Part shown: positions 1-35,695 of the stretch, one piece after another
Layout of the letters: the number at the start of each line of letters is the position of its first letter
How positions within the stretch are numbered: the stretch's first letter is position 1
Virus record (IMG/VR): IMGVR_UViG_3300011116_000941
Coordinates: 1-35,695 of that record
DNA: 35,695 bases
Direction: 5' to 3' (one strand)
DNA from: a virus
Program-made: the position numbers and the translations under genes
The notes under the pieces: generated by a model
Databases searched by the model: none
Told to the model about the DNA's origin: nothing
Seen by the model: only the letters and a program-made list of their open reading frames with translations

Positions 1-129
1 ACTTTGGATATTTGCCTTTGTCTGCATCTCCACGACCACATGGTTCATACCCGCCACCTTTTTTGGGCGTGAAATATCTACCCAGTTTTCTTTGAACCAG
101 TGAGCAAGACCACCTGATGCTTTAGCCAT
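1..129 (-). CDS. DUF5872-like phage protein, N-terminal part, with internal -1 slippery site
   Basis: Partial gene that runs off the left edge. Translation from ATG at 129 gives MAKASGGLAHWF, then a segment with WVDISRPKK. In the annotated frame the sequence then loses family resemblance (VAGMNHVVVEM). In the -1 frame it continues GGGYEPCGRGDADKGK, which matches the continuation I know from phage proteins of the DUF5872 type (WVDI-RPK-GGG-PCGR). The switch falls exactly at a heptamer A AAA AAG (plus-strand 58-64), correctly phased with the zero frame. This is either programmed -1 frameshifting or one missing A in a homopolymer. The ATG lies 3 bp after the stop of the upstream protease gene, so the two are co-transcribed. 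Function unknown; family assignment is from memory of the motif. Confidence 0.6.
   Translation of the reverse strand, partial: MAKASGGLAHWFKENWVDISRPKKVAGMNHVVVEMQTKANIQS
58..64 (-). promoter_or_regulatory. A AAA AAG slippery heptamer (possible -1 frameshift site)
   Basis: The minus-strand heptamer is read as CCA AAA AAG in the zero frame. A -1 slip gives AAA AAA GGT, which restores the conserved GGGYEPCGR continuation. This is the heptamer used in dnaX and many phage tail-chaperone genes. No downstream pseudoknot can be assessed because the window ends 57 bases later. A sequencing or assembly loss of one A explains the data equally well. Confidence 0.4.
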
Positions 130-131
130 GG

Positions 132-1631
132 TTACTTGCCTACTGTTTTGCGTTTAATTCCAAAAGAGTCAGTCCAAGCATTTGCTTCTTTGAGAATTTG
201 ACTTATCGGTGCATCAAGTTCAATCACATTCATTTTTTGGTCATTGCCCAAACGACCATCTCTTGCATCTCTACCAACTGTTGCCGCCCAACGATGATGA
301 CCGTCAACGACATAACCATCACGAGAAACAAAAATTGGTTCTGCCGAAGGGTCATAATCTTTTGAAGTCATCATGCCGCCAACTTTTTCGCCATTCATAT
401 CTTGTTGAGTTGCCTTAAGTTTGTCGGCACGAACTCTTTTTGGTTTTGATGCAGATATTCCTGCTTTGTCAAGATGAGCCAAAAAGTCTTCAGTTCCATC
501 AACTTCATCTTTAGGTTTTTTGCCATCTTTAACTCTTTTTGCATTTTGCTTTGCCAGCAATTTTTCGGCTTTAGAACCCTTAACAACTTCGCCTTTTGCC
601 TGTGGCATTGCATCACGAGGAATGCCTTTGTTGCCAGCGCAAAACAAGTTTGTGCCTTTTACTGAGACTTTGCAAAGGTCATATCTAATGGCATTTTTTT
701 CGCCACGCTTTTCGGCATCTTGAGCCATTTTTGCAAGTTCTTTAATCAAAGTGTGAGCGCCTTTAACATCAGGCATATCTATGGTTTCGCCAGCAAGGAC
801 TCTTTTTATTCCTTCTTCAATTGTTTTGGCAGTCTTTATGCCGCCTTGTTTTTTAGATTTTTTTTTACTGCCTTTAACTGAGCCGCCAACACCTGCACCA
901 CTTTTGCCACGAGTCCACTGGTTTCCACGGAAAGGATGTCCAGGGCCTTCACCTTTAGACATACTTCTTTGCTCTGAAATTGCTATGGCAAGTGCTTGTT
1001 GTGGACTAGTGACTTTTTTACCCGAAGAAGATTTTAATTTGCCAGCCTTGAACTCTCGCATAACTGTGGCAACTTTATTCTTCTTTTTTTTCTTTGCTTT
1101 AGAAATTGCTTTTTCAACAATTGCAACCTGAGCCTTACGCATAACCGACCAGTATTGAGGGTTGTATTTTTCAACTGATTGTGGTTCGCAAGCGCATTTT
1201 TCTACTTCGGTAATTTTGTCAAAAGCAATCTCTTCGTTATGACGCTTGCCAGTGCCATGAACAGAGAAGCCTACATATCCACCTTTTTTAACTTCATTCC
1301 AAACACGGTCATCATTTACCTTAAAGCCAACCCACCAACCGATAGGAACTATTCCCATTGGAATTCCAAGTGCCAATTGCTTTTCTTTTGAGAGAACAAC
1401 CGATTCAACCATGGTAGAAACGCCTTTTCGGATATGCATTTCGCCACCATCTCGTGACTTCAAAACATAGTCGTAAGCGGCTTTTTCAAGTTCATCTTCG
1501 GACTCAATAAAGTCTTCTTGCCTATCTAGAAGAATCTTGTCGTTAGTGTCTTTGATAACCGATGCCCAGCCAAAAACCAATTGTTTCTCTTGGTCAATTT
1601 TGACGATAGTTCCGTTCGCAACTTTAGACAT
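132..1631 (-). CDS. XkdF-type prohead protease fused to a ParB-like domain
   Basis: 499 aa, with three recognisable parts. Residues 1 to about 135 (FGWASVI, then HIRKG, GWWVGFKV and GYVGFSVHG) resemble the phage XkdF/peptidase S78_2 prohead protease family, which trims scaffold and capsid proteins during head maturation. Residues about 190-225 (MREFKAGKLKSSSG and QALAIAISEQ) match the DUF6496 motif. After a linker containing GHPFRGNQWTRG, the C-terminus from about residue 405 has VRADKLKATQ, then VVDGHHRWAA and an AWTDSFG tail, the pattern of ParB/sulfiredoxin-like nuclease domains. The Lys-rich middle (KKKKKNK, GSKKKSKK) is probably flexible. It lies downstream of portal and the MuF protein, as head proteases usually do. 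The ParB-like fusion is unusual; its activity is not established. Confidence 0.8.
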   Translation of the reverse strand: MSKVANGTIVKIDQEKQLVFGWASVIKDTNDKILLDRQEDFIESEDELEKAAYDYVLKSRDGGEMHIRKGVSTMVESVVLSKEKQLALGIPMGIVPIGWWVGFKVNDDRVWNEVKKGGYVGFSVHGTGKRHNEEIAFDKITEVEKCACEPQSVEKYNPQYWSVMRKAQVAIVEKAISKAKKKKKNKVATVMREFKAGKLKSSSGKKVTSPQQALAIAISEQRSMSKGEGPGHPFRGNQWTRGKSGAGVGGSVKGSKKKSKKQGGIKTAKTIEEGIKRVLAGETIDMPDVKGAHTLIKELAKMAQDAEKRGEKNAIRYDLCKVSVKGTNLFCAGNKGIPRDAMPQAKGEVVKGSKAEKLLAKQNAKRVKDGKKPKDEVDGTEDFLAHLDKAGISASKPKRVRADKLKATQQDMNGEKVGGMMTSKDYDPSAEPIFVSRDGYVVDGHHRWAATVGRDARDGRLGNDQKMNVIELDAPISQILKEANAWTDSFGIKRKTVGK

Positions 1632-1639
1632 ATTGGCAG

Positions 1640-1645
1640 ATTATA
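1640..1645 (-). promoter_or_regulatory. -10 box TATAAT for near-leaderless start of the protease gene
   Basis: A perfect minus-strand TATAAT lies 8 bases upstream of the ATG at 1631 and no Shine-Dalgarno sequence is present. Transcription would start within a few bases of the ATG, giving a leaderless or near-leaderless mRNA, which is common in Actinobacteria. I found no good -35 box. Confidence 0.45.
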
Positions 1646-1672
1646 GAGCATATAGTCGCCAAGATGAAAGCG

Positions 1673-1909
1673 TTAATTCAAAATAGAGACTTTGATAACC
1701 ATGGCTTTTGGAATTGCGATGATATTGTCGTATGACTCATGTGAAATATGGGATTGGGCAATAACCAAGTGGTCTTTTTTGACTTCGGGCAAAACCCACC
1801 CTACTGTTTCAACTACCCATGGTTCGTCAACAATGTCGTCAATATCTATCCAAGAATGCGAAATGGAGTGGGCATCATTCCACGAAACTTTTACGAGTGC
1901 TTTGTCCAT
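1673..1909 (-). CDS. Small conserved phage protein of unknown function
   Basis: 78 aa. It has the layout WNDAHSISHSWI, then DEPWVVETVGWVL, HLVIAQSHIS, YDNIIAIPKAMVIKVSIL. I recognise this general pattern (Trp/His-rich N-terminus, VxTVGW, VIAQS, IPxxMV) from many phage genomes where it sits near structural genes. No function is known to me. It lies between the MuF gene and the protease gene on the same strand. No clear Shine-Dalgarno is seen; a TAGTAT hexamer ends 6 bases upstream of the ATG, so this start too may be leaderless. Confidence 0.7.
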   Translation of the reverse strand: MDKALVKVSWNDAHSISHSWIDIDDIVDEPWVVETVGWVLPEVKKDHLVIAQSHISHESYDNIIAIPKAMVIKVSILN

Positions 1910-1974
1910 TCGGCAATACTACTCGTTTTAACCATGGTAAAGCATCTAGCAAAAACGGCTATTTTGCTTGTAAA

Positions 1975-4900
1975 TTAAGCGTTTTTAGGATTCCAGTATC
2001 CACGAGAATAAACATCATCTACATTTACCTTGTAAATTTTGCCATTTCCACGCTGAACATACCCTAAGTGTTCTTTGCCATTTATGCCGTCAAAAATTCC
2101 AACACTGTAGAGTTTTGAAGATTCACTAGTAGCAACAAGTTTTGCATTGGTCGGAATAAAATTCACAGTACCCCTAAACATTTTTGATAAATCTTTTGAT
2201 TCCGCTTCATCTGCAAAAATAATTTTTGACGCTGGCACACCAACACTAATTAATCTGTCAACTATTGTTTCTCCACCAAAATCTTCGTCTTCAAAGTCTC
2301 TGTATTCTACTGGCAAAACAATATATTTAATATCTTGTTTTTTTACTCCACCATGAATTTGCGCTTCAAGATATCCACCAACATCGCCAGAGCCAAAAAC
2401 TTGTGATGATGCTGTAAATTCGCTACTGCCATGATATGTAGGAAATGATAACTCTGAATGTGTAGTTACCATGTTTAACGAATCGCCTTCGTTCCAAGTT
2501 GTTCTTGCGTTTGTTTTTTTGTCAACAACTAGAGCAATTCTTCCGTATTGCGAAGCCAAGCCATTAATTTCTGAATCAAAACCTTGAGGGTGAACTTGAC
2601 CATAAACAGGTCTTAAAGACGGTTCTAGTGACGGGTGTAAAGAAAAAGACGCAAGTTCTTGTGCCGCTCTTTGCCTAGTGCTTAAAACTCCACGACTTGA
2701 ACCAGTTTCAAATTGAGTTTTGTATCTTCCATCTTCAGGAGTAAAAATACGCATTACTACATCTTCTTCTGCATTTAAGGTTACAACTTCATCACCATCT
2801 CTGCCACCAAAAATCATTGACCTAGAATCTCTTTCTATCTTGTCTAAATCTAGACCACCATCTGAGGCAATTGTTTTATCAAAACTATCTTCCATTTCTG
2901 ACCATGGTTTTGACCTTTGACCAATGTAGATTGAAGCCCTTCTCATTCTGCCTTGAATTCTTGCACGGGCGTGAAGACCTTCAAAAACAATTTTTGCTTC
3001 TTGTGGTGTAAAACCAAGTTTTCCCAATTGTGATTCAAGAATACCAAATTCTTTGCCAGTCATGTTGAAATTTTTTGTGTATTCCAAAACCATTTCTGAA
3101 TAAAGTTTTGCTATTTCAGGGTTCATTGAATTAGGCATTAACCATTCAATCGGTGCGCCAGTTTTTCTAGCAACTTCCAAATCGTTTGTTGGTTTTGGTA
3201 AAGCATCGTAACCTGAGTGTTGCATAATTTCTCCGTCAAGAGTTGCATCGCCACCAAACAATTTTCCTTGACTGGGTGTTCTTCCACCATTAGGTGCAAA
3301 AGTGAATCTACCGAGTTCATCATGGTACGGATTGAACTTTTCAATATCATAGGGTATTGATGCACCATCGGTTAGATAAACCATAAGTGGGTGAGTCGGT
3401 GACAGTGTAAGTAAATTCAAAACTTTTGTTTTTCTAACCATGGCTTTCAAAAGTGCTTCGGGTGTTGGAATACCAAAGCCAGTATCGTTGCCGTTTAACA
3501 CAACTTTTACGAACGGCAACCATCGCTTGTAAAAAGTTTGTGTGCTTTTTACTCTTGAACGACCAAGCAACCACCAAGCCGTAAATCCTTCTGCGAGCAT
3601 TTCGTAAACATCAGAAGTGCCATATTTTGCAGGAGTTTCCAAGCCGAATTGTCGTTTGGCATTCGGGTTATTTGCATTGACATAAGTGTAGTGATGACCA
3701 ATCTCGTGAACTGCTACGCCATATGTATATTTGGCAACCAAATCTTCTTGAGATGTAACAACTGGGTAATCGCTTGTGTAATTGGTTTGAGCAACAGTTG
3801 GTGCGTTTAATATGCGAGGGCCTGAATCATTCGCAACTTTGTCGGCAATTAGTTTTGCTCTTCGGTCATCGGTATAATCAATGACCATATCGCCTGCTCG
3901 TTTATCTTGGTCGCCAGCGTATTCGCCATCTGCATCTCTCAATGCAGTAGTAAAACTAATTGTCAATTTATCAATCGGAATACCCATGGCTTTAGCCTCT
4001 TCTAAGGCTTGTGCCGTAGCCTGCATTTGTCTTTTAGCATTTTTACCTTTAGCAAAATCGGGCGTTATGGTTATAGATTCAACGCCTAACTTTTTAATTG
4101 ACTTTTCAACTTGAGAAACTGTTTTGCCATAACGCTTATCTGCTTTGTTTTCAGGCAAAACTTGTGCAATTCCATTTGCATCGGGTGGCATCAAAAGTTT
4201 GCTAGAGCCTTCTGCGGCAAGTTTTTCTACAGCCGCTTTACGCTCTGCGCTACTAAAACGAATAAGTGAAGTTACTTTTCCTTTAAGACCCAAAGCCCTG
4301 CGATTCATTTTTGGCTTTGCAGAAATTCTTTTTCCAGCAGGTGCAAAAGTAAAACGCCCCAATTCATCATGGTAAGGGTTGAACTTGCTTAAAACATATT
4401 GTTCAAATTTCTCATCATCAGTTTTGCCAATGAATAAACGCTTTTGTGCCGCAGACATGGCGATACCTTGCGAGCAACGACAATTCGGATGTATTGCTGA
4501 TGGATAATCCACAAAACCGTTTGGTGTTAACCATTGTTCAAATATGCCAACTTCAACATTGTTCATCGGCCCACATATCTCACATACACGCTCGTCGTAA
4601 CTTGTAGTCCAAACACGCTTTGCATCAGGTGGCAACGAACCATCGGCTACTGCTTGTCGCCAAAATTCTGCCTGACCAATACCAGTGGCACGAGCAATTT
4701 CTGTTCTTGCGATGGTGTTGGCACGATATCTCAACAATCTGTCTGCATACTTGTCGGCTAATTTTTTGGCGTTTGCTTTTGTAGCACCACTTTGAATGAG
4801 TGTGTCGTAATATCGGTCAACTGCATCCGAATGTGCAGGCAATAAACCAACACGGCTTTCAATTATCTTTACTGCTTCACGCCGAGTAACAATTCCTTCC

Positions 4901-5313
4901 ATGGCATCGCCAATAACTTTGTCAAGAATCTTTTGTGAAGTTTGAGAAAGATTAGTTGAAAGGTCAACCGAAATGTTCCTCGCCGCTTCAATGATGGTTG
5001 GATTTTGAACATTAAATCCAATGTTGAGTCCAATTTTTTCGTCTGTAATTCTTGCGGCACTCCCCATGGCTTTACGAGCAATAGCGTTCAACTTTGATGT
5101 GTCAATCTGCAACGACATAAGGCTCGTTGGTATTGTCGCTACGCTTGAATAATATCCACCTTCAATTTGGTCTAAAAGTTCTTGCAAACTCTTTCGCCTT
5201 GAAAGTTTTCGCATCTGTGCGATGAATTCTGCGGCGAACTCTGCTTCTAGTTTGTCGGTAATAGCGTAAATTGCATTCGCCAAAGACTGCCCACTAAGAA
5301 TTGCCTTTGGCAT
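1975..5313 (-). CDS. Giant MuF (SPP1 gp7-like) head protein with zincin-like and ART-like C-terminal domains
   Basis: 1112 aa; ordinary MuF proteins are about 250-450 aa. Residues about 1-300 are the MuF/gp7 domain: a helical N-terminus, ARTEIARATG, then DERVCEICGPM and HPNCRC, the usual paired-Cys and HxxCxC pattern. A linker, FNPYHDELGRFTFAP, follows at about 310-325. The second segment (about 330-655) contains HEIGHHY at about 535 and a downstream MLAEGFTAWW, which fits a zinc metallopeptidase with a third Glu ligand. The identical linker recurs at about 657-673. The last segment (about 675-1112) has YGQVHPQGFD, TTWNEGDSLN and LEAQIHGGVK; it resembles the ADP-ribosyltransferase-like/DUF3626-type domains seen in phage proteins, but I am not certain. 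MuF domains fused to toxin or enzyme domains are known as phage polymorphic toxins. The start directly follows the portal stop (TAATATG). Confidence 0.85.
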   Translation of the reverse strand: MPKAILSGQSLANAIYAITDKLEAEFAAEFIAQMRKLSRRKSLQELLDQIEGGYYSSVATIPTSLMSLQIDTSKLNAIARKAMGSAARITDEKIGLNIGFNVQNPTIIEAARNISVDLSTNLSQTSQKILDKVIGDAMEGIVTRREAVKIIESRVGLLPAHSDAVDRYYDTLIQSGATKANAKKLADKYADRLLRYRANTIARTEIARATGIGQAEFWRQAVADGSLPPDAKRVWTTSYDERVCEICGPMNNVEVGIFEQWLTPNGFVDYPSAIHPNCRCSQGIAMSAAQKRLFIGKTDDEKFEQYVLSKFNPYHDELGRFTFAPAGKRISAKPKMNRRALGLKGKVTSLIRFSSAERKAAVEKLAAEGSSKLLMPPDANGIAQVLPENKADKRYGKTVSQVEKSIKKLGVESITITPDFAKGKNAKRQMQATAQALEEAKAMGIPIDKLTISFTTALRDADGEYAGDQDKRAGDMVIDYTDDRRAKLIADKVANDSGPRILNAPTVAQTNYTSDYPVVTSQEDLVAKYTYGVAVHEIGHHYTYVNANNPNAKRQFGLETPAKYGTSDVYEMLAEGFTAWWLLGRSRVKSTQTFYKRWLPFVKVVLNGNDTGFGIPTPEALLKAMVRKTKVLNLLTLSPTHPLMVYLTDGASIPYDIEKFNPYHDELGRFTFAPNGGRTPSQGKLFGGDATLDGEIMQHSGYDALPKPTNDLEVARKTGAPIEWLMPNSMNPEIAKLYSEMVLEYTKNFNMTGKEFGILESQLGKLGFTPQEAKIVFEGLHARARIQGRMRRASIYIGQRSKPWSEMEDSFDKTIASDGGLDLDKIERDSRSMIFGGRDGDEVVTLNAEEDVVMRIFTPEDGRYKTQFETGSSRGVLSTRQRAAQELASFSLHPSLEPSLRPVYGQVHPQGFDSEINGLASQYGRIALVVDKKTNARTTWNEGDSLNMVTTHSELSFPTYHGSSEFTASSQVFGSGDVGGYLEAQIHGGVKKQDIKYIVLPVEYRDFEDEDFGGETIVDRLISVGVPASKIIFADEAESKDLSKMFRGTVNFIPTNAKLVATSESSKLYSVGIFDGINGKEHLGYVQRGNGKIYKVNVDDVYSRGYWNPKNA

Positions 5314-5314
5314 A

Positions 5315-6739
5315 TTATTCTTCGCTTAACTCTAGTGCAATCTTTTCCACTGATTCTTCAGTATTGGCTACAACTTTAGGCTCTTGTGCTGGCGGTTGTG
5401 GTTTTGCTGGTTGTGGTTGTTGAGCCTGCGCTTGTGGTTGTGGTTTTGACATATCACCCTTGGCGCTTTCACGCTTTTCAGGCAATTTGGCAATAGAGCG
5501 CAGATGATTTTCAAGTGCATCATCAGGAAACAGTGGAACTCCTGCACCTGCAAGAACCTGAATGTAGTTGCCAAGTTCGCCCAATGGTGGAGTTTCAATA
5601 TCGCCGTATTCAATGGTTGGCAGTTTCTTTAGTTCAAAACCATTGACCTTGAAGAGTCTAGGAATAGCGTGTTCATTAAATACAGAGCGAATGATTTCAA
5701 GCCAGCATCGCAATGAAATTGAAAACAAGTTTGTTTTGTCGGATGAAAGAGCGTAACTACCATTAGCGGCTTGACCTAACAAAATAAAGTCTGCCAAAAC
5801 ACTCGTAGCAATTCTTTGGTCGTATCTTGTAATAATTGTGTTCGTATCAAAACTTCTATTTCCACCTGCCGAAATGAGTTCCATGCGATACATCAAATTG
5901 TTTTTGTCATCGTAAATTGCAGGCAGAATCATGCCCTCTTGTTGGTCACGGCGAATGTTACGAATTGCTGACTTGTAATCCTCGTAGATTGCCTGCTGTG
6001 CGGCAGGTGCATCTGTTCGCATAATGTCAGGGTCAACATACATAACTGGAAAGCCAGCCAAGTCTCTTTCAACACCGATTGCTTCAATCTCTTCAATTCG
6101 GCGCTTGAAATACCATGGTCGGTAGGCGTTTCGCAGAATAGAACGACCCTCAGGGTTGTTTTTATCCGAAGTAGTTCTGAACAAAAGAGCCTTGCCAATC
6201 GGAATTGTCTTCAGGGTGAAGTCGGGTGGAGAAGACTGCACCATGGCTGTAACGCCGCCAGCGTCATCAAACTCCCAGTATTGGCGTGTATCTTGCGCTC
6301 TAATCGGTATCTTGCGCCAGCCAATCAAGCCATCTGTGTATTTTGAACGAGTTTCGCTACTGTTCGTATCAGGCCCTAATCGTTTTTTGTAAACAATTTC
6401 GTGATACGAAAAACCGTAAGTAAGCATTGACAAAATTTCGCTAATCAAATCTTCCCAAGAAGTTGACATATCTTGGATGCAGGATTCCACAAATTTAGCG
6501 GCTCTTAAATCTTCATTAGCCGATGATGCCGACTGAACTCGCCATGATACTTGGCGAACCAATTTGTCAATAGCGAAAAGAATAGCGCCAACTACAGGGT
6601 CGTTATCACGCATTTCACGGTATGTCTGAATTGCCCGATACCCTTGTAATTGGGGCAAAAACTCTTCATAAACATAGCCATTAGAACGCCGTAATCCAGT
6701 AGCGCCTGCTTCTCTAAATAAACCTTTATCGCTTGCCAC
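5315..6739 (-). CDS. Portal protein (DUF935/Mu gp29-like)
   Basis: 474 aa. The portal dodecamer forms the DNA channel at one head vertex and docks terminase and tail. Visible family features are the early RDNDPVVGAILFAIDKLV helix, WEDLISEILSMLTYGFSYHE, GWRKIPIRAQDT, PIGKALLFRT and a conserved GRSILRNAYRPWYFK stretch, the layout of DUF935-type portals. The C-terminus (about 430-470) is a Gln/Pro-rich tail, probably disordered. Translation starts at GTG 6739, preceded by GGAGG at 4 bases. It is the first gene after a strong terminator and is followed directly by the MuF gene, the usual portal-MuF order. Confidence 0.88.
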   Translation of the reverse strand: MASDKGLFREAGATGLRRSNGYVYEEFLPQLQGYRAIQTYREMRDNDPVVGAILFAIDKLVRQVSWRVQSASSANEDLRAAKFVESCIQDMSTSWEDLISEILSMLTYGFSYHEIVYKKRLGPDTNSSETRSKYTDGLIGWRKIPIRAQDTRQYWEFDDAGGVTAMVQSSPPDFTLKTIPIGKALLFRTTSDKNNPEGRSILRNAYRPWYFKRRIEEIEAIGVERDLAGFPVMYVDPDIMRTDAPAAQQAIYEDYKSAIRNIRRDQQEGMILPAIYDDKNNLMYRMELISAGGNRSFDTNTIITRYDQRIATSVLADFILLGQAANGSYALSSDKTNLFSISLRCWLEIIRSVFNEHAIPRLFKVNGFELKKLPTIEYGDIETPPLGELGNYIQVLAGAGVPLFPDDALENHLRSIAKLPEKRESAKGDMSKPQPQAQAQQPQPAKPQPPAQEPKVVANTEESVEKIALELSEE

Positions 6740-6790
6740 TAAGCCTCCGAACGCAAATCGTAGCAGAAACTAGCACACTTAACCCTATAA

Positions 6791-6831
6791 AAGCAAAAAC
6801 CCCACTGCATTTTATTGCAGTGAGGCTTTTA
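6791..6831 (-). terminator. Rho-independent terminator, possibly bidirectional
   Basis: A 7-bp perfect stem (CACTGCA 6803-6809, TGCAGTG 6816-6822) with a 6-base loop is extended by G/C-rich flanks and A-run/T-run tails on both sides. On the minus strand the stem ends in GGGGTTTTT. It separates the basic-protein gene from the portal operon. A second small hairpin, TTAGCG-AATA-CGCTAG (6833-6850), sits over the upstream stop codon. Confidence 0.8.
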
Positions 6832-6851
6832 CCTAGCGTATTCGCTAAGGT

Positions 6852-7049
6852 TTAACGACTGCGCTTATTGGCTTTCTTTGCTTTCTTTTTGCCACCGACT
6901 TTGCCACGCTTTTTAGCGGCTTTCTTTGAGCCTTTACGACCCTTTCTGCCACGACCGCCTTTGCCAGTTTTTCCACCAGTGCCACCAGCACCGTTGATTA
7001 CTACTGCATCGTCACTAAGAGCAACGATGTTAAACATCTTGATTGACAT
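6852..7049 (-). CDS. Small histone-like basic protein (Lys/Gly/Arg-rich tail)
   Basis: 65 aa from ATG 7049, chosen because GGAGA lies 8 bases upstream; the longer open frame to 7100 has no ribosome site. The first 20 residues (MSIKMFNIVALSDDAVVING) look folded. The rest is almost purely Gly, Lys, Arg and Ala (GKGGRGRKGRKGSKKAAKKR), like the C-terminal tails of bacterial histone-H1-like and HU-tail proteins. It probably binds nucleic acid non-specifically; condensation of DNA during packaging or translation control would fit. The terminator lies immediately downstream. Confidence 0.7.
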   Translation of the reverse strand: MSIKMFNIVALSDDAVVINGAGGTGGKTGKGGRGRKGRKGSKKAAKKRGKVGGKKKAKKANKRSR

Positions 7050-7138
7050 TACTTTCTCCGATTTGCTTGTTTGGATATTGCAATTAGAACAATACGGCAA
7101 CTAACTATTGGAGTAAATCTACATCAATGCGTCAATAA

Positions 7139-8497
7139 TTAAAGTCTGTCGGCTTGCTTCTTGTCGTTTTTAGTTTTGATTGAAAGATAATAAAGCCGTG
7201 TTGGTATGCAAACAACATTTCTATCTTTGCCAAACATCTCTTGAAACTGTTCATGGTCTTTAGGATGACTGTATATCAAAAGATTTTCAGGGTTAGCAAC
7301 TTCAACTGATTTCTTAGTCCATTCAAGGTGCATCTTTGCTTCTTCAGGAGTAACAGACGCATTTGTTCGTTGTGTACCAACTAAGTTTTGAGTTTGAATT
7401 GATGCCCATGGTAAACGCTTCGGATAAGTTTTTGACGCAAGTTTAAGAAACTCTTCGTCTTCACGAATTTGAAGGTCGGGCATTACACGCACACCAATTT
7501 CTTGCAAGTAGCGACCAATCCATCGTGAACGATACAACTGCCACAAAGATGCTGCTCTTGGCATATCGTTTGGCGTGAAGTTTGGCGTAATTGCATATTT
7601 AATTCCAGCGTGTAGAACTTTGCTCATGTGGCTTACGACATTATCCCACCATGGGTCAATGTATTCATCCCAACAATAAAACGAAAGAAAAATTTTGCTT
7701 AGGTCTTTCATGCCCGAAGTGCTGTCAACACCCCAATTGTAAAGCCAGTAACCATCCCAATCCATTTCTCTAGTAGCACTACCAGCCCAAGTGTGTAATG
7801 GTTGGGGTAATTCTTCAATCATCATGTCTTCACGCAAATATGGGATTTCCCAAAATGTAGCGCCTGAAAATATCAGGTCGTCTTTTAGCGTGTAAACACC
7901 ACTTAAATCATCAGGCTTCTTTTCAATTTCTTCGCCCTCTTCTTCTTCACCATCAAAAACAATGTCATCGCCATCACGAGTAGCACTAGCAGTTTCGCCT
8001 AAACCAACAGATAGCAAAGGGTCATTTTGTGAGAGTGTTTCTTCGCCTGCATTATTTGATGCCCAAATAACTTGCTCAACATCTGCGGCAGTTGCATTAA
8101 GAATTGCATCCATGTCTGCGCTTGAGTATCCAGTACCATCGGCAGTGCCTAGGTCACGCAACAACTCTGCAAGAATTTGCCCGTCATAATCTGCCAAATC
8201 ATTTGTTTTGTTGTCTGCGAGAACAATTCGCTTTGCGGCAACATCGTCAACATCCACGAACACAACTGCAATTTCTTTCCAACCAAGCGATTGAGCGGCA
8301 AGCCATGTGTGGTTTCCTGCAAGAATTTTTTTGGTAGATTTTTGAACAACGATTGGTCGGTACTGTTTATTTATCTCTAAAGATTCGGCAATCGCTTTTA
8401 CATTACCCTTGCGAGGGTTTTTGTCATAGCCTTTTAATTCCGAAACTGGAACTAAAACTGTCTCGTTAGCAATAATCGTCTGTGGGTTCTTCGGCAT
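7139..8497 (-). CDS. ParB-like domain fused to DUF4417
   Basis: 452 aa from ATG 8497, chosen because AAAGGAG lies 7 bases upstream; the ATG at 8503 abuts the ribosome site. Residues 1 to about 130 are a ParB/Spo0J-like domain: PVSELKGYDKNPRKGNV, then RPIVVQKSTKKILAGNHTWLAA, and VDVDDVAAKRIVLADNKTND. An acidic linker (about 170-195, EEEEGEEIEKK) follows. The C-terminal half (FYCWDEYIDPWWDN, ITPNFTPNDMPRAASLWQ, RWIGRYLQEIGVRVMPDLQ) matches DUF4417, a phage/plasmid domain without known function. ParB-like domains in phages are often paired with methyltransferases or nucleotide-using enzymes. The role here is unknown. Confidence 0.8.
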   Translation of the reverse strand: MPKNPQTIIANETVLVPVSELKGYDKNPRKGNVKAIAESLEINKQYRPIVVQKSTKKILAGNHTWLAAQSLGWKEIAVVFVDVDDVAAKRIVLADNKTNDLADYDGQILAELLRDLGTADGTGYSSADMDAILNATAADVEQVIWASNNAGEETLSQNDPLLSVGLGETASATRDGDDIVFDGEEEEGEEIEKKPDDLSGVYTLKDDLIFSGATFWEIPYLREDMMIEELPQPLHTWAGSATREMDWDGYWLYNWGVDSTSGMKDLSKIFLSFYCWDEYIDPWWDNVVSHMSKVLHAGIKYAITPNFTPNDMPRAASLWQLYRSRWIGRYLQEIGVRVMPDLQIREDEEFLKLASKTYPKRLPWASIQTQNLVGTQRTNASVTPEEAKMHLEWTKKSVEVANPENLLIYSHPKDHEQFQEMFGKDRNVVCIPTRLYYLSIKTKNDKKQADRL

Positions 8498-8810
8498 AAT
8501 CATCTCCTTTGATTATCTTAGTTGCTTCTTTTCTTTCAATTTCGGTTAATCCACCTGCAATGCCCTTTATGAGAATTGTTTCAATTGACCAAATTCTACA
8601 GTGTTCTAGAACTGGGCATTGTTCGCATAATGCTTTGCAATCTCTCACTACCCTAACACGGCTACAACCCTGTTTGTGATTTATGCAACGAACACTGCAA
8701 CGATGCCTAAAGAATAGCGCTGTTTTTTCTTTACAAAGTGCGTATTTACGCCACTCTCTGTTCAAGAAATTGTCTTCCGTAGAGGGCAATGGCGGAAGCG
8801 TCATAGACAT
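8466..8810 (-). CDS. whiB: WhiB-family Fe-S regulator with Cys-rich insertion
   Basis: 114 aa from ATG 8810, which has CAGGAAATCAAG just upstream; the longer open frame only overlaps RuvC. WhiB proteins bind a [4Fe-4S] cluster through four Cys and act with the primary sigma factor. Here C26, C62, C65 and C71 give the C-n-CxxC-x5-C pattern, and GIAGG (about 84-88) replaces the usual GVWGG turn. Between the first and second ligands is an insertion with four extra Cys (38, 42, 49, 58) and His, which ordinary WhiB proteins lack. The gene overlaps RuvC (65 bases) and the next gene (32 bases), so it is translated from a shared message. Confidence 0.8.
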   Translation of the reverse strand: MSMTLPPLPSTEDNFLNREWRKYALCKEKTALFFRHRCSVRCINHKQGCSRVRVVRDCKALCEQCPVLEHCRIWSIETILIKGIAGGLTEIERKEATKIIKGDDYAEEPTDDYC

Positions 8811-9309
8811 CTTGATTTCCTGACGCTGACTGGTAGAGAGCATCCCATCTAAGTCGTAGATATTCTCCGACTTCTCTCTTGTCTGCATTTCCTTTACCCA
8901 AGACTGCTTTTTTCCAACTTGAGACATTGACTGGGTATGTCGGACATTGCCTCTCATAAAGTGTTGCCTGAACTGCACCTGATGTAAAACATTGCACCAT
9001 GGTTGAACGCACCCCACCACGACCTAAAACTGGCAATTCGTAAAAACAATGAATTGGCAAATCTAATTCGCCACCATTTATTTTGTTTACCCATTTTTTA
9101 GTTTCGCCTATCGTTTCTATTGTAAGTAGCCGAGCGTTATGGCAGGCTTCAGGCCCACTTTTACCAAGGTTCTTACTCACTGTAACACGAAAATGTTCTT
9201 TGTAGAGAGTTACAAAAGCAATATGCGTAGATGCAGGGTCAATACCAATAACTATATGGGAATTATTTGAGTTTTGGTGGCTAAAATTTTTTGGAGTACG
9301 ACTAACCAT
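8746..9309 (-). CDS. RuvC-like Holliday junction resolvase
   Basis: 187 aa, close to the usual RuvC length. RNase H-fold signature in order: HIVIGIDPAS (first catalytic Asp, about residue 24), FYELPVLGRGG (second acidic residue), then VSSWKKAVLGKGNADKREV, and NQDVYDASAIALYG with the final Asp pair. The enzyme would cut four-way junctions made during recombination-dependent replication, so that concatemers can be packaged. The ATG lies inside the end of the upstream gene (8-base overlap). Neighbouring RecA, Cas4-like and DnaE genes support the assignment. Confidence 0.85.
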   Translation of the reverse strand: MVSRTPKNFSHQNSNNSHIVIGIDPASTHIAFVTLYKEHFRVTVSKNLGKSGPEACHNARLLTIETIGETKKWVNKINGGELDLPIHCFYELPVLGRGGVRSTMVQCFTSGAVQATLYERQCPTYPVNVSSWKKAVLGKGNADKREVGEYLRLRWDALYQSASGNQDVYDASAIALYGRQFLEQRVA

Positions 9310-9724
9310 GTGACATAGAGTAGTCCAGTTGCGCCCAAGTTACTCGCCTACTACCCAAGTCAATTGCTCTTAACGCCAATTCCGTAAAGGTTCTTAACTC
9401 GCCAGTACGAAATTTGTAATAACGACTGTTTTTTAGCACCGAACCTTCTGATTCTGCTCGTTGTAGCAACATGGTTAATTCCATTGCACGACTGTAAACG
9501 GCATTTGCATACTCCATAAGCGTCATTTCTTCGTTATCAATTGGTGGTGGTACACGCCCCATTAGAACTTCAACATATCCATCAAGTTCTTTTCTTAAAT
9601 CTGAAATTGGTGGTATGCCACTATTTAGATGAACGGAACGCAACGATGTCGCTTGGGGTGTTGCACCCGTGACAGATTTGCGAATACGAACACGAGTTGT
9701 AGGTTGCGCCTGTTTTATTTTCAC
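9302..9724 (-). CDS. Conserved phage protein of unknown function, helical
   Basis: 140 aa. The N-terminal 40 residues are basic and low in order (TTRVRIRKSVTG). The rest looks all-helical: ELDGYVEVLMG, MTLMEYANAVYSRAMELTMLL, ELRTFTELALRAIDLGSRRVTWAQL. I have no family assignment. The first 104 bases overlap the end of the Cas4-like gene, an unusually large overlap; an internal ATG at 9562 is possible but has no ribosome site. It sits between two nuclease genes and is probably part of the recombination module. Confidence 0.65.
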   Translation of the reverse strand: MKIKQAQPTTRVRIRKSVTGATPQATSLRSVHLNSGIPPISDLRKELDGYVEVLMGRVPPPIDNEEMTLMEYANAVYSRAMELTMLLQRAESEGSVLKNSRYYKFRTGELRTFTELALRAIDLGSRRVTWAQLDYSMSHG

Positions 9725-10400
9725 AATCTTCTAGCCTTTCAGGTAGGTAATCGTTTGTAATTGCATCGTTAAGAGATTCAAGTATTTCTTTTATTTCTTT
9801 AATTATATTTGGGTCTAAGTGAATTGGAATTTCATGCCATTGCTGGGTTGACTTACACTCGTAAACAATTGCCGCTTCTTCTAATCCACTGGCAAGTAAA
9901 TATGCGTGAACTTGTTTAATGTGCGCTGGCAAAGCGCCCCGTGCTTGAATTTGTTTGAATTGGCTTGTTCCTTTTAACTCAAACATCCACTTTTCTTCGG
10001 CGTTTATGCCATCCATTGAGCCTTCAATACGGTATTCACTTGAATACACTGCAACTTCAATATCAGTTAATACGCCTGCTTCAAGCAACATAATTTGCCA
10101 ACGGAGATGGCGAAAGTGACCATCGTTGAAAAGATTTTGTAGTGTCGGGTCGTACACTCGCAAACTTGGTGCATCATGGTAGCCGTACACTTGCGCTCGC
10201 TTGCACTGATACAACTGTGATGGGTGAAAAGCACCTGCACGAGACTTTGATACTGTCGGCATCAAAATACTTGATATACGATTGTAGATATCAGGGTTAG
10301 TTATGTGAACGCCATTTGGATGATTTACTAACCATGGCGTAATCTTCGGCGTTATTCTTGAGTTCATTTTTGCAAAACGAACTGCTTGTTTAAGTTTCAC
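9621..10400 (-). CDS. Cas4/RecB-like PD-(D/E)XK exonuclease
   Basis: 259 aa from GTG 10400, which overlaps the upstream TGA as GTGA and has GAGAGG 6 bases before. Nuclease core: NDGHFRHLRWQ, then EGSMDGI, MFELKGTSQFKQIQ (the E-x-K of the active site), and QVHAYLLASGL. A Cys in LYQCKRAQ (about 67) together with the C-terminal cluster (EDCENKTG, NSCSYSQICHGC, about 225-248) fits the 4Fe-4S-stabilised nuclease of the Cas4/AddB family. It probably resects double-strand ends to feed RecA. There is no CRISPR array or other cas gene nearby, so this is a phage recombination exonuclease rather than an adaptation protein. Confidence 0.8.
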   Translation of the reverse strand: MKLKQAVRFAKMNSRITPKITPWLVNHPNGVHITNPDIYNRISSILMPTVSKSRAGAFHPSQLYQCKRAQVYGYHDAPSLRVYDPTLQNLFNDGHFRHLRWQIMLLEAGVLTDIEVAVYSSEYRIEGSMDGINAEEKWMFELKGTSQFKQIQARGALPAHIKQVHAYLLASGLEEAAIVYECKSTQQWHEIPIHLDPNIIKEIKEILESLNDAITNDYLPERLEDCENKTGATYNSCSYSQICHGCNTPSDIVAFRSSK

Positions 10401-10642
10401 TGCTTGCCTCTCTTAATGTTGATGGTGGCTGTAATATCTGAATCCGTAAAATAAATTACGAACACTGGTTCTTTTAATTCCAAAGCACCACGCTTCCATA
10501 AAGCAAAGAGTTCTTTGCCTTTGATTGTGTATGTTTTGTTTGCATCTTTAATTTCATAAATTGTCTCCTTATCGGATGCGTCATGCTTAATGCGTAAAGC
10601 GCCTGATGCTGGATGAACTCTTGCATTTCTTTTCTTTGCAAT
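10397..10642 (-). CDS. Small resolvase/nuclease-like protein; start codon unresolved
   Basis: About 80 aa. The coding part reads HPASGALRIKHDASDKETI, then YEIKDANKTYTIKGKEL, WKRGALELKEPVFVIYFTDS. Its SGA, D, E-x-K and PVFVI sequence order resembles small PD-(D/E)XK nucleases such as archaeal-type Holliday junction resolvases. No ATG, GTG or TTG lies in this frame between the RecA stop and the conserved part. The nearest in-frame ATG (10804) would overlap RecA by 163 bases in low-complexity sequence. The start given is an ATT that overlaps the RecA TAA. A -1 frameshift at the A5-G run at the end of recA would instead produce a RecA-nuclease fusion. The product call is tentative. Confidence 0.55.
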   Translation of the reverse strand: MAKKRNARVHPASGALRIKHDASDKETIYEIKDANKTYTIKGKELFALWKRGALELKEPVFVIYFTDSDITATINIKRGKQ

Positions 10643-11688
10643 TACTTTTTCGGTTTTTCTGCCTTCTTCTTGACGGGTTCTTGTTTTCCATCTTGGACTT
10701 GAATGAGAGATTTCCGAATGCTTTCCTGAATTTTCGGATTCGTTTCCAAGTAACCACGGAACTTGTCTAGACCTATTTGTTTTTCGTTTTCGTACACCCA
10801 CCATGACCTGCCTTCGTGTTTGATAATTTCGTTGAGTAATCCACATGAAATCAGATATCCAATTTCATCTACTTTCCCTTGCAATAAATCAAAGGTAAAG
10901 ATTGCTTCGGTTGACGGTGCAGACAATTTGCTTTTTTCTAGTGTCGCACGAATTTTAATTCCAGTAATTGAATTGACTTTTGTTTTGTGACCTTCATCAT
11001 CAAAACCATCGGTAACTTCTTTTACCTTGCCTGCCTTGCGTAACGACACCCGATATGAAGCGTAATAAGGTAACGCTTTGCCACCTGCTACAACTTCAGG
11101 GTCGCCAAACATTACGCCAACACTCATTCTTGTTTGATTGATAAACATAATCGCCGTATTGCGATTTGCAGATGTTAGTTTTCTCATACCCAAAGACATA
11201 AGTGCCGCTAGTCGTGCAGGTTGCACCGACTCTTTAGACATTCGTTTTACACTTTCTGCTTGTGGAAGAGTTGCGGCAACTGAATCCCAAACAATCAAAT
11301 CCACACCATTGCGTATGAGTGTTTCCGATGTATCAATGGCTTCTTCGCCAGTATCAGGCGCTTGATAGATAAGAGAATCGGTATCCACGCCCAATGACCT
11401 AGCCCATTCAGGGTCGTAGGCGTGTTCGGTATCAATCAAAGCACAAACGCCACCTGATTTTTGTGCTTGTGCAATGGTTGAAAGACCGATATAAGACTTG
11501 AGTGTGCTGTAAGCACCAAACAATTCTGTAAACCTACCTTTGGGGATTCCACCATTCAACAAATGGTCAATCGGCAAAACACCCGTAGGTATATATTCAA
11601 CTTTCAACCGTTTATCGTTGCCGAAAATAACAGTGTTTTTTCCGAGCAAATCATTTATTTCTTGTGCAACTTCTTGTGCTTTGTTCAT
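10642..11688 (-). CDS. recA: RecA/UvsX-type recombinase
   Basis: 348 aa. It binds single-stranded DNA and catalyses strand exchange. The P-loop region is LFGAYSTLKSYIG (about 56-68): the Lys-Ser pair is kept but the rest differs from bacterial GPESSGKTT and is closer to the diverged P-loops of phage UvsX. Walker B is DLIVWDSVAAT (about 131-141). FINQTRMSVG and a GGKALPYYASYR segment match the RecA core. It ends in a Lys-rich tail (PVKKKAEKPKK). The ATG is preceded by AAGGAG, which overlaps the TAA of dnaE (TAAGGAG), so the two are tightly coupled. Confidence 0.9.
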   Translation of the reverse strand: MNKAQEVAQEINDLLGKNTVIFGNDKRLKVEYIPTGVLPIDHLLNGGIPKGRFTELFGAYSTLKSYIGLSTIAQAQKSGGVCALIDTEHAYDPEWARSLGVDTDSLIYQAPDTGEEAIDTSETLIRNGVDLIVWDSVAATLPQAESVKRMSKESVQPARLAALMSLGMRKLTSANRNTAIMFINQTRMSVGVMFGDPEVVAGGKALPYYASYRVSLRKAGKVKEVTDGFDDEGHKTKVNSITGIKIRATLEKSKLSAPSTEAIFTFDLLQGKVDEIGYLISCGLLNEIIKHEGRSWWVYENEKQIGLDKFRGYLETNPKIQESIRKSLIQVQDGKQEPVKKKAEKPKK

Positions 11689-11696
11689 GTTTCTCC

Positions 11697-14366
11697 TTAG
11701 CGTTTGATGCCTAGTGATTCTAGCGCACCGTTGTCACGGAGTTGTTTCATTACGCCAGTTAGCACCTTGTCTTTATCCCAGTTTTTTCCACCAGTAACAT
11801 TTCGTGCAGGGCATCGTTTAATCATGTCTTCAATTGAAGAATATGGTGCGTGTTCAACTATGACTTCTGCACAGTTTTTCCCCACACCCTTGATTGAAGA
11901 TAAACCACGCCTGATTGCATTGTTTTTTCGGTCAATTGACCAAGACACGCCCGACACATTCACATCTGCCGAAAGTATCTTGATTCCCATTCTTCTCGTT
12001 TCTTTTTCGTATTGTTTTTCTTTATGACTGCCGACAGTTGTTTCAAGCAATGCTGAGTGGAATTCCAATGGATAATTAATTTTCAGATAAGCCAACTGAT
12101 AACCCAAAATGCTGTATGCAGTGGCGTGAGAACGATTGAACCCATACGCCGCAAATCCTTCTACGAGTTTCCATGCCGATGTTATTTGCTTAGAACTCAT
12201 ACCATCGTTTTTACACAATTGCTTGAACTTTTCTTTGTTTCGTTCAAATACTTCATTCGCATCTTCGGAATATCCTGCAACTGCGTGTTTGCCCTTAACT
12301 GCCTTTAGAAAAGCATTGAGTTCAACTACTGGCATACCTAAGTCACGCATAATTTCAAGCACCTGCTCTTGAAAGCATGGTACGCCAAAAGTTTCTTTCA
12401 AATGCTTTTTGAAAACTTCACTTGGGTATGTCACGCCATCAGGGTTTTGACGGTTCTTCAAGAATTTGCTCACATATCCACTATTGATGGTCGCAGGTCT
12501 ATAAAGAGCATTTACAAGAATCAAATCTTTTACCGAATTGACTTTGACTTCTTTGCATCCACGAGCCGCAGTCCACCCTTCCATTTGAAACACTCCAGTG
12601 TCCGTGTATCCACGCTGTAGAAACTTGAAAGTTTTTTCATCTTGTAGTGGAATCCATTCGGTGTTGTTTTTGCCAATCATTTCTAGGCATCGGCGTAGAG
12701 TTGTTAGTGAGCGCAAGCCAAGCAAATCAATCTTGACAAACCCTGCATCTTCAACATCATCCATCATCATCTGCGTAACCATGGTGTCCGATGATGGAAT
12801 AAGCATCTTAGGAATCCAGTCTTTGAGATTATGCAATGGTGGTGCAGATACCACGAATCCTGCCGCGTGAGCGCCTGCACTTCGGCGTAATGGCATATCT
12901 CCTAATAGCCGTAGTCTTCTTGCATCATTTGGATTTACAACATCCAAATCGTGCAAATTCTGAACTCTGCCAAGTGTTCTAGCAAATTTATCGCCAAGTA
13001 TCTTGCGCTTTGCGCTCATGTATTGCACGAATAATCCACCACGACCTGTTTCTTCATCAAAAGAGAGTCGGTTGTATGTGCCAATTTGTGTAATTTCGTA
13101 TCTGCCTTTTAGATAGTTCACGACATCATCACGCCTAACATCTTCAATGTCTAGGTCAATATCGGGTGGTCTTGTTCTGTCAATCGTCAAGAATCTTTCA
13201 AACATCAAATTCCATTCCAACGGGTCAACTTGTGTGATGCCAAGCAAATAACAAACAAGCGAACCTGCCGCAGAACCTCGTGCCATAACCAAAATGTTTT
13301 GTTCTTGACACCAACCAACATAATCATTTACCAACATGAAATAGTCAGCCATGCCAGTTTTGGAAATTACCAACAACTCATCGGCAAGTCTTTCCTGATA
13401 TACAGCCTTTTCTTTTTCTTTGCCCATCCGATAATTACTGTTCAATTTGGCATTGCAAAGGGCAGTCAATTGCTTCATCGGATTCTTGGTAATCGCTGGG
13501 ATAAAATACTTGTACTTATTCAACGGTTCTAGTTCCAGCGAGTGATTATCCAACAACCACTTGCAAGATTCTTCGGATGCTTGCCAAACTTCGGGTTTGA
13601 ATTGTTGTTTTAACCAAGATGAACTTGATAAATGATAACTGTTCCCAGGATATGCCAAATCTTTTTCATCGGCAGAATAGGCAATCATTCTCATCATGTT
13701 GTGCAGGTCTTTTTCTTCCTTATCGCAGTAATGAGAATCTTGCGAAACAATTGTCGGTAATCCGAGCCAATTAGCCATGGTAAATAATTCATGCACAAGT
13801 TTGTCGTCATTCCACCCGTCACCATGGTCGGCTTTGTGGTTTTGAACTTCAACAAAAACTTTTTCAAACATTTCTTGCAATGTCTTGATAATTCGCTCTG
13901 CTTTTTTAGCATCGCCATGGACAACTGCCTGAGACACCAATCCGAAATAGCATCCAGTCAAGCAAGCAATTCCTTTAAGGTTGCCCTGTGCAGATGCTTC
14001 TGCCAAATCATTGATATCTAAGAGTGGCTTGTAATGGTAGTGGTCACGCTCGTGCGACAGAGTGGATAGTTTCGTTAAGTTTCTGTAGCCTTCGGTTGTA
14101 AACGAAATTAGAGACAAATGGTTTCGTTTTGCTTTTTTATCGTTACGGTCTAAAACTACATACGCTTCAAGCCCGATAAATGGCAATACATTATTTTCTT
14201 TGCAGGCTTTGTAAAGTTGAAAAGCACCACTCATGTTGCCATGGTCAGTAAGTGCTAATGCTGGCTGGTTAAGTGATGCAACCTTTTCAACCATTCGGGA
14301 TATATCTGCCATGCCATCAAGACATGAAAATTCTGAGTGAACATGAGTGTGAAAAAAATATGTCAT
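11697..14366 (-). CDS. dnaE: DNA polymerase III alpha subunit (compact DnaE)
   Basis: 889 aa, shorter than the roughly 1160 aa of bacterial DnaE. Start is ATG 14366, which overlaps the stop of the preceding gene as ATGA; the 13 extra upstream codons have no ribosome site. The PHP domain begins at once (HTHVHSEFSCLDG, ALTDHGNMSG), and SQDSHYCDKEEKDLH belongs to the same metal-binding fold. Polymerase core: ARGSAAGSLVCYLLG, then PPDIDLDIEDVRRDDV with the catalytic Asp residues, and FNRSHATAYSILGYQLAYLK. A helix-hairpin-helix-like GVGKN lies near the C-terminus. The OB-fold and tau-binding C-terminal domains of cellular enzymes are missing, as in other phage DnaE proteins. Confidence 0.93.
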   Translation of the reverse strand: MTYFFHTHVHSEFSCLDGMADISRMVEKVASLNQPALALTDHGNMSGAFQLYKACKENNVLPFIGLEAYVVLDRNDKKAKRNHLSLISFTTEGYRNLTKLSTLSHERDHYHYKPLLDINDLAEASAQGNLKGIACLTGCYFGLVSQAVVHGDAKKAERIIKTLQEMFEKVFVEVQNHKADHGDGWNDDKLVHELFTMANWLGLPTIVSQDSHYCDKEEKDLHNMMRMIAYSADEKDLAYPGNSYHLSSSSWLKQQFKPEVWQASEESCKWLLDNHSLELEPLNKYKYFIPAITKNPMKQLTALCNAKLNSNYRMGKEKEKAVYQERLADELLVISKTGMADYFMLVNDYVGWCQEQNILVMARGSAAGSLVCYLLGITQVDPLEWNLMFERFLTIDRTRPPDIDLDIEDVRRDDVVNYLKGRYEITQIGTYNRLSFDEETGRGGLFVQYMSAKRKILGDKFARTLGRVQNLHDLDVVNPNDARRLRLLGDMPLRRSAGAHAAGFVVSAPPLHNLKDWIPKMLIPSSDTMVTQMMMDDVEDAGFVKIDLLGLRSLTTLRRCLEMIGKNNTEWIPLQDEKTFKFLQRGYTDTGVFQMEGWTAARGCKEVKVNSVKDLILVNALYRPATINSGYVSKFLKNRQNPDGVTYPSEVFKKHLKETFGVPCFQEQVLEIMRDLGMPVVELNAFLKAVKGKHAVAGYSEDANEVFERNKEKFKQLCKNDGMSSKQITSAWKLVEGFAAYGFNRSHATAYSILGYQLAYLKINYPLEFHSALLETTVGSHKEKQYEKETRRMGIKILSADVNVSGVSWSIDRKNNAIRRGLSSIKGVGKNCAEVIVEHAPYSSIEDMIKRCPARNVTGGKNWDKDKVLTGVMKQLRDNGALESLGIKR

Positions 14367-14803
14367 ACGGGCCAATAATACGGTAAATCTTTCTCCACCG
14401 ACCAATTGAACTGCGAATAATGTTGTGGAAACTTCATAAGCAATTTTGACTTGTGCGAATCATGCACTCTTGAATCGCCCCACCATGACGGTCTTATGTC
14501 GCTGACATCATCTAAATTTTCAAATTCACTCAGTAGTTTTTTGATTTTATATTTGCAACTGTCGTCATATCCACGACTAATCCACTCTTCGCAAATTGCA
14601 ATGGAATAAACTGCTAAGGCAATTTCGTGACCTGCCCACATTTTTACGGCAGGATGATTAGCCCATCCGTATTTGTATCCAACACGAGTAGCGTGAAGTG
14701 AAGTCAGTATTTGTAGTGATTCAACTCGTTGCTTGCCAAGTCTTTGACGGTCAAGAACACGAGCGCATTCTGAATATGTTTCGCATGGTACGAAAGTTTG
14801 CAT
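14363..14803 (-). CDS. MSMEG_6728-like / pyrimidine dimer DNA glycosylase family
   Basis: 146 aa. MQTFVPCETYSECARVLDRQRLGKQRVESLQIL, split by position, is the family N-terminus with its conserved RLGKQR. WANHPAVKMWAGHE and GDSRVHDSHKSKLL follow, and the protein ends in LPYYWPV. The family is related to T4 endonuclease V, which removes UV-induced pyrimidine dimers; the name comes from a Mycobacterium smegmatis member. Repair of UV damage would suit a phage of sunlit surface water. AAGGAG precedes the ATG. The activity itself is inferred. Confidence 0.8.
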   Translation of the reverse strand: MQTFVPCETYSECARVLDRQRLGKQRVESLQILTSLHATRVGYKYGWANHPAVKMWAGHEIALAVYSIAICEEWISRGYDDSCKYKIKKLLSEFENLDDVSDIRPSWWGDSRVHDSHKSKLLMKFPQHYSQFNWSVEKDLPYYWPV

Positions 14804-14818
14804 TTTGTCTCCTTAGGA

Positions 14819-15070
14819 CTAAAAATCATAAAACGGTTCGTAAATAATGTTTATTGGTGGTGTATCGCTTTCTTTGGCTAACTTACGCCATTCGTAATTT
14901 TTTTTTGTTCGGCGTATCTTAGCGCATCTCATTGCCCAATCAGTTATATGTTGTGGGCAACGAACAACTCTTCCATCGCTAGACACAATCCAGTTTTTGA
15001 ATTGAGGCGATGAAGACAAAATAACCCGACAACATTTTGTGCAAAAAAATGTGTCGGGTTTATCTTGCAT
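14819..15070 (-). CDS. Hypothetical protein with Cys pairs
   Basis: 83 aa. FFCTKCCRVIL near the N-terminus and VVRCPQH further on could form a zinc site (C-x2-C plus C-x2-H). The rest is basic (IRRTKKNYEWRKLAKE). The start overlaps the upstream stop as TAATG, so it is coupled to the preceding gene. No family recognised. Confidence 0.6.
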   Translation of the reverse strand: MQDKPDTFFCTKCCRVILSSSPQFKNWIVSSDGRVVRCPQHITDWAMRCAKIRRTKKNYEWRKLAKESDTPPINIIYEPFYDF

Positions 15071-15396
15071 TACTTATTCTGATTTTGCTTGTTGAACTTT
15101 CTCTGCCTTATTGCATCAGGCCCGTTTGATTTGCTCAAACGATATCTTTCTTCGTATTCGGTTGCAGGGTCGTAACGATAAAGAGTGCCACTTTCAGTGT
15201 CACGCAAACGAAGAATCGTTACTCCTAGGTCTTCTATTGCCCGTAGAACATATCCCATAGAGCGTGGTGAGAAATGCCCTACAGCATCGCAAATGTCTGC
15301 CCACGAGACTGTTTCACCCGATAACAAAAGTTCTGCAACATCATAACGCTTTGCTTCTCTTGCTTTGTTAAACGGATTTTTTGGTTTTGTTGCCAA
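15070..15396 (-). CDS. Small protein with possible winged-helix fold
   Basis: 108 aa from TTG 15396, with AAAGGAA 7 bases upstream. The middle reads DVAELLLSGETVSWADICDA, then SPRSMGYVLRAIEDLG and TLYRYDP: helix, helix, putative recognition helix and beta wing. That spacing suggests a winged-helix DNA-binding fold, but I see no diagnostic motif. Both ends are basic. It lies between the SSB gene and the Cys-pair gene. Confidence 0.55.
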   Translation of the reverse strand: MATKPKNPFNKAREAKRYDVAELLLSGETVSWADICDAVGHFSPRSMGYVLRAIEDLGVTILRLRDTESGTLYRYDPATEYEERYRLSKSNGPDAIRQRKFNKQNQNK

Positions 15397-15422
15397 GTTG
15401 TATTCCTTTCTTTTGTTGGGGT

Positions 15423-15466
15423 GTGGTATGGGAAAAGCGAAAGGGGGGAAGCGATTCCCATACCAC
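15423..15466 (-). terminator. Long perfect hairpin downstream of the SSB gene
   Basis: An 11-bp perfect stem (GTGGTATGGGA 15423-15433, TCCCATACCAC 15456-15466) encloses a 22-base loop with a G6 run. It begins 11 bases after the SSB stop. No T-run follows on the minus strand, so it may be a 3'-end stabiliser or processing site, or a terminator of the less T-dependent actinobacterial type. Confidence 0.55.
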
Positions 15467-15477
15467 GACTTGTTCGG

Positions 15478-16503
15478 TTATTTTTCCGAAGCCTCAATAA
15501 TTGCGGCAATCATTTCTGTCTTTGACATTTCATCGTTTTCAATTCCCATGTCTTCGCAGATGATTCGCAAATCACGCAATTTCATGGCATTGAGTGTTTC
15601 TTCGTCAAGAACTTCTTCTTCATCACTCTCATCGTCTGTCGGCACAGCGCCTTTGACTTTTGTTTGTGAGGCAAGAATTGATTCAACTTCAGTCATACTG
15701 TCATCATCCACAACAATATCTAGTGTTTCAATAATTTCTTGCAACCATTGTGGCTTGTTTGCTTTGACCCAGTTCAATTCTTCAAGCGTGTAATCTTCAC
15801 GAACTGTCTCATCGCCTGAATCGTCTGTAGGGAAGATTGTTTCGTAAGAGTAACTAGCCGAACTAACAACTTTCTTTTTCGGCTTTTCTGCAACCATTAC
15901 TAGTGTTGCATTGTTTGACTTTCCTACTGCAACCAATGTCTTTTCATCTTCATCAATGTCATCATCATCAAGAGATGAAACTGATTGTGAAGTGTCTTTT
16001 TCGCCAAGCGCCGACTCTCTTGCCTTAATCAGAATTTCTTCAAGATTAAGTGCTTCGTACTTTGCGAGATTCAACTTTGATGGTGCGTCAGGCGTTACAT
16101 CGTAAGTTGTGTCCAAACCTTCGCCATGCTTTTGCAATTCATAGTTTCGGTCAATCATCGTGCCGTACTTGTCGTACTTGAGAATCAGACTGTTTGCAGT
16201 TGTCTTCGCAAGTTTGATTGGGATTACACGGTCAGTTTCAATATCAATTGCTGATGCAAGATATCGGAAAGATGCCCTAGCGCCATCAGGGAGTATTTCA
16301 CCGATTGCCATTGGCACGAAATTGCGACTCTCATCGTTCCAGTATTCATAGAAGCCGAACCATTCTTCGGGTTCAGTGATGAAACGGACTGTGATTCCTT
16401 CGGCTGGCACATTCTTGATGAATGTGTTCAGAGAAGAACCACCTTTTTTCAGTGATTCTTTTAGGGCTTTGATATTCCCCATCTTCTTTCCACTTATATT
16501 CAT
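15478..16503 (-). CDS. Phage single-stranded DNA-binding protein (gp32-like)
   Basis: 341 aa. Start is ATG 16503: AGGAGGT lies 6 bases upstream, whereas the ATG at 16548 is inside the -10 box of the promoter and cannot be transcribed from it. Residues about 20-150 (SLNTFIKNVPAEG, FRYLASAIDIETDRVIPIKLA, ANSLILKYDKYGTM) match the OB-fold DNA-binding region of phage SSB-type proteins. A long acidic, low-complexity linker (DDDDIDEDE, DDESDEEEV) follows. A C-terminal helical segment (MKLRDLRIICEDMGIE, EMIAAIIEA) is like a SAP/Rho-N fold. It would coat ssDNA for DnaE, DnaB and RecA. The strong promoter and ribosome site suggest high expression. Confidence 0.8.
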   Translation of the reverse strand: MNISGKKMGNIKALKESLKKGGSSLNTFIKNVPAEGITVRFITEPEEWFGFYEYWNDESRNFVPMAIGEILPDGARASFRYLASAIDIETDRVIPIKLAKTTANSLILKYDKYGTMIDRNYELQKHGEGLDTTYDVTPDAPSKLNLAKYEALNLEEILIKARESALGEKDTSQSVSSLDDDDIDEDEKTLVAVGKSNNATLVMVAEKPKKKVVSSASYSYETIFPTDDSGDETVREDYTLEELNWVKANKPQWLQEIIETLDIVVDDDSMTEVESILASQTKVKGAVPTDDESDEEEVLDEETLNAMKLRDLRIICEDMGIENDEMSKTEMIAAIIEASEK

Positions 16504-16544
16504 GTTTTGACCTCCTACGGTCTTTGTTGTTTTGGTATTGACTG

Positions 16545-16573
16545 ACATTACTTTTCATTAACGCATTTGTCAA
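16545..16573 (-). promoter_or_regulatory. Sigma-70-type promoter of the SSB gene
   Basis: Minus-strand TTGACA (16568-16573), a spacer of exactly 17 bases, and TAATGT (16545-16550). The predicted start is near 16538, about 35 bases before the SSB ATG. The -35 box is perfect and the -10 has two differences from TATAAT. It is the best promoter I see in the window. Confidence 0.75.
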
Positions 16574-16661
16574 GTATTTGATAAGAGGTGGGATTTCGCT
16601 TGTTTACTGTAGGGAAATGAAAGTAACCCCACAGGCAAGACAGCAACGCCATTGGAAGGAG

Positions 16662-16690
16662 TTCTAGATGACTATGAAGCATCTAGAACA
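16662..16690. other. Perfect 10-bp hairpin downstream of whiB
   Basis: GTTCTAGATG (16662-16671) and CATCTAGAAC (16681-16690) enclose a 9-base loop, 29 bases past the WhiB stop. No T-run is present. It separates the WhiB operon from the SSB promoter and may act as a weak terminator or mRNA end. Confidence 0.45.
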
Positions 16691-16718
16691 GAAAAAATGG
16701 CATCCCACCGTGTTGCCG

Positions 16719-16982
16719 TTACGACCTTTGCTTATTGCGTTGTCGCAACAAGACTCTGCGAGCGCTTGGCATTTTTCCACCAAACACTCCGAACTCAGTC
16801 AGGTTTTCTCGCAACGAGTATTCCAAGCATTCCTGAATTACCGAACATTCTTCGCAAATTGCAATTGCCTTTCGGTAAAACTTTCGGGCGGCTTGTCCAC
16901 GACTTACTTCGGGAAAAAATACCGAGGTGTGACCAGTACACGCCGCTTTTTTGAACCATGTTTCTCTATCACTAAATAGCAT
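16719..16982 (-). CDS. whiB: WhiB-family Fe-S transcriptional regulator
   Basis: 87 aa, a normal size for this family. Cluster ligands are C15, C43, C46 and C52 (AACTGHTSVFFP, then ICEECSVIQECLEYSL), followed by the GVFGG turn at 65-69 and a basic end (ARRVLLRQRNKQRS). These proteins bind region 4 of the housekeeping sigma factor and sense redox or NO through the cluster. Phage WhiB proteins such as TM4 WhiBTM4 are known to interfere with the host WhiB2 regulator. The ATG is inside the end of the preceding gene and AAGGA lies 9 bases upstream. Confidence 0.9.
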   Translation of the reverse strand: MLFSDRETWFKKAACTGHTSVFFPEVSRGQAARKFYRKAIAICEECSVIQECLEYSLRENLTEFGVFGGKMPSARRVLLRQRNKQRS

Positions 16983-17313
16983 TGATGTTTTCCTTTTCTT
17001 GTGTTGTTTTTTGTTGAACCATGTTTATGCAAGCCATGTAACCCATTACATCTACGAGTGTGTCATGGTGCAAAATATCTTTTTCAAAATTGTTTCGCAA
17101 TCTTGACAACTTTACAGAAACCATGAACAAGAGCGCTTCACGCACCGACAACTTGATTCCAGTCAAAGATTCAAAAATTGTGACAACCCGTAAATAATCA
17201 TCTGATGGATGACCATAAACTTTTTGCCTATCGCCAGTAACAAGCGAGTGGGCTTCTAAAAGAATTTGTGCGCCATCATTATTTTCCTTCGTTGTGTTGT
17301 GACTAAACGCCAT
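16972..17313 (-). CDS. DUF6378 phage protein
   Basis: 113 aa from ATG 17313, inside the end of the upstream gene; the longer open frame is just overlap. LLEAHSLVTGDRQKVYGHP, then EALLFMVSVKLSRLRNN and HHDTLVDVMGYMACI match the pattern I know as DUF6378 (GDR-YGHP, KLSR, D-VD-xGY), widespread in actinobacteriophages. The fold may be related to all-alpha nucleotide pyrophosphohydrolases, but the function is not established. Confidence 0.7.
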   Translation of the reverse strand: MAFSHNTTKENNDGAQILLEAHSLVTGDRQKVYGHPSDDYLRVVTIFESLTGIKLSVREALLFMVSVKLSRLRNNFEKDILHHDTLVDVMGYMACINMVQQKTTQEKENINAI

Positions 17314-17551
17314 TGTTCTCATCCCAAGTGTTTTCCTGAATGGTTGACTGAATATCGTGTTGGATAACCATGGCAAGCCAGTCGTCATAACTTTCAAGTT
17401 CATTGAACGAGTAAAGTGCTTCACGAACTGTTTCGCCATCTTTGGTGGCATGACCTTTCATTACAAGCACTAATGCTTGTTTGAGTTCATAGGCAACATC
17501 CTTCCAGTCTTTCGGCGTTGGTCGGTCTAGCATTGCACCGTCTGTTTCCAT
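17303..17551 (-). CDS. Hypothetical acidic protein
   Basis: 82 aa. AAGGAG lies upstream of ATG 17551. DWKDVAYELKQALVLVMKG and AMVIQHDIQSTIQENTW look helical. No family recognised. It lies between two genes of the operon driven from about 17768. Confidence 0.6.
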   Translation of the reverse strand: METDGAMLDRPTPKDWKDVAYELKQALVLVMKGHATKDGETVREALYSFNELESYDDWLAMVIQHDIQSTIQENTWDENNGV

Positions 17552-17553
17552 TT

Positions 17554-17748
17554 TTATTCTCCTTCAAAGTCAAGTTGTTCTTGATGGTGGTGTCTAACTG
17601 GAATTGCTTCTGCAAAAGATTTTCCGATATCAGATTCTAAATCCATCAATCGTTGCATCTCTTCAATTACATATTCACGGTTGCCTTGAATTTCTTTAAC
17701 CCCACTTGGGAGTATTAACCTAACTGCTATTTCATTTTCTTCTGCCAT
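17554..17748 (-). CDS. Hypothetical 64-aa protein
   Basis: MAEENEIAVRLILPSGVKE, then EYVIEEMQRLMDLESD, ending HHHQEQLDFEGE. A beta-rich N-terminus followed by one helix is plausible. AAGGAGG lies 5 bases before the ATG, and it is the first gene after the promoter at 17775-17803. No family recognised. Confidence 0.65.
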   Translation of the reverse strand: MAEENEIAVRLILPSGVKEIQGNREYVIEEMQRLMDLESDIGKSFAEAIPVRHHHQEQLDFEGE

Positions 17749-17774
17749 TTATCCTCCTTTTGTTGGCATTGATA

Positions 17775-17803
17775 ATCATACAGCGTCATTGATTAGGTTG
17801 CAA
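17775..17803 (-). promoter_or_regulatory. Sigma-70-type promoter upstream of the 64-aa gene
   Basis: Minus-strand TTGCAA (17798-17803), a 17-base spacer and TATGAT (17775-17780). The predicted start is near 17768, about 20 bases before the ATG, leaving room only for the AAGGAGG ribosome site. It would drive the 17748 to 16719 operon, which includes WhiB. Confidence 0.65.
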
Positions 17804-17807
17804 CTAT

Positions 17808-18119
17808 TTATTTTCTTTTTCTGCCCCGATACATAGTTCCACGCCGATTGTTTTCTGCAACCGAGACTCTTTCCAAATGGGCAGGTCTTACACACGCCCT
17901 ATTTCGGCAAAGATGGTCAATTACGACATCTTCGGGCATTTCTCCATTTAAGGCTTCGTATATCCAGCGATGCGCCCTACGCTTTTGACCCCTAAATTTG
18001 AACTGACCATAGCCTGCTTGGTCGTGGCTACCAGTCCAAACCCAGCACTCTTCTTCAATTCTTATGTGCTTTCTGAAACGGTCAATCTCCGTCTTCTTCG
18101 CTCTCATCTTGCATATCAT
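17808..18119 (-). CDS. HNH endonuclease (HNH_3 type)
   Basis: About 103 aa. ECWVWTGSHDQAGYGQFKFRG, split by position, HRWIYEALNGEMPEDVVIDHLCRN, RACVRPAHLERVSVAENNRRG give the HNH beta-beta-alpha-metal layout (H..DHLC..C..PAHLE). Phage HNH proteins of this class are homing or packaging-associated nickases; here it stands alone, so homing is more likely. It overlaps the end of the upstream gene; GAAGAG precedes ATG 18119, and a second ATG at 18107 is possible. Confidence 0.8.
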   Translation of the reverse strand: MICKMRAKKTEIDRFRKHIRIEEECWVWTGSHDQAGYGQFKFRGQKRRAHRWIYEALNGEMPEDVVIDHLCRNRACVRPAHLERVSVAENNRRGTMYRGRKRK

Positions 18120-18393
18120 ACAACTCTTCAAGGTCAAGCCCGATGAACTTGAAAATCCATTGAAAAATGTCGTTTATCTGCATAAAGAGTTGGGCGTTTT
18201 CCATAGCCATTTCTGACAAATGTTCAATTCTGTCTAGGGTGTCCAAAAACGATTCCGAAGTCAGTTCTACGGACTCAGATGCAGGAATACGCTGACCCAT
18301 CATTGCCAATTCCCTAGAGCGTTCAACCTGCCCACGAACCGAATTGCATAGTTCTGCGAATGTCTTTGGAGATGTCGTGTAGTCAATACCCAT
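18082..18393 (-). CDS. Hypothetical protein, leaderless start
   Basis: 103 aa, helical and acidic: FAELCNSVRGQVERSRELAMM, FLDTLDRIEHLSEMAMENAQL, ending in YDMQDESEEDGD. No Shine-Dalgarno is present; the -10 box places the transcription start on the ATG itself. No family recognised. Confidence 0.6.
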   Translation of the reverse strand: MGIDYTTSPKTFAELCNSVRGQVERSRELAMMGQRIPASESVELTSESFLDTLDRIEHLSEMAMENAQLFMQINDIFQWIFKFIGLDLEELYDMQDESEEDGD

Positions 18394-18399
18394 AAACCC

Positions 18400-18427
18400 A
18401 CTCTACACCACAGCGATTGTTTGTAAA
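18400..18427 (-). promoter_or_regulatory. Promoter giving a leaderless transcript
   Basis: Minus-strand TTTACA (18422-18427), a 16-base spacer and TAGAGT (18400-18405). The -10 ends 6 bases before the ATG at 18393, so the expected +1 coincides with the A of ATG. It sits just after a strong terminator, as expected for a new transcription unit. Confidence 0.6.
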
Positions 18428-18456
18428 CCCTAAAAAATTGAAGCCACTTTGACACC

Positions 18457-18506
18457 AAAAAAAAAGACCATCGCAACGGAATTACCCGAAGCGATGGTCT
18501 TTTTTA
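18457..18506. terminator. Strong bidirectional terminator
   Basis: GACCATCGC (18466-18474) and GCGATGGTC (18491-18499) form a 9-bp perfect stem around a 16-base loop, with an A-run on the left and a T-run on the right that lengthen the helix. It starts 3 bases after the lytic enzyme stop on the minus strand. Confidence 0.85.
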
Positions 18507-18508
18507 GT

Positions 18509-19018
18509 TTATTTGCCCCAAGGACTCCAACCATTGTTGTTGTGCTTGGTGCTGTAATTGAAGATTGCTAGTGCAGATGCCAATGCAGTTTTAGGGTCGT
18601 GCAAGTCTTCACAACGATTTAGTGTTTTTGCATCTTGCAGAAAACCAAATTCGCTATATCGTGATTTCTTACACCAAAACCGATTTATTTGCATTAGTCC
18701 GTGACTTCCACCATTAGGGTCGCCAGCATTGAAAGCAGAGGGCAAGCATCTACTTTCACGCCACATAATTTCATCTAACTTGGCGAGTTCAGATTTATCC
18801 CAACCAACTGATATTGCTAAATCCCACCATTGGGGGCAAAATGCGTTCTTTGGCACTTTGAATTTCGCAATCGTGGTGTTGGTTAATCTTTCAACCTGAA
18901 CATTGTTCAAAATAATTGTTGATTTTGATTCTTCAACAACTATCTCTTCTGAATATCCGAACACTGTAAAAACAGTGGTCGCAACTACGCTTAGCAAAGT
19001 TGAAATTATTTTTTGCAT
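18509..19018 (-). CDS. Secreted lysozyme/lytic transglycosylase-like protein
   Basis: 169 aa. The N-terminus MQKIISTLLSVVATTVFTVF has a basic start and hydrophobic core, like a Sec signal or anchor, with cleavage plausible near residue 22. The catalytic region (about 95-125) reads EIMWRESRCLPSAFN, then GGSHGLMQINRFW, the SLT/goose-lysozyme pattern with the catalytic Glu in WRES and the GLMQIN loop. The C-terminus ALAIFNYSTKHNNNGWSPWG also fits. It would cleave peptidoglycan either for host lysis or as a virion-associated entry enzyme. AAAGGAG precedes the ATG, and the terminator follows at once. Confidence 0.8.
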   Translation of the reverse strand: MQKIISTLLSVVATTVFTVFGYSEEIVVEESKSTIILNNVQVERLTNTTIAKFKVPKNAFCPQWWDLAISVGWDKSELAKLDEIMWRESRCLPSAFNAGDPNGGSHGLMQINRFWCKKSRYSEFGFLQDAKTLNRCEDLHDPKTALASALAIFNYSTKHNNNGWSPWGK

Positions 19019-19040
19019 TATCTCTCCTTTGGTTTGACAA

Positions 19041-19436
19041 TTATGTATTAGCCCCAGTGATTCGCAAATATGGCTTTGAAGCCACTTCTACGCTGTTTGC
19101 GCTAATAATGGATATGTCTATTGTTCCACGGGCAACTGCATCTTCTACTGCCTTCTTGTCTAGCACAGTTTTCGTGATTTGTCGCCACTGATTGGCAGAA
19201 AGTTTTGCTTTCAATGTCTCTTCGTTAAATTTCAACGAAGTCGGTCTGACAATCGTGATTTTTGTTTCCGATTCGCTTTCGCCAATCGTGATGGTGTCCA
19301 CTTCATTGCTTTCCAATGCGTCAAAGATTTTTTTCTTTGCCTTTGCAATTTCGTGTTCTAAATCAACAAGTTGTGCTTGTTGAGTTTTTATTTCTTCTAC
19401 TAGTTGTTCTAGCATTTTTTTCGTTTGGTGGTTCAT
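19041..19436 (-). CDS. Coiled-coil protein of unknown function
   Basis: 131 aa from ATG 19436, which overlaps the upstream TGA as ATGA; two in-frame ATGs just upstream (19448, 19457) are alternatives. Residues 1-45 (MLEQLVEEIKTQQAQLVDLEHEIAKAKKKI) form a heptad-rich coiled coil, shown here only to illustrate the pattern in two parts: MLEQLVEEIKTQQ and LVDLEHEIAKAKK. The rest (TITIGESESETKITIVR, LSANQWRQITKTVLDKKA) is a mixed domain. It lies between the holin candidate and the lytic enzyme, so a lysis role such as a spanin-like or regulator part is conceivable but not shown. Confidence 0.6.
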   Translation of the reverse strand: MNHQTKKMLEQLVEEIKTQQAQLVDLEHEIAKAKKKIFDALESNEVDTITIGESESETKITIVRPTSLKFNEETLKAKLSANQWRQITKTVLDKKAVEDAVARGTIDISIISANSVEVASKPYLRITGANT

Positions 19437-19723
19437 TTGTTTTTCCATTCTCTCCATGGGTCATCAATTTCTTTTGCCCAATCGTAAGGTTCATTTGGTT
19501 TACCCAAATAAACGGTGTATTTTTTTTCTTCATTCATTTCTTGCTTTAGCGATATTGCCGAACGAATTGCTATGCCAAGTAGCAATCCGATAACTACACC
19601 GTATAAAGCCCATCCTAAAGGTGATGAACTAAATTCGGGGTCAGGCACAAATGCCATTGCAATTAAAAGAATCACAAGCACTAATGAAAATGCGAGTGAA
19701 TCTTGTGGTCTGAATGTCTTCAT
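19433..19723 (-). CDS. Two-membrane-segment protein, holin candidate
   Basis: 96 aa. Two hydrophobic helices are evident: LAFSLVLVILLIAMAF (about 9-24) and WALYGVVIGLLLGIAIRSAI (about 38-57), with a short polar turn between. A charged C-terminal tail follows (QEMNEEKKYTV, DWAKEIDDPWREWKNK). Small size, two segments, charged tail and location two genes from the lytic enzyme fit a class II holin, but many small phage membrane proteins look like this. AAAGGAG precedes the ATG. Confidence 0.6.
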   Translation of the reverse strand: MKTFRPQDSLAFSLVLVILLIAMAFVPDPEFSSSPLGWALYGVVIGLLLGIAIRSAISLKQEMNEEKKYTVYLGKPNEPYDWAKEIDDPWREWKNK

Positions 19724-20049
19724 TATTTTTTCTCCTTTGCTTTGTCTAGTGAACTTGCAACCACGATAAGTTTGTTCAAAGAATCTTTAATTCTTAATTT
19801 TTTGCCATAGAGAATGTTCATGTGCAAACTATCCATGACATCGGCAAACTCTTGATTTTCAGAAATCAGTTTTGCCCAAGCGTGTTGTTTGTAAAACATG
19901 AACACTCGCAATAATTCACGCCATTCTTCTTTGTTTTTGTAATCGGCGTATTGTTCTTTGAACTTCATTATTTGTTCGGGAAATGTGAACACTTTGCCTG
20001 TCCAAACCCAAACATTTTCTTCTTTATCGTAAACCAAGTTTGCTGACAT
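19723..20049 (-). CDS. Hypothetical protein in coupled small-gene chain
   Basis: 108 aa, Trp/Tyr/Lys-rich: NVWVWTGKVFTFPEQIMKFK, WRELLRVFMFYKQHAWAKLI. It ends LDKAKEKK, encoded by the bases that also form the next ribosome site. TAATG coupling occurs at both ends. No family recognised. Confidence 0.6.
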   Translation of the reverse strand: MSANLVYDKEENVWVWTGKVFTFPEQIMKFKEQYADYKNKEEWRELLRVFMFYKQHAWAKLISENQEFADVMDSLHMNILYGKKLRIKDSLNKLIVVASSLDKAKEKK

Positions 20050-20363
20050 TATTTATTCTCCTTTTCTTTTTGGTTGTTTATTGCCTGTTCGTATCTTGTA
20101 TGCAATGAATTTGCGAGTGCTGGTGGCACAAAAATTTCTGTGTCGCCATCTTCAAACATTGCTTTCCAACATAACGGGTGGATACCAGTGAGTATTTGCT
20201 CACGGTCTTCGGCTGGCATTGTAGGAAAAGCCTGCATAATCAAAGCACCACTTTCGTAGAGTTCAATTCTTGCAACTTCTTCTGCTGTCATTCCAACTTC
20301 ACCGATTTCACTGCACCAAGGGCAAGGCTTGGTTTCTAAATAACCGAATATCTTTCGCTTCAT
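20049..20363 (-). CDS. Phage protein with CPWC site; tail derived from the dispersed hairpin repeat
   Basis: 104 aa. KPCPWCSEIG at the N-terminus could bind zinc with C64 in HPLCWK. The middle (ARIELYESGALIMQAFPTMP, then REQILTGIHPLCW) resembles short phage proteins that contain GALIQ-AFP and REFLLTGIH, which I recall ending soon after this point. Here the chain continues with EIFVPPALANS, whose DNA is a copy of the repeat CAGAAATTTTTGTGCCACC found in the hairpins at 21.4-26.1 kb. The last residues KEKENK encode the next gene's AAAGGAG. TAATG coupling at both ends. Confidence 0.65.
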   Translation of the reverse strand: MKRKIFGYLETKPCPWCSEIGEVGMTAEEVARIELYESGALIMQAFPTMPAEDREQILTGIHPLCWKAMFEDGDTEIFVPPALANSLHTRYEQAINNQKEKENK

Positions 20364-20701
20364 TATTTATTCTCCTTTGTTTTGTTGATGTATTGTGTTA
20401 ACAGGTGTTGCAGTAACGCTTCTAACTGACTTTCAGTTGTGATAGTAACCATCAATCCAACTACAAATTCTGTGGAGTTTTCGCCCCAAAGTTTTTTTGT
20501 CAAATGGATAATGTCCAACCCCAAGTTTTCCATTCTTTCTTGTTTTTCTTCTGCATCATCTTCTTCTTCATTGTTGGTAAGAAAATAACCATCGGCTTTT
20601 TTCTTTGCCACTTCATACTCACTTTCTTGTTTTGCATCTTGATTTGTAAATGCAATCCAATGAGCATTAACGATTTCTTCCATTATTTCTTGATTCCACA
20701 T
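20363..20701 (-). CDS. Hypothetical acidic protein
   Basis: 112 aa. NEEEDDAEEKQERMENLG forms a very acidic middle; WNQEIMEEIVNAHWIAFTNQ and LMVTITTESQLEALLQHLL flank it. It ends NKTKENK, with the next ribosome site in these codons. No family recognised. TAATG coupling. Confidence 0.6.
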   Translation of the reverse strand: MWNQEIMEEIVNAHWIAFTNQDAKQESEYEVAKKKADGYFLTNNEEEDDAEEKQERMENLGLDIIHLTKKLWGENSTEFVVGLMVTITTESQLEALLQHLLTQYINKTKENK

Positions 20702-20907
20702 TATTTGTTCTCCTTTGTTTGGTTGATGTGTTTTGTTCTTTCGTTTGCGAGAAAAACAAGAAGTTCATCAAGTTCTTTCGCAAGTTCTTCAATTGAATTG
20801 AATTGTGGGTGGTCAAAAACATCGCAATCTCTGTTTTCAATTTTCCCCATCAAAACCAATTGTTCTTGGGCTTTCTTCAACAATTGATATTCGTAATCGT
20901 TATACAT
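20701..20907 (-). CDS. Hypothetical 68-aa protein, first of the coupled chain
   Basis: MYNDYEYQLLKKAQEQLVLM, SIEELAKELDELLVFLANER: two amphipathic helices. It ends NQTKENK, overlapping the ribosome site of the next gene. AAAGGAG precedes its ATG; hairpin 20934-20967 lies 27 bases upstream. No family recognised. Confidence 0.6.
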   Translation of the reverse strand: MYNDYEYQLLKKAQEQLVLMGKIENRDCDVFDHPQFNSIEELAKELDELLVFLANERTKHINQTKENK

Positions 20908-20933
20908 TATTTTCTCCTTTGGTCGTAAATGCC

Positions 20934-20967
20934 AATCGGCAGTACCACTGGTGTGATACTGCCGATT
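20934..20967 (-). other. Intergenic hairpin H1 (11-bp perfect stem)
   Basis: AATCGGCAGTA (20934-20944) and TACTGCCGATT (20957-20967) around a 12-base loop CCACTGGTGTGA. It occupies the same kind of position as the H2-H6 repeats, between a stop codon and the next ribosome site, but its loop is different. There is no T-run. Confidence 0.6.
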
Positions 20968-20991
20968 AACAACTTTTTTTATTACTTGTGG

Positions 20992-21387
20992 TTAGTAAGC
21001 GATGAACTCGTAACCATCTTCTATTGGATTTACCCGTTCAGGGTCTTGACCTTCGCCTTCTAGGTTTTCGTAAAGACCTGCGGCGATTTCGTATGCCCAT
21101 TCTGACGGGTCAATTCGGTAAGTAACCGATTTGTCGTCTGATGTTGCAACGGCAACAATTTCGCTTGTGTCTTGCCGAATGAATTCAATTGTCGTGAATA
21201 CTTCTTGCCCTTCGTAGGCAAGGTCAAGAAGTTGTTCAACGGTTTTGACGGAAATCTTGAGATTTTGCATATCAAGTTTTTCGTCTGATTCTTCTTCTTC
21301 GGCTACTTCGGAATCTACCGTGTCGGTATCTTCCAGTTCTGCTTCAAGCGCTCTTGTCGGGCGCTTCTTCTTTTTCTTTGCAACCAT
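20992..21387 (-). CDS. Hypothetical acidic protein with basic N-terminus
   Basis: 131 aa. MVAKKKKKRPTRALEAELED, then an acidic stretch (DSEVAEEEESDEKLD), then a folded-looking part (TVEQLLDLAYEGQEVFTTIE, VTYRIDPSEWAYEIAAGLYE). No family recognised. AAGGAG precedes the ATG; the H2 hairpin lies about 40 bases upstream. Confidence 0.6.
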   Translation of the reverse strand: MVAKKKKKRPTRALEAELEDTDTVDSEVAEEEESDEKLDMQNLKISVKTVEQLLDLAYEGQEVFTTIEFIRQDTSEIVAVATSDDKSVTYRIDPSEWAYEIAAGLYENLEGEGQDPERVNPIEDGYEFIAY

Positions 21388-21425
21388 GTGTTTTCTCCTT
21401 ATGGTTTTTTTTGGTTAGAATTGCG

Positions 21426-21464
21426 AGCGCAGGTGGCACAAAAATTGCTGAGCGCACCTGCGCT
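21426..21464 (-). repeat. Dispersed hairpin repeat H2
   Basis: Stem AGCGCAGGT/ACCTGCGCT (21426-21434 and 21456-21464) with additional pairs inside. On the minus strand the loop region reads CAGCAATTTTTGTGCCACC, one base different from the H3/H4 core. It lies between the CobT-like gene and the next gene. The sequence that follows (CTCGCAATTC) also matches the copy inside the 20049-20363 gene. Confidence 0.75.
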
Positions 21465-21495
21465 TTGTTCAGTATAGCGCATTGAATAGCATTGA

Positions 21496-23778
21496 TTATG
21501 GTTTCATCATTGCCCCCGTAATATGCTTTCCAATAGCGTTTGTCAAACTGACGCAATCGTGGCTTTGGACTAGGTACTGATGACCGTAATTTACTGGTGT
21601 TAATTTGCCATCAGGTAGCACCCTTTGTGATATTGGAGAGAAATTAGGCTTTTCAATGACTAAGCCGCCATTTAATTCGCTTGCATTTCCCCAAGCATAA
21701 GAACTAGGCAATTGAACCAAGAAGGTTAAAGCACCACTCTTGTTCATATCTTCAATTGCCTTAAGTCCTAGCCTGTCAACAAACCAATCGCCATCGGTAA
21801 TTGAAAACAACAACCTGTGTTTGGCTTCTGACTTCTGCAAAATAGTTTTTGCAATTGTCAAAACCTGTTCAGGATATGTTCCACCCCTACAGTCAAAAAT
21901 TGGTATTTGACTTAAACCAACTTTTGTTTCTGTGGAATATAGAGCCTGATAACTGTCATCGTAACCAATTACCGAACATGGGATATCGTGCTGGTTGCAG
22001 GCATATTTGATTGCCCACATTGATGCCGATGCTTCACCCATGGTATTCATCATTGGCGACAGAAGATTTGGTGAACCAACTGTGTACGACCTAGATGCCA
22101 TGCTTGAAGATTGGTCAAGCAAAATTACAACTTCGGCATCGGGTCGTTCATCGCCTTCATCAAGATATTCGTCAAATACATCAAAATGTAAGTCACGACT
22201 CTCAATTGAGCGCATAATGTTGAATTTTCCAAATGAACTGCCAGTTTCCCATTGATTATCAGAATCAGCCTTCAACTTGCCGATTGTTCGGGCAAGGTTT
22301 GTTGCTAATGCACGATAAGCAATTGGTGTTTGTGCAAAATGGCTTGGTTTTTCACATTTTGAAAACAACTTGTCATATTTTGTTGTTTCAACAAGAGATG
22401 AGATTTGTGAAAGCACATCTGCCATTTCTTGTTGAACAGTGACCTTGTTGCTTTGAAAAACTTCGGCAAATACTTTGTCTTTTTCAGACAATTTTGATTT
22501 ATTTGAAGAAGAGTTTTCTTTTGACAAACTTCCTGAATCATCAGAATCATCATCAGAATCGTAAGAATCATCAGAGTCATCATCAGAATCGTTATCTGAA
22601 TCTTCATCAGAATCATCATCAGAGCCACCTGAACTATCTGAATCGTCAGAATCTTCGGAATCTTCGGAATCGTCATCAGAATCGCCTGACCCTTCTGAAT
22701 CATCAGAATCACCTGAATCATCTGAATTACCCGAATCATCGGAATCTTCTGAATCTTCTGAATCGTCAGAATCTTCGGAATCAAACTCTTCTTCTTGCTG
22801 TTGCCGTATTTCGTGCAGTTCTTCAACTTCACTGTCGGTTTTTGTATTGGTGTGTTGTGAATGACCACCAACATTGTCATCTCCGTGTTTGGCAACTTCT
22901 TCAAGGATGTTGTTGCGCCCTAAAATAGCCAAATACTTTTTGCATATTTCTAAGGCAGTTTTGTCTTCATTGCCTTTTTTGCAAGCGCTTGGTGTCAATG
23001 ACAAAGAGCGAAAAGTATCGTTTAGGTTGCTCAACAAATCCAAATCTTTTTCTGAAATAGATTGGCTTGCAATCAACTGTTCACGAAATACTTTTCTCAA
23101 TTCAAGTGGCAAATACTTTCTGCCATCCATCAACACAAAACTAAATGTTGTCGGATTTTTCGCAATGTATTTCATTACTGCATCAGTGAAAAAGTATTGC
23201 GATGCTGGATATTTTGCCACAAACAAACTCTCAATTCGTGCATCTTCTAGCAGATTGAAGATTTTTGGAAGGTGAGCAGAAACCAACGGATTTGTCGTTG
23301 TCTTCACTTCTTCCATAATCATCTTCACTACAGAAGATGTTCGTTTTGGAGTAAACAAACAGTGGGCAAGTTCATGGTAATTTAATCCACGAAGTTCACC
23401 GAGCCTGTCCATTAATTTGTTTTGTGCAAGTGTGTTGCCAACCATTGAATTTTTTTGACGATTGACATACGCCTTGAATGCAGTTTCCAAATTGTCAAAT
23501 TTGAAGAAAACAGTGTTTCCGTCAGTAAAAGCAAGTGCATCATTATTTGACAATTCGCACTTGATTTGCCTGCCTGCCAAAATACTGTTGACCCTGCTAA
23601 ACAAAACGGTAAATGCTTCAAGGTATTGAGCAATCGTTTCTTTGTCTGTTTGGTTCTTGATTTGATTTTCTAGTGTTTGTTCGCCTTCACGCCAAGAATG
23701 TTGTCTTGACAAAACATTTTGTGGTTGAACAATGTTTTTTGACGAGTTTCCACCATTTCTGTTTCTGTTTCTACGCAT
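21496..23778 (-). CDS. cobT: CobT-like VWA protein with HExxH motif and Ser-Asp repeat linker
   Basis: 760 aa. N-terminal part (1 to about 330): helical, with LNYHELAHCLFTPKR at about 130, an HExxH-type motif found in CobT-like phage and bacterial proteins. Residues about 330-415 are an almost pure Ser-Asp-Glu tract. The C-terminal VWA domain has VVILLDQSSSMASRS at about 545, an intact MIDAS D-x-S-x-S, and later SITDGDWF. In cobaltochelatase CobT works with the AAA+ CobS, but CobN is absent here, so this pair more likely forms a MoxR/VWA-type remodelling machine. The CobS-like gene lies directly upstream. AAAGGAG precedes the ATG. Total length and layout match phage CobT-like proteins; the substrate is unknown. 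Confidence 0.8.
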   Translation of the reverse strand: MRRNRNRNGGNSSKNIVQPQNVLSRQHSWREGEQTLENQIKNQTDKETIAQYLEAFTVLFSRVNSILAGRQIKCELSNNDALAFTDGNTVFFKFDNLETAFKAYVNRQKNSMVGNTLAQNKLMDRLGELRGLNYHELAHCLFTPKRTSSVVKMIMEEVKTTTNPLVSAHLPKIFNLLEDARIESLFVAKYPASQYFFTDAVMKYIAKNPTTFSFVLMDGRKYLPLELRKVFREQLIASQSISEKDLDLLSNLNDTFRSLSLTPSACKKGNEDKTALEICKKYLAILGRNNILEEVAKHGDDNVGGHSQHTNTKTDSEVEELHEIRQQQEEEFDSEDSDDSEDSEDSDDSGNSDDSGDSDDSEGSGDSDDDSEDSEDSDDSDSSGGSDDDSDEDSDNDSDDDSDDSYDSDDDSDDSGSLSKENSSSNKSKLSEKDKVFAEVFQSNKVTVQQEMADVLSQISSLVETTKYDKLFSKCEKPSHFAQTPIAYRALATNLARTIGKLKADSDNQWETGSSFGKFNIMRSIESRDLHFDVFDEYLDEGDERPDAEVVILLDQSSSMASRSYTVGSPNLLSPMMNTMGEASASMWAIKYACNQHDIPCSVIGYDDSYQALYSTETKVGLSQIPIFDCRGGTYPEQVLTIAKTILQKSEAKHRLLFSITDGDWFVDRLGLKAIEDMNKSGALTFLVQLPSSYAWGNASELNGGLVIEKPNFSPISQRVLPDGKLTPVNYGHQYLVQSHDCVSLTNAIGKHITGAMMKP

Positions 23779-23824
23779 TTTGTATTCTCCTTTAGTTGTT
23801 TTGAATAAAAAATTTTTTTATTGA

Positions 23825-23860
23825 GCATCGGTGGCACAAAAATTTCTGAGCCACCGATGC
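23825..23860 (-). repeat. Dispersed hairpin repeat H3
   Basis: GCATCGGTGGC (23825-23835) pairs perfectly with GCCACCGATGC (23850-23860), 11 bp. The 14-base loop is identical to that of H4. It lies between the CobS-like stop and the CobT-like ribosome site. It is followed on the minus strand by CTCAATAAAAAAATTTTTT, as is H4. A 13-base palindrome GTTCGTAACGAAC covers the CobS-like stop codon just upstream. Confidence 0.8.
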
Positions 23861-23882
23861 GTCAACATTGACTTTTTGTTCG

Positions 23883-24866
23883 TTACGAACTTGCGTTGTT
23901 GGTGTCGCTTGGTTCAACTGGCTTTTTGCCGACTGCGAACTCTGATTCTTCATAGAAATCGCCTTCGTTCAAGTCAGAATAGATTCTTTCGGCAACATTC
24001 GCCAAAACTTCACGAACCACACCTGCTTCATCGGCAGGAAAGTTGTTCAGGAAATTGTTCATTGCGAAATCAAAACTTGCAGTTTCATTCCACTCTTCAA
24101 CTTCCATAAGCATATTCGTGCTGATAGGTGTAGTCAGGTTGCCCAAGTCAACTTGCGAACGCAAATTGGTTGCCAACTCAATCAAAGCATCGCTGTTAAG
24201 CAATTCTTTTTCAATTGCATTTTCGTATGGAAAGTGCAATTTCATTGCGAAACGATTCTTGAACGCTTGATTAAGTGGGCGTGTGCCGTGATAATCAGGA
24301 TTGTAAGCGCCGATAACAAAGCACTTCGGGTGAAGTGGGATGCTTGTCGGGCAACTTGAACCTGATGCTTCGGGCAGGCTGATTGTTCGCCTACGGTCTA
24401 ACATTCCGTGGATGTAAGCCGCAATTTTTGGTGGCAAAAAGTTGACTTCATCAAGATAGACGATGCCACCGTGTATGCAGGCTTGAACAACTTCGCCAGC
24501 GATGAAATCTACCGACTTGTCAGGTCGTGGAGTCCATCCACCAATGAAGATTCGTGGTTCTGCACCACCGTTGCAGGGAACATTGACTACTGGCAAACCT
24601 TGTTCAGCGCCAAAAGCGTAAACGAGGGATGTTTTTGCCGAACCAGTTGGCCCGTAAACAAGAACATTGTGTTTTGCTTCCAATGCCAATTTCAAAGCAT
24701 CAAGGTCTTTGATTCCACCAATCTCACGACTGATGTATGCACCATCATCTGACCATTTTGCTTTGCTAGGTATTAAGTGTGCTAACGGATGTTTTGATTC
24801 TTCCATTACTTTCTCCTTTTCTTTGGTTGTTTTGTTGGTTGTTTCTGACAATTTACTTGTCTTCAT
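23883..24866 (-). CDS. cobS: CobS-like MoxR-family AAA+ ATPase
   Basis: 327 aa from ATG 24866. A second in-frame ATG at 24806 (307 aa) has an equally good AAGGAG, so two forms are possible; the open frame to 24959 has no ribosome site. Numbered from 24806: Walker A VYGPTGSAKTSL at 50-61, Walker B GGIVYLDEVNFLP at about 103-115, then YIHGMLDRRRTISLPE, FVIGAYNPDYHGTRPLNQAF (sensor 1) and FKNRFAMKLHF (Arg finger region). This is the CobS/MoxR layout. It should drive conformational change in a partner through the VWA protein encoded next. Confidence 0.85.
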   Translation of the reverse strand: MKTSKLSETTNKTTKEKEKVMEESKHPLAHLIPSKAKWSDDGAYISREIGGIKDLDALKLALEAKHNVLVYGPTGSAKTSLVYAFGAEQGLPVVNVPCNGGAEPRIFIGGWTPRPDKSVDFIAGEVVQACIHGGIVYLDEVNFLPPKIAAYIHGMLDRRRTISLPEASGSSCPTSIPLHPKCFVIGAYNPDYHGTRPLNQAFKNRFAMKLHFPYENAIEKELLNSDALIELATNLRSQVDLGNLTTPISTNMLMEVEEWNETASFDFAMNNFLNNFPADEAGVVREVLANVAERIYSDLNEGDFYEESEFAVGKKPVEPSDTNNASS

Positions 24867-24904
24867 TTGTTTCTCCTTTTTGTTGTTTTTTTTGATTTTT
24901 GACT

Positions 24905-24947
24905 TCCCAGCACTTTTTTTGGTTTTTGACCGTTTTTTATGCTGGGA
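24905..24947 (-). other. Hairpin with A-rich loop upstream of the CobS-like gene
   Basis: TCCCAGCA/TGCTGGGA (24905-24912 and 24940-24947) form an 8-bp perfect stem with a 27-base, A-rich loop on the minus strand. It lies 38 bases before the ATG at 24866 and directly after H4. It could be a leader control element or a processing site. Confidence 0.5.
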
Positions 24948-24978
24948 CTTTTTTGGCACAAAAAAATTTTTTTATTGA

Positions 24979-25014
24979 GTGCAGGTGGCACAAAAATTTC
25001 TGAGCCACCTGCAC
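24979..25014 (-). repeat. Dispersed hairpin repeat H4
   Basis: GTGCAGGTGGC (24979-24989) pairs perfectly with GCCACCTGCAC (25004-25014). The 14-base loop ACAAAAATTTCTGA (plus strand) is identical to H3, although the outer stem bases differ in a paired way. It lies between the zinc-finger-like gene and the CobS-like gene. Confidence 0.8.
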
Positions 25015-25036
25015 TTTATTCGCTACCTGTTCGGAA

Positions 25037-25285
25037 TTACTTTTCTTCGGTTACTTTCGTGTAGCAGTCGTCGCACAACAAATGTTCTGCGTCAACATCA
25101 ATCTGCCAATACGGTGTTGCACTGCCATAATCGGAATCAATTCCAATTATTGTTTTGCAACTTGAACAAGAACCGTCAATTTCAGTGTGTTCAAGTTCCC
25201 AATCGTAATTGATACCAATTGGGTCAAACACGAAATGGACTGGCTTTTCAATTTGATTCGTTAACCAATTGTCAAATGCTGTCAT
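25037..25285 (-). CDS. Small protein with two CxxC pairs
   Basis: 82 aa from ATG 25285, TAATG-coupled to the gene before and preceded by AAAGGAG. GSCSSCKTI and HLLCDDCYTK give two CxxC pairs spaced about 27 residues apart, a likely zinc ribbon. Other parts: FDNWLTNQIEKPVHFVFDPI and YWQIDVDAEH. No family recognised. Confidence 0.65.
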   Translation of the reverse strand: MTAFDNWLTNQIEKPVHFVFDPIGINYDWELEHTEIDGSCSSCKTIIGIDSDYGSATPYWQIDVDAEHLLCDDCYTKVTEEK

Positions 25286-25527
25286 TATTTTTTCTCCTTT
25301 TTCTTTGTTTTGTTTACTGGTGTTGCATAGCAAAAAGTTGTTTGCCTACCTTTTGAGTTGAAAACTCGGAAGTAAACTTCACCATTGCGTTTTTCTTCAA
25401 TTTTGAGTGAATAGCCACGCTGTGCGAGTGCCACGCCTAATCCACCTTGCGCTCTTTCAAACGCCTTCTTTTTTGTGATATTTGGAATTATGAAATATGG
25501 CGTATGCAAATCATATTTTCTGTTCAT
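25285..25527 (-). CDS. Hypothetical basic protein
   Basis: 80 aa. PYFIIPNITKKKAFERAQGG, YSLKIEEKRNGEVYFRVFNS: alternating strands and helices. It ends NKTKKKEKK, whose codons contain the next ribosome site. AAAAGGAG precedes its ATG; H5 lies about 35 bases upstream. No family recognised. Confidence 0.6.
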   Translation of the reverse strand: MNRKYDLHTPYFIIPNITKKKAFERAQGGLGVALAQRGYSLKIEEKRNGEVYFRVFNSKGRQTTFCYATPVNKTKKKEKK

Positions 25528-25562
25528 TTATTTCTCCTTTTGTTTGGTTTTTGGATATTACG

Positions 25563-25602
25563 AGCGCAGGTGGCGACCAAAATTTGGTGGCGCACCTGCG
25601 CT
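25563..25602 (-). repeat. Dispersed hairpin repeat H5 (diverged)
   Basis: AGCGCAGGT/ACCTGCGCT outer stem (25563-25571 and 25594-25602), the same as H2. The inner part has become ACCAAATTTTGGT on the minus strand, itself a small palindrome, so the inside has changed while pairing is kept. It lies between two small genes. Confidence 0.7.
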
Positions 25603-25616
25603 TTATTCTGTATTCG

Positions 25617-25994
25617 TTAACGCTTGCCTTTGCTTGCAACTGGTCTTTTGCCTTTTCTTGTAATTTTCTTTTTGTTGTTTTTTGAATGATGCAAACTGCT
25701 TAGGCAAAGTATGTACATTCTCCTAATTGCCAAATCATCTGAATCACGAATAGATGACCAGTCATAATTTGACCAAGAAGAGATGCCAGCAGAAAATAAC
25801 AAGTATGTTGGCAAATCGTTGTATTTCTTGAATCTGAACTCATCAAGACCATACCAAGCCTTGTAAATTACTTTCAGGTATTTTTCTTTTTCTGATTGCT
25901 TCAGTTTGAATGCTTTCATTTTTTTCTCCTTTTTTGTTGTTTGTAACTTGATGCCGTTTTTATCACGATAAAGACTTCCACTTACTTTTCTCAT
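25617..25994 (-). CDS. Hypothetical basic protein with two good in-frame starts
   Basis: 125 aa from ATG 25994, or 100 aa from ATG 25919. Both ATGs have strong ribosome sites (AAAAGGAG and AAAAAAGGAG). The segment between them ends TTKKEKK, the same kind of tail that encodes the ribosome site at other gene ends here, but without a stop. The body has KAWYGLDEFRFKKYNDLPTY, LAIRRMYILCLSSLHHSK, and the end is very basic (KKKITRKGKRPVASKGKR). No family recognised. Confidence 0.55.
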   Translation of the reverse strand: MRKVSGSLYRDKNGIKLQTTKKEKKMKAFKLKQSEKEKYLKVIYKAWYGLDEFRFKKYNDLPTYLLFSAGISSWSNYDWSSIRDSDDLAIRRMYILCLSSLHHSKNNKKKITRKGKRPVASKGKR

Positions 25995-26031
25995 TTATGT
26001 CTCCTTTTGTTTGGGTTGATATTGGTATTCG

Positions 26032-26092
26032 GTTGCGATGAAGCAGAGGGGTGGTGGCGCAAAAAATTTTGAGCCAACTACTTCATCGCAAC
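26032..26092 (-). repeat. Dispersed hairpin repeat H6 (longest stem)
   Basis: GTTGCGATGAAG (26032-26043) pairs perfectly with CTTCATCGCAAC (26081-26092), 12 bp. The 37-base loop contains GGTGGCGCAAAAAATTTTGA (plus strand), a diverged version of the shared core. It lies immediately after the tRNA-like element in the minus direction and 37 bases before the ATG at 25994. Confidence 0.75.
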
Positions 26093-26096
26093 TTTG

Positions 26097-26155
26097 TGCC
26101 AGCGTCAGGAGTTGAACCCGATACGGTTGCCCGATATTCTGCAACACGCACTGGC
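26097..26155 (-). ncRNA. tRNA-like element lacking a D arm
   Basis: 59 bases. Acceptor stem GCCAGTG (26149-26155) pairs with CGCTGGC (26098-26104) over 7 bp with one G-T pair, followed by discriminator A and CAA instead of CCA. A full T arm is present: stem TCGGG/CCTGA and loop TTCAACT, which fits TTCRANY (26105-26121). Only 27 bases separate these two parts. They form one hairpin, GTTGC/GCAAC with a 10-base loop, so the D arm is missing and the anticodon loop is not standard. It may be a decayed tRNA, an armless tRNA, or a tRNA mimic that RNase P processes ahead of the leftward operon. Confidence 0.6.
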
Positions 26156-26177
26156 GACCTTAAAGAAAAAGTCACGA

Positions 26178-26279
26178 ATGTTTAATGCAAACAGAGAATT
26201 TGCTTTAGATAAATCATTGTCTTATGGCACTTGTCATTTCGTGTTTTACCCAGTCGGTAAAATCACAAAATGGGAGTAA
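26178..26279 (+). CDS. Possible 33-aa peptide in the control region
   Basis: MFNANREFALDKSLSYGTCH, ending FYPVGKITKWE. The composition is protein-like, but there is no Shine-Dalgarno sequence and no neighbouring gene on this strand. It could be the start of a decayed gene that continues in another frame into the 26224-26691 open frame. Confidence 0.25.
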   Translation: MFNANREFALDKSLSYGTCHFVFYPVGKITKWE

Positions 26280-26399
26280 TTCCATTCCACAGTTTCGTAA
26301 TAGCAAATTGGTGTGTTTACATCCGAAGACTTGCACTTCGTCTAGTTGCTTGGTTCGGGTTTGCTGTTCCGTTTGCCCAATTCTTTGTCTAGTGTCTGA

Positions 26400-26691
26400 C
26401 GCAGTTTACAACTTGGCTGGCGATTCAAAAGTGTCGTTGCGAATCCTTATGTTCGTCAACATTGACCTGACCGAGAAATTCACTGTTTCTTCGGTACTGA
26501 CGCTTCCTGATGAGTCCTACTGGCTATCGTTGCCTTTGCATATCCGCAAGGATGAGGGCTTCAAATGGTGCGATAGGCAGGTGCGTTCGTGTCTTTCAAC
26601 TTTTCGCCGTTTTTCAGTTTTCAAGGTACAGAAGAGATTCTATCAAATAATGGCATTAATGACAAGCAATGAATTCAATGAAAACGCTTAA
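26400..26691 (+). pseudogene. Possible remnant of a phage gene (SpoVG-like segment?)
   Basis: An open plus-strand frame runs from about 26224 to a stop at 26691. Its first half is Ser/Cys-rich and unlike a protein. Its second half (FVNIDLTEKFTVSSVLTLPD, YWLSLPLHIRKDEGFKW) looks like real coding sequence and faintly recalls SpoVG-type proteins (strand pattern, LSLPxRKD). No start with a ribosome site is present, and codon use (CTG, ACC, GAG) differs from neighbours. The stop lies inside the stem of a plus-strand terminator, which supports past or present transcription. Start position is a guess. Confidence 0.3.
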
Positions 26692-26715
26692 AATAAGGCA
26701 AATAAGCGTTTTTTG
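26683..26715 (+). terminator. Rho-independent terminator, plus strand
   Basis: AACGCTTA (26683-26690) pairs with TAAGCGTT (26703-26710), an 8-bp perfect stem with a 12-base loop, followed by a T-run. It ends the transcript of the 26.2-26.7 kb region and shields the repeat array from it. Confidence 0.75.
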
Positions 26716-26774
26716 AAGGTTTTGGCAGGTTTTGGCTTGAGAAAGGCTGTTTTTTTCAATTTTCAAATGTCGGG

Positions 26775-26938
26775 AAAGCCTTATATCATAAGGGTTTTAT
26801 GGGTTTTTGGCATTTCTCAGGCAAAAAAGGGCTGTTTTTAAGGGTTTTTTGACCACTCTGTAAAAAAAGTGCAAAAAAGCCTTATTTTTAAGGGTTTTTT
26901 GATGTCTCTTACTAAAAGCCTTATTTTAAGCCATTTTA
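26775..26938. repeat. AT-rich repeat array (four copies, roughly 50-bp period)
   Basis: Unit roughly AAAAGCCTTATTTTTAAGGG followed by a T-run and GA. Copies are at about 26775-26800, 26824-26852, 26874-26902 and 26914-26938. The second and third are nearly identical and exactly 50 bases apart. Most copies contain a small palindrome of the type CCTTAT-n-ATAAGG. The array lies between a terminator and the helicase promoter. It may be an iteron array for origin binding, or tandem operators for a phage repressor. Confidence 0.6.
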
Positions 26939-26955
26939 TTGATTTCATTGATAAC

Positions 26956-26984
26956 TGGACAAAAGCACAATAGAGGATTATGCT
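26956..26984 (+). promoter_or_regulatory. Promoter of the replication/modification operon
   Basis: Plus-strand TGGACA (26956-26961), a spacer of exactly 17 bases and TATGCT (26979-26984). The predicted start near 26991 leaves a leader of about 135 bases before the helicase start. The repeat array ends 17 bases upstream of the -35, which suits regulation. Confidence 0.6.
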
Positions 26985-27125
26985 ATCGCACCGTTCAAGT
27001 GCGTAAAACTCCACTGTACTTAGTGCTTGCACTTTCATAACTACTTCCTACTAAATCTCTTAGTTATATATTTATTAATTTAGTAATAAGTAATGAATAT
27101 AAGTAATAAACCACTTAGAGATTAG

Positions 27126-28448
27126 GTGGCAAAAAAAATACAGAGGCAATTACAACCAAAAGAAAGCGAAACACCAATGTCATATTCATCAATAGAAGCA
27201 TTATTAATTTCGGCAGTTCTACGGCAAGAAGACCATAGGACACCACTGATAGAAGGCGTAGCACCTGACTGGTTTTTGTCGTACAGGGTGGAATGGGAAT
27301 GGATTGAAACATATATCAAGCGCCACCACAAAGCACCGTCAAAGTCTTTATTCAAAGTAACTTTCCCTGACTTTGTTGTTTTGAAATCCGATGATGTGGA
27401 TTATTGCATCAAAGAAGTAAAAGAATCTTATTTGAGGCGTTCGCTGGTCAATGTCATGTCTGACTTGGCAGAAAAAATCAAAACCCAAAACGAGTCAATT
27501 GAAACAATTAACTTTGCCCAACAAGAATTGATGAAACTTCAAATGGCATCTGAGGGTGGAAAAAATGAAACTGACATTGTTGAAGAATGGTCTTTGGCTT
27601 ATGACGAAGCCGCTCGGCGTTATGAAAGAACAAACGACAAAGGCATATCGGGAGTTCCCACTGGATTTCCTACGCTTGATAATTTGACTGGTGGCGCTCA
27701 AGAAGGCGACTACTGGATTGTTGCGGCACGATTAGGGCAAGGTAAAACTTGGACACTTATCCGTATGGCTTGCTCTGCTTTGTATTCAGGAATGGTTGTT
27801 CAATACGATGCGCTTGAACAATCAAGAGCGCAGATAGCAATGCGAACACACAGTTTCTTGTCTAGCGAATATGGCAAACAAACTTTTCGCTCTATGGATT
27901 TGATGAACGGAAAAGATTTTGATTTGAAAGCATACAAAGAGTTTTTGACTGGATTGAAAAGTCATACTGCTGGCAAATTTTTTGTTAACGATACTTCTCG
28001 TGGTCGTTTGAATCCAAGCATGATTGCGGCACAGATAGAGCGCAACAAGCCTGATGTAGTTTTCATTGACTATCTAACTTTGATGAACACTGGTGGCGAT
28101 GACTGGAAAGCAATTGCAAACTTGTCGGCAGAACTAAAAGGGATTGCGATGCACTATCAAATTCCAATTATTGCGGCGGCTCAGATTAATCGTATGGCTA
28201 TCGGTAACGATGTTCCAGGGCCAGAACATTTGGCTGGTGCAGATGCAATCGGGCAAGACGCAGATTGTGTAATCACGATGAAGCAAATGTCTGCTCATGT
28301 CATCAAAATGCGATTGGCAAAATTCCGTCATGGTTCTGACGGACAAACTTGGCTTAATGAATTTCGCCCGAATTCAGGAAAGTTTGATGAAATCAGTAGT
28401 CAAAGAGCAGATGAAATTACGCAAGAAGACAAGGAGAGTCAAGTATGA
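27126..28448 (+). CDS. dnaB: Replicative DNA helicase (DnaB family)
   Basis: 440 aa from GTG 27126; an ATG at 27178 would give a product 17-18 residues shorter and keeps the whole N-terminal domain. N-terminal DnaB domain to about residue 150, then the RecA-like motor: GVPTGFPTLDNLTGG, Walker A AARLGQGKTWTL (about 200-210; the usual GRPG is changed to ARLG), Walker B DVVFIDYLTLM (about 310-320), IIAAAQINR (sensor Gln), and KMRLAKFRHG near the end. It unwinds the fork for DnaE and binds the primase encoded next. First gene of the plus-strand operon. Confidence 0.92.
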   Translation: MAKKIQRQLQPKESETPMSYSSIEALLISAVLRQEDHRTPLIEGVAPDWFLSYRVEWEWIETYIKRHHKAPSKSLFKVTFPDFVVLKSDDVDYCIKEVKESYLRRSLVNVMSDLAEKIKTQNESIETINFAQQELMKLQMASEGGKNETDIVEEWSLAYDEAARRYERTNDKGISGVPTGFPTLDNLTGGAQEGDYWIVAARLGQGKTWTLIRMACSALYSGMVVQYDALEQSRAQIAMRTHSFLSSEYGKQTFRSMDLMNGKDFDLKAYKEFLTGLKSHTAGKFFVNDTSRGRLNPSMIAAQIERNKPDVVFIDYLTLMNTGGDDWKAIANLSAELKGIAMHYQIPIIAAAQINRMAIGNDVPGPEHLAGADAIGQDADCVITMKQMSAHVIKMRLAKFRHGSDGQTWLNEFRPNSGKFDEISSQRADEITQEDKESQV

Positions 28449-29410
28449 AAGTTACGACCAATGGCAAGCAAGAATCAATTGTCAAATTTCTCAAAAAGCA
28501 TTTAGATATCAAAAGCAAAAATGGATTGGAATGGCAAGCACTATGCCCGTACCACGAAGACAAATCGCCATCGTTTAGCGTAAACATCCGAAAAGGATTA
28601 TTTATTTGTTATGCGTGTGGCGCTAAGGGCAACATGGAACAACTGGCAGAGCATCTGAATGCAGATGTGCCACTGAATGACCCAAGTGTAACTCTTGATG
28701 AAGTTGTAGAAGCACTAGAAAAATTGACAGTTGAAGAAGCAAGAGTTGAGCGCCCGATTGTCGGAATTCCGTATCCTGCAAAATATCAAACTGATTGGGC
28801 AAAAGAAAAAACAAAAGATTATTTTCTTACCCGTGGATTAACCGAAATGGCAATTAGCGATTATCGTTTGAGTTACGACATCGTTGATGGCGATGCGATT
28901 ATCCCTCTTTGTGATATTTATGGTCGTATCGCTGGGTTTATCAAAAGAACTCTTGATTCGCAAAAACTAGCCGAAGGCGTACCGAAATATCGTTACCCGA
29001 AAGGTTTGTCTATTTCAAAATATCTTTACGGTGCAGATGTAATTATGAAAAACACAATGTATTCAGAAACTTATGGGCATCCGTTAAATTTGGTTATTAC
29101 CGAAGGCAGTATTGATGCGATGAGCGTTTACAAAATATGTTCGCAAACATATGGCGTTGCTATCTTGGGCGCAAGAATTTCAAAAGAACAAGCGTTACAA
29201 ATTCAAAAACTTGCACCAACAACGATTGTGATTGCAACCGACAGAGACAGGGCTGGTCGTGAAGCCGAAGTTCAAGTGAAATACGAATTGGACAAACTGA
29301 GAATGGGCATAAAAATTTCTTGTGCTAGTTGGGATTCTCAATACGGAAAAGACCTTGCAGAATTATCGCCAACAATGAGATTTGAAGTAATCAAGGGTGC
29401 AATCGGATGA
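28445..29410 (+). CDS. dnaG: DNA primase (DnaG family)
   Basis: 321 aa, short compared with bacterial DnaG (about 600) because the C-terminal helicase-binding domain is absent. Zinc-binding domain: CPYH (34-37) and CYAC (55-58). TOPRIM core: LVITEGSIDAM (about 217-227) with the catalytic Glu, and IATDRDRAGREA (about 262-273) with the D-x-D. It starts inside the helicase stop (ATGA) with AGGAGAG upstream, so the two are translationally coupled. Confidence 0.9.
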   Translation: MKVTTNGKQESIVKFLKKHLDIKSKNGLEWQALCPYHEDKSPSFSVNIRKGLFICYACGAKGNMEQLAEHLNADVPLNDPSVTLDEVVEALEKLTVEEARVERPIVGIPYPAKYQTDWAKEKTKDYFLTRGLTEMAISDYRLSYDIVDGDAIIPLCDIYGRIAGFIKRTLDSQKLAEGVPKYRYPKGLSISKYLYGADVIMKNTMYSETYGHPLNLVITEGSIDAMSVYKICSQTYGVAILGARISKEQALQIQKLAPTTIVIATDRDRAGREAEVQVKYELDKLRMGIKISCASWDSQYGKDLAELSPTMRFEVIKGAIG

Positions 29411-30435
29411 AAATGGTTAGGGCAACTAAGCAAGAAGTTAAATTGTTTTCTAGTTCGGAAAAAACAAAAATAGTTGATGCGATATTTTCTCATTGGCGAA
29501 ACCATGGTTTTCCACAATATGAACTTACAAAACAGGAACAAATTAAAGAGTGGGATTTGCTACAGGATTACGACAGAACTGGCATGATTGACCCCAAAGG
29601 TCACATTAAACAGACAATGCACGGGCTTGGTCTTGCTTGGAATTATTTTCCGCACCATTGGGGAATATCTGTTGGTGGCAAACCAACTGTTTTAGATATT
29701 TGGAATGACGATGAAAAATTCAAAAAAGCAATAGCGAGAAGATTAAATCGTGGTGGTCTTGCTTGGGATGAAAACGGTAATCCCCACATGACTATTTCAA
29801 TTATTCGCAAAGCACTTATGGCTTGTTCATCTGCACAAAGAGTTTCTAATTTTAGACCTACTGCGGCGGCTTCAATTTATGACAAATACTCAGGCAATGG
29901 AATTGTTTGGGATATGTCTTGTGGTTTTGGTGGCAGATTGCTTGGTGCATTTACTTCAAACAAAGTAAAACTTTATGTTGGCACTGAGCCATCTACACTT
30001 ACCTTCAATGGTTTAGAAAAACTGGCAGAAAACTTTCATCACATTGCAAAAACACAATATGAGTTGCACAAAATTGGGTCGGAAGATTTTGTACCTAGTC
30101 AAGAAGTTGATTTGTGTTTTACATCTCCACCGTATTTTGATACCGAAAAGTATTCGGATGAACCAACTCAATCTGCAATAAAATTTCCTACGCCTGTTGA
30201 ATGGAACAATAAATTTTTACGACAAACTATTAAAAACTCTTTCGTCTGCTTAAATAAAAACGGCTATTTGATTTTGAATGTTGCAAGCGTCAAGAGTCAT
30301 CCATTTCTTGTTCCCGACACAATTAGAATTGCACAAAAAGAAGGTTTTAAGTTAGTTGACACACTTAAACTAACTCTTAGTGCGATTACCAAAGGTGCTT
30401 TCAAATACGAACCAGTGTTTGTTTTTCAAAAATAA
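29407..30435 (+). CDS. DNA methyltransferase (TSPPY motif)
   Basis: 342 aa. Motif I: VWDMSCGFGGRLLGA (about 178-192; SAM binding). Motif IV: CFTSPPYFDTEKY (about 238-250), the amino-methyltransferase signature for N4-cytosine or N6-adenine. The N-terminal 170 residues have WNYFPHHWGIS, DIWNDDEKFKKAI and GNPHMTISIIRKALM and are not a standard target-recognition domain. There is no matching restriction endonuclease. ATGA overlap with primase. It would methylate phage DNA, or act with the Mom-like protein that follows. Target base and sequence cannot be read from the sequence. Confidence 0.85.
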   Translation: MKMVRATKQEVKLFSSSEKTKIVDAIFSHWRNHGFPQYELTKQEQIKEWDLLQDYDRTGMIDPKGHIKQTMHGLGLAWNYFPHHWGISVGGKPTVLDIWNDDEKFKKAIARRLNRGGLAWDENGNPHMTISIIRKALMACSSAQRVSNFRPTAAASIYDKYSGNGIVWDMSCGFGGRLLGAFTSNKVKLYVGTEPSTLTFNGLEKLAENFHHIAKTQYELHKIGSEDFVPSQEVDLCFTSPPYFDTEKYSDEPTQSAIKFPTPVEWNNKFLRQTIKNSFVCLNKNGYLILNVASVKSHPFLVPDTIRIAQKEGFKLVDTLKLTLSAITKGAFKYEPVFVFQK

Positions 30436-30437
30436 CC

Positions 30438-31088
30438 ATGAATGTTTATGTCGTATTGCCGATAGAAAAGAAAAAAACTCACTGGTTGCTATTGAATGTT
30501 CATTATGCACGAAGATTGCCACCGATGAGTTATGCTTTCGGATTATATTCGGTAACTAAATCAGGTAAAAAACTAAAGGGTGTTGTCACATACGGTATGC
30601 CACCATCTCCAACGCTATGCACTGGCGTTTGTGGCAAAGAATGGAAATCAAAAGTTTTAGAACTCAACCGTCTTTGTTTAGTTGACAACGAAAAAAACGA
30701 AGCCAGCAGACTTGTTGGTGCATCGTTAAAAATGTTGCCCCAACCAACCATAGTTGTTTCTTACGCCGATAGCGCACAGCAACACACTGGCTTTATTTAT
30801 CAAGCAACAAACTTTCTGTACACTGGAGAAACTGGAAGTCATTTAGATTACGGATTGCATAGCAACCCAAAGGCTCATAACAAAGCGATAAGCAATACAG
30901 TGCCAAATGGAAAAAACAAATTGCAGAGATTAAAAGAACTGCATGGTGACGACCTTTATGTAAAACAGAGAAGCAAGAAGCATCGTTATGTTTTTCTTGT
31001 AGGAAATAAAACTCAAAAGAAAGAATTGCGTAAGGCTTTGAAATACAAAGTTTTTCCGTATCCGAAGGAAGCCGTAAAACACAAATAG
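30438..31088 (+). CDS. mom: Mom-like DNA modification protein (GNAT superfamily)
   Basis: 216 aa, near phage Mu Mom (231 aa). HYARRLPPMSYAFGLY, VVTYGMPPSP, LELNRLCLVD, NEASRLVGASLKMLP and IVVSYADSAQQHTGFIYQAT, then NFLYTGETG follow the order seen in Mom and its phage relatives. Mu Mom converts adenines to N6-(1-acetamido)-adenine type bases, which blocks many restriction enzymes. It starts 2 bases after the methyltransferase stop, with no ribosome site, so it depends on coupling. It is last in the operon; its stop codon is in the terminator stem. Confidence 0.8.
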   Translation: MNVYVVLPIEKKKTHWLLLNVHYARRLPPMSYAFGLYSVTKSGKKLKGVVTYGMPPSPTLCTGVCGKEWKSKVLELNRLCLVDNEKNEASRLVGASLKMLPQPTIVVSYADSAQQHTGFIYQATNFLYTGETGSHLDYGLHSNPKAHNKAISNTVPNGKNKLQRLKELHGDDLYVKQRSKKHRYVFLVGNKTQKKELRKALKYKVFPYPKEAVKHK

Positions 31089-31114
31089 TGGGTCAGAATA
31101 ATCTGAACCCACTA
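31086..31114. terminator. Convergent hairpin between opposing operons
   Basis: TAGTGGGT (31086-31093) pairs with ACCCACTA (31107-31114), continued inward by CAGA/TCTG with one bulged A, giving about 12 bp. It includes the Mom stop codon and serves both the plus operon and the minus operon that ends at 31205. There is no T-run, so efficiency is uncertain. Confidence 0.65.
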
Positions 31115-31177
31115 CTTGCGACCTAAGGAGGTTGCTGGATAGGAAACACCAAAACCTAAACCAGTAACTCCATTCAA
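31112..31177 (-). CDS. Possible 21-aa peptide downstream of the phosphoesterase gene
   Basis: From TTG 31177 the frame reads NGVTGLGFGVSYPATSLGRK and stops inside the convergent hairpin. The composition is strikingly protein-like for so short a frame, but no ribosome site and no family is seen. It may be chance. Confidence 0.2.
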   Translation of the reverse strand: MNGVTGLGFGVSYPATSLGRK

Positions 31178-31204
31178 CAGGTTAAAAATTGTTTTGTCAA
31201 CTAT

Positions 31205-32263
31205 TTACCAACCCTCTGCTTTACGGTCTGCACAAAAGATTGGCGCTTGAATAGTTATGCCCCGTTCAGGCGTAATAACTGCCAGTGCTTGCTGTGGTTG
31301 TTCAAAGGAGAAGTTGTTAATAAATGCGTATTCGTCAACTCCCTTAAGTGAGCCATTAATTATCAGCGATGGCGTTTGAACTAATTGATGCCAGTGACCA
31401 CACCACATAGTTTGGAAATTTGATTCTGTCGCCAAATATCTTTGCGCTTTTCTTGCTCGCAATCGCATAATTGGAGGCCAAATTCCACCGATTCCACCAC
31501 CACCTGATGCTTGGTCACCGTGGGTAATCAATTGACCGTAACCGTAAATACTTACAAGAGAGTCAGCGCCTTCGGGTATTTGGAAAGTAACACGCTTATC
31601 TTTTTCAAAGTATCTTTCAATCATTTTTGTTACGAGCCAGTCGTAGTTTGTTTTGACACGCAACTTCATGCGAGGCTTTCTAGTTGTTCTGCCATGGTTG
31701 CCGACAACGCTAGTTATATGAACTTTGCCGAACTCTTCTGCCAACAAACTGATTGATGCAGTTAATTGTTCAGACCAGTAGAGCAATGAATCAAGCATGG
31801 TTGAAGCGTTTGTGTCGTGCAATTCTTCGTGGATATCTCCACTAAAAATATCGCCACCAAGAATCAAAAACACTCCGTCGTAAGTAACGCCCGATAGGTA
31901 ATGCCTAGAAACTTTGATTACATTCTCTGTCCACTTTTGTAATCGCATGGTTGCGATTGTCCGATTGTAAGCGTTAAGAAAATCAACTTCTTCGGGTACA
32001 ACTACTTCGTCAAAGTGTGTATCACTCAACATGACCACCAGCGTTGCCGAACTTTTCTTCGGTTTTGCAGGTGCAAGCCAAGTTGGGGGCTGTAAATTTT
32101 GACTAAGAATCTGTTCCGAAGACTCTATTGTTTTCGTTAATTTATCTACTTGTTCGTTAAGTTTTTGAATTTCACGAGCAGATATATTGTTTCGTTTTTT
32201 TAACGCATCTAATTCAAGTTTCATTGGGTCGTTATTCTCTAACCCATTAGAAAATTTACTCAT
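31205..32263 (-). CDS. Calcineurin-like metallophosphoesterase
   Basis: 352 aa. Residues 1 to about 60 are a coiled coil (LDALKKRNNISAREIQKLNE). The two-metal catalytic domain follows in order: MLSDTHFDE (about 76-84), LGGDIFSGD (about 132-140), VVGNHGR (about 184-190), LITHGDQ (about 243-249), and WCGHWHQ (about 285-291). Family members in phages are usually SbcD-like nucleases or unspecific phosphodiesterases; the substrate here is unknown. It overlaps the preceding gene by ATGA. Last gene of the terminase operon. Confidence 0.88.
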   Translation of the reverse strand: MSKFSNGLENNDPMKLELDALKKRNNISAREIQKLNEQVDKLTKTIESSEQILSQNLQPPTWLAPAKPKKSSATLVVMLSDTHFDEVVVPEEVDFLNAYNRTIATMRLQKWTENVIKVSRHYLSGVTYDGVFLILGGDIFSGDIHEELHDTNASTMLDSLLYWSEQLTASISLLAEEFGKVHITSVVGNHGRTTRKPRMKLRVKTNYDWLVTKMIERYFEKDKRVTFQIPEGADSLVSIYGYGQLITHGDQASGGGGIGGIWPPIMRLRARKAQRYLATESNFQTMWCGHWHQLVQTPSLIINGSLKGVDEYAFINNFSFEQPQQALAVITPERGITIQAPIFCADRKAEGW

Positions 32264-32472
32264 CGTTTTCTTCTCAATCTGTTGATAGTTGTGACATTTC
32301 CTTTTATGCCCAACTCATCCAACGCCTTAACTATTGTGGCGGCAGATATTTTGGGGTTGTCTAACGCTAAGTAAAAATCTTTTTTAGATTCTTCATCTAA
32401 AACAGTTTCAACTTCATCAAGAAAATCTCTCTTGTAATGCTTGCTTAACTTACTTGCAAATTCACTTGTCAT
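32260..32472 (-). CDS. Hypothetical 70-aa protein with helix-turn-helix-like pattern
   Basis: KLSKHYKRDFLDEVETVLDE, NPKISAATIVKALDELGIKG, then NVTTINRLRRKR. The last 35 residues (ISAATIVKALDELGI, TTINRLRR) look like a helix-turn-helix with a basic end. It lies between terminase and the phosphoesterase; it could bind DNA during packaging or regulate the operon. AGGAGAAAATACCA precedes the ATG. Confidence 0.6.
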   Translation of the reverse strand: MTSEFASKLSKHYKRDFLDEVETVLDEESKKDFYLALDNPKISAATIVKALDELGIKGNVTTINRLRRKR

Positions 32473-32484
32473 TGGTATTTTCTC

Positions 32485-33867
32485 CTAGGCTGTTTTCCAA
32501 GGGCTTTCTTCTCTCGTAATGTTAGCAGGATGAATGTTCAATGTGTACGATTTGCGCCTCAGCGACCAAGCCAACGCACCAGCGATAAAAGTGTCGGGTG
32601 GGTGTCCTGCACCGAACAAATCTTTTTGAGTTACATATTTGTGTTCTGAATATGGGAATTGAATACGAGGGCTTACGATTCCATACTGTTCAATTCCAGC
32701 GATATATTCCATGAAAACACTCTCTCTTTCACGACCACGCAGAACAACATCACGAATTTTTCTCTTGTCGTACTGAATCATGTCGCTTACAACATTGCCA
32801 ATTCCAGTGGCATCGTGAACGCAAATACCACCATAAGTTTCCAGCCTGATATCTAAATCTCGCACCATTTCGGGCCAAGGCTTGCGACCAGTTCTGAGGA
32901 AAGCAACTTCACGCCACGGATGTTGGTCAACCCTAAATGTTCGCATGATTGTCCAGTCTTGTTCTTTAGCCCAGTCAACGCCTGTGATGTAAGAACCTTG
33001 CGGGTCGTAAGGCTCAACGACAATGTATTCGTTAACATCGCCAACATAAACGCCGATATTCGGGTCGTATGCGGCATCCACAAACTTCGTTTCAATTGCT
33101 CTACCGTCAAATGATGGTTCTTGCAAATCGTATTCAACTTCCCACATTCGTGAAGAGACTTCTGTTTTCTTTCTTTCAACCATTTCTTGCGTAAGCCAAC
33201 CACGCTCTTCGGGAGTTCCTACGGATTCACGCCAGCACCATTCGTAAACGGGCCAATTCTTTTCGTTTGCTCGCTTCAATAGTTCAGTCATCGTGCCATC
33301 GGGATACTGGTGTGTACTTGAAATAACTGTTTGTGACTGCAATCCACGAGCATCCATCGGCTGACCTTGTGCGGCTTCAAAGAGCGCCAAGTCCATTTCG
33401 TCAACTTCATCTAGTCGTAATCGTTGTGGGTGAGGGCCACGAACTGATTTCTGCGATGCCATAAGAGCAACAATCCATGCACCGTTATTTAATCTTGTCG
33501 TGAATGTTGTCGGTTCATCCTTCAACAAACCCCGTGGTGCATATTCGTGATGCCATAGTTCTTTTGTTACTTCGTGAACTCGTTGCGACTGTGCGGCAGA
33601 ACCACCAAGAATAGTTATTTGAGCGCCAAGCGTTGCCGCTTCAATAAGTGCAAGAACTCCCATCAAAGTTGATTTGCCACCGAATCCACGACTGGCTTTC
33701 CAAACCGATACTGGCGAGCGACCAAAGTATGCGTCAGCCAAAGCCTTGAAAGGAGATGTGTGGTGCTTGCATACGCCGTGGCGTGGCACTGTGATACCCC
33801 AAACAACACGGATGTACTGCCACAATTCTTCATCGTCTTGTGGAAGTCTGCCTAGTAAAAGCGTCAT
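32485..33867 (-). CDS. terL: Terminase large subunit
   Basis: 460 aa from ATG 33867; the open frame to 33987 upstream is G/C-rich and low in complexity and is probably not translated. ATPase: Walker A KASRGFGGKSTLMG (about 57-70), Walker B LRLDEVDEMD (about 148-157), then ISSTHQYPDGT (coupling motif). Nuclease: TGVDWAKEQDW (about 292-302) with the first catalytic Asp, CVHDATGIG (second Asp) and a C-terminal PDTFIAGALAW with the third. It cuts concatemers and pumps DNA into the head through the portal. It is far from the portal gene in this window, so the packaging genes are split. No Shine-Dalgarno is seen. Confidence 0.93.
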   Translation of the reverse strand: MTLLLGRLPQDDEELWQYIRVVWGITVPRHGVCKHHTSPFKALADAYFGRSPVSVWKASRGFGGKSTLMGVLALIEAATLGAQITILGGSAAQSQRVHEVTKELWHHEYAPRGLLKDEPTTFTTRLNNGAWIVALMASQKSVRGPHPQRLRLDEVDEMDLALFEAAQGQPMDARGLQSQTVISSTHQYPDGTMTELLKRANEKNWPVYEWCWRESVGTPEERGWLTQEMVERKKTEVSSRMWEVEYDLQEPSFDGRAIETKFVDAAYDPNIGVYVGDVNEYIVVEPYDPQGSYITGVDWAKEQDWTIMRTFRVDQHPWREVAFLRTGRKPWPEMVRDLDIRLETYGGICVHDATGIGNVVSDMIQYDKRKIRDVVLRGRERESVFMEYIAGIEQYGIVSPRIQFPYSEHKYVTQKDLFGAGHPPDTFIAGALAWSLRRKSYTLNIHPANITREESPWKTA

Positions 33868-33887
33868 ATGCTCACGATAGCAGAAAA

Positions 33888-33921
33888 GGGGCAGGGGTCG
33901 GGGTCGGGCGTGGGGTCGGGG
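33888..33921 (+). other. G-quadruplex-type sequence upstream of terL
   Basis: Six G-runs of 3-4 bases (33888-33891, 33894-33897, 33900-33903, 33906-33908, 33912-33915, 33918-33921) separated by 2-3-base loops. In an AT-rich genome this is exceptional. It lies between terL and the small gene before it, on the strand opposite to the mRNA. A folded G4 could stall polymerases or mark a packaging site. Confidence 0.65.
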
Positions 33922-33937
33922 CAGAACCCGACAGGCC

Positions 33938-34129
33938 TCAGCAAATCTTGTTGTTTGCTTTAGCCTTGGCAAGAGCGTCACCGTCAAACGGTATGCCCTT
34001 TTCGGATATTTCCATTTCGTTGCGAATATCTAGCAGAGCGTCAATGACCGACATGACCGTTACCTGAGTTTTGTGGTCGTGCAGTTCTAGATGTATCAAA
34101 TATGTGAGGTACTGGTCTAGTTTTCCCAT
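33938..34129 (-). CDS. Hypothetical 63-aa protein
   Basis: MGKLDQYLTYLIHLELHDHK, VTVMSVIDALLDIRNEMEIS, ALAKAKANNKIC. Helical and plausible as a folded small protein. It starts 3 bases after the stop of the 42-aa gene. No ribosome site; no family recognised. Confidence 0.55.
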   Translation of the reverse strand: MGKLDQYLTYLIHLELHDHKTQVTVMSVIDALLDIRNEMEISEKGIPFDGDALAKAKANNKIC

Positions 34130-34132
34130 TTT

Positions 34133-34261
34133 TTACCAAAAAATTTTCCAGCGAGGAATGCGTTTGGGTATCCAATTGCGTTTTCGGTCTTTACGGCGCT
34201 TAAAACGCTTCCTAGACGGCAATGCGAGCCTTGTAGAAGGCTTGGGCCAAATGGAAGGCAT
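34133..34261 (-). CDS. Very basic 42-aa protein
   Basis: MPSIWPKPSTRLALPSRKR, then FKRRKDRKRNWIPKRIPRWK. Its start overlaps the previous stop as TGATG. More than a third of residues are Arg or Lys; it may bind nucleic acid. No family recognised. Confidence 0.45.
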   Translation of the reverse strand: MPSIWPKPSTRLALPSRKRFKRRKDRKRNWIPKRIPRWKIFW

Positions 34262-34347
34262 CAGTCGTCTTCGTCTTCGGGCTTGTCGCCACAATAAGGC
34301 TTGTGCTTCTTACAGAGTGCAAAGCGACAAGGGCAAATCCGAGACAT
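34261..34347 (-). CDS. 28-aa Cys-rich mini-protein
   Basis: MSRICPCRFALCKKHKPYCG followed by DKPEDEDD. The pattern C-x-C-x4-C-x2-H-x3-C suggests a tiny zinc-binding knuckle with an acidic tail. It is followed by a TGATG-coupled gene and preceded by the 52-aa gene (9-base gap). No ribosome site is seen, so it probably depends on coupling. Confidence 0.5.
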   Translation of the reverse strand: MSRICPCRFALCKKHKPYCGDKPEDEDD

Positions 34348-34356
34348 ATACAGAAT

Positions 34357-34515
34357 CTAGCCGAAATGATAAACGGCTACACGCACTTTTCTGAGTCTTT
34401 CCTTTTCAATGCCTTCAGGCACTTTTTCCGAGAGAACCATTTTCTGAGTGGGTTTGCCTTTGTCGTTCAATTCCGAAACGGCGTATTCGTACATCCAAGT
34501 CATTCTTCTGCCCAT
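34357..34515 (-). CDS. Hypothetical 52-aa protein
   Basis: MGRRMTWMYEYAVSELNDKG, KPTQKMVLSEKVPEGIEKER, LRKVRVAVYHFG. It looks like a small beta-alpha-beta phage protein. ATGs at 34503 and 34494 are alternatives. A weak promoter, TTGCAT (34549-34554), 18-base spacer, TATGCT (34525-34530), would start the mRNA almost at the first ATG. Confidence 0.5.
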   Translation of the reverse strand: MGRRMTWMYEYAVSELNDKGKPTQKMVLSEKVPEGIEKERLRKVRVAVYHFG

Positions 34516-34666
34516 AAGAGCCAAAGCATAGATTATTCAATGCGAACAATGCAATCCACTCCGAAACTATGTCTGCCGAAAACCACTCGCTAATTTTCTG
34601 ATTAAGGGCAGAGCGAACAGGCGTTCGTTTTCTAAAAAAGTGAGGGGGGGGGTCGTCAACACTCAG
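34415..34666 (-). CDS. Possible 83-aa protein with CTG start (CTGA overlap)
   Basis: The frame starting at CTG 34666 overlaps the previous TGA as CTGA. It reads SVDDPPPHFFRKRTPVRSAL, ISEWFSADIVSEWIALFALN, which is protein-like. It runs through a C9 tract (plus-strand G run 34644-34652), so an indel there would change the frame. It overlaps the 52-aa gene by about 100 bases, so one of the two must be shorter than given. Confidence 0.3.
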   Translation of the reverse strand: MSVDDPPPHFFRKRTPVRSALNQKISEWFSADIVSEWIALFALNNLCFGSYGQKNDLDVRIRRFGIERQRQTHSENGSLGKSA

Positions 34667-34821
34667 CGCTTCGGGCGAGTCAGTTGCTTGTTCAACAACT
34701 CAATCGCATCAATGAGACAATCTTGGTCAGTCGTAGAACGAGGTGCGGTTCGGCACAAAATGGCGAGCAACGATTCGGCAATATGTTTTGGAAGTGTTAT
34801 ATCACTGGTCTTCTGATTCAT
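34663..34821 (-). CDS. Hypothetical 52-aa protein overlapping terS
   Basis: MNQKTSDITLPKHIAESLLA, ILCRTAPRSTTDQDCLIDAI, ELLNKQLTRPKR. The ATG lies inside the end of the small terminase gene with AAGGAG about 10 bases upstream. A helical small protein; no family recognised. The following frame may start with a CTG that overlaps this stop. Confidence 0.55.
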   Translation of the reverse strand: MNQKTSDITLPKHIAESLLAILCRTAPRSTTDQDCLIDAIELLNKQLTRPKR

Positions 34822-35374
34822 CTGCATCTTCTCCTTGTGCTGGGGCAGATGAATCTACCGTAATTGCAAGTCTTCTACCTGCCTCTTCTAATGCTTTAAT
34901 GTAGTTTTCTTTGTCACCGTCTGCCAAGATAACTGTTTCACGCCCTGTAGCAATATCTAGTTTTTCTGCCGCATTAAGACCGTAGAGCCTTTCCATTCTG
35001 TCCATAACTGCAAGCGCGGCAGACATAGACGCTAAATCACGGGTGTTAACATCGGGCCAAAGAAGCATCAACATATGCTCTAGTCTTCCGTAATGTATCT
35101 TCTTTAGTTCACTCCCTGATTCCTGCAAAGAAGACTTCATTCCACGCTGTACGGCTTTACGAGCGCCACTAGCATCCGAATAACCGAGTTGTTGCGCTAT
35201 CTGTGCGTAACTAGCACCAGCAAGTTTCAATGCGATTGCTCTTCTAGTTTTTTCTGCCGAAGACATCGTGCGTGACAGGGCTACAGGATTATTGATAACG
35301 ATTTCGCTACCGTCTGACCCGTCGTTGACTATTTCGCCGTAGATTGTGTCGTTGTCTTCTTTATCGTTGCTCAT
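34802..35374 (-). CDS. terS: Terminase small subunit candidate
   Basis: 190 aa from ATG 35374, preceded by AGGACACGAT; the longer frame to 35419 has no ribosome site. After an acidic start (NDKEDNDTIYGEIVNDGSDG), residues about 36-80 (EKTRRAIALKLAGASYAQIA, QLGYSDASGARKAVQRGM) form a helix-turn-helix of the kind used by small terminases to bind pac/cos DNA. LEHMLMLLWPDVNTRDLASM and MDRMERLYGLNAAEKLDI are oligomerisation-type helices. The acidic C-terminus may contact TerL. First gene of the operon that leads to terL. Confidence 0.7.
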   Translation of the reverse strand: MSNDKEDNDTIYGEIVNDGSDGSEIVINNPVALSRTMSSAEKTRRAIALKLAGASYAQIAQQLGYSDASGARKAVQRGMKSSLQESGSELKKIHYGRLEHMLMLLWPDVNTRDLASMSAALAVMDRMERLYGLNAAEKLDIATGRETVILADGDKENYIKALEEAGRRLAITVDSSAPAQGEDADESEDQ

Positions 35375-35457
35375 ATCGTGTCCTAGTCCGCCAATTTTGA
35401 TGTCTTTTGAGTGTATCAAACAGCGTAGTTCAATGCGAGTTCTGATAGCATTTTTGG

Positions 35458-35695
35458 ATGTTAAATATCGTTTGTGAGCAGTATCCTGAATACAACTGGA
35501 ACGGTTTTGAACGGGTTTATGCGATTATCGGTCTTCTATACAAGAATTATCTTGTGATTGATAGATTCTGTGAAATTCCTAATAGTTCTGATAACCCCAG
35601 TGATACTTTCGCTGTAGTTGTCAAAGATTTATTTGTTATCGCAACATCACTTTCTCCCGCCGAATCTATTGTCGGCTTTGCACACACGCACCCAC
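35458..35695 (+). CDS. JAB/MPN (JAMM)-like metalloprotein, N-terminal part
   Basis: Partial; it runs off the right edge. ATG 35458 is the only start after an in-frame TAG 12 bases upstream. The sequence FERVYAIIGLLYKNYLVIDR, FAVVVKDLFVIATSLSPAES, IVGFAHTHP has the strand order and the H-x-H-P of JAMM zinc isopeptidases; the later S/D ligands lie outside the window. In phages such domains occur in tail-assembly peptidases (lambda K-like). Divergent from the terminase operon; a TGATAG hexamer 9 bases before the ATG may be its -10. Confidence 0.6.
   Translation, partial: MLNIVCEQYPEYNWNGFERVYAIIGLLYKNYLVIDRFCEIPNSSDNPSDTFAVVVKDLFVIATSLSPAESIVGFAHTHP

Follow-up and report, generated by a model that had tools for sequence, protein, structure and literature searches.

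Hairpins along the AAA/VWA operon

Why do hairpins with a common core recur between the genes of one viral operon, and what might they do for those genes? We addressed this question in the whole stretch of DNA held under IMG/VR record IMGVR_UViG_3300011116_000941 (35,695 nucleotides; hereafter the window). Proteins encoded in the window include a DnaE-type polymerase, DnaB, a primase, a portal, RecA, and ParB-like and Mom-like proteins, and the operon order is divergent helicase/primase followed by AAA ATPase and VWA/CobT-like genes. Both the proteins and this order match Gordonia Bendigovirus phages and Brevibacterium phage Cantare, at ~30 to 40% protein identity, which makes an actinobacterial host likely.

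A first-pass annotation had described five intergenic hairpins (H1 to H5) with a common core and outer stems that differ in sequence yet stay paired. Both properties were borne out, all five hairpins lie where they had been placed, and each outscores all 200 dinucleotide-shuffled versions of the gap that holds it. The location of H3 was right, but the hairpin extends to 24978-25015, beyond the 24979-25014 first assigned. The hairpins and related features considered here are the following.

21426-21464, minus strand: hairpin H1, between the ORF at 21496-23778 (VWA/CobT-like) and the ORF at 20992-21387
23825-23860, minus strand: hairpin H2, between the AAA ATPase ORF (stop at 23883) and the VWA ORF (start at 23778)
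24978-25015, minus strand: hairpin H3, 5′ of the AAA ATPase ORF
25563-25602, minus strand: hairpin H4, between the ORF at 25617-25994 and the ORF at 25285-25527
26032-26092, minus strand: hairpin H5, after a tRNA-like structure and before the first ORF (start at 25994)
20111-20150, minus strand: core copy H0, inside the ORF at 20049-20363, with a degenerate 5′ arm
24906-24946, minus strand: H3b, a second hairpin unrelated in sequence to H3, 39 nt before the ATG at 24866
20934-20967, minus strand: hairpin in an intercistronic gap, unrelated in sequence to the core copies; the start at 20907 lies 26 nt downstream
15423-15466, minus strand: hairpin in an intercistronic gap, likewise unrelated in sequence; the start at 15396 lies 26 nt downstream
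About 16661-16689: hairpin of unrelated sequence in a gap of at least 80 nt
18460-18505, minus strand: contrast hairpin with A- and T-runs, of canonical (bidirectional) U-tailed terminator shape
26097-26155, minus strand: tRNA-like structure with a 7-bp acceptor stem, a canonical T-arm, and a small extra hairpin, and with neither D-arm nor anticodon arm

All core copies lie in a single operon in gene-sense orientation. The helices are about 15 to 16 bp long with a mismatch, and the copies repeatedly show a 1x1 pyrimidine mismatch (T.T, C.C, or T.C) immediately inside a GGTGGC/GCCACC helix. H2 and H3 are near-perfect palindromes centered on AAATTT; these two have their 3′ flank in common, and H1 and H4 also have flanks in common, indicating that copies arose by duplication. 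H0 holds a third exact copy of the 19-nt core (at 20122-20140), folds weakly in the sense orientation (−6.4 kcal/mol), and is likewise present in relative L005. The sequence GAAYAAAG, which had been assigned to H2, H4, and H5, is instead found upstream of H1, H3, and H4; H2 is preceded by GTTGAC and H5 by GGCACAAAG, the tail of the tRNA-like structure. An AYAAAG segment sits 5′ of H1, H3, H4, and H5. H1 to H4 begin 14 to 31 nt past a stop codon. The earlier description of each copy as lying between a stop codon and the next ribosome site needs correction for H5, which the tRNA-like structure precedes. As had been reported, T-runs are absent: no U-run follows H1 to H5 on the coding (minus) strand, where the tails read CGTAATATCC, CAATAAAAAA, TCAATAAAAA, and CGCAATTCTA. 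We therefore rejected canonical intrinsic termination for these five hairpins.

The common sequence that the annotation emphasized is only part of the picture, since other gaps of at least 80 nt hold hairpins unrelated to it. We followed the minus-strand genes in order from 26 kb to 11 kb, using a gene list that we chose from the ORF calls. All eight gaps of 80 to 170 nt contain a stem scoring above 200 of 200 dinucleotide shuffles: four have the shared core (H1 to H4), three have unrelated hairpins, and one has the U-tailed terminator. H5, in the operon leader, also exceeded all 200 shuffles, and the single shorter gap tested (59 nt) had no stem that did. Across 54 sequences, a strand-neutral stem finder returned 1.9 stems per kb of noncoding sequence versus 0.26 per kb of coding sequence, densities that include ordinary terminators and rest on our own ORF caller. 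A search of the whole window against Rfam 15 gave no match above the gathering score and only chance-level ones near 26 to 27 kb.

Conservation of pairing

We compared eight copies (seven distinct) from the window and relatives L005, L006, and L018. Two-sided changes occur at 6 of 15 stem pairs and 94.3% of cells remain paired, a level reached by none of 500 shuffles; when the partners were slid as a control, pairing fell to 33 to 55%. The copies are partly paralogs with about four distinct outer-stem versions, so this covariation represents a modest number of events. Orthologs provide a second comparison. In L005 and L006, whose ortholog regions are 87 to 94% identical, none of 90 outer-stem positions is substituted, against 15 of 297 positions in the rest of the segments compared (Fisher P = 0.017), which points to purifying selection on the stems. 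The H1 ortholog in L005 has changed only at the apex, the H2 ortholog in L006 is identical, and the H3 ortholog in L006 has an invariant stem and three apical changes, including one from G.U to A-U and one from A-U to G.U; an H5 ortholog is also present in L006. The loop, by contrast, is not conserved as had been proposed: the segment enclosed by the arms varies, with 5/84 changes compared with 0/90 for the stems, and differs in L016. Because the apex varies between orthologs, we rejected apical-loop recognition as a conserved feature.

The covariation had been read as selection for RNA or cruciform structure. Selection for pairing has support from compensatory changes, from the invariant stems of orthologs, and from a relative that has hairpins at homologous positions although its AAA protein is only 67% identical; RNA-level structure fits better than DNA-level structure. 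Stems stay paired while their sequence changes, so an RNA fold appears to be the object of selection. Among 49 deduplicated U-less intergenic stems picked by a strand-neutral rule, sense-strand mismatches are G.U (G.T) in 26 cases versus A.C in 5; coding stems lean the same way (17:6), and we count this excess as supportive only. The sense fold is also more stable than the antisense fold in 18 of 26 named copies. An operator palindrome, a cruciform, or a REP-like mobile hairpin would account for the palindromic H2 and H3 around AAATTT and for dispersed copies whose shared flanks point to duplication. We consider such a DNA-level element very unlikely: the center varies while the outer arms covary, equivalent gaps are occupied by unrelated hairpins, sense stems favor G.U over A.C, the copies keep to one operon and one orientation, and no transposase was seen among the part of the ORFs scanned. 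A REP/RAYT element specifically was rejected, as there is no GTAG-type head at the hairpins and no Y1-transposase (RAYT) among those same ORFs.

The layout of hairpin and leader recurs, with other hairpin sequences, in relatives 45 to 67% identical in the neighboring AAA protein. In L008/L016 (AAA protein 67% identical; 56% GC), GGTGG/CCACC-armed hairpins stand ahead of the AAA gene, in the gap separating AAA from VWA, and in other gaps, and their apex is wholly different from that in the window. Hairpins of other sequence lie at equivalent places in L016, L018, L019, and L067. L018 also has a copy that matches strongly between its tRNA-like structure and its AAA gene (51.9 bits, a seed of the covariance model). 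That model (R1), whose construction the annotation had suggested, was built and searched against the relatives. Apart from the seeds, it recovered H5, H0, and L019:6983-7018 (E = 0.01), and the L016 copies scored weakly. Since R1 matches few sites beyond its seeds, the family is narrow at the sequence level. Stricter DNA patterns returned no contigs beyond the relatives already in the set, and L004, the first pattern match, has no strong hairpin at the matched site.

The layout is not universal among relatives. Stems exceed all 60 shuffles in 22 of 96 gaps of IMG/VR relatives (55 to 200 nt) and in 8 of 17 gaps of Gordonia/Brevibacterium phages; the right half of the motif persists in L020 and L079 but is folded differently, and some copies in L018, L019, and L020 are half-motifs without the full stem. 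The degenerate look of H0 and of the half-copies in L018 to L020 is what functionless duplicated DNA, decaying by mutation, would produce. The relatives do not show copies at random positions without pairing, the pattern that the annotation had tied to decay, although some lack hairpins or keep a half-motif. Stem conservation, the contrast between stem and flank, compensatory changes, and the reappearance of a hairpin of different sequence in the homologous gap make decay highly improbable.

The operon head and the gene leaders

The tRNA-like structure directly preceding H5 had not been marked before. It also occurs in L006, L018/L078, L020/L080, L079, and L016/L081 (with a less typical T-arm in L016/L081), and every copy has GTC and ACAARG flanks and a hairpin soon after. 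The small extra hairpin shows a G-C to A-U double change between the window and L006; the middle of the structure is variable and could not be aligned with MAFFT. Neither ARAGORN nor Rfam gave a match to this structure, which represents a separate conserved RNA missed by both the tRNA finder and Rfam. Bacterial genomes searched with the tRNA-like pattern yielded 23 matches, none with a T-loop, which we took as chance. Literature searches on phage tRNA-like structures and intergenic phage hairpins returned nothing relevant. The ACAAAG after the structure resembles the AYAAAG before H1, H3, and H4, so these copies may derive from the tRNA-like/H5 leader at the operon head.

Downstream of each hairpin lies the leader of the next gene.

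25995-26031, minus strand: leader after H5, 37 nt, A/C-rich, with a Shine-Dalgarno site
25528-25562, minus strand: leader after H4, 35 nt, A/C-rich
24867-24905, minus strand: leader after H3b, 39 nt
23779-23824, minus strand: leader after H2, 46 nt
21388-21425, minus strand: leader after H1, 38 nt

Nonterminator hairpins near starts are followed by 26 to 46 nt of unstructured A/C-rich leader containing a Shine-Dalgarno site of the AAAGGAGA type, the sole sequence common to the leaders. Leader composition is 53% A, 25% C, 11% G, and 12% T, with fold energies mostly near 0, and this holds even in L016 at 56% GC; segments between stop codon and hairpin are 39% A and 24% T. For 16 hairpins, the distance to the start codon is 38.0 ± 6.9 nt (coefficient of variation [CV], 0.18) and that from the stop codon is 19.4 ± 8.0 nt (CV, 0.41; range, 8 to 34 nt), values that were partly read by hand, with H3 of L006 entered as 45 where the sequence gives ~42, leaving the picture unchanged. 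Spacing is therefore less variable on the start side, although the stop side is also fairly constrained. The hairpin element is not bound to a stop codon, given that H5 and the L018 copy each precede the ORF that opens their operon. After H3, the window has about 70 nt that are absent from L006; they carry H3b 39 nt before the start. L006 lacks H3b, and its H3 itself stands about 42 nt before the start.

Together, these observations lead us to favor, tentatively and with somewhat less than even confidence, a role in which intercistronic RNA hairpins insulate the ribosome-binding leader of each gene and perhaps define its 5′ end. The hairpins would be RNA structures within a polycistronic AAA/VWA transcript, which we infer to cross the gaps as one RNA. 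Each leader would then consist of a strong U-less hairpin, ~38 nt of open A/C-rich RNA with its Shine-Dalgarno site, and the start codon. The hairpin would most likely shield the ribosome landing site from upstream sequence, allowing each gene to initiate independently of its neighbor. It may also mark an RNA end, serving as a 3′ cap for the upstream segment or beginning a downstream segment released by processing. The module at the operon head comes after a tRNA-like structure, a possible substrate for the host's tRNA-processing enzymes. We count the ~70 nt after H3 for this reading, since the new sequence brings its own hairpin at leader distance. Several points weigh against it: the layout is present in only part of the relatives' gaps, A/C-rich leaders might be selected regardless of what lies upstream, stop-side spacing is also constrained, copies within a genome are paralogs, leaving about four distinct outer stems behind the covariation, and half-motif copies exist in L018, L019, and L020. 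A role in RNA stability is further weakened by a 5′-UTR double stem-loop that, in Mycobacterium smegmatis, gave no stabilization of a reporter mRNA (PMC11728522).

Terminators, processing sites, and known systems

The main and serious rival is that the hairpins are U-less (I-shaped) or partial intrinsic terminators that end or attenuate transcription after the upstream gene and so grade expression along the operon. A 2025 review describes mycobacterial I-shaped terminators without poly-U within 50 bp of stop codons (PMC12288462), which makes this reading serious, though contested: the references of that review include work reporting that the mycobacterial polymerase requires a U-tract. The hairpin starts 8 to 34 nt past stop codons, the likely actinobacterial host, and the mildly U-rich tail of some relatives' hairpins are in line with termination. 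However, two copies, H5 and the one in L018, precede the entire operon, and the U-tailed hairpin at 18460-18505 indicates that the standard type is available in the window. A promoter scan returned 21 sites versus 18.9 expected, and among the minus-strand sites listed none lies just after H1 to H5 to restart transcription. We regard termination as possible but doubtful.

Endonuclease processing by host RNase III, or binding by a phage RNA-binding protein, seems unlikely. Intercistronic position, sense orientation, and the recurrent pyrimidine mismatch inside the GGTGGC/GCCACC helix would suit such sites, and the AYAAAG segment could be a single-stranded cut site. An extended helix of ~20 bp is expected at RNase III sites, and by that measure the helices here, at about 15 to 16 bp and with a mismatch, are short. 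The apex has drifted among orthologs and differs in L016, which speaks against loop recognition, and no RNA-binding candidate was seen among the ORFs scanned. We give similarly little weight to an arrangement in which host enzymes cut the D-arm-less tRNA-like head and interchangeable leader-derived hairpins at gene boundaries punctuate the operon RNA into units of hairpin plus open leader.

The early operon of T7 carries RNase III sites in its intercistronic gaps. The hairpins described here are likewise intercistronic and might segment a long early transcript, but their helix is shorter and any cleavage is putative; our literature searches returned no paper on the T7 sites. I-shaped mycobacterial terminators (PMC12288462) are similar in being G+C-rich hairpins without poly-U soon after a stop codon, and H1 to H4, though not H5, lie at most 50 bp past a stop; none of the five has a U-tail. 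They differ in that hairpins here also precede a first ORF, keep a narrow distance to the next start, and are followed by an A/C-rich leader. Cluster EG Microbacterium phages have 18-bp inverted repeats 5′ of starts, likened to the 17-bp repeats of Cluster O mycobacteriophages (PMC7302621). Those repeats also occupy short gaps before starts, but they follow one consensus, GATCAACCNNGGTTGATC, 14 to 22 bp from the start (PMC7302621), whereas here sequence varies and pairing is kept.

The nearest published kind is the extended start-associated sequence (ESAS), known from Cluster K mycobacteriophages and from Microbacterium phages of Cluster EF (PMC3203893, PMC7302621). ESAS are inverted repeats in Cluster K and motifs in Cluster EF, dispersed among short gaps 5′ of nonstructural gene starts; their sequence is homogeneous inside one phage group but changes from group to group, and the operon with H1 to H5 likewise has an inverted repeat in gaps upstream of nonstructural gene starts. 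Unlike the leaders described here, an ESAS adjoins a conserved 13-bp start-associated sequence, and the departures within its two repeats gave, according to the discoverers, little support for pairing in the mRNA, whereas compensatory changes support pairing here. Start-associated inverted repeats with no assigned function are a recurrent finding in actinobacteriophages. This lineage adds conservation of pairing rather than of sequence, together with a narrow start-codon geometry, and an RNA role should therefore be directly testable with stem-swap mutants.

tRNA-like structures near the operon head

At the head of the operon that carries the AAA ATPase and VWA/CobT-like genes, a tRNA-like structure without a D-arm is conserved between the window and the related loci L006, L018, L020, L079 and L081; it was detected neither by ARAGORN nor by Rfam. 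At another relative (L025), two longer tRNA-like candidates lie directly 5' of the AAA gene.

Window 26097-26155, minus strand: tRNA-like structure lacking a D-arm
L006:9895, L018:6805, L020:5868, L079:5211, L081:5217-5270: its counterparts
L025:5968-6073, 106 nt: candidate with acceptor stem and T-arm
L025:6087-6228, 142 nt: candidate with acceptor stem and T-arm

Gene replacement and half-motif folds

Comparison of window 25314-25993 with L006:10060-10446 revealed that one unrelated L006 gene replaces two window genes together with hairpin H4, and that the junction lies at the leader behind hairpin H5. Boundaries of this kind appear to be used in gene exchange.

L020 and L079 retain the right half of the hairpin motif, which is paired with sequence 3' of it in a multi-hairpin fold (L020:6812-6937; L079, ~5520-5640). 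Judged by eye, CACCGCAC/GTGCGGT versus CACCACTG/CAGTGGTG in these folds looks like a compensatory change.

Other features of the window and its relatives

A ~1-kb noncoding stretch separating divergent operons contains AT-rich direct and inverted repeats, both in the window (26667-26950, AAAGCCTTATTTTTAAGGGTTTTTTGA) and in the relative L008 (4030-4180, CCCTTATGGAATAAGGC), and this repeat region is possibly a replication origin. Elsewhere, window 15478-16548 (minus strand) encodes a protein of 356 aa whose C-terminal part matches the Rho_N domain (E 7e-6).

Several intergenic gaps of Brevibacterium phage Cantare (L013) hold a different dispersed palindrome, ATACATAGAAACTATGTAT-like (3106-3265, 4115-4190, 5764-5826 and 8640-8703).
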